37,654 nt of DNA from a virus, in the IMG/VR virus record IMGVR_UViG_3300037225_000423, positions 1 to 37,654 of that record. One strand, given 5' to 3'. Both the position numbers and the translations under genes were made by a program. The notes beneath the pieces were generated by a model. The model was not told where the DNA came from, did not search any database, and saw nothing but the letters and a program-made list of their open reading frames with translations. The number at the start of each line of letters is the position of its first letter. Positions within the stretch are counted from its first letter, which is position 1. Positions 1 through 37,654 of this stretch are shown here, one piece after another.

Positions 1-661
1 GGCCGGTAACAAGCGCATGCATGAGACTGTCAACCCGTTGTTGTGCCGACTCATGTGCGTCACCGGTATAAATGGCAATTTCTGCCAGCCGACCCATTTC
101 GTCACCGGTGCTTGCTAGATTTAGCTCAAGCATTGTACTGGCCGTCGCCGCCTGCTCGCTGGTAGTCATATAACGACCCACGGCCCCATTCATGCCATTC
201 AGCGCCGCTTCGGCCGGCCCGGTGCCGCCGGCAAATGCCCGCAACCGTGTTTCGTTCTGTTGCAATTCGTCGCCCAGGTTGAGAAACTCGGTCCCGACTT
301 CAACCGCCTGCTTTCCGAGTGCCAGCAAACCTCCCACGCCGGCGGCTTCAGCCAAACCAGACAGGCCGCCAGACAGCATTTGTGCGACCTCGTTCGCCGT
401 CTCAAGACCGCTGGCCGCCGCCTTCGCGTCGTCGCCGGTCTTGCGCATTCCCTCGCCGGCGCCGGCCGCGCTCTGTTTCAGGTCATCGAGGGGGGCGGCG
501 GCCGTCCGGGCTGATTCGCCAAACTTAGCCAGGTCATCGGCGCCCATCCCCATGTCAATCTGCTCGAGGTCCTGGAAAGCCGCCTTGATCGCATCGGCGC
601 CGGCCGTCGCGCCTGCGGTATCAACCGCTACCTTGTAAGTGATTGTGTCGTCATCTGCCAT
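1..661 (-). CDS. Tape measure protein, N-terminal part (cut by window edge)
   Basis: The frame is open from an ATG at 661 to the left edge, giving about 220 residues with no stop. The protein is rich in Ala, Gly and Gln, with helical heptad-like stretches and a start (MADDDTITYKVAVDT) like the tape measure proteins that set tail length and act as scaffold inside the tail tube. It lies directly downstream of the tail tube and frameshifted chaperone genes, which is the canonical position of the tape measure gene. Only the N-terminus is visible, so the hydrophobic and lytic domains often found further on cannot be assessed. Confidence 0.8.
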   Translation of the reverse strand, partial: MADDDTITYKVAVDTAGATAGADAIKAAFQDLEQIDMGMGADDLAKFGESARTAAAPLDDLKQSAAGAGEGMRKTGDDAKAAASGLETANEVAQMLSGGLSGLAEAAGVGGLLALGKQAVEVGTEFLNLGDELQQNETRLRAFAGGTGPAEAALNGMNGAVGRYMTTSEQAATASTMLELNLASTGDEMGRLAEIAIYTGDAHESAQQRVDSLMHALVTG

Positions 662-675
662 TCCCTGCGCTCCCC

Positions 676-930
676 TTATTGCTCATAATCACCGTGTTGC
701 TCTTTGGGTCGCTTGAAAAATGCTCGCGCCTTATCATTTACGGTCGCGTGCATCACGTTCACCAACTCCCATCCCTCGTCGCCTAGTTGATTGGCCGTCT
801 CTTGATAGCTCGGGCGCCTATCCTTCAACTCTTTCCCGTTTACGGCAGTTACCTTCAGGTCACCGGGCAGCAAATTGGACAGCCCCCGCGACTCCATAAA
901 GTAGACTTCCAAATACTCCCACTTTTGCAT
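676..930 (-). CDS. Small DUF4177-like protein
   Basis: The protein has 84 residues from an ATG at 930 preceded by GGAGGACACC; an upstream ATG at 972 lacks a ribosome site. It begins MQKWEYLEVYF and later has LGDEGWELVNV followed by FFKRPK, the pattern of the small DUF4177 family (W-E-Y start, G-x-E-G-W-E-L, F-K-R). The family has no established function. It lies between a gp10-like tail gene and the tape measure gene, so it is expressed with the late genes. Confidence 0.65.
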   Translation of the reverse strand: MQKWEYLEVYFMESRGLSNLLPGDLKVTAVNGKELKDRRPSYQETANQLGDEGWELVNVMHATVNDKARAFFKRPKEQHGDYEQ

Positions 931-993
931 GGTGTCCTCCTTAGACGAATAGACTTGCTTCGACAGGCACAAGTATACTCCCAGAAGGACATT

Positions 994-1497
994 CTAGGTC
1001 GTTTTCTTCCGGTTCCATTTGGCGTCGTAGATACGAGCGATGGCATCATATATGCCGATAGCTTGTCGGTTCATGCCCTCGTTGACAGGTCGGCTGGGCA
1101 TTCTTGCCGTGCCGGGGTTCAGAAACTTTGCACGGAAGTCGCGGCTTCCGACCGTTATCGACCAACCTCCCCCCGTTTCTCGGAAATCATCGATGTGCCC
1201 CGCCGCGCCCTGCTGGGTAAATGAGGCCCGGTAACTGCCAGTTCTCACCAGGATCGGATGCGCGCCGCCGAATCCCTTACTAATGCGGTCCCGCACGGTA
1301 GACGGAGCCAGTTGCGACCATGCCACTCCCTGTATTGGCCCTTCTCCCGCGAACGCGCGTGCATACTGTGCCCGGATCGCATCGGCTACCTTCTCGGCTT
1401 GATCTGGGTTGGGGGGCTGGAGCATCTGCTGAACGCCGTCAATAAAAGCCTTGACTTGTAGCCGACTGGCGTCCGTTTGGGTAAAGGTGAACTTCAC
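994..1497 (-). CDS. HK97 gp10-like tail completion / virion morphogenesis protein
   Basis: The product is 167 residues from a GTG at 1497, preceded by AAGGTGAT. The frame is open to an ATG at 1560, but that start would overlap the antisense endonuclease gene and lacks a ribosome site. Features typical of gp10-like and phage virion morphogenesis proteins are the central WSQLAPSTVRDR segment, the ILVRTGSYRASF segment and a C-terminal FLNPGTARMPSRP loop. These proteins sit at the head-tail joint or help complete the tail. Its position after the chaperones rather than before the tail tube is unusual. Confidence 0.65.
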   Translation of the reverse strand: MKFTFTQTDASRLQVKAFIDGVQQMLQPPNPDQAEKVADAIRAQYARAFAGEGPIQGVAWSQLAPSTVRDRISKGFGGAHPILVRTGSYRASFTQQGAAGHIDDFRETGGGWSITVGSRDFRAKFLNPGTARMPSRPVNEGMNRQAIGIYDAIARIYDAKWNRKKTT

Positions 1498-1506
1498 GGC
1501 ATCACC

Positions 1507-1535
1507 TTGCAATCCTGGTGTATACGTGATATACT
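1507..1535 (+). promoter_or_regulatory. Sigma70-type promoter of the antisense HNH gene (leaderless)
   Basis: TTGCAA at 1507-1512 and TATACT at 1530-1535 are separated by exactly 17 bases. The ATG of the HNH gene lies at 1542, six bases after the -10 box, so transcription would begin at or next to the start codon. No Shine-Dalgarno sequence precedes the ATG, so the mRNA is predicted to be leaderless. The site lies at the 5' end of the oppositely oriented gp10-like gene. Confidence 0.6.
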
Positions 1536-1541
1536 TCTGGC

Positions 1542-2264
1542 ATGACAAAACAAATCCCACTCACTAAAGGCAAGTTCGCTCTCGTTGACGATGACTGCTT
1601 CGACCGTATCTCGGAGCACAAATGGTTTTTCAATGGCCGCTACGCAATAAGAGTTATCAGGATATCTCCTACTAAACATAAGCAAATCTATATGCACCGA
1701 GAAGTCATTAGGTGCCCCGACGGGATGTATCCAGACCACATTAACCATGACAGGCTCGATAATAGACTTTGCAATTTGCGTGTAGTGTCTCATTCACAGA
1801 ACATGTGCAACAGAGTGTTGAATCAAGACAACACATCTGGATATAAGGGCGTCGCTTTCGACAAAGGTTCTGGCAGGTGGAAAGTTGACATTACAGTCAA
1901 CAGGCAACGCCATGCTATCGGACGCTTTTCCACACGAAGAGAGGCGGCTATTGCCTACAATGAAGCTGCGGTTCGTCTGCAAGGCGAATTTGCTCGTCTC
2001 AACGACATCCCTCCCGAGCCGACCCAAGACGATCCTCCATTGGCGCAGAAGCGCCCCAAAAAAACATCTACATATAGGGGCGTTCACTTGAGTTCGTCTG
2101 GTAATAGATGGACGGTCTCTATTCATGTCGGCGGTCGGAAGGGCAAAGGCATCTACATCGGCTGTTTCGTTGATGAAATCGAGGCCGCTCGCGCTTATGA
2201 TACTGCCGCCCTGTTGTATTTTGGCGATCATGCACATCTCAACTTTCCCGTTTCCGTTGCTTAG
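1542..2264 (+). CDS. HNH homing endonuclease with two AP2 DNA-binding domains
   Basis: The 240-residue protein has an HNH nuclease module at about residues 50-93 (MHREVI, then DHINHDRLDNRLCNLR, then SQN). Two AP2/ERF-type DNA-binding domains follow, at about 98-155 (YKGVAFDKGSGRW, ending EFARLN) and 176-236 (TYRGVHLSSSGNRW, ending HAHLNFP). HNH-AP2 proteins are mobile endonucleases that cut unoccupied sites and are copied in by repair. The gene stands alone on the plus strand inside a minus-strand late operon, has its own promoter, and its 3' end overlaps the T-type chaperone frame by 26 bases. This is consistent with insertion as a free-standing homing gene. Confidence 0.88.
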   Translation: MTKQIPLTKGKFALVDDDCFDRISEHKWFFNGRYAIRVIRISPTKHKQIYMHREVIRCPDGMYPDHINHDRLDNRLCNLRVVSHSQNMCNRVLNQDNTSGYKGVAFDKGSGRWKVDITVNRQRHAIGRFSTRREAAIAYNEAAVRLQGEFARLNDIPPEPTQDDPPLAQKRPKKTSTYRGVHLSSSGNRWTVSIHVGGRKGKGIYIGCFVDEIEAARAYDTAALLYFGDHAHLNFPVSVA

Positions 2265-2496
2265 CCTGTCGCTTCAGAATGCGCCCCACAACTCTGAGCA
2301 TGTAGCCGAAGTCCTTCAGTTCGGCCGCCGACATGTTTTTGATTTCACCAAGTGTCAGGCCCCGTTCGCTTCCACCGAGCGCATACCATGTAGCGAACAA
2401 CGTAAGGTTCCTGTTATCGCATAGCCCGTCACGCTCAGCGGCCTCCATTTTCTCCGGTGTAATCTCTTCTTCGTCATCGCTCACAGGCGCAAGCAT
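2239..2496 (-). CDS. Tail assembly chaperone, T-type frameshift extension
   Basis: This frame (85 residues counted from an ATG at 2496) has no Shine-Dalgarno sequence before that ATG, but it is open upstream to a slippery heptamer at 2544-2550 inside the preceding gene. It is therefore best read as the -1 frameshift extension of that gene, like gpT of lambda or its counterparts in many siphophages. The chain is acidic at the start and basic at the end. Its last residues overlap the 3' end of the antisense HNH gene, so that insertion may have redefined the C-terminus. Confidence 0.7.
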   Translation of the reverse strand: MLAPVSDDEEEITPEKMEAAERDGLCDNRNLTLFATWYALGGSERGLTLGEIKNMSAAELKDFGYMLRVVGRILKRQAKQRKRES

Positions 2497-2537
2497 CGCT
2501 TCCAGTGTGTCGGTTACCCGTTCACGTTGCTCGCGCC

Positions 2538-2990
2538 TTAGCCTTTTCCCTCCGAACTTGCATCAGGCCAGAAGATTTGAGGGTTGCACTCCAGTGCCGC
2601 TCGCTTCCACTTGTTGTACAACCCGGCCGGCAAGTCGTTGGCAAACGCTTCGATGCTCAGGCCGACCAGGTCCATGACCGGCTCGCCACTCCACTCGATC
2701 CGCTTGACGCACGGCAGCATGTAGGCACGATGAACGCCGACGTCCATGACCCTTACCGCCGCTTCCTGTTCCGGGGTCAGTTCAGCAGGCGTCTCCCACG
2801 AGTTGAACCCGGCCTTGTCCCTGAACCACTTGCTCGTTTCCCAGCGCAGTGCCTCGTAGCGCGCATAGTCCAGCGCCGATGCCGTGCCGATTGTCAGCGT
2901 GACGGTATCGGCGCTGCCGGGAATGCCCTTTCCCGTCTCGGGGTCGGTGCGCTCCGTGCCGGGGAACGTGTAAACGACTTGCTTTTCCAT
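2538..2990 (-). CDS. Tail assembly chaperone, G-type
   Basis: The 150-residue protein begins at an ATG at 2990 with CAGGAG seven bases upstream. It lies between the tail tube gene and the tape measure region, where siphophages encode the chaperone that binds the tape measure protein during tail assembly. Its last codons contain a canonical -1 slippery sequence, and slippage there fuses it to the downstream frame. No catalytic motif is visible; the assignment rests on position and on the frameshift arrangement. Confidence 0.72.
   Translation of the reverse strand: MEKQVVYTFPGTERTDPETGKGIPGSADTVTLTIGTASALDYARYEALRWETSKWFRDKAGFNSWETPAELTPEQEAAVRVMDVGVHRAYMLPCVKRIEWSGEPVMDLVGLSIEAFANDLPAGLYNKWKRAALECNPQIFWPDASSEGKG
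2544..2550 (-). other. Programmed -1 ribosomal frameshift site (GGGAAAA)
   Basis: On the minus strand the heptamer GGGAAAA is read in the zero frame as G-GGA-AAA, the canonical X-XXY-YYZ form, two codons before the stop of the G-type chaperone. After a -1 slip the reading continues through the gap into the T-type frame without a stop, joining exactly the frame that ends at 2239. The fused product would be about 250 residues. No obvious downstream pseudoknot was identified by eye. Confidence 0.72.
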
Positions 2991-3001
2991 GGCACTCCTG
3001 C

Positions 3002-4363
3002 TCAGTACGTGTAATGCGGCCGCTTGTTGATCAACGTGACGGTCACCGGCTCGGTTGTCTGGTCTAGGTCGAGCATTTTGTACGTCGCGTCGAAGTAGAT
3101 CAGCTTGTCACCCGACGATTCAAAGTTAGACATGAGAATCTCGGCCTCGGGGATGACCACTTCCAGCGAGTAGGGCACGGCCAGCGTCGGGATGTTGGCA
3201 GGTGAGGTGAACTTGAAGTCCAGTGCCCCCACCGCCCTCACTTGCGACGGACTGGTCCCCGCCGTGCCACCCCAGCGAATTTTCTTGTAGGTGGCAAAGT
3301 CCAAACCGGCCAATTCGCCTAGCGTGCCATTCACACCAACCGTGTTTACCGGCAAGTCACCGCGCCCGAACTGGTGCAGTAGGAAGTCATCCTCGGCCAT
3401 GTTCTGTGTGAACGTGACCGTATGCGTGCGCGGCGTGCCGGTCAGCGCTACCGATCCGCCGAACGTCACCAGGGAGAAAGAGCCGGTGGTTTGCACGATA
3501 TGCGTTCCCGTATCCACGGTCGGCACCTCGGTGCCCACTCGCAAGCCCAACGACAGGCCCGCGCCGGTCGGTACGACACTGATGCCCTTGCTGTCGGCCT
3601 TCAACTCCAGTTTGCTCAGCCGGCAGTCGGTCGCTTTGCGCCAGAATGCATCTGAGACGTCACCCAACGATTGCATGACGCTACCCCAGTGTTGGCAGTA
3701 ACGCTTGCTCATCGTAAACACGTTCGAGTAGTAGTCGCCGGCTGCACTGGTTGAGGCGGCCACGCTGACCGCGCCCCCGGTGGCGAGAGTGTTATCAGGG
3801 ATCATCGGCGGAACGTTCTTGGCAGCGTAGGCGCCGCCCGTCTTGAACGTCACGGTGTAGGATGCCGCCGTGCCGGCCACGGTAACGTCATCGGCGGCAA
3901 CGATGTTCGACAGCGCGTCCAATGCCGAGGCAATGGCCGTAGCATCGGCATTGTAGGCAATGGCCGCCGTCCACTCACCCAGAAATTGCAGCCGGTACGT
4001 GCCGCCGGTGGCCCCGTTGGTCACGGTCTGGATGTGTTGCAGGGCCGTGATGGTTCCCTTCGCTTCCGAGATGCACTCGAAACCGGTCATGAGCAACTGC
4101 AAACCGATCAGGTCCGGGTACAGGTCGCCCGAGCCGTTGAACGGCACGATGTAGCCCATGTTGATCTGTTCGTTCTGCAACTCAGTGGGTCGGCTCTGTT
4201 TGCCGGTGTGTTCCGGAGTCGTGTCCGGCTCGTCGAACTTCTCATTGAGGTTGCTCAGTTTGGCGCGCGCCGTAATCCAGTTGGTCGTGACGGGCACGCT
4301 GCCTTTGGCCGGCTGGATCGCCCAGTAAAAACCTGCCGTCGTCGACGGCGGTGTGTTTGCCAT
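3002..4363 (-). CDS. Major tail tube protein with an inserted beta domain
   Basis: The 453-residue protein starts at an ATG preceded by AGGAGTCACAT. The first 100 and last 150 residues resemble siphophage tail tube proteins (an early NEKFDEP loop, an MSNFESSGDKLIYFDATYKML strand region near the C-terminus). Residues of roughly 105-205 form an insertion (YRLQFLGEWTAAIAYNADA, then VTVAGTAASYTVTF) of the beta-rich repeat type found in many phage and surface proteins, which probably decorates the tube. It is followed by the chaperone genes, as expected for a tube gene. Confidence is high on context and moderate on sequence. Confidence 0.75.
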   Translation of the reverse strand: MANTPPSTTAGFYWAIQPAKGSVPVTTNWITARAKLSNLNEKFDEPDTTPEHTGKQSRPTELQNEQINMGYIVPFNGSGDLYPDLIGLQLLMTGFECISEAKGTITALQHIQTVTNGATGGTYRLQFLGEWTAAIAYNADATAIASALDALSNIVAADDVTVAGTAASYTVTFKTGGAYAAKNVPPMIPDNTLATGGAVSVAASTSAAGDYYSNVFTMSKRYCQHWGSVMQSLGDVSDAFWRKATDCRLSKLELKADSKGISVVPTGAGLSLGLRVGTEVPTVDTGTHIVQTTGSFSLVTFGGSVALTGTPRTHTVTFTQNMAEDDFLLHQFGRGDLPVNTVGVNGTLGELAGLDFATYKKIRWGGTAGTSPSQVRAVGALDFKFTSPANIPTLAVPYSLEVVIPEAEILMSNFESSGDKLIYFDATYKMLDLDQTTEPVTVTLINKRPHYTY

Positions 4364-4372
4364 ATGTGACTC

Positions 4373-4918
4373 CTATTGCTCTGTATCCACCGAAAACGGC
4401 ACGGCTGCCAGGCCCCAGAAATAGCTCTTTGGCGTACCCCCTGGCTCGACGGACGCCTCTGGCCCCCACAACTCAATGCTCGTTCCCACGCCAGGGATTG
4501 TCATATTGGCGATGTGCTCGCCGTCCGACGATACGGCCACACCCGGCAGGCACCAATGGCCCGCCAGCCACTCTACCAGCCGCCGCAGGTGTTCCTGCAT
4601 GTTGGCCTTGAGCGTGGCGTAACTGTCGACTACCGGCGGTCCGGCAGCGGTTTGGTCCTGCACTTTGTCGAACACGATCATCAGGTACGGGTAGCGGCTG
4701 TCGGTCTTGACGGTCCCGGCGCCGTGTGAGCCGAACACCGGAAACGCCTCGTGCGAATCAATCAGCAGGCTGGGTGTGACCATGTGCGACGGTTCGGCGT
4801 GGTCGCCCAGCGTCACCTCGGCCAGCCGCAGCGTGCTGTAGGTTCCGCTGTTCGGCCCCAAGTCGGTCATGATCTGCGTCTTGAGATAGGCGTCGATGTT
4901 CGCCCACAGGTACGTCAT
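4373..4918 (-). CDS. Putative tail terminator / neck protein
   Basis: The product is 181 residues from an ATG at 4918, which lies 13 bases after the stop of the lipoprotein gene; an in-frame ATG at 4960 would overlap that gene. The chain has mixed alpha-beta character (YLWANIDAYLKTQI, then SRYPYLMIVFDKV, then MQEHLRRLVEWL) reminiscent of tail terminator proteins, which cap the tail tube and join it to the head. The position immediately before the tail tube gene agrees. No conserved catalytic residue is expected or seen. Confidence 0.5.
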   Translation of the reverse strand: MTYLWANIDAYLKTQIMTDLGPNSGTYSTLRLAEVTLGDHAEPSHMVTPSLLIDSHEAFPVFGSHGAGTVKTDSRYPYLMIVFDKVQDQTAAGPPVVDSYATLKANMQEHLRRLVEWLAGHWCLPGVAVSSDGEHIANMTIPGVGTSIELWGPEASVEPGGTPKSYFWGLAAVPFSVDTEQ

Positions 4919-4931
4919 GGTATGCTCAACC

Positions 4932-5657
4932 TTACGGCTTGCCGACGGCACACCAGTCAACCGGAACGCCAGTTGCGGCTGCTGCCGGCGTGGCTGCCCC
5001 GTTCCATATCTTCACGGTCACTGTCGCCGCCGCGTTCGTGAAACTCAGCCGGTTGTGATCGTAGTTGGCGTCCGCCCCCATACCCAGGGTCACAACGGAA
5101 GGCGTCGCCAGGCCGGTTGCCAGCGTGCCCGTGCCGGTGATGGTGGTTTCGTTACAAACGACCTTCTGCCCGGTACTGCCGTACTGCAAGACGTAGCCGT
5201 TGACTGTGCCGGTCTTGCCGACCTTGAATACCGGCGTCGCGGCTGTTACCCAGTTGTTCACCACCAGGCTGTCAGAGCCAACCGAGGAGTTGTTTATCAG
5301 CAGTGCTGGCGTAGCCGTGGTGGCAGGCGTCGGCGCGATCTTGATGGTCGTCATGCCCAGATAGCCGTTGTCTGTGATCGAGCCGTTTGCCGACACGGCG
5401 CCGGTGACAGTCAGATCGCCGCCAATCGTGCCATTGCCACTGACGGAAAGCGAGGTCAGGTTAGTGCCCACTCCCGTCAGTGAGCGGCTCCCGCCAGGCG
5501 AGCTGCCCAGAGACGGAACAGGCGTGCCCGCCGGCTGGATGCCGGTCACGTTTACGTCGATCGTGTGCATACTCTGCGCCGGTACTGTCACGCAACCGGC
5601 CAGAACGAGAACCAGCGCCAACGCCCCCACGAGGCGTCCCACAGTATCCCTCTTCAT
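4932..5657 (-). CDS. Predicted lipoprotein with fibre-like beta-rich region
   Basis: From an ATG at 5657, preceded by AAAGGA, the 241-residue product has a clear lipoprotein signal: basic MKRD start, hydrophobic core LVGALALVLVL, and lipobox LAGC with Cys22. The mature part is rich in Gly, Thr and Ser with short beta repeats (SLSVSGNGTIGGDLTVTGA) and a C-terminal module common at the ends of phage fibre proteins (TVTVKIWNGAATP). Such a signal is unusual between head-tail joining genes. It could be a surface lipoprotein that blocks superinfection, or a fibre-like protein anchored in the host membrane. Function is unknown. Confidence 0.6.
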   Translation of the reverse strand: MKRDTVGRLVGALALVLVLAGCVTVPAQSMHTIDVNVTGIQPAGTPVPSLGSSPGGSRSLTGVGTNLTSLSVSGNGTIGGDLTVTGAVSANGSITDNGYLGMTTIKIAPTPATTATPALLINNSSVGSDSLVVNNWVTAATPVFKVGKTGTVNGYVLQYGSTGQKVVCNETTITGTGTLATGLATPSVVTLGMGADANYDHNRLSFTNAAATVTVKIWNGAATPAAAATGVPVDWCAVGKP

Positions 5658-5671
5658 GTTCAACCGTCCTT

Positions 5672-6196
5672 TCAATCGTCGAAGTCCTCCGGCTGCGCGC
5701 CCCACTGCCGCTTGCCGAACATATGGCCGATCTCCACGCCGGATTTATCCGTGCCGTGGAAGCCGATCAAGCCACTCCAGGCAGAGGGCGTCACATCTGG
5801 CTTGCTCGCTCCCGCACCACCTGCACCGCCGACGGGATAACCCAGAGAAGCGCAGGTGGCCGCCAGGTCGGCCACCTGGTCCTTGACATGCTGGACTACC
5901 TGCGCCCGTGCTGAGTTTACGTTGCGCACGCCCGCCGGGTCGGCCCTGGTAGCCAGTGCGTGCCAGATACGCACCAACGCGTGATACTCGCACAGCGCCA
6001 GGAACGCAGGCACGGACCCGTCAGCAACCGTAGCCTCCGACAGGTCCGCCTCCGGCGTGCCCAGCGCGCGCAGCGCCTTGTCGATGGCCGGCCTGAATCC
6101 GGCGATACTGTCGGTGGTTGGTTGCCCGGTATCCGCCGACAGCATCGCAAACTCGGCGGCCAGGTGCGTCGCCGCCGATGCTCGTGAGAAGGTCAT
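5672..6196 (-). CDS. Putative head-tail connector protein
   Basis: The 174-residue protein starts at an ATG with GAGGGGG seven bases upstream. The N-terminal two thirds is predicted helical (HLAAEFAMLSADTG, FLALCEYHALVRIWHALATRA), followed by a Gly-Ala linker and a tail with aromatic residues. It is the first gene after the major capsid protein, where adaptor or connector proteins are encoded. No sequence family is recognised with certainty, and the assignment is by position and fold type. Confidence 0.45.
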   Translation of the reverse strand: MTFSRASAATHLAAEFAMLSADTGQPTTDSIAGFRPAIDKALRALGTPEADLSEATVADGSVPAFLALCEYHALVRIWHALATRADPAGVRNVNSARAQVVQHVKDQVADLAATCASLGYPVGGAGGAGASKPDVTPSAWSGLIGFHGTDKSGVEIGHMFGKRQWGAQPEDFDD

Positions 6197-6230
6197 AAGC
6201 GCCCCCTCTATGGTCCAACACGAAGATGTT

Positions 6231-6250
6231 TTGTCATATTGCTATGACAA
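6231..6250 (-). other. Hairpin just after the capsid stop codon
   Basis: TTGTCATA and TATGACAA form a perfect 8-bp stem around a four-base loop, starting five bases after the capsid stop on the minus strand. A second small inverted repeat (TTGCCAA-G-TTGGCAA) lies within the last capsid codons at 6262-6276. There is no T-run after the main hairpin, so it is not a typical intrinsic terminator. It may stabilise the capsid mRNA 3' end or be a processing site. Confidence 0.4.
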
Positions 6251-6254
6251 CATT

Positions 6255-7151
6255 CTACGTATTGCCAAGTTGGCAACTCTGCCAAGATCCCGGCATGGCG
6301 TTGTAGCGGGCGTAGAACTTGAAGCAGTACCACCCGCCGTCCGGCTTGTCCGGGTCGAACCACGCATCCTGCAGGTTCGGCGCCTCGCGCATCGCCACGA
6401 TGATCGGCTTGATCTCGCCTGTGCTATCCATCAGCACCCAGGCGGTGCTGTTGAGCCACGGCACCGTGATGTAGCCGATCTGGCCGGCATACGGGTTGGC
6501 CTCCCGGTTGGTCGTGTCATAGGCTTCCTTGTTGTCGCAAATCTGCGCTGCCGTGCGCTTCAAGGCCGGCGGCACGATCAGCAAGTCGGGCGTGAAAGCC
6601 ATGTACTCGCCCTGATCGTCCTTAATCTGTGACAGTGCCGTGTAGACGGTGTCAAAGTTGTCCAGCGAGAGCGCCAGCGCGTTGACGTTGTTTTGCACGG
6701 TCTGGTAGTTGGCGCCGCTATCAACGTGGTTGGCGTTGAACAGCGACAGGCCGTCGTAGCTCAGACCGTAGGTCGAGCCGTCGCCGGCGTCCAGAGCAGA
6801 GAACACGATGGAGTTGAGGTGCTTGTTGAAGTTAGCACCTGCCCCGCGCACCCGTCGCTCCAGGTCGCCGATGCGGTCATCTTTGAGCGCGTTGTACGAG
6901 ATGTACACCGTGATGTCCCAGTCTTTTGGCTTGACGGCGACATGCTTTTCGATGAAGTCCTGGATGGTCATGCCGGTTTTGCTTTCCTTCGGCATGGGAC
7001 TGGCACCCAGGTCTACCAGATCTAGCGACCTGGTTTCCAGGTTGGCGACCATCGCCACCTGTTGCCACAACGGCGCAATGTCCTTCACGGACTGCAGGAA
7101 CCCTGCCCTGGCACCGTAGATCAAATGATACGGTACGTTTCCGGAAATCAT
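6255..7151 (-). CDS. Major capsid protein, Mu gpT-like
   Basis: The 298-residue protein starts at an ATG with AAGGAG upstream. It carries segments typical of the Mu gpT major head subunit family: TVYISYNALKDDRIGDLERR, the FNANHVDSGAN loop, a TALSQIKDDQGEYM segment and LLIVPPALKRTA. It is preceded by the protease/scaffold and decoration-like genes, the same order as in Mu-type head modules. It forms the icosahedral shell. Its first residues resemble those of the upstream protease frame (see findings). Confidence 0.88.
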   Translation of the reverse strand: MISGNVPYHLIYGARAGFLQSVKDIAPLWQQVAMVANLETRSLDLVDLGASPMPKESKTGMTIQDFIEKHVAVKPKDWDITVYISYNALKDDRIGDLERRVRGAGANFNKHLNSIVFSALDAGDGSTYGLSYDGLSLFNANHVDSGANYQTVQNNVNALALSLDNFDTVYTALSQIKDDQGEYMAFTPDLLIVPPALKRTAAQICDNKEAYDTTNREANPYAGQIGYITVPWLNSTAWVLMDSTGEIKPIIVAMREAPNLQDAWFDPDKPDGGWYCFKFYARYNAMPGSWQSCQLGNT

Positions 7152-7163
7152 GTGTCAAACTCC

Positions 7164-7634
7164 TTATCCGAACGTCTGCACGGTCGGCCCGTCCGGGTTG
7201 ACGAGGACGTAGGCATAGCCGTCCTCGACATACGCCAACCTACCGATGCCCAGGTTGCCGGCCGCGATGACGCCCGCGGCCAGTGTGTCCGAGGAAGTCA
7301 TCACGACGTACTTGCCGCGGTCGGCGTTGGTGAACACCGTTGACTTGATGCCGACGTAGCCGCTCTCCACGACTTCGATCTCGTTGGCAACTTCAGTGTC
7401 AGTGGTCGCTACGGCCTTCTCTTCCAGCGCGAAGCCGATGAATACGTCGGTCGCCGTCACCAGTACCGTCGCGTCCAGGTAGCGGCGCAGATAGAGCGTG
7501 TCCTCTGACACGTCCATAATCAGCGGGTCGCCCCGGTAAACATGCTGCGCGGCGCTGTCATCAAGAATTTCCTTGCGAACCTTTACCTCGTCGTCAGAGA
7601 AGCGCAGCGGCGCATTCGTGGTATGTTCAGTCAT
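7164..7634 (-). CDS. Putative capsid decoration protein
   Basis: The product is 156 residues from an ATG at 7634 with a G-rich ribosome site; this ATG overlaps the region of the protease stop codon, suggesting coupled translation. The chain is beta-rich (YLDATVLVTATDVFIGFALEEKA, then GYVGIKSTVFTNADRGKYV), similar in character to small decoration or capsid stabilising proteins encoded between protease and capsid genes. The identification is by position and composition only. Confidence 0.5.
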   Translation of the reverse strand: MTEHTTNAPLRFSDDEVKVRKEILDDSAAQHVYRGDPLIMDVSEDTLYLRRYLDATVLVTATDVFIGFALEEKAVATTDTEVANEIEVVESGYVGIKSTVFTNADRGKYVVMTSSDTLAAGVIAAGNLGIGRLAYVEDGYAYVLVNPDGPTVQTFG

Positions 7635-7635
7635 G

Positions 7636-8151
7636 TCACACCCCCCACTCGGACAGGTCATACTGTTTGGCGCTGCCCAATTCGTTGGCCTGAAGGAACT
7701 CATCCGCCGTGTTGCCGACCTTCGCCTTCAGCCAGCGTCCCAGGGCCTTCCCTACTTCAGGATCCAACTTTTGCGGCGTGCCGCCCTTGCTGGTCCCGCG
7801 TTCGGTGAAGTCCACCGTGCCGTTATCGGCCACCGCTTTCAGCAGCGTAGTCCACTGCTCGCGCTGCGCCCGTGGCAGCGCCTTGAGCATCCCGGCGAGC
7901 TCATCGGCCTTAACCGGCAGTGCGTGCGCGCCTTCGCCCGTCACCCGCGTGCTGAAATCCGCCACGGCCCGCTCGTCGCGGACCTGCTCCATCAGCTCGC
8001 TGAACATCTGGCCCCGCTGCGATTCGAGCCGCTTGTACTCATCAAGCAATGCGTCGCGCATCTCGGTTTCGATCTTCTTGCGAAAATCGGCCAGGTCAAC
8101 GTCGCCGGTGGCCGGCGGTACAATCGTAACCACCTGCTCCTGTTCTGCCAT
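7636..8151 (-). CDS. Nested in-frame scaffold protein (Mu Z-like arrangement)
   Basis: Inside the protease frame an ATG at 8151 is preceded by GGGAGG at about nine bases, one of the strongest ribosome sites in the region. Translation from it gives 171 residues ([17 protein letters not shown] onwards) that are acidic, helical and coiled-coil-like in the middle, as expected of a head scaffold. Mu makes its scaffold Z from an internal start in gene I in the same way. The start is inferred from sequence alone. Confidence 0.6.
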   Translation of the reverse strand: MAEQEQVVTIVPPATGDVDLADFRKKIETEMRDALLDEYKRLESQRGQMFSELMEQVRDERAVADFSTRVTGEGAHALPVKADELAGMLKALPRAQREQWTTLLKAVADNGTVDFTERGTSKGGTPQKLDPEVGKALGRWLKAKVGNTADEFLQANELGSAKQYDLSEWGV

Positions 8152-9363
8152 CGTAACAACCCTCCCATGTTTGTTTTCGCCGATGCCTGAGGCCGGCGGC
8201 GCAACTGCCGCTGCCTGGACATCGATGCCCGGTTCACGCTGCCCGGCCTGCGCAAGTCCGGCAACGATAGCCTCCTGTTCCAGTTTTGGCACGAAGTAGT
8301 GCTCTGCCAATTCGACCGGCTTGAGCCCCTTGACTGCCGGGAAGTTCACCAGCGAGATTGAGCGCAACGTTTTGCGTTCCTGGTCAATGGATGCGCTCAG
8401 GTAGCGATAGACTTTCTCGCCTACCAGTTTGCGCCCAAGCTCGTTCCACTCCACCTGCGCCAACAACCGCATGCCGTTGCGGTAGACCCGCCGCACCCAG
8501 CCATAGGCCTCGCCGCGCTTGTGGTCCACGTCTACCGGCACGTCCTGGCCGGCGGTCCCACTCTCGAAGTTGGCGACGAAGGTATCGAGGTCCGCCTCGG
8601 TGACCACGACCTCGCTGCCGTGCATATCCGTGAACGTGCCCGTGCGCAGGAACTCGACCGGACTGGCGCCGCTCACTTCGGCCAGCAAGAGCAGCAGCAT
8701 CGGCGGCTCGGTAGCGTTGGCATCGCCTGGCAGGGTCTCGATCTTGCCCGCCTTGTAGACATGCTTGGTTCCCGTCAGCCGACTGGATGCCTGCGCGATG
8801 CGCTTGCCGATGATGGCCCACTCCGCTTGGTTGTAGCCGCCGTCCTGTTGTTGGCCTGCCTGGTTGAAGTAGCTCACCGCCGGCTTGACGTGCGACTCGT
8901 CGAGCGGGTAACGGTAGTTCACCGGGTCGCCGTATTCAGCGTCACCGGTCGGGTAGTCCGCCGGCGGCGTCAGGGCGCCCCCGTCCTTGGCGGCAATGCC
9001 GTACTTCGAGGCACGCGCAGCCTGGGTATCGTGCAACTTTGACGTGTCGGCGGCCAGGTCTGCGGTCGTCTCGTCTGGCTCCTCGCCTGCGTTGGATGCC
9101 TTGGGCGACCAGTGGCCCTGGGCATCCTGCTCGTAGATGCGCTTGACGGCGCTCATCGCAATCGCCATTGCGGCCGATTCGTCGTTGTCCTTGACGGCGC
9201 TGTTGAACGCTGCTACCCAGATCGCCACGGCATGCGACGGCATTCCCTTGCACACGTCGGGCGGGTTGTCTTTGCTGTACGGCATTTTCTTGCTCCCCTG
9301 ATCGCCCCCCTCTCCCGGCCCGGCCCCGGCGACCATATGAGCCGGCACTTGTCCTGAGATCAT
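7636..9363 (-). CDS. Mu gpI-like prohead protease/scaffold with N-terminal ChaB domain
   Basis: The 575-residue frame begins with a ChaB-type domain at about residues 27-85 ([41 protein letters not shown]). The protease region at about 235-365 is like the Mu I protein: [18 protein letters not shown], then [10 protein letters not shown], then [11 protein letters not shown]. The C-terminal part is scaffold-like and can also start on its own (next entry). Two starts are possible: ATG 9363, overlapping the previous stop as ATGA, and ATG 9285 at the ChaB domain with AGGGGAGC upstream. It would cleave scaffold and head proteins during prohead maturation. The ChaB fusion is also seen in some other phage protease genes. 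Confidence 0.82.
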
Positions 9364-9641
9364 GGCTTCGCCTGTGGCTGCGCCTGATCCACCAGAATAC
9401 CGTTCTCGAACACCAGCACCTGACCGTCAAGCAGCGTGATCGTGACGCTGCGTCCGTTCGGCACCCAGGCCGACCCGGTTTTGCCCTGCGGCCCCGGCTC
9501 GCCTTCGGGTCCCGGATTCCCCGGTACGCCCTGCAATCCCGGTACACCCTGCGAACCCTGTGGCCCTGGCGGTCCTTGCGTCCCCAACTTGCCCGCATCA
9601 CCTTGCGGTCCTGTCTTTGCGTCGCTTGGTACTAATGGCAT
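9360..9641 (-). CDS. Collagen-like small virion protein
   Basis: The 93-residue protein starts at an ATG with AAGGAG upstream. Residues of about 11-56 are uninterrupted Gly-X-Y triplets (about 15), for example [19 protein letters not shown], which fold as a collagen-type triple helix. The C-terminal 35 residues ([19 protein letters not shown]) are a beta-rich cap that could trimerise it. Phage collagen-like proteins are found in fibres and on capsids. Here it lies among head genes, just before the protease, so a head-surface fibre is possible. Confidence 0.7.
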
Positions 9642-9705
9642 GTTTTTGCTCCTTGTCAGACAATTTCCTTCGCCGGCGTCAAACCGATGATTGCCGTCGA
9701 TACTG

Positions 9706-10056
9706 TCAGCCCTTTGCGATTCCTGCCACAGTTACATTGCCCTGTGAAGCGCCGACCGCCGCGGCGACCTGCACCTTGTAATATCTGAACACGGCGGGGG
9801 TCGATGAGAATGAACTGTTTCCAGCCTTGGCTACGGTCGCCTCGGCTTGAACTATTACAGGCACGGAAAACCCCGAATCATTTGACGCCACAACTCTCCA
9901 ATGAATCGCGTTGACATTGTTCTCGAGAATCGTGTAACTCACGCTGCGGTAGTTCAGCGCATCGATCGTGCTACCGACCACATCGGCGTAGTTGTCGGTC
10001 GTCGTCTGGGCAACCGGCGTCACTTCTTGCACCGGTGCTATCACCATCATCGGCAT
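9706..10056 (-). CDS. Small beta-rich head-module protein, unknown function
   Basis: The 116-residue protein has GGGAGG upstream of its ATG. It is not recognised. The chain is beta-rich with alternating hydrophobic residues ([19 protein letters not shown], then [19 protein letters not shown], then [12 protein letters not shown]). It is soluble, with no signal peptide or membrane segment. It lies between the gpF-like and collagen-like genes and is probably a minor virion protein. Confidence 0.5.
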
Positions 10057-10085
10057 GTTGTATGAGCCTCCCGCTCAACCCACTC

Positions 10086-10775
10086 CTATCGTTTCGTTCC
10101 GATCCATGATTCAGTCTCGTCTCCAAGTATCTCCCGACGTTCAAGATTGCACCGGCAATTAGACATGCATTCCGATTCGTCGCCCGGCAGCGGTAGCATT
10201 CCTGCGGGTTGCCATCCCTGGTCTGCATACCTGACGCAGGAAGGACAATGTTCTGCCTCGCCAAGCTGACGGCGCTCAATTACGATCATGTCCGGGCTCG
10301 ACGGTTGTACTCGGTCCCGTTCGGCTGCGTAGAACTGGCTGCGCGCGTTGCCCATGTACATGTGCAGGCGACTGAGTGCCTGCGCATCGCTCACCGTCCC
10401 GTCGGCCACGCCTTGCGCCATCGCTGCCATGCGCCGGTACTCGTCGCGTATCGTGCCGCCGATGCGACCGTAGTCAGTCGGTCCCAGTCGGTCCCAACCG
10501 CCTGCACCCAAGGCCGCATTTTGCAGGTACAGGTTCTTGAGTTCCTGCCGTGCCTGCGCAATGTAGGTGGCCGGCGATATCTCGCCCGCCGTCAGGTCAT
10601 TGGTCAGCCGGGTCAGCAACGCCTCTTTGGCGTTGACGTGCTGGTCGAGCAGCGTCACGATGTCCTGCCGGGCTACAAAGCGCCCGGTTGTCAAGTCACG
10701 GTAGCGGCTAGTATTGCCGTTGTACGTGTAGCCCGGCAGGATCGGCGGCTTACTCGGCACGGTCGGGCCTCGCAT
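10086..10775 (-). CDS. Head morphogenesis protein, Mu gpF-like
   Basis: The 229-residue protein overlaps the preceding gene by 26 bases. Its C-terminal part has the cysteine pattern of the phage Mu F family minor head proteins: AEHCPSCVRYADQGW, then LPLPGDESECMSNCRCNL, where the Cys residues probably bind zinc. The N-terminal half is helical. Family members attach near the portal and are needed for head assembly. It follows the portal gene and one small gene, as in other Mu-type head modules. Confidence 0.78.
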   Translation of the reverse strand: MRGPTVPSKPPILPGYTYNGNTSRYRDLTTGRFVARQDIVTLLDQHVNAKEALLTRLTNDLTAGEISPATYIAQARQELKNLYLQNAALGAGGWDRLGPTDYGRIGGTIRDEYRRMAAMAQGVADGTVSDAQALSRLHMYMGNARSQFYAAERDRVQPSSPDMIVIERRQLGEAEHCPSCVRYADQGWQPAGMLPLPGDESECMSNCRCNLERREILGDETESWIGTKR

Positions 10776-11040
10776 CCAGCAAACGCTTGTATTTCGCCGG
10801 CACGTCCTTGCTGGCGTACCAGTCGGTGCGGGCTTCCTTCACGTCCTCGGCGGTCGGATCGGCGAAGGCGGCCACCAACTCGGGTGTCGGTACCCATGTC
10901 GCCGGGTCCGCGCCGGCGGGTAGGTTGTCGAGTACCCACCGCACGCTGCACTCCGCTACCTGCGGCGCGACGCCAGCGGCCACCAACACACGCATCTGGC
11001 CCTCTGCCCACCTCTCGTTAGCCAACGCCTCAGTTGCCAT
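10750..11040 (-). CDS. Small protein between portal and gpF-like genes
   Basis: The product is 96 residues from an ATG at 11040 preceded by GGGAGC; its start overlaps the end of the portal gene and its end overlaps the gpF-like gene, so the three are translationally coupled. It is helical with conserved-looking Trp and Pro positions (VRWVLDNLPAGADPATWVP). The function is unknown, and a role at the portal vertex is only suggested by position. Confidence 0.55.
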   Translation of the reverse strand: MATEALANERWAEGQMRVLVAAGVAPQVAECSVRWVLDNLPAGADPATWVPTPELVAAFADPTAEDVKEARTDWYASKDVPAKYKRLLDARPDRAE

Positions 11041-12580
11041 TGCCGCTCCCGTTCCCACTTGCCACAATGCGCGCCGCGGCTTCGAGGATGGCCACCTGCT
11101 CGGCTGCGGACAGATCGGTCAGGCCGCCAGGGGCTTCCGCCGCCACTGCTGCCACCGACTGCCCAGCGGGTCCGCCCTTGCCCCCCGTATCCTGGCCGCC
11201 CCCCGCCTGCCCCTTCGGCGACTGGTTGCCGCCATCACCTGCCGGTGCATCCGTGACGCCTGTCTGCGCCGGCTGCTTACCAGTCTGGCCCGGTTGCCCC
11301 GGCTTCGCTACCGCCGGTTTTGCGTCCACCGGCAGTGCCGCCGTGTCGTCTGCCACTACCTCGACATCGGGCATGTCCATGATCTTGCGTATCCACAGGT
11401 TGTCCTCGGGACCCGCCGCCGCCAGGAACGCCTGCACTTTGTCCAGGTAGGCGATAATCTCCATCGGGATTTTCGCCACGCTCGTATGCACCATTTTCGG
11501 GTAGCCGGTGCGGCCCTTGAATGCACTGGCGTTGGCGGCAAACAGCCTAGGCACCAAGTGGCGGTTGATCGTCTCTGCAATACCGTCCAGGGAAGCGTCC
11601 ACGCCCCGGTTGTAGCTGTCGATCAGCGGGTCGGATAGCGCCCGGCTGCCCGAGCGGGTCGAGCCCAGCCGCATAAAGGTCATCGCGACCAGCGACATGA
11701 TCTCCCAGCGCAGTTGATCGATCAGCGCCCTGAGCTCGCCGGCATTCGTGTTCGTGACCGTCTTCAGGTCGAACGTCACCAACGGACCGGGCAATTCCAC
11801 ATACTGTTTTTCGTTCGCCACCAGCCCCTCGCCTAGTTGCTGCACTGCGGTGCGGTCGGCCGGCTCGGGCGGTTGCAACCAGGTGAATGCGGGCAGGCCG
11901 GTGAAGGAGCGCTGCCAGCCAATGCCCTGCAAAATCTCGTAGTTCTCGATCATGTGGAAAAGTTTGTAGGCCGGTTCTAGCCAGCCGATGCCCTCCCACG
12001 AGGCCCGGTCATCGCCGCCGATGAAATGCAGCAGTTTCTCGACCGGTACCCTGAAATACTGGAAACTCACCGGGTCGCGCTGCACCATCATCTGATAGCC
12101 ACCCGTATCGTCCATCTCCCAACGTTCGACCGTCTCCTGCCGCCGCACGGCCAGTTTGCGAATGCCGATCAGGCCATCGTTATAGGCGCTTGACGGTTGC
12201 GTGTCCGGCACGTCGCGCCCCTGGCGTCGCTTCCAGACGATCTCCAGGTCAGCAAAGCCGAACGCCTGCGCCGACAAGGCAAACTTGATCGCCTCCCAGC
12301 CGGCATGAGACATATCGTTCCAGCACTCTTCGAGGAAATCTGCCGATTTCTTGTCGGCGTCCGTGTCGGCGCACGGCTCCACGCCCCACTCTACCCCCCC
12401 AGCCGACAGTAACGTCAGGCGGTGGGCAGTGTACACAGCCGGCTCGCGGCGCAATATCGTCGCCATTGCCACGATGCCGGCCGGCCCGCGCAGCGACGGC
12501 AGGTAACGCTCTTGCAGTCGGCCCGCCCATTGCGGGACGCCGCTGACGCCTATTTCCTTGAAGCCCGCATTTGCGGCCAT
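11030..12580 (-). CDS. Portal protein (Mu gp29 / DUF935-like)
   Basis: The 516-residue protein starts at an ATG with GGTGAGG upstream. Portal features include the segment QYFRVPVEKLLHFIGGDD with a following GIGWLEPAY, a long helix (KLFHMIENYEILQGIGWQR), and a LGSTRSGSRAL loop near the C-terminal core. The last 100 residues are Gly-, Pro- and Gln-rich and probably disordered. The portal is the dodecameric ring for DNA entry and exit. It lies directly after the terminase large subunit, separated by one base. Confidence 0.8.
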   Translation of the reverse strand: MAANAGFKEIGVSGVPQWAGRLQERYLPSLRGPAGIVAMATILRREPAVYTAHRLTLLSAGGVEWGVEPCADTDADKKSADFLEECWNDMSHAGWEAIKFALSAQAFGFADLEIVWKRRQGRDVPDTQPSSAYNDGLIGIRKLAVRRQETVERWEMDDTGGYQMMVQRDPVSFQYFRVPVEKLLHFIGGDDRASWEGIGWLEPAYKLFHMIENYEILQGIGWQRSFTGLPAFTWLQPPEPADRTAVQQLGEGLVANEKQYVELPGPLVTFDLKTVTNTNAGELRALIDQLRWEIMSLVAMTFMRLGSTRSGSRALSDPLIDSYNRGVDASLDGIAETINRHLVPRLFAANASAFKGRTGYPKMVHTSVAKIPMEIIAYLDKVQAFLAAAGPEDNLWIRKIMDMPDVEVVADDTAALPVDAKPAVAKPGQPGQTGKQPAQTGVTDAPAGDGGNQSPKGQAGGGQDTGGKGGPAGQSVAAVAAEAPGGLTDLSAAEQVAILEAAARIVASGNGSGNGN

Positions 12581-12581
12581 A

Positions 12582-13871
12582 CTACCTCACCAACCACGGG
12601 TTGGGCACGTTCTTCGCCTGTTCACCGACGGCGCTAAAGCCGAAACCCTGCTTGACCATGCCCACCGCGAAGGCCCTTAAGGCGTCCATTCTGTGCCATG
12701 TCGCCTTGTCCTTGATTTCCTCAGTCGGTTGGCCGGCATCGTTCAATTTGCGACTGTAGGCGCCCAACTCTGCCCGTATCCCCCGGCAAGTATCAAAAAC
12801 GAAAAGGCGCCTTGTCTTGAACAACTCGATTACCCGATCAATGCCCGCCTCCACGTCGGCAAAGGGTGGCTCTTGCACCGGCACGCCCTCGTGCTGCCAG
12901 TCCATGCGCTGTTGCGTCTCACTCTTTGCGCCGCCGCTCCAACGCACCACCCGCTCTGTTTTGGCGTGTTCGAGTGCTGCCTCTGCGTGCATGTGCGTCG
13001 TCTTACCGCCTTCAAGCGATTCCCGGTAGAGGTAGTACGCCTTGTGCGCCACATCCTCTGCCAGCCACACCAGCGCCGTGTTCACTGCCCCGAAGTCGAT
13101 CCCCACGTATCTGGGCCACTCCCTCGGGATGTCAAACGGCTTGACTAGTTGACCATCGGTCAGATCGTCAACGTAGTCCTCGTAAATCAGCCCGGCCGGC
13201 CTGGTGAACTCGCCATCGTAAAACATCCGGTGCTTCCAGGCTGGCATCGTCGCCTTGGCCCGGTTGTACTCCGCCATCGGGAAAGCCGGGTTCATCGTGC
13301 TCTTGAACTGGATTACGTCATAGTCCCTGTCACCAGCTCGCCAGCGGTCGAACACCTCGGTTTTCAACCACCCCAGGTTGTACGGCGTCGTGGTGCCGAG
13401 CACCCGCCCTTGCGCCAGTGACAACCGCCGTAACACCGCTTCCCACGATTCAAGGCGAAACTCATCCTGTCCCACCTCATCCAGCCAGGCCGCTTTTGCC
13501 GTGGCCGATTCCAGCCCGCCGGGTGCGTTTGCGCTGCGCAGGATAATGCGACTCTTGCGGTCCTTGCTCACGATCACCCGGTCACTCGCCTGGTAGTCAC
13601 CCCAGCGTAACAGGGTACAAAATACCTGCTTCACCTCAGGCAAGAGTTTCAATTTGAACATGTCGTAGGTAGACGTAACCACCAGGTAATCACCCGGCCC
13701 GCAGCGGTCTATCTCCCGCTTCAACCACCAACTGCCCCACGAAGTCTTGCCACTCTGTGTCCCCGCAATCACAAACACATAACGAGAGTCGCTATCCCAT
13801 GCTTTCGTCTGGCCCTGGTGCTGATTCAACGTCAGTTTCTTCCCCGTCACTTCCGCCAGACTCGTCGCCAT
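12582..13871 (-). CDS. terL: Terminase large subunit (TerL)
   Basis: The 429-residue ATPase-nuclease packages DNA into the prohead. Walker A is GTQSGKT at residues 37-43 and Walker B is AWLDE at 128-132, followed by a coupling-type motif TTTPYNLGW. The C-terminal RNase H-like nuclease has YVGIDFGAVN, with the first catalytic Asp, and later acidic positions FVFDTCRG and HRMDALRAF. The gene starts 80 bases inside the small terminase gene. Length and motif order are complete. Confidence 0.93.
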   Translation of the reverse strand: MATSLAEVTGKKLTLNQHQGQTKAWDSDSRYVFVIAGTQSGKTSWGSWWLKREIDRCGPGDYLVVTSTYDMFKLKLLPEVKQVFCTLLRWGDYQASDRVIVSKDRKSRIILRSANAPGGLESATAKAAWLDEVGQDEFRLESWEAVLRRLSLAQGRVLGTTTPYNLGWLKTEVFDRWRAGDRDYDVIQFKSTMNPAFPMAEYNRAKATMPAWKHRMFYDGEFTRPAGLIYEDYVDDLTDGQLVKPFDIPREWPRYVGIDFGAVNTALVWLAEDVAHKAYYLYRESLEGGKTTHMHAEAALEHAKTERVVRWSGGAKSETQQRMDWQHEGVPVQEPPFADVEAGIDRVIELFKTRRLFVFDTCRGIRAELGAYSRKLNDAGQPTEEIKDKATWHRMDALRAFAVGMVKQGFGFSAVGEQAKNVPNPWLVR

Positions 13872-14451
13872 AGTCCTTCACGACCTCGATAACTTGTATA
13901 GGGGCGCCGTCTTTGCCCGTCACCTCTACCTTGTCCTTGAACAGCCCGTACTTTTGTCCGATCAACTTGAGCGCGCCCTGTGCGTCATACAGTTCCACGG
14001 AAAGGCCAGTACGAGCGGAATCTGAGAACTTGTGCACCAGGCGCGAGTAGGCCGGGTCAGTCAACTTCTCCAAGTCAATGGTAACGTGTCGCACAAGATA
14101 GACGGTCTTTTTCTCGCCGTCTTTGTCATCCGGGTCGACTGCCTCTTTGGCGTCGATCACCTCGTAGGACGGTAATGGAAACTCTGTCCATTCGTCCGTG
14201 ACCTTGAAAAAGACGCCTATGTCGCCGCGGGCATGTTCGGTCAGTCGAGTAAGCACTTCGGCTTCTGACATACTGAGCTCTGTCAAACGCCGCTCAATCT
14301 CTGCGGCTATGTTCGGTTTTGTTAGGTTTTCTGCTCCAATAAAGCGGGCCGTTTTCTCTGAGTAACCAGCGCGTCGAGCCGCCTCTGCTGAGTTCCACGA
14401 TCTGACGTAATATTCGCAAAATACCCGCTGCCTGTTACTCAGTCCTGCCAT
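13792..14451 (-). CDS. terS: Terminase small subunit (TerS)
   Basis: The product is 219 residues from an ATG at 14451, one base after the stop of the upstream fibre-like gene. The N-terminus has the DNA-binding helix-turn-helix of the terminase small subunit family: NRQRVFCEYYVRSWNSAEAA, RRAGYSEKTARFIG and LTKPNIAAEIERRL. It should recognise the packaging site and feed DNA to TerL. The last 27 codons overlap terL in another frame. A longer start at 14490 adds only a basic run and overlaps the fibre gene. Confidence 0.85.
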   Translation of the reverse strand: MAGLSNRQRVFCEYYVRSWNSAEAARRAGYSEKTARFIGAENLTKPNIAAEIERRLTELSMSEAEVLTRLTEHARGDIGVFFKVTDEWTEFPLPSYEVIDAKEAVDPDDKDGEKKTVYLVRHVTIDLEKLTDPAYSRLVHKFSDSARTGLSVELYDAQGALKLIGQKYGLFKDKVEVTGKDGAPIQVIEVVKDYGDESGGSDGEETDVESAPGPDESMG

Positions 14452-14452
14452 T

Positions 14453-15889
14453 TCACTGTATCGCCTTCGTCGCCGCCAGCCGCACTTCAAGCATGTCTTC
14501 CGTCAACTGTGCCGGCTCGCCGTCGCTGCGAAGCAGCTTCAGGTCATACGCCACACTCATCACCCCGAGTTGCGCCAGTGTCGCCGCCGTCACGTCGAGC
14601 GTGATGTCGCCAGTCGCTTGCGTCACCGTGAGCGCCGCGCCATCCGCATCGGCTGCGACAGCACCCGCAAGGTAGAGCAAGCCATCGGCCAGCGCAGGCG
14701 GGTTGCTGACACGCACCTGCAGGACGCTGCGGCTGTCGGGCAGATCCAAGTTGCTTTTCGCCGTGAAAATCACCGCGGTCCACGTGGCAGGAATCGTGAA
14801 GCCGGTGAGTGTTGCCGAGAAGCCGGCGCCGGCCGTCATCACGAGCTTCGAGCCGGCCATCGCCGCCTGCGTCGCCGCTGCGGTGCTGGTCAGCGTGCGA
14901 CGGGCTGCCGTCCACGGATCGCCAAGCGCTGCCGTGTCTGCGAGTGCAGCGCCTACCGTGCCGGCTGCACCAGCCGCAACCGTGGCGAGCAGGGTGCTGG
15001 CATTTGTCGCCGCCGATGGAGCCGCTGCCGGCAGATCGCTCTTGAGTGGCAAGCCGCTGGCGTTGCCCGGCACAGCATCCGGCAAGCTGTTGACGGTTCC
15101 CGTGGGACTGGCCTTGTCGAAGAACTTCGAGAATGCCGCCACGATCTGCGCCGCTGTGCCGGTGATGGCCGCACCAAGAATTTGCGTCAGGTTGGCAGGC
15201 AGGTTGCCGCTCACGTCAGCCGCCGCCAGGGTTGCCGGTGACTTGCCCATCACGTCGCCCGCCTTAGCCGGCGCATAAGCCGCCTGCGTTGCGCCCAGCG
15301 TGACGACCGGCTCCCCAGTTACGGCCGGTGTTGAGACAGTCCCGCCGTTCCACTTCGTGACGTTGACAGCCTGGTCGGTTGGCACAGCCATTGCACTCCC
15401 CACCAGCGCCAGCCCACTTGCGCCACCCGCTGCCACCGCTGGCAGAATGCCCGTCGTGTCGAGTCGGTTGGTGAAGTCAAGGCCCACTTCACCCGTACTC
15501 GCCACGTCAAGTGTTCTTCCTGCCACCGTTGAGCGCAAATAAGAGAGTTCACCGATTTGCACATCGCTGTCGGGCGTGGTCGTATCACCAGCCAGCCCCT
15601 GAATGTAGACTTTGAGCACGTCTGTGTTCAGTACCATCAGAATGATGGACGGGAATTGCAGCGCCGTCTGTCCACTGAGAGCCGCCAGGGTGAATTGTGC
15701 CGACACGTAAGCCGATCCTGAGCCAAGTGCCTGCGTCGTAATCCAGACTAGGTAGTTGCCGTTGCCCGCCACTTGGTCTAGCAGAACCCGAATCAACACC
15801 GCCCGGTCAGCGTCTGCGACATACGTACAGACTAAAAGTGCGCTCGATATATTCTGGTTCGTTAACGTAGAGTACTGTAGTGATCTCAT
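14453..15889 (-). CDS. Putative fibre-like structural protein
   Basis: The 478-residue protein is low in Lys, Arg and Cys and very rich in Ala, Thr, Gly and Ser. It contains the stretch TGEVGLDFTNRLDTTGILP, a type of segment seen in phage fibre and tip proteins, then a long Ala-rich middle and a beta-rich C-terminal domain (SNLDLPDSRSVLQVRVSNPP). Its ATG overlaps the stop of the HNH gene as ATGA. A tail fibre or tip role is inferred; placement upstream of the terminase implies that fibre genes come before the head genes on this map. Confidence 0.55.
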   Translation of the reverse strand: MRSLQYSTLTNQNISSALLVCTYVADADRAVLIRVLLDQVAGNGNYLVWITTQALGSGSAYVSAQFTLAALSGQTALQFPSIILMVLNTDVLKVYIQGLAGDTTTPDSDVQIGELSYLRSTVAGRTLDVASTGEVGLDFTNRLDTTGILPAVAAGGASGLALVGSAMAVPTDQAVNVTKWNGGTVSTPAVTGEPVVTLGATQAAYAPAKAGDVMGKSPATLAAADVSGNLPANLTQILGAAITGTAAQIVAAFSKFFDKASPTGTVNSLPDAVPGNASGLPLKSDLPAAAPSAATNASTLLATVAAGAAGTVGAALADTAALGDPWTAARRTLTSTAAATQAAMAGSKLVMTAGAGFSATLTGFTIPATWTAVIFTAKSNLDLPDSRSVLQVRVSNPPALADGLLYLAGAVAADADGAALTVTQATGDITLDVTAATLAQLGVMSVAYDLKLLRSDGEPAQLTEDMLEVRLAATKAIQ

Positions 15890-16620
15890 TGCTTATCCAT
15901 CGCCCACATGACTAATGCCATTGGTGTGCATCCTGCATGATAGCCGCCCAAACTGCTATGAAATTCCTCGTGACACACCTTGCACAAGCAAACACCGTTA
16001 TCGGGACTGGTACGGTACGATGGATATCGCTTATAGTCGTACAAGTGATGAGCGGTCAGCCTAACGCCTCGCTTGCCACATGCCTGACAGGTATAGTCGT
16101 CACGTTGATAAACGAGTGTTCGCCACTCATAGATTTCTGGACGCTTTCGGGCAACGATGCGTTCTTCCTGAGTAAGATCAGGATTCCAGTTAGGATGATC
16201 TGGCCCCCTTTTGACGTACTTTGGTGAAAGAATCTTCCACGTGTCTGATATGCGCTTTTTAGTAGAATCGCTGTGATGTTTGCCAAAAAACGCAGACTTT
16301 TCCCCAGGACGTTTTGTACCAAACACCGGATGACTAACGCCTATCTTTCCAAATAGACCATTGCCAGATCCGGTAAACTTCATAACTCGTTCGTCGGTTG
16401 CCGCTGTCTTCCCTTTGTTCCATGCCACCTGACCAAGATGTGACTTAACATTGACGCGGGCATATTGGGCAACACGTTCGTCTGTCTCTTTGGAAAGACC
16501 CTTGTTCCACGCAACCTGAGGCATACGTATACGTTCTGAGTTTGAAGCGCATTGTCGAATATGCCTCGTCAGCACTCCCTGATTTTTATAGGTCTTGTCG
16601 CAAAACGAACACACAAACAT
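15886..16620 (-). CDS. HNH homing endonuclease with zinc finger and NUMOD3-like repeats
   Basis: The 244-residue protein starts with a small zinc finger (C4-x2-C7 ... H20-x3-C24). It continues with short basic repeats containing WNKG and FFGKHHSDSTKKRISD, of the NUMOD3 DNA-contact type. It ends with an HNH nuclease: YQRDDYTCQACGKRGVRLTA, HHLYDYKRYP, then CLCKVCHEEFHSS with two CxxC zinc knuckles. The gene sits between two fibre-like genes and is co-oriented with them. A nicking or homing activity at intron-less phage genes is the usual role. Confidence 0.88.
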   Translation of the reverse strand: MFVCSFCDKTYKNQGVLTRHIRQCASNSERIRMPQVAWNKGLSKETDERVAQYARVNVKSHLGQVAWNKGKTAATDERVMKFTGSGNGLFGKIGVSHPVFGTKRPGEKSAFFGKHHSDSTKKRISDTWKILSPKYVKRGPDHPNWNPDLTQEERIVARKRPEIYEWRTLVYQRDDYTCQACGKRGVRLTAHHLYDYKRYPSYRTSPDNGVCLCKVCHEEFHSSLGGYHAGCTPMALVMWAMDKQ

Positions 16621-16631
16621 GATTTACCGCC

Positions 16632-16868
16632 TCACAGCGACAGGTTGCTCTGCGCGATCAGTGCGTTTAGCTCGGTCGTCAACACCGTCAGCTCGGCGGT
16701 GGTCGCGTCGTAGGCCGCTTGCCGCTCGGCTTCCTTGCGCGCAATCTCCGCCTTCTTCGACTCAATGGTCACCAGAACGGCGCTGCGGGTCAGGATTTGC
16801 GCCAGGGCTTCCACAGTTACGCCCGCGCTATCCAACGTTCCCAAGAATTGCTCAACGGTCATTGTCAT
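16632..16868 (-). CDS. Small coiled-coil protein
   Basis: The 78-residue protein starts at an ATG with AGGAG upstream. The C-terminal 45 residues are a strongly predicted coiled coil (IESKKAEIARKEAERQAAYD, then AELTVLTTELNALIAQ). It has no membrane segment. It lies between the DNRLRE-type fibre gene and the inserted HNH gene. A fibre trimerisation or assembly role is possible but not shown. Confidence 0.5.
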   Translation of the reverse strand: MTMTVEQFLGTLDSAGVTVEALAQILTRSAVLVTIESKKAEIARKEAERQAAYDATTAELTVLTTELNALIAQSNLSL

Positions 16869-16880
16869 TGTGTGCTCCTG

Positions 16881-17777
16881 TCAAAAGGCCCCGGTAAAGG
16901 GCGAATCGAACGGCGAACGCAAGGCCCCGCCGCCTGCGGGGAGGGTGTAGGTGACGACGAACTGCGGGCGAATGGCAGCAGTTGTGCCGTCAGATGATGC
17001 GGGGTACCATAGTCCGTTTGTCGAATACGTGTCCGTTGTCAGCAGGATTACGCCCTTGTTGCTCCCCGGCGTAGTTACCCACGCTCTCGTCATCTCGGGA
17101 ATTGACCACGACTTTGACACATCTGCCATTGCTAGTAATTGACTGTTTTCTCCGCTGCCAGAACGATCTGTACTCGTGTTGTTGCATCCATCCGTGCCCC
17201 AACTGCTTGTGCCGTCGTATGTATTCCATGTGGCACCATCAGCAGGAGTCGTGCCGTTTTTTGTCCCCTCGACCCAAGCACGCAGAACCCGGTAGGCTGC
17301 CACATTGTACGATTTGATCCCGGTACCCCCCGTTTTCACAAGCGTCAAAACAGAATCAGATACGATTGCTACCCTAGAGATGCCGGAAATATCAAACTGA
17401 AGGAGAGACTGCTGGTGTTTCGCGCCAATCTGGTTGTACATTCCAAGACCTAATTGAGACGCTCCATAATTGCCATTAAGGTCTCCCTCCCACAGCAGAA
17501 CGTCCTTGCCCGCCGCCGCATCCGGTTGCAACGTCAACATCGCCCCGAACGGCCCCGCCGCCATCCCAATCGCCAGCCGTATCGCTCGCTGCCGCAACGT
17601 CTCCCGTCGTGGTGAGATACCGAAATAGGCCAGGTACTCGCCACCGCCCAGTGCGAAATGCACGTCGCACGGCCCGATGCGTGCCACCGGCAGCCGTGCC
17701 AACTCTCGCTCACGCCGCAGCACCGGCAACAGCCAGTTGCCGGCCCGACAATAGGATGCGAGCAGCGTGTCTATCAT
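16881..17777 (-). CDS. DNRLRE-domain fibre-like / receptor-binding protein
   Basis: The 298-residue protein has an N-terminal phage-specific part of about 110 residues. A DNRLRE-type carbohydrate-binding-like domain follows: SLLQFDISGISRVAIVSDSV for its first strands, then YRVLRAWVEG, then TWNTYDGTSSWGTDGC and a final QFVVTYTL. Such domains are common in extracellular proteins that adhere to polysaccharide. Its ATG overlaps the stop of the small gene upstream (ATGA). A host-surface-binding role in the virion is inferred. Confidence 0.62.
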   Translation of the reverse strand: MIDTLLASYCRAGNWLLPVLRRERELARLPVARIGPCDVHFALGGGEYLAYFGISPRRETLRQRAIRLAIGMAAGPFGAMLTLQPDAAAGKDVLLWEGDLNGNYGASQLGLGMYNQIGAKHQQSLLQFDISGISRVAIVSDSVLTLVKTGGTGIKSYNVAAYRVLRAWVEGTKNGTTPADGATWNTYDGTSSWGTDGCNNTSTDRSGSGENSQLLAMADVSKSWSIPEMTRAWVTTPGSNKGVILLTTDTYSTNGLWYPASSDGTTAAIRPQFVVTYTLPAGGGALRSPFDSPFTGAF

Positions 17778-17863
17778 GCCGCCGCCTGCTCGTCAGTCAT
17801 GCCTGCATAGCCACGGGCGAGTGGATCGGTGGCCAACTCAAGCGCCAACGTGTTTACATCCAT
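17774..17863 (-). CDS. 29-residue phage protein with DPLARGYAGMTD motif
   Basis: An ATG at 17863 preceded by GAGG at six bases gives MDVNTLALELATDPLARGYA followed by GMTDEQAAA and a stop overlapping the next ATG. The segment DPLxRGYxGMTDxQAA is the N-terminal signature of a widespread phage structural-module protein that is usually several times longer. Here only the signature remains, so the gene may be truncated or a minimal form. Confidence 0.55.
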   Translation of the reverse strand: MDVNTLALELATDPLARGYAGMTDEQAAA

Positions 17864-17967
17864 CGTTACCTCATTTCCAGCACCGGCACTCAACCCTGCT
17901 TGCCCCCGCCCTCCAGCCGGCCAGGGAGGAGGAAGAATCGTGACGGGTCGTCAGCCCGCACCCGCCG

Positions 17968-18216
17968 CTACTTCGCTGCATAACCCACCGTGCCGCCGTT
18001 AACCCATGTTCTGGTCGTCGTCGGCTGACAGTTGCACCGATCCACGTACATGGCCCATACCTGCCCGCAGCGGGGACAGGCCCAACCCGTGAGCATGGTG
18101 GAGGGCGCTTGCTGCGGAGGTATCAGTTGAACCGTCCGGGACAGGTCAACCGGCCATACCACACGATCACAAGCGCACGTTATCTCTCTTCGGCCCGTCA
18201 GTCCGTTGATGCACAT
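17968..18216 (-). CDS. Small zinc-ribbon protein
   Basis: The 82-residue protein has an AGGTGAG ribosome site close to its ATG. Two Cys pairs, TCACDR near the N-terminus and WACPRCGQVW ... CNC near the middle, suggest a zinc ribbon. It follows the small membrane protein of the lysis module by eight bases. The function is unknown. The 104 bases between this gene and the 29-residue ORF hold no further gene that I can support. Confidence 0.5.
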   Translation of the reverse strand: MCINGLTGRREITCACDRVVWPVDLSRTVQLIPPQQAPSTMLTGWACPRCGQVWAMYVDRCNCQPTTTRTWVNGGTVGYAAK

Positions 18217-18223
18217 CTCTCAC

Positions 18224-18388
18224 CTACTTCGCCGCGATCGTCAGTGCGCCGGTAAACAACAGCGACGCCGTGATAAAGGCAAAGGCAAGGTCGCGCCAAC
18301 TAATACCCAGCCACGGTGACCGGAACGTCGCGATCAGAAAGCAGACCAATGCGCAAACCAGGAAAAACAGCGGAATTGTGATGTTCAT
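18224..18388 (-). CDS. 54-residue two-helix membrane protein (possible holin)
   Basis: The ATG at 18388 overlaps the stop of the endolysin gene (ATGA). The product has two hydrophobic segments, IPLFFLVCALVCFLIATF and LAFAFITASLLFTGALTIAA, separated by a short loop with Trp and Arg. Size, topology and direct linkage to the endolysin fit a small holin or holin-like protein. A second holin candidate is encoded upstream at 21235-21546. Confidence 0.6.
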   Translation of the reverse strand: MNITIPLFFLVCALVCFLIATFRSPWLGISWRDLAFAFITASLLFTGALTIAAK

Positions 18389-20196
18389 ACAGTCACCTTC
18401 AGAGCGTTCTCTAACCGGTACATCAGCCCGCCATCGAGCTTGATAAGCGAACTCATGATCGCTACGGCGCGCGCTTCATTGCCTGCCTTGTACTGACGCC
18501 AATATTCCTCAGTCCACCATCTGACTTTTTGCGCCAGTGTCGCCGCATCGGTGGCCGTCTCATCCTCGGGCAGCAGGTCGTGCGCCGGCGGTGCAACCGG
18601 TGCAAACAGCGCTGCATACAGGTTCGCACCAGGACAAGCCGTCTGGTCGCCTGGCACATCGCGGTGACCGATGATTTTCAGCGTCTTGCCGGTGAACGCG
18701 CTCAGCACGCTGAACAGTTTCCGCAGCGCCGCCAGCATCGCCGCCGTGGGCGTCTCAGTCGGTACGCCCGGCACGTTGGGCTCATAGTTGCCATCGCAGC
18801 ATACCTGGATACCAATGGAGTTGACCTGCGAGTTGCCGGTTGCGCCGCGATCCTCGTCGATGTCGGCAAATAAACTCACCATCCCGGACGGCGAGACGCC
18901 AATCGTGTAGGCGATACCCGGCCAGGTGGGATGCGTGGCGAGCTCGCCGCTTGCCACCTGTGTCCAGGTCAACGATGACCGCGCCGCCGTATGGTGCCCG
19001 ACGATCGTCGTGATGGCCGCCACGTCGCGCTTGCCAAACCACGGCACGGAGGCCCTGCGGGGTAGAACGCTGCGCAGGTCCTGGAACTGCGTGCCGAAAG
19101 CGGCCTTGAGCAGGGTGACAAGGCGGTCGGTGGGAGTGGCGACCGGAGGAACGATGACAGGCGGAACAACCACGGGCGGTATTACGGGCGGAACCACCGG
19201 CGGTGCCACGGGCCATTTGATGTCGGCCGGCAGCGGGCGCTGCGCGACGTCGGGCGCCACAAGTGCGCGCAATAGGCGCACCATGGCCACGATCTTGGCT
19301 GAGATCACCCGAATGTCGAAACCGTTCCAGTTGCGCGCCTGGGCGTCCCAGCCGAACACGCCGGCGCCGAGAATACTGGGGTACATGCCGTACTGCTGGT
19401 AGAGCCAGTCCAGGAACGCCACGTACTGTTCGGCCGTCAGCCACATCTGCCAGCCCCGACTTTCCTCTTTGGTCATGGCCGGGTCGGTGGCCAGCCGATC
19501 GAAGCCCAACTCACCAAGCCGGATCGGGACGTCCGCCGGGTTCCAGCCCCACTCCGCCAGCCAATGGAGCAGCTGCAAAATGCGCCCGCAGTGCCAGCCC
19601 CACATCGAGATCGGGCCGTTTGGGTCACCGAAATACTCGTGGACGTTCAGGAAATGCAGCACACCGGCTTTGCGGCCGGCCCGGATCATCTCCAACAGCG
19701 CCTTGAAATGCGGCCGGTCCCAATGCACAGGAGTGGCGTTGACCGTCGGCGTGTCGTCGTTGCCCGGCCAGCCGTTGCCGAATGCGCCGGCGGCGACTGC
19801 AATGCCGCTCAGGGTCCCGAGCCGCACTAGCTCCGTGTAGTACGTGCAGGCGGCGATCTCGCCGGCCAACGTGCCAACGGCCGGCTCGTTGATCCCGCAG
19901 ACGGCGATCTGCGAGAGCGGGATGCCTGGCGCCCACAGCGGGATGTGCGTTTTCCAGTCCGCCATGTGGGCCGCCGCGCAGCCGAGCGGGTCGCGCAGCA
20001 TGAAATCGCGCTGCTCGCCTTGCGGCTGGTCGCGCAGGACGATCAGGGCCTGGGGGCACGCCTGGTGCGCCTGACGCACGATCTCGGCAGCGGGGTTCAG
20101 GATCCAGATGGCTTCGGGGTCGATCGCCGCGAAGGCCACCAGATCCTCGGGTCCCTGGTGCTGCCAGGACCAGTGAATGTCGATCGGTACTCTCAT
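18385..20196 (-). CDS. Two-domain endolysin: glycoside hydrolase-like plus N-acetylmuramoyl-L-alanine amidase
   Basis: This 603-residue protein combines two catalytic-type domains. Residues 1-320 look like a TIM-barrel glycoside hydrolase, with a likely acid/base in GINEPAVG (E104) and a likely nucleophile in LGELGF (E229). Residues 329-356 are a Pro-Val linker (PPVVPPVIPPVVVPP). Residues of about 385-530 are an amidase_2/PGRP domain with zinc ligands in VGHHTAA (H401) and GHRDVPGDQTACPG (H511). The C-terminal 60 residues are helical. It would cut the sugar chain and the stem-peptide bond of peptidoglycan. It lies in a lysis module with an M23 peptidase. Confidence 0.85.
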   Translation of the reverse strand: MRVPIDIHWSWQHQGPEDLVAFAAIDPEAIWILNPAAEIVRQAHQACPQALIVLRDQPQGEQRDFMLRDPLGCAAAHMADWKTHIPLWAPGIPLSQIAVCGINEPAVGTLAGEIAACTYYTELVRLGTLSGIAVAAGAFGNGWPGNDDTPTVNATPVHWDRPHFKALLEMIRAGRKAGVLHFLNVHEYFGDPNGPISMWGWHCGRILQLLHWLAEWGWNPADVPIRLGELGFDRLATDPAMTKEESRGWQMWLTAEQYVAFLDWLYQQYGMYPSILGAGVFGWDAQARNWNGFDIRVISAKIVAMVRLLRALVAPDVAQRPLPADIKWPVAPPVVPPVIPPVVVPPVIVPPVATPTDRLVTLLKAAFGTQFQDLRSVLPRRASVPWFGKRDVAAITTIVGHHTAARSSLTWTQVASGELATHPTWPGIAYTIGVSPSGMVSLFADIDEDRGATGNSQVNSIGIQVCCDGNYEPNVPGVPTETPTAAMLAALRKLFSVLSAFTGKTLKIIGHRDVPGDQTACPGANLYAALFAPVAPPAHDLLPEDETATDAATLAQKVRWWTEEYWRQYKAGNEARAVAIMSSLIKLDGGLMYRLENALKVTV

Positions 20197-20240
20197 TGTG
20201 ACGATTCCTCCCGCGCAACCGCCGCGACGTCAGCCATCGA

Positions 20241-20672
20241 TCACCTCACCACGTACAGGGCGACGTTGACGACGATGCTCAGCACTATCAGCACGTAGGA
20301 CAGTATGACCAGCGACTGCGACGCCTTGCCCCGCAGTTCGGCCCGGCTCTCTTCGAGGCCCTGAATGTGGACGCACAGCAGTTCGTGTTTGGCGTCGTAG
20401 GTGTTTTTCGTCACGAAAGTCGCTTGCACGCTGTCCACCATCTCGCGCAACTGATTCATCCGCTCCAAGCGCGCTTCCTGGACGATCTGAGAGGCGCTGA
20501 ACTTATCGTCCATCCGGCCCAACTTGGTTTCCAGCAACTCCCGAATGTGCCGGTCCTCGGCCTCCAGGTAGTCGACCTGCAGGTTGACGTACTCGCGCAG
20601 CGTTACCAGCGTGTCTGGCGTCTGTATCCGCACGTCGTGCGGCATTGCCCGGCTGGCGCCGCTATCGGTCAC
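20241..20672 (-). CDS. Coiled-coil protein with C-terminal membrane anchor
   Basis: The 143-residue protein has a long coiled coil at about residues 25-115 (including RLERMNQLREMVDSVQATFV and ELLCVHIQGLEESRAELRGK) and one C-terminal transmembrane segment (LVILSYVLIVLSIVVNVALY). Its start overlaps the M23 peptidase stop. Proteins of this form are frequent next to phage endolysins; they may be holin-like or spanin-like accessory factors. The exact function is not known. Confidence 0.6.
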   Translation of the reverse strand: MTDSGASRAMPHDVRIQTPDTLVTLREYVNLQVDYLEAEDRHIRELLETKLGRMDDKFSASQIVQEARLERMNQLREMVDSVQATFVTKNTYDAKHELLCVHIQGLEESRAELRGKASQSLVILSYVLIVLSIVVNVALYVVR

Positions 20673-21238
20673 GCCGTCTTCCCCAGCGTCTCGTCCGCCG
20701 GCTTGCCGCCATCGCTAAGTTTGGCGCCAGTCAGGTAGTGCCTGCCGCACATGAACGAACGCGGATCCACCCAGTTCAGGTACCCCGGGTTCTTGCCCTG
20801 CAGCAACTTGATCCCGAAGTGCAAGTGCGGACCCGTGCTGTTCCCGGTGCTCCCCACTAGACCAAGCACCATACCCGCCTCGATACGCTGGCCGCACACC
20901 GCGATCTGCTCGCTCAAATGCCCGTAGATCGTCTTGTAGGCCGACGCATTATCGACTTCCGGCGCCCAGACCTCCACCGTCAGCCCGTATCCCGCCGGGT
21001 CGTCATACACCCAGCACTCACCGCCGTGCGTCGCCACCACCGGCGTCCCCACCGGCGCCCCGATGTCAAGTCCGTTGTGGCCGATGAGGCCAAACTTGCT
21101 GTAGTCCAGCGCGTGACCGCCGAACTCTTGGGTCGCCACTCCGGCTCCGCCGGCCAGCGGCCAACTCAACACCGGCTGCAGCAATGCCGTAGGCGTGACC
21201 AACAGCACCGCAGATACGCTCACGGTCGGGTCGATCAT
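20669..21238 (-). CDS. M23 family metallopeptidase (lysis or tail-associated)
   Basis: The 189-residue protein has the M23 zinc motifs HNGLD (H54 and D58) and GPHLHFG (H139 and H141), with surrounding IGAPVGTPVVATHGG and GLVGSTGNSTG segments typical of LytM-type endopeptidases that cut peptide cross-bridges. The first 25 residues are hydrophobic and may act as an export or anchor segment. It is in the lysis cluster, overlapping both neighbours by four bases. Confidence 0.85.
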   Translation of the reverse strand: MIDPTVSVSAVLLVTPTALLQPVLSWPLAGGAGVATQEFGGHALDYSKFGLIGHNGLDIGAPVGTPVVATHGGECWVYDDPAGYGLTVEVWAPEVDNASAYKTIYGHLSEQIAVCGQRIEAGMVLGLVGSTGNSTGPHLHFGIKLLQGKNPGYLNWVDPRSFMCGRHYLTGAKLSDGGKPADETLGKTA

Positions 21239-21546
21239 GCCGGCGTTTTCCCGACTTCCGGGTCAATCGTCGGACCCGGCACAATGCCGACCGTCGCCCG
21301 AGCGGCAGTAGTCGCCGCGTCAGTGATGGCCGTCGCGTGCGTCATGGCGTTGTCTTCGCTCGCGATGCTCGCGATTATCACCCCTACCGGCACTTGGAGC
21401 GCGCCGATCAGGAACTTGATGTCCTCGAAAGCGGATGGCGGCGCGTACTTCGAGCCGAAGTAGAGGACGATCGACACGAGAAAGTCGAACAGCATTACGA
21501 TGAACTTTCGCGAGTGGATCAGGCTGGAGAATGGATCAGGTTGCAT
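21235..21546 (-). CDS. Putative holin
   Basis: The product is 103 residues from an ATG at 21546 with GTGGAGG six bases upstream. It has two membrane segments, FIVMLFDFLVSIVLYF and FLIGALQVPVGVIIASIA, with a short loop between, and a hydrophilic Ala/Thr-rich tail. It is the first gene of the lysis cluster and overlaps the M23 gene by four bases. A perfect palindrome and a terminator-like hairpin lie just upstream. Confidence 0.6.
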   Translation of the reverse strand: MQPDPFSSLIHSRKFIVMLFDFLVSIVLYFGSKYAPPSAFEDIKFLIGALQVPVGVIIASIASEDNAMTHATAITDAATTAARATVGIVPGPTIDPEVGKTPA

Positions 21547-21558
21547 AACTGCCTCCAC

Positions 21559-21572
21559 GTTTGCGCGCAAAC
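21559..21572. promoter_or_regulatory. Palindrome GTTTGCGCGCAAAC (site a)
   Basis: This perfect 14-base palindrome lies in the leader of the holin gene, between the terminator-like hairpin and the ribosome site. The same GTTYGCRCGCRAAC pattern is found at 26450-26463, 33299-33312 and 37355-37368. It could be an operator or a short RNA hairpin controlling translation. Confidence 0.4.
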
Positions 21573-21617
21573 AAAAGCGGGGATGGTAGGCGACCCTGCG
21601 CCGCACCTATCCCCGCT
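21571..21617 (-). terminator. Intrinsic terminator between early and lysis genes
   Basis: On the minus strand AGCGGGGAT pairs with ATCCCCGCT (9 bp) around a 24-base loop that can itself fold, and is followed by TTTTGTTT. It lies between the HTH gene ending at 21652 and the holin gene. It fits an early-operon terminator that would need read-through, or a separate promoter, for late gene expression. Confidence 0.55.
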
Positions 21618-21651
21618 ATTGTCTCATACTTCTGCCCCGCCGCGTTGCAAA

Positions 21652-21903
21652 CTATGTCGCAGATTGTGCACAACTTGTCGCAGTTTTCGGCTCGCACCAA
21701 TTTCCGGCCTTGTCGGTCGTCAAACCGAAAGTTTCCTGCAGGATGATCTCCCAGCGTTCTACGGTCCGCCGACTCACACGGTAACGGTCGGACACGTCGG
21801 CTGTCGTCATGAACACGAGGCGCCCGTTCTCGAAATCCCGAATCATCCGGGCGAACGTTCTGTAGTTCGCGCGATCGCCACAGGCCGCCTTGACTGCTGG
21901 CAC
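21652..21903 (-). CDS. Small helix-turn-helix DNA-binding protein
   Basis: The 83-residue protein starts at a GTG with GGGAGG upstream. Residues 32-55 (MTTADVSDRYRVSRRTVERWEII) form a clear helix-turn-helix of the MerR/excisionase-like type, followed by a short basic and polar tail. It is the last gene before the early terminator. It may regulate late gene expression, but this is inferred from position only. Confidence 0.65.
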   Translation of the reverse strand: MPAVKAACGDRANYRTFARMIRDFENGRLVFMTTADVSDRYRVSRRTVERWEIILQETFGLTTDKAGNWCEPKTATSCAQSAT

Positions 21904-21921
21904 GATCCTAGCCTCCCAGAC

Positions 21922-22254
21922 TCAACTTCGCCTGTTCCAACGAGCCGCTGCATCACTAAGCCAATCACACGATGGCCCCATTGCGCCGCACGTACACCGC
22001 ACATAGAACGTTTCGCCGGCGCTCATCCACGGCTCCCCCGCGCAAAAGGGGCAAGGCAGTAGTTCGCACTCAATAGTGGTAACGCCTTCCTCCCCCTTGG
22101 TGTTCGCCGCTTGAATACATCGGTGTAACTCCATGACTTCTGCCTGCAACTTGGAGCGATTTGCGTCCAACCACCGCTCCCGTTCGGCGTGTTGGGTCTT
22201 CAGTTTGGCTATTTCATCTGCCAGTGTTTTGATCATTCTTGACTTCGTGCCCAT
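21922..22254 (-). CDS. Lar-like zinc-ribbon protein with N-terminal coiled coil
   Basis: The 110-residue protein has a coiled coil at about residues 8-48 and a C-terminal zinc ribbon with the Lar-type pattern LLPCPFCAGEPWMSAGETFY, then RCTCGAMGPSC, then AARWNRRS. Lar of Rac prophage relieves type I restriction, but the many small phage proteins of this family are of unknown role. GGAGGAATAGAA precedes the start. The upstream 79 bases hold a 7-bp inverted repeat (ACACTCC/GGAGTGT) at 22308-22330. Confidence 0.7.
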   Translation of the reverse strand: MGTKSRMIKTLADEIAKLKTQHAERERWLDANRSKLQAEVMELHRCIQAANTKGEEGVTTIECELLPCPFCAGEPWMSAGETFYVRCTCGAMGPSCDWLSDAAARWNRRS

Positions 22255-22333
22255 TTCTATTCCTCCTGCTCCTACTCTTGCGCTTCTGGGCGGCTAATTT
22301 CGAGCAACACACTCCGAGAGTGGGGGAGTGTGG

Positions 22334-22987
22334 CTATCGCTCGATCACGTGTTTTCGCAGCAGCATGACACAGGTCGCCGGCGGCGCTGCCAGTTCCCAG
22401 CCGGCTTTGTGGTTCTCGCTTCGCCAGCGCGCCAGCCCCAGCGACAGCAGCAGATCACGGCTGGCCAGGTATGCCGCCCTGGTCCCTGCCGTGACGCCAT
22501 GCGCGCTCTCGCCGCAGCCCCTGGTGGCACAAGTCCGCACGAACGCCACCAACTCGTCGCGGCGCTGAGCCACATGCTCGTCGCGCTGAGCCGTTGCGGC
22601 CGAGACGGCGCACTCGCCGGGATTGGCCAGCAAGGGGACGGATGGCACGGGCGGGGAAGGCGGCACTTCAGGTTGCGAGCTAAGCACTGATAGGCTTTCT
22701 GTCTTCCAGAGAGTCTGGCGCTCTTCACGCAGCGCAGCAATCCAGCCGCCTCCCGTCATCACGGCAATGGCAATGGGCAGGCACGGCCACCACGGGGCAT
22801 GCGCCAGCCAGACCGCAAGCGCAGTTGCAGCGCAGCCGAACAGTACACCGGATATGGCGGCTTCGGCAGCCGGCACGAGGATCTCGCTTTCAAGAGTTGG
22901 AGCCCGATGGGGCTGCTCGACCTGAGCCAGGTCAGCCGTCGTGCCGTCCCCGAGCAGGTAAGTTCTCCATACGATTGTTCTACCCAC
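22334..22987 (-). CDS. Membrane protein with cytoplasmic C-terminal domain
   Basis: The 217-residue protein starts at a GTG with AGGAGGG upstream. Two hydrophobic helices lie at about residues 42-82 (AAISGVLFGCAATALAVWLA and LPIAIAVMTGGGWIAAL). A Pro-rich linker follows, then a soluble C-terminal region (RAAYLASRDLLLSLGLARW, then AGWELAAPP) that resembles a small winged-helix. The function is unknown. Confidence 0.55.
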   Translation of the reverse strand: MGRTIVWRTYLLGDGTTADLAQVEQPHRAPTLESEILVPAAEAAISGVLFGCAATALAVWLAHAPWWPCLPIAIAVMTGGGWIAALREERQTLWKTESLSVLSSQPEVPPSPPVPSVPLLANPGECAVSAATAQRDEHVAQRRDELVAFVRTCATRGCGESAHGVTAGTRAAYLASRDLLLSLGLARWRSENHKAGWELAAPPATCVMLLRKHVIER

Positions 22988-23002
22988 GTGACCCTCCTGT
23001 GG

Positions 23003-23152
23003 TTACCGCACTCGCCTGTTGCGCAGCTCATTCCACCACCGCACCACCCGCCGCCCGATCGGCAGCCGGCTCATCCGTGCGACTGCCGGCAGGACCTGCA
23101 GCGTATTCACGCCCGCGCGCCGATCGACAACGACCGGGAAGAGGGCGGTCAT
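23003..23152 (-). CDS. Small basic protein (49 residues)
   Basis: An ATG at 23152 with GGGGAGG nine bases upstream opens a 49-residue frame overlapping the end of the preceding gene. The product is Arg-rich toward the C-terminus (RLPIGRRVVRWWNELRNRRV) with an amphipathic helix. An upstream start at 23269 would overlap most of the previous gene and has no ribosome site. The function is unknown. Confidence 0.5.
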   Translation of the reverse strand: MTALFPVVVDRRAGVNTLQVLPAVARMSRLPIGRRVVRWWNELRNRRVR

Positions 23153-23412
23153 GGCTGCACCTCCCCGCTGTCGAGTGCGGCCTCGGCAATCTGCCATCCG
23201 TCTCCGCTGCAACGGAAACACCGATGCGGTGATAGGTAGTCGAACGCCATATTTCTCTCCCACCCCCACTTTGCCGAATTGGCGTACTGCGCTAGGGCGG
23301 CCTGCAGGCGCTCGACTTCGGCAACCAGCGCATTGACAGTTTCACCAACGTCGCCACGATCATTTGCGAACATTTCCCTGATTGCATTCAGTTCTTCGGG
23401 TGTCACGTTCAT
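23149..23412 (-). CDS. Small coiled-coil protein with CxxC motif
   Basis: The product is 87 residues from an ATG at 23412 overlapping the previous stop (ATGA) with GGAGG just upstream; a GTG two codons later has even better spacing. The N-terminal half is helical (TVNALVAEVERLQAALAQYA), and the C-terminal half has HRCFRCSGDGWQIAEAAL, a possible half zinc finger. The large frame upstream of this ATG is not used. Confidence 0.5.
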   Translation of the reverse strand: MNVTPEELNAIREMFANDRGDVGETVNALVAEVERLQAALAQYANSAKWGWERNMAFDYLSPHRCFRCSGDGWQIAEAALDSGEVQP

Positions 23413-23828
23413 TCCTCCTTGGGCACTGCCATCGCCAGGACCAGGCGGCCGCAAGCCTCGACATCCGCAAGCGCCCGGTGCAGCCAGGTCGGCTCGCAGC
23501 CGTCGGTCGTCAGCTCGGGGCCGTCCTGTTCCGTGGCGTATTGCACCGGCTGGCCATCGAGCGTGTGGCCCACCAGTCGATTGTGCAGGTCCGCGATCAT
23601 GCCGCACTGGCGCCGCAGATCGTCGCACAACTCCACCATCCCGGCGCGCAGTTGGCGATTTTCTTCTCGCAACTCACGCAAGCACTCTGGACAACCCCAG
23701 GCCGCCGGATCAGCAACGCCGTGTTTATCGCAGTGATGCCAAGCCAGGCCGCGCCGCAGACGCTCGACCTCGGCTTGCAACGCTGTCACCTGCGCAACCG
23801 CCGCCGCATAGATTATGTGATCAGACAC
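23409..23828 (-). CDS. Coiled-coil zinc-binding protein with LDGQPVQYATE module
   Basis: The 139-residue protein has two coiled-coil stretches separated by HHCDKHG ... WGCPECL, a likely zinc site. Its C-terminal part contains GHTLDGQPVQYATEQ, closely repeated in the protein at 25486-25785 (GHVLDGQPVEYATEP). The function is unknown. It overlaps both neighbours by a few bases in a tightly packed early operon. Confidence 0.5.
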   Translation of the reverse strand: MSDHIIYAAAVAQVTALQAEVERLRRGLAWHHCDKHGVADPAAWGCPECLRELREENRQLRAGMVELCDDLRRQCGMIADLHNRLVGHTLDGQPVQYATEQDGPELTTDGCEPTWLHRALADVEACGRLVLAMAVPKEE

Positions 23829-24132
23829 TAGAGTTCTCCTCGCTCATCGATTCTACACGCTCGACGCGCAGGGCCACTGCATCGACCGCAGCATGGACGT
23901 AGTCCCGGTAGGCGAGGCGTGCGAGCTCGCCGCGCGCCGCCTTCCGCCGAAACGCTAGCTCCGCGCGCTCGTCGCGGCCCTGGAGTAGCTCCTCGATCAC
24001 GTCGAGACGCTGCTCGATCGCACCGATACGTGCGGCCGTCAGCCGCCAGCAAACTTCATCAGTGTCGTGCTCGCACACCGCCCACGTGGCGTGCATCGTT
24101 ACCGGTTGACCGCAACGTTTGCAAACTGTCAT
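23821..24132 (-). CDS. Zinc-ribbon protein with CxxCGQPVT module
   Basis: The product is 103 residues from an ATG at 24132 with AAGGA upstream; the frame above that ATG overlaps the XRE gene and lacks a ribosome site. The N-terminal module CKRCGQPVTMHATWAVCEHD, followed by EVC, is a four-Cys zinc ribbon that recurs in the protein at 25486. The rest is helical (RLDVIEELLQGRDERAELAF). The function is unknown. Confidence 0.55.
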   Translation of the reverse strand: MTVCKRCGQPVTMHATWAVCEHDTDEVCWRLTAARIGAIEQRLDVIEELLQGRDERAELAFRRKAARGELARLAYRDYVHAAVDAVALRVERVESMSEENSSV

Positions 24133-24371
24133 GGCGTCACGTCCTTCTCTTCTCGCTTGCACAGCCGGAACTCGGCGCGCATTCCAAGTGCATCGGCTAC
24201 CGCCCAAAGCGTTGCAACTGTGTAGTTTGTGCTGTCGCATTCGAGCAGCGATATCTCATTGCGGCTAACGTTTGCCTTCTCTGCCAGTTGTAGTTGAGAC
24301 AGGCCGGCCCGGCGGCGCATAATTCCAATGACCTCGCCAACCGTCAACGACGCCGATATATCTGGTGTCAT
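24129..24371 (-). CDS. XRE-family HTH protein
   Basis: The 80-residue protein is a complete XRE-type domain: LTVGEVIGIMRRRAGLSQLQ, LAEKANVSRNEISLLE, then STNYTVATLWAVADALGM. The gene overlaps both neighbours in the early operon. It may be an antitoxin-like or early regulator; no toxin gene is adjacent. The last 10 residues are charged. Confidence 0.75.
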   Translation of the reverse strand: MTPDISASLTVGEVIGIMRRRAGLSQLQLAEKANVSRNEISLLECDSTNYTVATLWAVADALGMRAEFRLCKREEKDVTP

Positions 24372-24616
24372 AGCGTCACGTCCATGCTGCCGTCGCTCAT
24401 CCGCAGTATCGCCTCAGCCAGCGCGACCGCCTCGCTGTCATCGGGTCCATGCGCCACGCGCAGGGCCGCGGCGATCCGCATGTGGCCACCCACACGCAGA
24501 CCGGTGTCACGATAGACGACGCCGACGCGTGCGTCGAGCAGGTGCTGATGGTAGGACTCGATCAGATCCGCTACGAGGTTTAGGACCTCCGGTTCGACTG
24601 GCGAGAACTCAGGCAT
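24368..24616 (-). CDS. Short protein resembling the N-terminus of phage metallopeptidase-like proteins
   Basis: The product is 82 residues from an ATG at 24616 (a GTG lies one codon upstream), overlapping the methylase stop. The segment PEFSPVEPEVLNLVADLIES and YHQHLLDARVGVVYRD resembles the first part of the phage metallopeptidase-like family, which normally continues with its metal-binding motif. Here the chain ends without an HExxH-like motif, so it is probably not an enzyme. Confidence 0.45.
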   Translation of the reverse strand: MPEFSPVEPEVLNLVADLIESYHQHLLDARVGVVYRDTGLRVGGHMRIAAALRVAHGPDDSEAVALAEAILRMSDGSMDVTL

Positions 24617-25493
24617 CACTCACGCTCCTCTTGTTCAGGGCAGGGCTAAACCAGTCCAGCTCGAGCACGTGCTGCTGGCGCTCGGCTGCGGCCGGCGAGA
24701 TCCAGATATATTCGACGCTTGGGCCGGCGCGCTCATTGACGGTATTTTTCGAAAACACTGACCAGTCGCCATATAGTTCCGTATAGAGCGGCGAGATATA
24801 GCCACTGATGACGGCCATGCCGGCGATGTTGTGTAGAACCTCGGACAACTCGAGGTGTTGTTGCTCGGTCATCTCGTGGATGTAGGCGTGCTCGCCCCAT
24901 CGCTGACTGCGCGTGTGGGCGAGATAGGGCGGGTCGACGTAGAAAAGCGTACCAGGTGCGTCGAAGCGTTTAATGACTTTGATTGCGTCATCGTGCTCGA
25001 TTTGGACGTTCAACAGTCGTTGCGCCACGGTTTGCAGGTGAGCAGTCTCCTGCCAGTGCTTCAGGGTGTTTGGTGGGGCCATGCGTGTGAGCCGGAAGTG
25101 GAAGCGCCAGCCCGAATGCCATTGCGTGCGTGGGCCGCCGCGCGTCTGCCAGGAGCGGACGTATAGGCGCCGGGCGCGCTCCAGGGGATCGTTGGGGGCG
25201 GCTTCGAAGGCGAGCAGTTGTTCCTCGCGCGACCATGGCGTGAGCTTGATTTGCTGGATAAGTTCGCCCGGGCGCTCGCGCAGGACCCGGAAGAAGTTGA
25301 CGATCTCGCTGTCCAGGTCGTTGACGCACTCAAAACGGGCCGGGACCTTGCGCAGAAGGACGCTGCAGGCGCCGGCGAATGGTTCGCAGTAGCACTCGTG
25401 CTCCGGGAAGTGGCTGATGAGCCAGGGTGCGAGGCGCCATTTACTGCCATGGTATCTCAAGGCTTGGCGGAACGGGACGCTTGAGCTAGTCAT
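24609..25493 (-). CDS. DNA adenine N6-methyltransferase, D12 class
   Basis: The 294-residue enzyme has the D12/Dam motif order: YHGSKWRLAPWL near residue 13, the AdoMet-binding EPFAGACSVLL at 37-47, and catalytic DPPY at 187-190. The length is typical. It would methylate adenine in a short site, protecting phage DNA from restriction or marking it. No partner restriction enzyme is visible nearby. It overlaps the next zinc-ribbon gene by eight bases. Target specificity cannot be read from the sequence. Confidence 0.9.
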   Translation of the reverse strand: MTSSSVPFRQALRYHGSKWRLAPWLISHFPEHECYCEPFAGACSVLLRKVPARFECVNDLDSEIVNFFRVLRERPGELIQQIKLTPWSREEQLLAFEAAPNDPLERARRLYVRSWQTRGGPRTQWHSGWRFHFRLTRMAPPNTLKHWQETAHLQTVAQRLLNVQIEHDDAIKVIKRFDAPGTLFYVDPPYLAHTRSQRWGEHAYIHEMTEQQHLELSEVLHNIAGMAVISGYISPLYTELYGDWSVFSKNTVNERAGPSVEYIWISPAAAERQQHVLELDWFSPALNKRSVSDA

Positions 25494-25785
25494 GAATGCT
25501 CGCCTCGGTTAGCTTGCGCCACGATTCCAGCGCCGCCGCCGAATCTCGGTACTCGCATTCGAGTTCCGTTGGCTCCGTGGCATACTCGACCGGCTGGCCG
25601 TCCAGTACGTGGCCGGCTTGTGCAAGCTGCTGATCGTTGCGCCAATTGACCAGCCCAGCCACCTGGTATTCGAGCTGGGTCAGCCGTCTCGCCACAATGT
25701 GCAAACAGTCCCGTTCGTCGGTATGTTGGCACATCGCGAAGCCGGCGACCGGGGTCACCGGTTGGCCGCACAGGATGCAAATCAT
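25486..25785 (-). CDS. Zinc-ribbon protein sharing two modules with neighbouring genes
   Basis: The 99-residue protein starts with CILCGQPVTPVAGFAMCQHT and ERDC, the same four-Cys zinc ribbon as the protein at 23821-24132. It continues with GHVLDGQPVEYATEP, matching the C-terminal module of the protein at 23409-23828. It thus looks like a composite of two nearby genes. Its ATG overlaps the stop of the 47-residue gene upstream. Confidence 0.55.
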   Translation of the reverse strand: MICILCGQPVTPVAGFAMCQHTDERDCLHIVARRLTQLEYQVAGLVNWRNDQQLAQAGHVLDGQPVEYATEPTELECEYRDSAAALESWRKLTEASIHD

Positions 25786-25925
25786 CGTGGATCCTTCCGC
25801 TCATAGTCCAGAGCATAGTCGGCCGCAACCTGAAAGGCCGTGGACAGGCTGCAGCCGAACAGTAAACAAGTCTCGATCACCCACTCGCAGAAATCTCGAA
25901 TACGCTCTTGATCGGTCATAGCCAT
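25782..25925 (-). CDS. 47-residue hypothetical protein
   Basis: An ATG at 25925 preceded by GGGAGA opens a 47-codon frame (MAMTDQERIRDFCEWVIETC, then a LLFGCSLSTAFQVAADYALD helix). Its TGA overlaps the next ATG. The product is helical and acidic. The function is unknown. Confidence 0.6.
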   Translation of the reverse strand: MAMTDQERIRDFCEWVIETCLLFGCSLSTAFQVAADYALDYERKDPR

Positions 25926-25927
25926 GG

Positions 25928-26353
25928 TCAATCTCCCTCGCGCTGGAACCACCGCATCACATCATCAGTGTCCTCGTCCACGCTCCAACCGATCGCGCGA
26001 TAGGTGTCTCCCTGGAAGTGCTTCTCCAGAACGGCCTTCGCCCACCATTTTGCCCAGTGATACGACAGGCAGGCGTGGCTGTCGAAATGCCTGCCTCTGG
26101 CAGCGTCGTCGTCCCATGCCACTCGCCAGCATTGAGTCGCTTCGTCCCAGAGCGGATTGTCCTCCTCCTCGACAGTGGCATAATAGTGGATGCCGATTCC
26201 ATAGTAGCGCATGATGTGAACACGCACATCGCGCGGCTTTGCATCACCCGGCCACCTCCGTACATGTGGATCGGGAATATCCCTCAAATAGCCGCCCGAA
26301 GTTTCGCCCAATGCTCGATGGATATTAGTCTCACCTGAGCTCGCATCGCCCAT
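25928..26353 (-). CDS. Hypothetical early protein
   Basis: The 141-residue protein has GGAGGAG upstream of its ATG. It is not recognised. The N-terminal 45 residues are polar and probably flexible; the rest is compact and Trp-rich (CWRVAWDDDAARGRHFDSHA, then LSYHWAKWWAKAVLEKHF). No membrane segment is seen. It is packed within the early operon. Confidence 0.5.
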   Translation of the reverse strand: MGDASSGETNIHRALGETSGGYLRDIPDPHVRRWPGDAKPRDVRVHIMRYYGIGIHYYATVEEEDNPLWDEATQCWRVAWDDDAARGRHFDSHACLSYHWAKWWAKAVLEKHFQGDTYRAIGWSVDEDTDDVMRWFQREGD

Positions 26354-26356
26354 CGC

Positions 26357-26644
26357 TCACTCCTCCTCTGCCGGCGCGCTCACCGGCCGCACACGTCTCG
26401 CCGGCGCTTCCATCCGCCTGCAGGCCAGACAAAACTGGCTCCCGTCGGCGTTCGCGCGCAAACATACCCCCGGGTGGCCACACTCGAGCTCGCGCCGCGG
26501 CGCGTACTCCACCACCAGGTCGCCGCGCTGGTTGAACCCGCTGCCTGTGATCATCAGGCCCAGCTCGGCGAGACGGCCGGCGCCGACGTCGGCGAGCGAG
26601 AGATGGATCGCCGGCGGGCGGATCAGTGTGCTCGGGTTGCTCAT
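26357..26644 (-). CDS. Small zinc-finger protein (CGHP ... CxxC)
   Basis: The 95-residue protein has a likely zinc site ECGHPGVC followed by FCLACRR, a pattern common in small phage proteins and in HNH-associated zinc fingers. The codons for CLRAN create a copy of the GTTYGCRCGCRAAC sequence at 26450-26463, which here is coding. The function is unknown. Confidence 0.5.
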   Translation of the reverse strand: MSNPSTLIRPPAIHLSLADVGAGRLAELGLMITGSGFNQRGDLVVEYAPRRELECGHPGVCLRANADGSQFCLACRRMEAPARRVRPVSAPAEEE

Positions 26645-26808
26645 TGTCTCGCCTCCGATCGCTCAATTTTGGCTGCACAGCGGCTGCACAGGTCCGGCTC
26701 CACCCAGTAGCAGCCGCCCCGGCACGGCTGCCGGTCCGTACAGCCGCAGACCCGGCACTGGAACGGCGTGCGAGATCGCACCGAGACACGCACGTTGCCG
26801 ATCTGCAT
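26641..26808 (-). CDS. Small Cys-rich phage protein (CRVCGCT ... CSRC)
   Basis: From an ATG at 26808, or a TTG at 26820, the 55-residue product has FQCRVCGCTDRQPCRGGCYW followed by VEPDLCSRC, a zinc-binding motif widespread in phage early proteins. The longer frame to 27009 overlaps two other small genes and is unlikely. The function is unknown; protein or nucleic acid binding is likely. Confidence 0.6.
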   Translation of the reverse strand: MQIGNVRVSVRSRTPFQCRVCGCTDRQPCRGGCYWVEPDLCSRCAAKIERSEARQ

Positions 26809-26848
26809 CTCCAGCTCCAACTGCTGTGCCCCCCCTGCTTTTTGCGCA

Positions 26849-26944
26849 TCACAGCCTCCGGTGCGCCCGCACCCAGATCGCCAGCGTCCGCAGCAGCAGT
26901 ACCCGCCAGAGCGGCAGCCGGTCAAGCGTTGGTGTTGGTTGCAT
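26849..26944 (-). CDS. Possible 31-residue hydrophobic-basic peptide
   Basis: An ATG at 26944 with GGGAGG five bases upstream opens a 31-codon frame (MQPTPTLDRLPLWRVLLLRT onwards, ending in HRRL). It overlaps the end of the preceding gene by 23 bases. The strong ribosome site is the main support. It has one amphipathic or membrane-seeking helix. Confidence 0.35.
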   Translation of the reverse strand: MQPTPTLDRLPLWRVLLLRTLAIWVRAHRRL

Positions 26945-27128
26945 CGGGGCCTCCCTTTTTTTGACGTTCCGCGATGAGTTCCCGCAAGTCGATCAAGTGC
27001 CGTTCCCAATAGCCTTGCTTGCGGTGCCCTATTCGAGCGATGGTCCGCGCTTCCGCTTCGGTCAAAAGCCCATCGGCTTGCGCTTTTCGGGCTACTTGCC
27101 AGTATGCCGTTACGGGATCGTCGGTCAT
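26922..27128 (-). CDS. Small helical protein downstream of the candidate origin
   Basis: The 68-residue protein (VTAYWQVARKAQADGLLTEA onwards) is helical and charged. It starts at an ATG next to GAGGG, with short spacing. It is the first gene after the inverted-iteron region. No family is recognised. Confidence 0.5.
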   Translation of the reverse strand: MTDDPVTAYWQVARKAQADGLLTEAEARTIARIGHRKQGYWERHLIDLRELIAERQKKGGPDATNTNA

Positions 27129-27139
27129 TTTCCCTCTTT

Positions 27140-27244
27140 TTAGTACCGTTAGTACCGATTTTTGCCTATTTACCTATAAGCAGCTCGTATTTACACTCTC
27201 ACGGAGATATACCAAAAAAGCCCATAATCGGTACTAACGGTACT
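27140..27244. repeat. Inverted pairs of 9-bp iterons, candidate replication origin
   Basis: TTAGTACCG occurs twice in tandem at 27140-27157. Its reverse complement CGGTACTAA occurs at 27229-27237 and again, less its last two bases, at 27238-27244. Together they form a perfect 18-base inverted repeat (27142-27159 and 27227-27244) around an A+T-rich 67-base centre, in a region otherwise rich in G+C. The element is in the 125-base gap right after the primase-helicase gene. This arrangement fits an initiator-binding origin; an operator or terminator role is also possible. Confidence 0.5.
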
Positions 27245-27253
27245 GTTTTTTGC

Positions 27254-29605
27254 CTACTGTTCGTCGTTTTCAGCGTCAATTAGGTCGATTCCCGGGTAAC
27301 TTGTCCGGCTGTTTTGCTTTACGCTGACAATTCCCCGCTCCGCCAGCTTGCGCCCGAGCATGTTCGAGGTCATTTCCCGCTCACCGGCCGCAATCGCCCA
27401 GCGCTTGTATTCGGCATACAGTCGATGTGCTGCCACCCGATAACCGGCATTCGAGGTCGTGCATTCTTCCAGGAACTGCGCCAGAATGTCGCTGTCTGCC
27501 CGGTATTTTTCGGTGGCCACCGTCACGGCCGCCGGCGGCATCAGGCCGGCGCGCTGCCATTCGATACAGCCCTCCATCGCCCATGACAGGATGCCCGAGC
27601 TTTCGGCAAGCAACTTGCGCCCGAGGTCCCGATCCTGTTCGGCGGTCGGTATCGTAACGGTGAAGGGAATTTTACGGATGCGGCGCCAGATTGCATCACC
27701 GCCGGCGTTCACACCCAGTTCGTGATTGGCGGCCAGAAATATCTTGAACGTCGGGTCAAACTGGTAAAAATCCTCGCGCATCCGGCGCGCCTTTACCGGG
27801 TCCCCGCCGGTCAGTTGCTTGACCAGGGCCTCCGCCAGCTTCTTGCCGTCCTCGACTTCGACCGATGATGCAAAGCGCACCCCTGCCAGGTCTGCAAGTT
27901 CGGTAGGGTGCCGATCGCGGCCCAGGGTCAGCACGTCCGGCGCGACCTGCTTTGCGTAGTCCCCTCCGAGCACCTTGAGGATCGCATTCAGGAACGTACT
28001 CTTGCCGTTGGCTCCCGATCCGTACAGGAAGAACAGCACTTGCTCTGACACGTCGCCTGTCAGTGAATATCCGACAACCCGGCGCATGAAGGATATGAGG
28101 TCCTGGTCTCCGGCAAAGATGCGTGCGAGAAACGCCAGCCAGGTAGGACATTCCGCATCTGGCAAATAAAACACGGGCGCCAGTTTAGTGAGCATGTCCT
28201 GGCGTTCGTGCTCGTGTAGGCGTCCGCTGCGAAGATCAAGGGTTCCGTTGAGCACATTCAACGCCCACGGGTCTGTGTCCATGTCGGTCGGCAAAACGTG
28301 GATGCCCGGCTCGGATTGCGCCACCCTCAGCATTTCCCGAATCCGGTTTCCCGATTCGCTGCGTAGGGCGTGCTTTCCAATTAGCTTGCGTGAGGTGTCA
28401 TCTGCGTCAGCGGCTTCCGCGTAGATCGTGGCAATTGTGCGCTTTGCCTTGCGCTCCGCCTCTCCAGTCTGGTCAAGAGCCCAGCGCCGGTTATCCCAAA
28501 TCAGCCACTTCTCCCACGGATGGCAGTAGCGCAGATTGTGGCCATGCATCTTGACCAGCCGATGAGCATTGCCTGTGTCAGTTAGGTGCTCGAAGGCGCC
28601 CGCATCTGTCTCTTCTGGTTGCTCCGCTTGCGCCTCGTGGTTCTGTGCAGATCTCGAAACGGGCTTGTCTTTTATCTGCCTTGGCTCTTTCATGCCGGCC
28701 GCAATTCCGCTGCGAATGGCGATTGTCGCCTCGTGTTCCCCTAAGCCAATGTCGATGGCCATCTGCAGCAGCGCGTCCTCAGTCGGCCATTGTGGCAAAA
28801 GACCGGCGCCAATGAACTGCCCGAGGGCAAATGCGGATTTATTCAACTGGTTATTGCGCCCCGGTTCGCGCGTGCGCGCGAGAATGTCTAGCTCCGATTG
28901 CACGGCCGCATTGACATACTTCTCTTTCGGTCCGGTCCCATTGGTGGGTGTGGATGGCCGGCGCCCGTTCCCGTTCGTGTTTTTCGGGGCGGGTAGAAGG
29001 GCCTCCAGATCGGTGAGCCCGTAGACACGCTCCAGGTCGGCGCGCAGAAACTTTACTATTCGAGGTGGGTCATACTTGCAGTTTAGTGTACCGGGAACTC
29101 TGAGCACCCTTGCCAGATCTTTTGAGCCCGTATCAGCGCCAGTGTAGCTGACCCAGCCCGATTGCACGGATTTTATGCGCTCTCGCGCCGGGTCGTCGGT
29201 CAAAACGAAAGGACTGTCCAGAAGGAAGTAGCAATGATAGCCCCCTCCCGAATCAATGATAACGGATGGGGCTATCGGAAGGTCCGTGATATGGGCCATG
29301 CAGGTATCTTTACTGCCACCGAAGTCCTTGGCGTCAAACTCGGCAAAGAGGCAGTTCACGGCCGCGATGTAGGCGGTTTGCGACCGAACTTCGTTTTGTG
29401 ATACCGATTTCCCCAGGGCGTTTGTGCGGGGAATAGCAACGCAAGGATGCACGCCGAAATACACATCCCGCTCGACGGGGAGCAAAAGCGGCTTGTCGAC
29501 CGGCGACCAGCGGGACTGTTTGTCGATGCCAGTCCAGGTGTAATGCCATTGCCCACCGCGGTGCAAGATGGCCAGCAGATCGTGAAAAACATCGTTACCG
29601 GTCAT
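27254..29605 (-). CDS. Primase-helicase, D5/P4 family
   Basis: The 783-residue replication protein has an N-terminal primase-like part (NCLFAEFDAKDFG with acidic residues, then SGGGYHCYFLLDSPF) and a C-terminal SF3 helicase. Walker A is GSGANGKST at about residue 530, and KIFLAANHELGV and WRRIRKIPF follow, typical of the D5-N/P4 family. It would prime and unwind DNA at the phage origin. Its start overlaps the preceding stop as ATGA. The length is within the family range and no frameshift is seen. Confidence 0.9.
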   Translation of the reverse strand: MTGNDVFHDLLAILHRGGQWHYTWTGIDKQSRWSPVDKPLLLPVERDVYFGVHPCVAIPRTNALGKSVSQNEVRSQTAYIAAVNCLFAEFDAKDFGGSKDTCMAHITDLPIAPSVIIDSGGGYHCYFLLDSPFVLTDDPARERIKSVQSGWVSYTGADTGSKDLARVLRVPGTLNCKYDPPRIVKFLRADLERVYGLTDLEALLPAPKNTNGNGRRPSTPTNGTGPKEKYVNAAVQSELDILARTREPGRNNQLNKSAFALGQFIGAGLLPQWPTEDALLQMAIDIGLGEHEATIAIRSGIAAGMKEPRQIKDKPVSRSAQNHEAQAEQPEETDAGAFEHLTDTGNAHRLVKMHGHNLRYCHPWEKWLIWDNRRWALDQTGEAERKAKRTIATIYAEAADADDTSRKLIGKHALRSESGNRIREMLRVAQSEPGIHVLPTDMDTDPWALNVLNGTLDLRSGRLHEHERQDMLTKLAPVFYLPDAECPTWLAFLARIFAGDQDLISFMRRVVGYSLTGDVSEQVLFFLYGSGANGKSTFLNAILKVLGGDYAKQVAPDVLTLGRDRHPTELADLAGVRFASSVEVEDGKKLAEALVKQLTGGDPVKARRMREDFYQFDPTFKIFLAANHELGVNAGGDAIWRRIRKIPFTVTIPTAEQDRDLGRKLLAESSGILSWAMEGCIEWQRAGLMPPAAVTVATEKYRADSDILAQFLEECTTSNAGYRVAAHRLYAEYKRWAIAAGEREMTSNMLGRKLAERGIVSVKQNSRTSYPGIDLIDAENDEQ

Positions 29606-29838
29606 GCCCCAATCCCCTCAATCGGCCAGTCTGAAAACGGGATCGCTGCTTCGAGCACGGCCTTACGTCGCCGTAGGTACTGCTCTCCCCATGCGAGTTG
29701 TGCTCGCACGGCTGCCGGTAGTTCAGCCAGCGCGTCAAGCCCGAGTTGTACCCATTCGAGGCCGCCATAGTCAGGGATGCTGCTGTGGTCTTCCGTGGTC
29801 GTGTCTATCGAGGCTAAAACATCTTTGAGTGTAGTCAT
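29602..29838 (-). CDS. Hypothetical protein upstream of the primase
   Basis: The product is 78 residues from an ATG at 29838 preceded by GGGGAGG; the frame above this ATG has no ribosome site and overlaps the membrane protein gene. The chain has an acidic N-terminus and a helical basic centre (AQLAWGEQYLRRRKAVLEAA). It overlaps the primase start by four bases, so coupled expression is likely. The function is unknown. Confidence 0.55.
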   Translation of the reverse strand: MTTLKDVLASIDTTTEDHSSIPDYGGLEWVQLGLDALAELPAAVRAQLAWGEQYLRRRKAVLEAAIPFSDWPIEGIGA

Positions 29839-30167
29839 GTCCGCCTCCCCAGTTCCTCGCGCAGCGCGGCTATCTCCCGTTTCTGTGCCTTGTCGGTCAG
29901 CACAGCCTCGGTGTCGCCGTCCCACCTGTAGCACGCAAAGTCGACGGCCCCGGCGACCACGAACACGCCGGCCACCACCAATAGCGGGACGTCCCACGAC
30001 CGCACCAGCAGGCAGTACAGCGCCAGGCCGACCAGGCACGACGTGACGCCGTAGAGGTAGGTTGCCGGCGCGCGCAACTCCAGGCGCGGTGGCCGCAGCG
30101 CGTAGTGGCCGGCGACCAGCAGGGCAGCGGCGAGCAGCGCTGCGGCAGCGAAAGCAGTGATTTGCAT
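29835..30167 (-). CDS. Small membrane protein, three predicted helices
   Basis: The product is 110 residues from an ATG at 30167 with AAGGA upstream. Hydrophobic segments are AFAAAALLAAALLVAGHYAL, YLYGVTSCLVGLALYCLLV and VPLLVVAGVFVVAGAVDFA. A short charged C-terminal helix (TDKAQKREIAALREELGRR) follows. No function is recognised. A long GC-rich hairpin precedes its ribosome site. Confidence 0.6.
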   Translation of the reverse strand: MQITAFAAAALLAAALLVAGHYALRPPRLELRAPATYLYGVTSCLVGLALYCLLVRSWDVPLLVVAGVFVVAGAVDFACYRWDGDTEAVLTDKAQKREIAALREELGRRT

Positions 30168-30186
30168 GGAATCCTTCCCCTCATGA

Positions 30187-30224
30187 GTGCCCGGCCGGCC
30201 ACACCCCTGCAGCCGGCCGGGCAC
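30187..30224 (-). other. GC-rich leader hairpin before the small membrane protein gene
   Basis: GTGCCCGGCCGGC at 30187-30199 and GCCGGCCGGGCAC at 30212-30224 form a perfect 13-bp stem with a 12-base loop. It lies between the ERF gene stop and the ribosome site of the next gene, with no T-run after it. Similar hairpins occur in other gaps of this genome. Confidence 0.55.
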
Positions 30225-30232
30225 GGCGAATG

Positions 30233-31138
30233 TCAGGCCAGCGGTACGGCGGCGAGAATCGCCTTGATGCCTTCGACGCTGTCAGCCGACGGAATCCACT
30301 CGCCGCCCACGCGCTTCCCGTTGACCAGTTCTCCGCCCACTTGCGCCGGGCTGATCCACTCGAAGCCGACGGTGCACTGGCCCACGGACCAGGCGGCCGG
30401 GTCGTCGCTGCCAAAGAGGAACTTGGTGATTGCGTGCCGGTTGGCGCTGTCGTGCTCCAGGATGGCCAGCGCGCTGCGGAAGTTCGCCCGGACTTTCCTT
30501 TCGCCATCCGGCGTCAACACGTGTGTCGCGTCCGGCTCGGAAAACTCGGCTGAGGATCGGAGCAGTTGCCGGATCTCGTCGGCCTTGCCGGCTATGCTCG
30601 CCGGAGAGGCGGGCAGATCATGGAATCCATCGCCGGCGGGTGTTTGTGTTTTTGGTTGCTCCGCGGCTGCATGGCCGTTCGTCGGGACCGGGGTGCGTGC
30701 CGGCATGGGCGCCTGGGCTTGTCGGGTCGGCTGCGTCTTTTCGCTGGCGGCGTTGCCGTCGTCGTCTTCGTCGTCTTCGTCGGCTTGCTGGCCGATGATG
30801 GCAGATAGGCCGTAGCGCCTGGCATACGTCAGAGCCGATCCCATCCCCTGGGGATCGTTTTTGATAGGATTCACCGGGTATTCGCTGGAAATCCATTGAC
30901 CGCTGGCGTGCATCAACAGTGTTACCAGCGTCAAACCATTCTCACTACGGCTGGTGATCTGCGTCACGGCTAACCCATTGGAACTCAGCGCTCCGCGACA
31001 GGCGTTCCAAATGCTGGCCAGCGTGGCGTACTTCGCATGGAAAAACGGGTTCTCGCGATCCTTCTCCGCGTTCGTCATGGCGCCTTGCGCTTTGGCGAGT
31101 GCGGCAGCCAGGTCGCCGATGCCTTCACTTGTGCTCAC
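30233..31138 (-). CDS. ERF-family single-strand annealing protein
   Basis: The product is 301 residues from a GTG at 31138 with GGGAGG upstream; an in-frame TTG at 31162 is less likely. The ERF core is at about residues 15-120: AEKDRENPFFHAKYATLASI, WNACRGALSSNGLAV, and later MGSALTYARRYGLSAIIG. A low-complexity Pro/Ala linker and an unfamiliar C-terminal domain follow. ERF proteins anneal complementary single strands in phage recombination and genome circularisation. Its start overlaps the stop of the tiny membrane ORF (GTGA). Confidence 0.85.
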   Translation of the reverse strand: MSTSEGIGDLAAALAKAQGAMTNAEKDRENPFFHAKYATLASIWNACRGALSSNGLAVTQITSRSENGLTLVTLLMHASGQWISSEYPVNPIKNDPQGMGSALTYARRYGLSAIIGQQADEDDEDDDGNAASEKTQPTRQAQAPMPARTPVPTNGHAAAEQPKTQTPAGDGFHDLPASPASIAGKADEIRQLLRSSAEFSEPDATHVLTPDGERKVRANFRSALAILEHDSANRHAITKFLFGSDDPAAWSVGQCTVGFEWISPAQVGGELVNGKRVGGEWIPSADSVEGIKAILAAVPLA

Positions 31139-31224
31139 TTGTCCTCCCGATTGACTTTCCAAAACGGCGCGATCGCGCAGACGGCGGCGATGACGAACCA
31201 GATGATGCCTTCGAGGATGCTCAT
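31135..31224 (-). CDS. 29-residue membrane peptide (MSILEGIIWF type), paralogue of the ORF at 35659
   Basis: An ATG at 31224 opens MSILEGIIWFVIAAVCAIAP followed by FWKVNREDK and a TGA overlapping the ERF GTG. The product is a single membrane helix with a basic, polar tail. It matches the plus-strand ORF at 35659 (SIFEGVVWFIVGAVPF) over its first 15 residues. The preceding gene and leader hairpin are in the same relative positions in both places. Confidence 0.55.
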   Translation of the reverse strand: MSILEGIIWFVIAAVCAIAPFWKVNREDK

Positions 31225-31235
31225 GCTAGCCACCG

Positions 31236-31571
31236 TCAGAACGGGATTTCCTGCTCTGTGCAATATTCACAAGGCCGATACTCGCCGGTCCCGAATTCGT
31301 CAGCCAGGCCGGGGATATCGAGACAGCAGCTGTCCATGATCTCTCGGACCCCCGTAAAATCGCACATCCGGCAGCCAGGCCCGGCGACCACGACCGGGAT
31401 CTCCTCGACCAGGTGAACGCTCTTGACACCCAACACGTTTGACGGTACAGTAGCCATTGATTCTAGTCTCCTTTTTGCACCGGGACCGGGACGTTTCCAG
31501 ACGTCCCGGTCCTTCGTTTGCCCTACCAACCCGCCCCGTTCGAGCTGCCAGACCCAGTAACACTCTTTCAT
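31236..31571 (-). CDS. Small Cys-containing early protein
   Basis: The frame has two good starts: ATG 31571 (111 residues, GGAGG six bases upstream) and ATG 31457 (73 residues, AAGGAG about ten bases upstream). The shorter product is the one aligned with the gene start of the duplicated plus-strand cassette. The C-terminal part has CRMCDF, SCCL and CEYC, a probable zinc site. Residues ERGGLVGQTK of the longer form are repeated in the gene at 35049. The function is unknown. Confidence 0.5.
   Translation of the reverse strand: MKECYWVWQLERGGLVGQTKDRDVWKRPGPGAKRRLESMATVPSNVLGVKSVHLVEEIPVVVAGPGCRMCDFTGVREIMDSCCLDIPGLADEFGTGEYRPCEYCTEQEIPF
31457..31541 (-). repeat. Duplicated leader element, minus-strand copy
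   Basis: From GAACGGGGCGGG through GGTAGGGCAAACGAAGG, a 12-bp perfect hairpin (31483-31494 with 31501-31512), AAAAAGGAG and an ATG, this segment matches 35277-35362 on the other strand. The stem sequence differs between copies but pairing is kept by matched changes in both arms. This argues for a conserved RNA structure ahead of a gene. Confidence 0.55.
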
Positions 31572-31596
31572 GCGGGCCTCCTCTGCGATTCATCTT

Positions 31597-31735
31597 GCGC
31601 CACCGACCCAGTTGCCGGCCGGCCCGGCGGCGTTCCCCATTGTGGTCCTCATCGCTGGCCGTCGCCTCCTGTGCTACTGCTGTTGGCCGGGGTGCACTCG
31701 GTCGTTAGCCGGCGCAACTCCCGGCCGGCTGCTGC
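31597..31735 (-). other. Gap with GC-rich inverted repeats, no supported gene
   Basis: The 225-base gap between the genes ending at 31797 and starting at 31571 holds no convincing gene. It has an inverted repeat AGCCGGC/GCCGGCT at 31707-31730 and further CCGGC-rich pairs near 31620. A 20-codon frame (MRTTMGNAAG onwards) has a distant AGGAGG and is doubtful. Confidence 0.35.
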
Positions 31736-31796
31736 CGGAGTCCGCATCGCCGCCGTATCGAGGCGACCCAGAGGTCGCACGACGCAGGCCCGGCTA

Positions 31797-32075
31797 TCAT
31801 CCGGGCACGTTCCCCGGCCCGAGTGGCAACACCAACTCTGGACATCCTGCAAGCTCATTAGTCCTATTGCCAGGGAAAACAGGTGAGTTGATGCTGTCGC
31901 TCGGAACGGTGAGCGCCGCTTCCCGTGCGCGCTTCTCGCGCAGCCAGCGCACGAAGTCGGGGCAGACCACCTCGGCAAAGAGGGAAACCGGAAGGACGTT
32001 CTTCTCCACTACCAGAAAATGTTGGGTCCATCGGCTCTCGCGCATCGGTGTCGTGGCTGTGGGGGTTTTAGGCAT
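31797..32075 (-). CDS. Hypothetical protein downstream of the HNH gene
   Basis: The product is 92 residues from an ATG at 32075 with GGAGG six bases upstream, overlapping the HNH stop. It has a helical basic core (VCPDFVRWLREKRAREAALT) and a Pro/Gly-rich tail. It is not recognised. Codon use differs little from its neighbours. Confidence 0.5.
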   Translation of the reverse strand: MPKTPTATTPMRESRWTQHFLVVEKNVLPVSLFAEVVCPDFVRWLREKRAREAALTVPSDSINSPVFPGNRTNELAGCPELVLPLGPGNVPG

Positions 32076-32673
32076 TGGCGGCCTCCGTGTATGGCTGTAG
32101 GATCGTCGAAAATGACTCCTGTGCCTGCTGTAGAGGGCCAAGAATCAATTCTGTGGTGAAAGTGGTACTCGGATGCCCTTCGTCCGAAATGAACGGTTTT
32201 TCGCCGCTCAGCGCAGGCGCTTTCCACGACAAGCTACGCACGATCCTTCCCATGGTTGTCGGGGAGATGTGAAACTCCCTGGCTAGTGCCCCGACGTGCT
32301 CGCCAGCCGCGTATCTTTGGCGAAGCTCCGAGGCTTGCGAAGGCGCCAACCTGACACTTTTGGTCCCAAGTTCCTTTCCTGGTAGCCGCCCCTTCTTGGC
32401 TGCATCCTGCATGTTCTCCGTGCGTGTTCCAGCAAACAGGTGCGTCGGGTTGCAACACGGTGGATAGTCGCAAGTGTGACAAGCCAAATAACCAGCCGGC
32501 AGTGGGCCATAAGTCAGCTCGTAGGCAATCTTCGCTGCTGTTCCACGCTTGTCGCTACAGCGAGCGAAGCCGTAGGTGTTTGGCGTTATGCCGGTTCTGC
32601 GATTGCGCCACGGCCAGCAGGCATCAGGACCGCCAGACTTGTCTATTTGTGCCCAGAATTGATTTTCGGTCAT
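32068..32673 (-). CDS. HNH endonuclease with C-terminal helix-turn-helix
   Basis: The product is 201 residues from an ATG at 32673 that overlaps the Cro-like stop. The N-terminal half is an HNH_3-type nuclease: ACWPWRNRRTG, YELTYGPLPAGYLACHTCDY, CCNPTHLFAGTRTENMQDA. Residues of about 108-145 (LAPSQASELRQRYAAGEHVG, ALAREFHISPTTMGRIV) form a resolvase-like helix-turn-helix. This architecture is common in free-standing phage homing endonucleases. It sits directly after the Cro-like gene, so it would be expressed early. Confidence 0.88.
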   Translation of the reverse strand: MTENQFWAQIDKSGGPDACWPWRNRRTGITPNTYGFARCSDKRGTAAKIAYELTYGPLPAGYLACHTCDYPPCCNPTHLFAGTRTENMQDAAKKGRLPGKELGTKSVRLAPSQASELRQRYAAGEHVGALAREFHISPTTMGRIVRSLSWKAPALSGEKPFISDEGHPSTTFTTELILGPLQQAQESFSTILQPYTEAANA

Positions 32674-32888
32674 GCCGTCTGCTCCTGGCACTCTTGACCG
32701 TTGCCAAACACGAAAGCGGCGGCCACATACCCGTACACGTCAGCAAAGTTGCCTCGAAACGATGGGGTTACCGGGGTCTTGCCGTTGAGGATGCGGCTCA
32801 GATGTTCCTCGGCAATTCCGAGTTTTGCAGCCATCTCGCGCTGCGTCATGTTGTTTGCTGCTAAGAACTGCCGTAATCCTTCGGTCAT
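32670..32888 (-). CDS. Cro-like XRE regulator
   Basis: The product is 72 residues from an ATG at 32888 with GAGG five bases upstream. The N-terminal HTH is LRQFLAANNMTQREMAAKLG followed by IAEEHLSRILNGKTPVTPS. It is the first gene of the minus-strand early operon and is divergent from a second XRE gene, with operators between. A Cro or early repressor role is inferred. Confidence 0.75.
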   Translation of the reverse strand: MTEGLRQFLAANNMTQREMAAKLGIAEEHLSRILNGKTPVTPSFRGNFADVYGYVAAAFVFGNGQECQEQTA

Positions 32889-32904
32889 ATGCACCTCGTC
32901 TGAT

Positions 32905-32918
32905 TGACTAACTAGTCA
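32905..32918. promoter_or_regulatory. Operator half-site pair 1 (TGACTA-AC-TAGTCA)
   Basis: A perfect 6-bp inverted repeat with a two-base spacer overlaps the start region of the cro-like transcript. It shares ACTAGTCA with the larger operator at 32927-32956. Confidence 0.55.
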
Positions 32919-32920
32919 TT

Positions 32921-32949
32921 AGTATAAGCCTACTTGACAAACTAGTCAA
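32921..32949 (-). promoter_or_regulatory. Promoter of the minus-strand early operon
   Basis: On the minus strand TTGACT (32944-32949) and TATACT (32921-32926) are spaced by 17 bases. The transcript would begin near 32914 and carry a short leader with GAGG before ATG 32888. The -35 box lies inside the 30-base palindrome, so binding there would block the promoter. Confidence 0.7.
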
Positions 32950-32956
32950 GTAGGCT
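32927..32956. promoter_or_regulatory. Operator 2, 30-base inverted repeat
   Basis: AGCCTACTTGAC and GTCAAGTAGGCT are perfect 12-base arms around the centre AAACTA. The repeat covers the -35 box of the cro-like promoter. It is the strongest candidate operator for the two XRE proteins. Confidence 0.65.
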
Positions 32957-33014
32957 AGGGGGGCAATTTGACACGAATATCAACATTTGCGGGGGCAGGT
33001 GGCATATTCTGCGA

Positions 33015-33020
33015 TATAAT
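33015..33020 (+). promoter_or_regulatory. -10 box of a leaderless repressor transcript
   Basis: TATAAT lies six bases before the ATG at 33027, placing the transcription start at the start codon. No Shine-Dalgarno sequence is present and no good -35 box is seen at 17 bases, which would suit a promoter that needs activation. Leaderless repressor mRNA is known for lambda cI made from PRM. Confidence 0.5.
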
Positions 33021-33026
33021 TGCGAT

Positions 33027-33254
33027 ATGGGTGCAAAGATTGGGGAGAATATAAGAGCACGGCGTCAATGGCTAGGTCTACGGCAAGAGGACGTGGCCGA
33101 ACGCGCGCGGAACTATGCTGAGGGGCATTCGATCAAAGACGAAACGTTATCAAGAATTGAAACTGGCAACAATGAACCGGGAGCATGGATGATACAGGCA
33201 CTTGCTCACGCTCTGGAGACAACTAGCGACTATATACTCGGCTTGGTGCAGTAA
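33027..33254 (+). CDS. XRE-family repressor-like protein
   Basis: The 75-residue protein is a bare XRE HTH: KIGENIRARRQWLGLRQEDV, AERARNYAEGHSIKDETLSR, IETGNNEPGAWMIQALAHAL. It lacks the C-terminal oligomerisation or self-cleavage domain of classical CI. It is divergent from the Cro-like gene and adjacent to shared operators. A lysogeny repressor role is likely but not certain. Confidence 0.75.
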   Translation: MGAKIGENIRARRQWLGLRQEDVAERARNYAEGHSIKDETLSRIETGNNEPGAWMIQALAHALETTSDYILGLVQ

Positions 33255-33298
33255 GGATCAGGCGGCCTAACCGATGAAGGGGGGGATGGCCGCTGAGT

Positions 33299-33312
33299 GT
33301 TTGCACGCGAAC
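33299..33312. promoter_or_regulatory. Near-palindrome GTTTGCACGCGAAC (site c)
   Basis: This site lies in the 257-base gap between the repressor gene and the next plus-strand promoter. It is one base pair off a perfect palindrome at each of two positions and matches the other GTTYGCRCGCRAAC sites. The same gap holds a hairpin and a promoter (separate entries). Confidence 0.35.
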
Positions 33313-33356
33313 ATGCGAGACCCTGGGCGCGCGATCAACCAGGAACTCACCACAGC

Positions 33357-33381
33357 GAGGCCCGGCGACGAACCGGGCCTC
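33357..33381 (+). terminator. Hairpin after the repressor gene, possible terminator
   Basis: GAGGCCCGG and CCGGGCCTC form a 9-bp stem with a seven-base loop. It is followed by ATGCTAAAAATTT rather than a T-run, so it is not a standard intrinsic terminator. It separates the repressor from the next promoter. Confidence 0.4.
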
Positions 33382-33438
33382 ATGCTAAAAATTTCCATCC
33401 TCCGGCAAAAACTCGTTGAAAACTCGTGGCGAAAGGTA

Positions 33439-33467
33439 TTGGCAAAGCTATATAGCTATGCTATAAT
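33439..33467 (+). promoter_or_regulatory. Promoter of the plus-strand small-gene operon
   Basis: TTGGCA (33439-33444) and TATAAT (33462-33467) are spaced by 17 bases. The spacer contains the 12-base palindrome AGCTATATAGCT (33446-33457), a possible operator. The transcript would start about 40 bases before the gene at 33512, which has CAGGAG upstream of its ATG. Confidence 0.7.
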
Positions 33468-33511
33468 ACGGTCACAGTAAGAAAAGAAACAACCACCCAG
33501 GAGCAGATACG

Positions 33512-33829
33512 ATGGCAAGCAAGCTAATCAAGACGGTAAAACGATACGTGAAGGAAAACGAAGTTCGGGTTTACGTCGATGCAGTGAGCGGCCACCGTGG
33601 CTGCAGGTATATCACCGGCAACCGCTGGCAGCCGAAGGGGACCATCGAAGGCACCTTGACCGCCGAAGAGTGGGCCGAAGCCCGGTCGATCAGCGTTTAT
33701 GACGGCAAGTGGACTACCTGCTACGACTGCAACAAAGAACCCAAGTTGGTCGCAGTGACCAGCCGCAGGACCGCATTCGACGACCCGAGCGAGTGGGCAG
33801 CGATGACCGGACGCGACGGCTCCGAGTAA
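33512..33829 (+). CDS. Hypothetical protein, first gene of the plus operon
   Basis: The 105-residue protein starts at an ATG with AGGAG upstream. The chain is basic at the start (SKLIKTVKRYVKENEVRVYV) and has a TTCYDCNKEPK knuckle near residue 70 that could bind metal or a nucleic acid. No family is recognised. It follows a strong promoter directly. Confidence 0.6.
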   Translation: MASKLIKTVKRYVKENEVRVYVDAVSGHRGCRYITGNRWQPKGTIEGTLTAEEWAEARSISVYDGKWTTCYDCNKEPKLVAVTSRRTAFDDPSEWAAMTGRDGSE

Positions 33830-33845
33830 GGAAGGATCAAACCCC

Positions 33846-33868
33846 GCCGGCGGGTGAACCAAGCCGGC
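33846..33868 (+). other. Leader hairpin with GCCGGC repeats
   Basis: Two GCCGGC units 11 bases apart can pair in the 54-base gap before the 48-residue gene, just upstream of its AGGAG. It belongs to the set of GC-rich leader hairpins in this operon. Confidence 0.35.
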
Positions 33869-33883
33869 ACAGGAGAATGCACC

Positions 33884-34030
33884 ATGAAACCAAGCAAGGC
33901 AGACAAGGAAGCAGACGAGCACCTGCTCGATCTGGAGCAGGAAGACGCTGAGCGGCGAGAGGCAGATCATATCTTGCAAATCTACGCCGGGGAAGAGCGG
34001 AACTACGACAATGAGCAAGCCAACAACTAG
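33884..34030 (+). CDS. 48-residue acidic protein
   Basis: An ATG at 33884 with AGGAG eight bases upstream opens a 48-codon frame (MKPSKADKEADEHLLDLEQE onwards, ending NEQANN). The product is highly charged and helical. It overlaps the next gene by 20 bases. The function is unknown; small acidic early proteins are sometimes host-takeover or DNA-mimic factors. Confidence 0.6.
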   Translation: MKPSKADKEADEHLLDLEQEDAERREADHILQIYAGEERNYDNEQANN

Positions 34031-34319
34031 CCTTTACATCCGTGCCGATACCCGCCCGCTGGCCGCGGCGGCCAAGCGCCGTGGCTACACTCAGACCCGC
34101 GGCGCGGGCGCCGGCGAACTACCGAGCGTGTCGCAGTTTATCGGCGCCCTGGCTGCCGGCGAGCTTGTCGCCGTCGGTCCGGTCATGGCCTGGCGAGACG
34201 TGACAAACGGACTGTGCAAGGCTCTCGCAACGTACGACCTGACCGATCGTGAGCGCGAGTCGCTCGAAACGATCTTGCACCAGATCGAAGTCGAGGGCGA
34301 CTTCACCGCAGACGACTGA
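34011..34319 (+). CDS. Hypothetical protein
   Basis: The 102-residue protein begins MSKPTTSLYIRADTRPLAAA, has a Gly-rich basic loop, then a helical domain (VSQFIGALAAGELVAVGPVM) and an acidic tail. It starts inside the preceding gene. No family is recognised with certainty. Its stop lies in a segment repeated after the gene ending at 37296. Confidence 0.55.
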   Translation: MSKPTTSLYIRADTRPLAAAAKRRGYTQTRGAGAGELPSVSQFIGALAAGELVAVGPVMAWRDVTNGLCKALATYDLTDRERESLETILHQIEVEGDFTADD

Positions 34320-34347
34320 CACACCACGCCGGGTCGCGCGACCCGGC
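34308..34347 (+). repeat. Dispersed repeat with hairpin, copy 1
   Basis: GCAGACGACTGA and the following CACC, then a perfect 20-base palindrome (34328-34347), match 37303-37343. The palindrome forms a GC-rich hairpin, and two further small hairpins follow before the GAGGAG of the next gene. Confidence 0.5.
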
Positions 34348-34386
34348 AGCACAGGGGGCTGCGACCCTAACGCAGAGGAGAACAAA

Positions 34387-35049
34387 ATGAATTGGCAGGA
34401 ATGGACAAGGACGGCAGAGGGCGAGAAATCACTTCTAGAGAAACTGGAAGCACCTTCACCTTACCGACCAATCCGCCTAACCGCCACAGGAGGCCACCCG
34501 ATGAACCAGCCGATCACCGCACCCACAGGAGGAACCATGAAACTGCAAACCTACACCATCGCCGATATCCGTTCGTTGCACCCATGCTACGACCCGACCC
34601 GCTACCTGCCCGAAACGTGGACAGGCACCGCCGTGGACGTGCTGAAAGTCGCCGCCTGCCCGGCGGAGGATCGTCTGTGGGTGGTCACGCAGTGGCTGGA
34701 CGACCGCACGCTGCGGCTATTTGCCGTCTGGTGCGCACGCCAGGCGCTGGCGCTGATCGCAAACCCCGCCCCCCCCAGCGTGGCGGCCTGCGATATGGCG
34801 GAGCGATTCGCCAACGGCCAGGCGAGCGCGGATGAGTTGGACGCAGCCGGGGCCGCAGCCAGGAACGCAGCCTGGGACGCAGCCTGGGCCGTAGCCTGGG
34901 ACGCAGCCGGGGACGCAGCCGGGAACGCAGCCTGGGACGCAGCCAGGGCCGCAGCCAGGGCCGCAGCCAGGGCCGCAGCCTGGGACGCAGCCAGGGCCGC
35001 AGCCGGGGACGCGCAGATCGCGCACCTGATCGAAATGCTGGAGGAGTGA
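34387..35049 (+). CDS. Ala-rich tetrapeptide-repeat protein with three candidate starts
   Basis: Three in-frame ATGs have good ribosome sites: 34387 (GAGGAG), 34501 (AGGAGG) and 34537 (AGGAGG). The widely seen form starts at MKLQTYTIADIRSLHPCYDP. The folded part continues with YLPETWTGTAVDVLKVA and LRLFAVWCARQALALIANP, then DMAERFANGQASADELDAAG. Residues from about 34842 are some 14 tetrapeptides of the form [DNA]-A-A-[WRG], encoded by 12-base tandem repeats. The tail IAHLIEMLEE closes the protein. Such Ala-rich proteins are common in phages of environmental bacteria; the function is unknown. Confidence 0.65.
   Translation: MNWQEWTRTAEGEKSLLEKLEAPSPYRPIRLTATGGHPMNQPITAPTGGTMKLQTYTIADIRSLHPCYDPTRYLPETWTGTAVDVLKVAACPAEDRLWVVTQWLDDRTLRLFAVWCARQALALIANPAPPSVAACDMAERFANGQASADELDAAGAAARNAAWDAAWAVAWDAAGDAAGNAAWDAARAAARAAARAAAWDAARAAAGDAQIAHLIEMLEE
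34842..35016 (+). repeat. Imperfect 12-bp tandem repeats (coding)
   Basis: Units such as GCAGCCTGGGAC and GCAGCCAGGGCC repeat about 14 times inside the Ala-rich gene. The reading frame is kept and variation is mostly W/R/G and D/N/A changes. Copy number could vary by slippage. The reverse strand is also open here but is only a mirror of the repeat. Confidence 0.75.
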
Positions 35050-35363
35050 TGAAACCCGCAGCGAAACCCGCCGGCGCCGTCACCTATCGCCAGCACACGA
35101 TCGTCGTCGAGCCCGGCCCGAACGCCGGCCTCTACCAGTACACCGCCACCTGGAGCGGCGAAACGACTGGCCACACGTTTGGCCGCACGCCCGCCGGGGC
35201 GCGCCAGTCGGCCAGGGCCGCGATCAACCGGGCCATCGACGGCACGGCCGCCCAGCAGCGCGCAATGGGGTTACGAGAACGGGGCGGGCTGGTAGGTAAA
35301 ACGAAGGGCCGGAACGCCCGTGAAGCATTCCGGCCCCCATCCAAAGGAGTTGAATCTCAATGA
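35049..35363 (+). CDS. Hypothetical protein ending in the duplicated ERGGLVGKTK segment
   Basis: The product is 104 residues from an ATG at 35049 that overlaps the previous TGA. The N-terminal domain is beta-rich (AVTYRQHTIVVEPGPNAGLY, then QYTATWSGETTGHTFG) with a helix (ARQSARAAINRAIDG). The last 30 codons overlap the duplicated leader element, whose hairpin is thus also coding here. The stop overlaps the next ATG. Confidence 0.6.
   Translation: MKPAAKPAGAVTYRQHTIVVEPGPNAGLYQYTATWSGETTGHTFGRTPAGARQSARAAINRAIDGTAAQQRAMGLRERGGLVGKTKGRNAREAFRPPSKGVESQ
35277..35362 (+). repeat. Duplicated leader element, plus-strand copy
   Basis: This copy matches 31457-31541 on the other strand: GAACGGGGCGGGCTGGTAGG, AAAACGAAGG, a hairpin (35306-35317 with 35325-35336, one C-A mismatch), AAAGGAG and an ATG at 35360. 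Against the other copy, an A-T pair has become G-C and a G-C pair has become A-T, keeping the stem. Confidence 0.55.
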
Positions 35364-35662
35364 ACAGAGTACAGCAAAACGAGTTACTTGTCAACCGGGT
35401 CGATCTGGCGAGCGCCGTCATGGTCGCGCTGCCGACACTGTGCGAGCCGGTCGAAGATCAGCACAGCTTTTTCTGGGTGGCGACCGACTCGGACGACATC
35501 CGCTATTACGGCCAGAGCGCGCTGGACTGCGAGCGCCAGTTTGCGGCCGAGCTGGTGCGCTTGGCCGTGTGCGTCGGCAACGGCAACGCGGAAGCGGTTG
35601 CGGAGCGGTGGCACGACAGCGAGACCACCGATCGTGAGGAGATGGAGGGATGGCTGACGTGA
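35360..35662 (+). CDS. Hypothetical protein of the duplicated cassette
   Basis: The 100-residue protein starts with MNRVQQNELLVNRVDLASAV and has a WVATDSDDIRYYGQSALDCE segment. It is acidic and soluble. It holds the same place relative to the leader hairpin and tiny membrane ORF as the gene at 31236, with only faint N-terminal similarity. The function is unknown. Confidence 0.6.
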   Translation: MNRVQQNELLVNRVDLASAVMVALPTLCEPVEDQHSFFWVATDSDDIRYYGQSALDCERQFAAELVRLAVCVGNGNAEAVAERWHDSETTDREEMEGWLT

Positions 35663-35712
35663 GCATCTTCGAGGGCGTCGTGTGGTTCATCGTCGGCGCC
35701 GTGCCTTTTTGA
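35659..35712 (+). CDS. 17-codon ORF (SIFEGVVWFIVGAVPF), probably a truncated paralogue
   Basis: A GTG at 35659 overlaps the previous TGA and has GGAGGG upstream. The frame ends at TGA 35710-35712 right after a run of five T. A -1 slip at TTTTT would read on through LIAAVPGWLNRRQPAGT, giving a membrane helix with a basic tail like that of the ORF at 31135-31224. It is either a frameshift-disrupted gene or a slippage-dependent one. Confidence 0.4.
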   Translation: MSIFEGVVWFIVGAVPF

Positions 35713-35724
35713 TAGCCGCCGTGC

Positions 35725-35751
35725 CCGGCTGGCTGAACCGTCGCCAGCCGG
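35725..35751 (+). other. Leader hairpin before the gene at 35776
   Basis: CCGGCTGGC and GCCAGCCGG form a 9-bp stem with a nine-base loop, 14 bases before GGAGG of the next gene. It overlaps the possible slippage extension of the tiny ORF. Confidence 0.5.
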
Positions 35752-35775
35752 CCGGGACATTCGTGGAGGAATCCC

Positions 35776-36216
35776 GTGGAACACAATGTGCTGGACCAGT
35801 TGATTGCCAAATTTCCGACTTTCGATCCTGACTTTCGCCCGGAGGAGCAAACTGCCTGGTTCGCCGGCTTTGACCGGCTGCTGACCATCATCACGGCCTT
35901 CGAGCGTCAGGAAGCTGCCCGGGAGACCGTGCCGGCCCCGATCGTCGAGCCCGTGCCGACGCCCGGACGCAACGGCACAGTTGTCGTCCCCCCCCGCCGG
36001 CCGGGCAACGCCGTGATCACCGCCACCAACATGGTCGACATCCGGCGCCTGGTCACCGCCGGGCATTCGGCCCGTGCGATCGCCGAGGAGCTCGGCTTGC
36101 CACAGGCGGCCGTGGGCAGTTGGTGCACCAGGATCCGTAAGGAGGCCGCTGCCGGCGAGGCCGGGTTTCGTGACGGCAGCCGTGCCGCCACCGGCCAGCA
36201 GCATGACGCCGCCTGA
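35776..36216 (+). CDS. Helix-turn-helix DNA-binding protein
   Basis: The 146-residue protein starts at a GTG with GGAGG upstream. The N-terminal part (KFPTFDPDFRPEEQTAWFAG) is of a type seen in other phage early proteins; a Pro-rich linker follows. Residues of about 85-123 are a resolvase/homeodomain-like HTH (IRRLVTAGHSARAIAEELGL, PQAAVGSWCTRIRKE). A regulatory role in the plus operon is possible. Confidence 0.65.
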   Translation: MEHNVLDQLIAKFPTFDPDFRPEEQTAWFAGFDRLLTIITAFERQEAARETVPAPIVEPVPTPGRNGTVVVPPRRPGNAVITATNMVDIRRLVTAGHSARAIAEELGLPQAAVGSWCTRIRKEAAAGEAGFRDGSRAATGQQHDAA

Positions 36217-36436
36217 GAGCGCCGTCGCCGGCGAGATCTTGGAGCCTGGTGCGCCGTTTAGTTTCATCCTGTACGCCCCTCCCCAGTTGGCCATCGTTGC
36301 CGGCGAACGCTGGTGCGCCAAATGCGGCGAGAGTATCTTCGCCGGCGACGTCGTCTGTTCCCGTTGCGGCAGCCGGCAGGGAGTCGATCCGCTGACCGTC
36401 CTGCAGCCGCACGAATATCGCCGGGCTGCGGTGTGA
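36203..36436 (+). CDS. Small zinc-ribbon protein
   Basis: The product is 77 residues from an ATG at 36203 overlapping the previous gene; the frame extends further upstream but only inside that gene. The zinc ribbon is WCAKCGESIFAGDVVCSRCG with four Cys. There is no strong ribosome site, so translation is probably coupled. The function is unknown. Confidence 0.55.
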   Translation: MTPPESAVAGEILEPGAPFSFILYAPPQLAIVAGERWCAKCGESIFAGDVVCSRCGSRQGVDPLTVLQPHEYRRAAV

Positions 36437-36476
36437 AGCCCGCCGGGACATTCGCACCATCCGAAGTGAGGAACCC

Positions 36477-36728
36477 ATGAATTACGCAGAAACAATTGTC
36501 GGGTCGTTCACCCTGAAGCATACCCGCGTCAAATCCGTGCGCGCCGACCTGTTGGCCGGCAGTATTTCGGTGACGTTCGTGGTCACCCTGGACGAAGAGA
36601 GCCTGCGCGCGGGCAAGCATCTGCAGCACCTGTTCGGGGACGATGACGTCAGCCTGGACCTGACCGTCACAGAGAAACGGTGGCAGCCACTTCGTGAGCG
36701 AACGCAGGGCCAAGGCTCGCGGGATTGA
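36477..36728 (+). CDS. Hypothetical protein
   Basis: The 83-residue protein has GTGAGG upstream of its ATG. It has an N-terminal beta-rich part (TIVGSFTLKHTRVKSVRADL, then SISVTFVVTLDEESL) and a basic C-terminal tail. No family is recognised. Confidence 0.5.
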   Translation: MNYAETIVGSFTLKHTRVKSVRADLLAGSISVTFVVTLDEESLRAGKHLQHLFGDDDVSLDLTVTEKRWQPLRERTQGQGSRD

Positions 36729-36930
36729 TGCCGGCCAGGTGCCGACGATGGAACAGATCACGGCGAAGGCCGGTGAGATTCTGAGCAGCCGCAAGGCCGT
36801 CCCCGCCAAAGGCAACGGCCACGACCCGGTAAGCATGAAGGGATACTCCGTCGGAACGCCAGTCTTCGCCCTGGCCTTTGGCAAAGACGTTCCCGAGGCA
36901 GTCGTCAAGGCGATCGCGTCCTGGAAATAG
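36694..36930 (+). CDS. Hypothetical protein
   Basis: The 78-residue protein starts at a GTG inside the previous gene without a strong ribosome site, so reinitiation or coupling is needed. It has a helical region (VPTMEQITAKAGEILSSRK), a Gly/Ser turn and a hydrophobic C-terminal helix (DVPEAVVKAIASWK). The function is unknown. Confidence 0.45.
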   Translation: MSERRAKARGIDAGQVPTMEQITAKAGEILSSRKAVPAKGNGHDPVSMKGYSVGTPVFALAFGKDVPEAVVKAIASWK

Positions 36931-36942
36931 TATTCACGCCCC

Positions 36943-36964
36943 GCTGGCCGGGCAAAAGGCCAGC
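36943..36964 (+). other. Leader hairpin before the last plus-strand gene
   Basis: GCTGGCC and GGCCAGC pair around GGGCAAAA, directly followed by AGGAGAACACC and the ATG at 36976. It is the cleanest case of a hairpin abutting a ribosome site in this operon. Confidence 0.5.
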
Positions 36965-36975
36965 AGGAGAACACC

Positions 36976-37296
36976 ATGAAATTGTCCTACGTTGATCTGC
37001 TCGGAGATGGGCAGCGACACGAGATCGCCGCCGCCGTGACCGCGGACCACCCCGCATCGAGCTACGGTATCCCGGTCGTCGTGCTGCCGGATGGCGAGTC
37101 GCTGGACGTGGCCTCGTGGATGATGCTCAACTACCAGGTAGTCAAGGCGACACCGGACGAATTTGAGGCATTGCATCGGGCACTCAGTCCGTACACCATT
37201 CCTACGGCTGCGGCGACCCTCGGCTCAATCAAGTCACAGCGCAAAGCCGCCGCCAGCGCAGCCAATGGCCGCAAGGGTGGCCGGCCGAAGAAGTAG
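36976..37296 (+). CDS. Hypothetical protein with basic AT-hook-like tail
   Basis: The 106-residue protein starts at an ATG with AGGAG upstream. The first 75 residues are a mixed alpha-beta domain (HEIAAAVTADHPASSYGIPV, then VVLPDGESLDVASWMMLNYQ). The last 21 residues are strongly basic and end GRKGGRPKK, similar to an AT-hook, suggesting DNA contact. It is the last gene of the plus operon. Confidence 0.55.
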   Translation: MKLSYVDLLGDGQRHEIAAAVTADHPASSYGIPVVVLPDGESLDVASWMMLNYQVVKATPDEFEALHRALSPYTIPTAAATLGSIKSQRKAAASAANGRKGGRPKK

Positions 37297-37302
37297 CCAA
37301 AA

Positions 37303-37343
37303 GCAGACGACTGATGCACCGCGCCGGGCCAACCACCCGGCGC
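37303..37343 (+). repeat. Dispersed repeat with hairpin, copy 2 (operon end)
   Basis: GCAGACGACTGATGCACC followed by the stem GCGCCGGG/CCCGGCGC (37321-37343) repeats the segment at 34308-34347. Here it lies after the last plus-strand gene and before the convergent minus-strand gene. It may serve as a terminator or mRNA end, but no T-run follows. Confidence 0.45.
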
Positions 37344-37354
37344 ATTCGCGCGGT

Positions 37355-37368
37355 GTTCGCACGCAAAC
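37355..37368. promoter_or_regulatory. Near-palindrome GTTCGCACGCAAAC (site d)
   Basis: This copy of the GTTYGCRCGCRAAC pattern lies between the convergent operon ends, 11 bases after the hairpin of the dispersed repeat. No gene covers it with confidence. Confidence 0.35.
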
Positions 37369-37434
37369 GTGGGGACCGTCAACGCCGGGCTCAGCTCGCA
37401 CCCTCCACGCCCGGTTGGCTGCCATCAGTTTCTC

Positions 37435-37654
37435 CTATGTGATGATAAGCCGGTAGTAAATCGTCCAGTTCACCAGGATCGGGTCCGGCGTGCTGTACTT
37501 GGTCGCGTGCAGGTCGAAAAAGCCGTAGTGGGCGGGCGTAACGAGCCCGGATGGAGTATGGTTAGTCCAGCCGTGGCCATCGGCATGTGTGTCGACCGTG
37601 TTGCACAGGTTGGTTGCATTCGTCATATCACTGTCCAGCGAACGGAATTGCAGC
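37435..37654 (-). CDS. C-terminal fragment of a probable tail or fibre protein
   Basis: The minus-strand frame is open from the right edge to a stop at 37435, about 72 residues. The sequence is beta-rich with aromatic residues (THADGHGWTNHTPSGLVTPA, then ending VNWTIYYRLIIT), like the ends of minor tail or fibre proteins. An internal ATG at 37626 has no convincing ribosome site. It converges with the plus operon and would be the last late gene if the late operon continues outside the window. Confidence 0.45.
   Translation of the reverse strand, partial: LQFRSLDSDMTNATNLCNTVDTHADGHGWTNHTPSGLVTPAHYGFFDLHATKYSTPDPILVNWTIYYRLIIT

Follow-up and report, generated by a model that had tools for sequence, protein, structure and literature searches.

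Homologous hairpin leaders in two oppositely directed operons of a phage probably hosted by Chloroflexota

The lambda nut sites consist of boxA plus the boxB hairpin. The put RNAs of phage HK022 have two stem-loops, with putL located immediately behind PL and putR ~270 nt downstream of the PR start (PMC9378689). Start codons may also have repeated elements next to them: a cluster K mycobacteriophage genome holds 11-19 copies of SAS, a 13-bp asymmetric sequence GGGATAGGAGCCC adjoining many start codons, and about half of the copies are extended to ESAS, 17-bp inverted repeats with a shared consensus. The changes in the two ESAS arms speak against RNA pairing, and the elements hold putative promoters (PMC11373665); the SAS/ESAS repeats travel with their genes across related phages. 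The T4-type PeSL (Arbiol 2010; Comeau 2014), as outlined in PMC4503421, are composite motifs that join an early promoter to a terminator stem-loop and are dense in shuffled regions. Here we compare with these systems two pairs of hairpin leaders in one phage genome.

The stretch of DNA analysed, called the window below, is a complete IMG/VR record of 37,654 bases with a GC content of 61%. Its minus strand codes for the portal, the terminase large subunit, the major head protein and the endolysin, and also for a DNA methyltransferase, a primase/helicase-like protein and an ERF-family annealing protein. The relatives of the terminase in genomes are mostly from Chloroflexota MAGs, so that the host is probably a member of this phylum. 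The phage is probably temperate. A divergent repressor region is marked by helix-turn-helix (HTH) genes at 32894-32670 (minus) and 33027-33254 (plus), and the two oppositely directed runs of non-structural genes are probably early operons. Upstream of the minus HTH gene, two operator-like palindromes at 32900-32960 share AACTAGTCA (TTGACTAACTAGTCA and AGCCTACTTGACAAACTAGTCAAGTAGGCT) and overlap a promoter-like TTGACT-17-TATACT at 32949-32921 (minus). Another strong promoter-like sequence, TTGGCA-17-TATAAT with TG before the second hexamer, lies at 33439-33467 (plus) upstream of the gene at 33512. Elsewhere in the window, 37-nt inverted arms (AGTACCGTTAGTACCGAT..., 81% complementary, 29 nt apart) at 27142-27244 follow just after the primase/helicase gene and are possibly an origin or a recombination site, and a 12-bp tandem repeat of 14.5 copies at 34839-35012, within the ORF 34249-35049 (plus), codes for Ala-rich A-A-W-D / A-A-R-A repeats. 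The features of the two operons are as follows.

31455-31541, minus: leader 1, minus copy, with the conserved 31-nt block GAACGGGGCGGGTTGGTAGGGCAAACGAAGG, the hairpin, AAAAAGGAG and the start codon (alignment, fold z, pair count)
31483-31512, minus: stem of this leader 1 copy, 12 bp with a 6-nt loop (pair count; pairing probability ~1)
31236-31457, minus: middle gene, 73 aa, Cys-rich (CxxC...CC...CxxC) (ORF listing, SD/start scan)
31135-31224, minus: tiny ORF MSILEGIIWFVIAAVCAIAPFWKVNREDK with one likely membrane segment, read from the sequence
30233-31138, minus: ERF-family single-strand annealing protein, minus operon only (PF04404, E 3.4e-25; tblastn)
30165-30235, minus: leader 2, minus copy, beginning at the ERF stop codon, with a 13-bp stem at 30224-30187 and the SD and start of the next gene
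29835-30167, minus: gene after leader 2, for a hydrophobic membrane-like protein MQITAFAAAALLAAALL... of 110 aa
35049-35363, plus: ORF running through leader 1 (105 codons in the ORF listing, from GTG 35046)
35277-35362, plus: leader 1, plus copy (inverted-repeat scan, alignment)
35306-35336, plus: stem of this leader 1 copy, 9 bp, a C.A mismatch and 2 bp, with a 7-nt loop (pair count, folding)
35360-35662, plus: middle gene, 100 aa (ORF listing)
35659-35712, plus: tiny ORF VSIFEGVVWFIVGAVPF and stop, its start overlapping the stop of the middle gene (GTGA)
35710-35778, plus: leader 2, plus copy, beginning at the tiny ORF stop codon, with a stem within 35724-35756 and the SD and GTG of the next gene
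35776-36216, plus: HTH protein gene after leader 2 (weak HTH-family matches, best E about 3e-4)

Leader 1 exists as two homologous copies on opposite strands. The local alignment of 31700-31100 (minus) with 35200-35800 (plus) scores 72, while 1,000 dinucleotide shuffles gave a mean of 22 (sd 2.4) and a maximum of 34. The two segments are thus homologous where an earlier note on this DNA had placed them, and the shuffling which that note named as a possible refutation speaks for it. Within the window no inverted repeat is stronger than this pair (40 nt, 88%), whose homology begins abruptly at 31541 (minus)/35277 (plus). The block preceding the stem matches at 28 of 31 positions (~90%), in agreement with the strong match over ~30 bases noticed earlier, and the 100 nt upstream of the block are at the background level with 37% ungapped identity. 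From there the homology extends past the stem and the SD, and it tapers off ~15 codons inside the middle gene. The changes between the copies fall 3/1/1 on the codon positions of the ERGGLVG frame and hence are not biased towards third positions, which indicates a constraint at the nucleotide level; ERGGLVG as a conserved peptide was rejected, since coding selection is unsupported.

Compared over their whole lengths, the two operons share three colinear blocks. These top blocks score 72, 49 and 36 and have the same order and orientation, against 33 for the next inter-operon block and a peak of 32 among unrelated 4.6-kb stretches of the window. On both strands the order is leader 1, tiny ORF and leader 2, with the ERF gene between the last two in the minus operon only. 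The third block, absent from the earlier note, is a second hairpin leader at 30235-30165 (minus) and 35710-35778 (plus), whose alignment score of 36 was equalled by none of 2,000 shuffles. Leader and membrane peptide had been regarded as one module, and both do occur in each operon. But they are separable, because the colinear set includes a second leader, and the ERF gene stands before leader 2 in the minus operon.

We tentatively favour an inverted operon duplication followed by gene replacement around conserved cis-acting intercistronic mRNA hairpins. One operon segment, the ancestor of part of both operons, would have been duplicated in inverted orientation, with the copies flanking the repressor region. 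The two leaders and the tiny membrane ORF between them would have stayed alike, in the same order on both sides; the middle genes would have been replaced, and the ERF gene would either have entered the minus copy or have disappeared from the plus copy. Each leader would act in cis as an mRNA hairpin, serving as a mark or protection on the 5' side of the next cistron (processing or stability) and leaving the ribosome-binding site accessible; with this site open the next gene would be expressed largely independently of the preceding one. The homology of the parts, their order and orientation, the potential for hairpins with paired changes and the place before SDs are directly shown, and from there we infer the duplication history, the early-operon transcription and the effect on translation or mRNA stability.

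The genes between the leaders differ in how much of them is shared. The middle genes had been described as almost completely diverged, and their bodies are indeed unrelated, but the first ~15 codons are weakly alike (9 of 1,000 shuffles as good). Of the picture of a shared cassette, the homologous leader and the tiny ORF in both divergent operons are supported. No family match was obtained for the minus middle protein, in which CRMC and CEYC pairs are zinc-ribbon-like in look, and no significant one for the plus protein, which has no CxxC. The tiny membrane ORF is common to both segments as claimed, with a 52-nt match scoring 49 against a shuffle maximum of 27 (0 of 1,000 as good). Its differences are mostly conservative hydrophobic swaps, while those of leader 1 are not at third positions. 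Conservation is therefore at the nucleic-acid level in leader 1 and plausibly at the peptide level in the tiny ORF. The minus tiny ORF has its stop overlapping the likely ERF start, GTG 31138. The plus tiny ORF has 17 codons only and ends at a T5 run (35700-35715) where the other frame goes on with a hydrophobic stretch, FLIAAVPGWLNRRQ; it is possibly frameshifted there, with sequencing error, real frameshift and programmed slippage indistinguishable. In unrelated phages (loci L034, L036 and L041) a tiny membrane-type ORF also lies close upstream of an ERF gene, so such a neighbourhood may recur.

The pairing of the leader 1 stem is largely kept in both copies. Among its 12 positions, 8 have identical pairs, 3 are changed on both sides (A-U/G-C, G-C/A-U and U-A/C-G) and 1 is broken, from C-G to C.A in the plus copy, and hence 11 of 12 pairs are kept, three of them through double changes. 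The compensatory changes reported earlier are therefore present, but they number three rather than two and come with one broken pair. No position was changed on both sides in the slid-partner controls, and if the changes were placed at random, the probability that each of the three 5' changes coincides with a 3' change would be about 0.018; random exchange of the 3' letters between the rows, however often, reached the observed value in 65 of 500 trials. As there are only two copies in one genome, the covariation rests on one pairwise comparison, and the paired changes in these two sequences are suggestive, though no proof, of selected pairing.

Folding favours the hairpin in the minus copy of leader 1 (z of -3.2, pairing probability ~1.0). 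The plus copy has a z of 0 and a local stem probability of ~0.09, and in its 86-nt leader taken in isolation the forced hairpin reaches -20.5 kcal/mol versus -27.9 for the minimum of the whole leader, which is a different fold. The earlier claim of a 12-bp hairpin in both copies thus fits the minus copy, but for the plus copy another fold has the lowest energy. Apart from its one strong stem, the two-sequence consensus of leader 1 contains at most a 4-pair 5' helix, which is weak. For leader 2 the z values are -3.9 (minus) and -2.8 (plus), and all 18 consensus pairs are kept, four of them through one-sided changes; a two-sided change was rejected for this leader, the changes being one-sided in the consensus register. 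Leader 1 may be translated as the tail of upstream ORFs and its hairpin thereby melted. The frame of the minus middle gene is open upstream to ATG 31571, and the ORF 35049-35363 (plus), for which blastn/tblastn on phages and plasmids gave no convincing relative, has its TGA overlapping the start of the plus middle gene (ATGA); ribosomes would run through leader 1 if these upstream frames are translated.

Alternatively, the shared blocks could be mere relics, left over from an inverted duplication and carrying no RNA function that is under selection today; intergenic hairpins would be tolerated, and the paired changes would have arisen by template switching within a palindrome (quasipalindrome correction). 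Template switching makes imperfect palindromes perfect and would yield double changes. The two copies per leader, the island-like blocks amid otherwise unrelated sequence and the unfavoured fold of the plus leader 1 all agree with such relics. However, the 31 nt before the stem are 90% identical while their neighbours have diverged to background, and two independent hairpins have both been kept at the same place ahead of SDs, and we consider the relic hypothesis unlikely, though with a real share of the probability.

The leaders were found in this genome only. Leader DNA patterns scanned in IMG/VR and in one scan of genome contigs had only coding or unrelated matches, and the match L003 lies inside an ORF of the opposite strand. 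A covariance model of leader 1, run on collected loci, 396 Anaerolineae and 400 Chloroflexota genomes, gave chance-like matches only, with E of 4e-5 at the top (two genomes, same intergenic sequence) and 0.008-0.09 for the others. We read the genome matches as chance. Most were judged in genomic context, and these are GC-rich hairpins between host genes, several of them terminator-like, or coding sequence; L066 and L069 were judged from alignments only. The leader 2 model, run on 50 sources, returned its own two copies plus weak matches with E of 0.009-0.08, two of which are the same palindromes on the other strand. By blastn/tblastn on phages and plasmids we found no further copy of a leader or tiny ORF, nor did tblastn on phages/plasmids or a degenerate peptide scan reveal relatives of the tiny peptide, whose matches in the 396 genomes have E of 0.02-0.1, the chance level. 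The TerL relatives are mostly 51-68% identical; in the 11 TerL-related records searched the leader is absent and there is no ERF match. No ERF relative has a leader of the same structure upstream, and the primase gave no relatives. Some collections may omit records near the window's own, and the absence of close kin is not established by these searches. The covariance-model search and the tblastn for the SI(L/F)EG peptide suggested in the earlier note have thus added no copies and no relatives, with ~800 Chloroflexota genome searches included; with both copies lying within one genome and no further one found, its idea of a module exchangeable between phages is unsupported.

Hairpins shortly before an SD are by themselves not rare. 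A stem with a score of at least 9 ending 4-18 nt before the SD occurs at 4 of the 152 SD/start candidates in the window, which are the four leaders, none of them at structural genes, versus 17 of 1,607 (1.1%) in the related loci. The arrangement is hence only mildly enriched here, and the special point of the leaders is their pairwise homology in two divergent operons. A fifth strong palindrome is further from an SD, within the promoter region of the minus HTH gene. Each leader hairpin ends about 4-11 nt upstream of the SD, which is outside the stem, and no T-run follows the stem on the sense strand in any of the four leaders, by reading of the sequences and by the terminator scan. The leaders are therefore not ordinary sense terminators, and ordinary termination or SD sequestration is unlikely. 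Searching 29000-37654 against Rfam gave no match at the gathering score and none overlapping leader 1, and the only match touching the leader 2 region is a sub-threshold GRIK4_3p_UTR at 30081-30168 (plus) on the opposite strand (E 0.68).

Leader 1 could instead be an intrinsic terminator of the opposite strand, an insulator that keeps antisense transcription away from the repressor region. Its stem read in reverse is followed by TTCGTTTTACC (plus) or TTCGTTTGCC (minus), and of the two copies only the plus one is called by the terminator scan, on the minus strand; the terminator-like hairpins between genes among the host-genome matches of the covariance model point the same way. Leader 2, however, has no such tract in either direction, and a terminator needs neither the conserved GAACGGGGCGGGYTGGTAGG block nor a place before the SD, which makes an insulator quite improbable. 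We regard it as very unlikely that the inverted repeats are DNA sites for a phage protein, an operator or a promoter element, as proposed for the cluster K ESAS; these inverted repeats precede the start-associated sequences, and in Adephagia they contain putative promoters (PMC11373665). Here the paired changes between the half-sites of the two copies would be disfavoured by a fixed DNA-binding protein, a consensus scan found no sigma-70-like promoter on the sense strand of the leaders (other host promoter types are not covered by it), and the obvious operator-like palindromes at 32900-32960 have a different sequence.

The arrangement of leader 1 also calls to mind a processive antitermination site for each divergent operon, like HK022 putL/putR or lambda nutL/nutR, whose RNA modifies the polymerase such that later terminators are read through. 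There is one copy per divergent operon, the operons flank the HTH repressor-like genes, and the ~85-nt shared sequence with its hairpin compares with the HK022 puts of ~70 nt, which are similar to each other and present once per early operon (PMC9378689). But in its two-sequence consensus leader 1 shows a single strong stem and at best the weak 4-pair 5' helix rather than two stems, it sits directly on a start site at a distance of ~1.4-1.8 kb from the promoter-like sites, and its homology extends into the gene and to the tiny ORF. Besides, the region holds 7 terminator-like sites where 7.3 are expected by chance, and the proteins scanned, which cover part of the ORFs, include no recognisable N- or NusG-like one. 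We hence think antitermination improbable. The broader proposal that leader 1 is a cis RNA element jointly modifying transcription or translation in the two divergent early operons, be it put/nut-like or a new regulator-binding leader, has a similarly small chance in our judgement. We know of no such cis RNA element in a phage lineage linked to Chloroflexota.

Should the duplication with conserved intercistronic hairpins be true, hairpin leaders that are kept while the intervening genes are replaced would be a hinge for phage operon shuffling, and one outside the mycobacteriophage and T4 examples. For work on antitermination or mRNA control in phages whose host phylum has been studied little, the leaders also offer a concrete RNA element pair.

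The described SAS/ESAS, PeSL and putL/putR come closest in form. The leaders are like SAS/ESAS in being short repeated elements just upstream of the start codons of a subset of non-structural genes, and like ESAS in being inverted repeats with a variable spacer. Unlike the 11-19 SAS/ESAS copies there are two pairs of elements with pairing largely kept; the leader ends CAAAAAGGAGACTAGAATCAATG and CCAAAGGAGTTGAATCTCAATG differ from SAS and occur in two copies only. In contrast to ESAS, leaders 1 and 2 differ in sequence and their arms do support pairing, and the SigA-like promoter of ESAS has no counterpart in the sense-strand consensus scan of the leaders, which does not cover other host promoter types. 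Like the T4 PeSL as outlined in the source above, they are cassettes with a stem-loop that lie between small genes and go along with shuffling of the genes nearby; unlike the PeSL of that outline they number only four, with no sense T-run and no promoter found. With HK022 putL/putR they share two similar elements of ~70-90 nt, one per divergent operon if the two runs are early, but differ in that the single strong stem of the consensus adjoins a gene start, at a long distance from promoter-like sites; among the defining features of put/nut, the one-per-operon arrangement is the only one clearly seen in leader 1. We thus class the leaders as phage intercistronic hairpin leaders rather than as members of ESAS, PeSL or put/nut.
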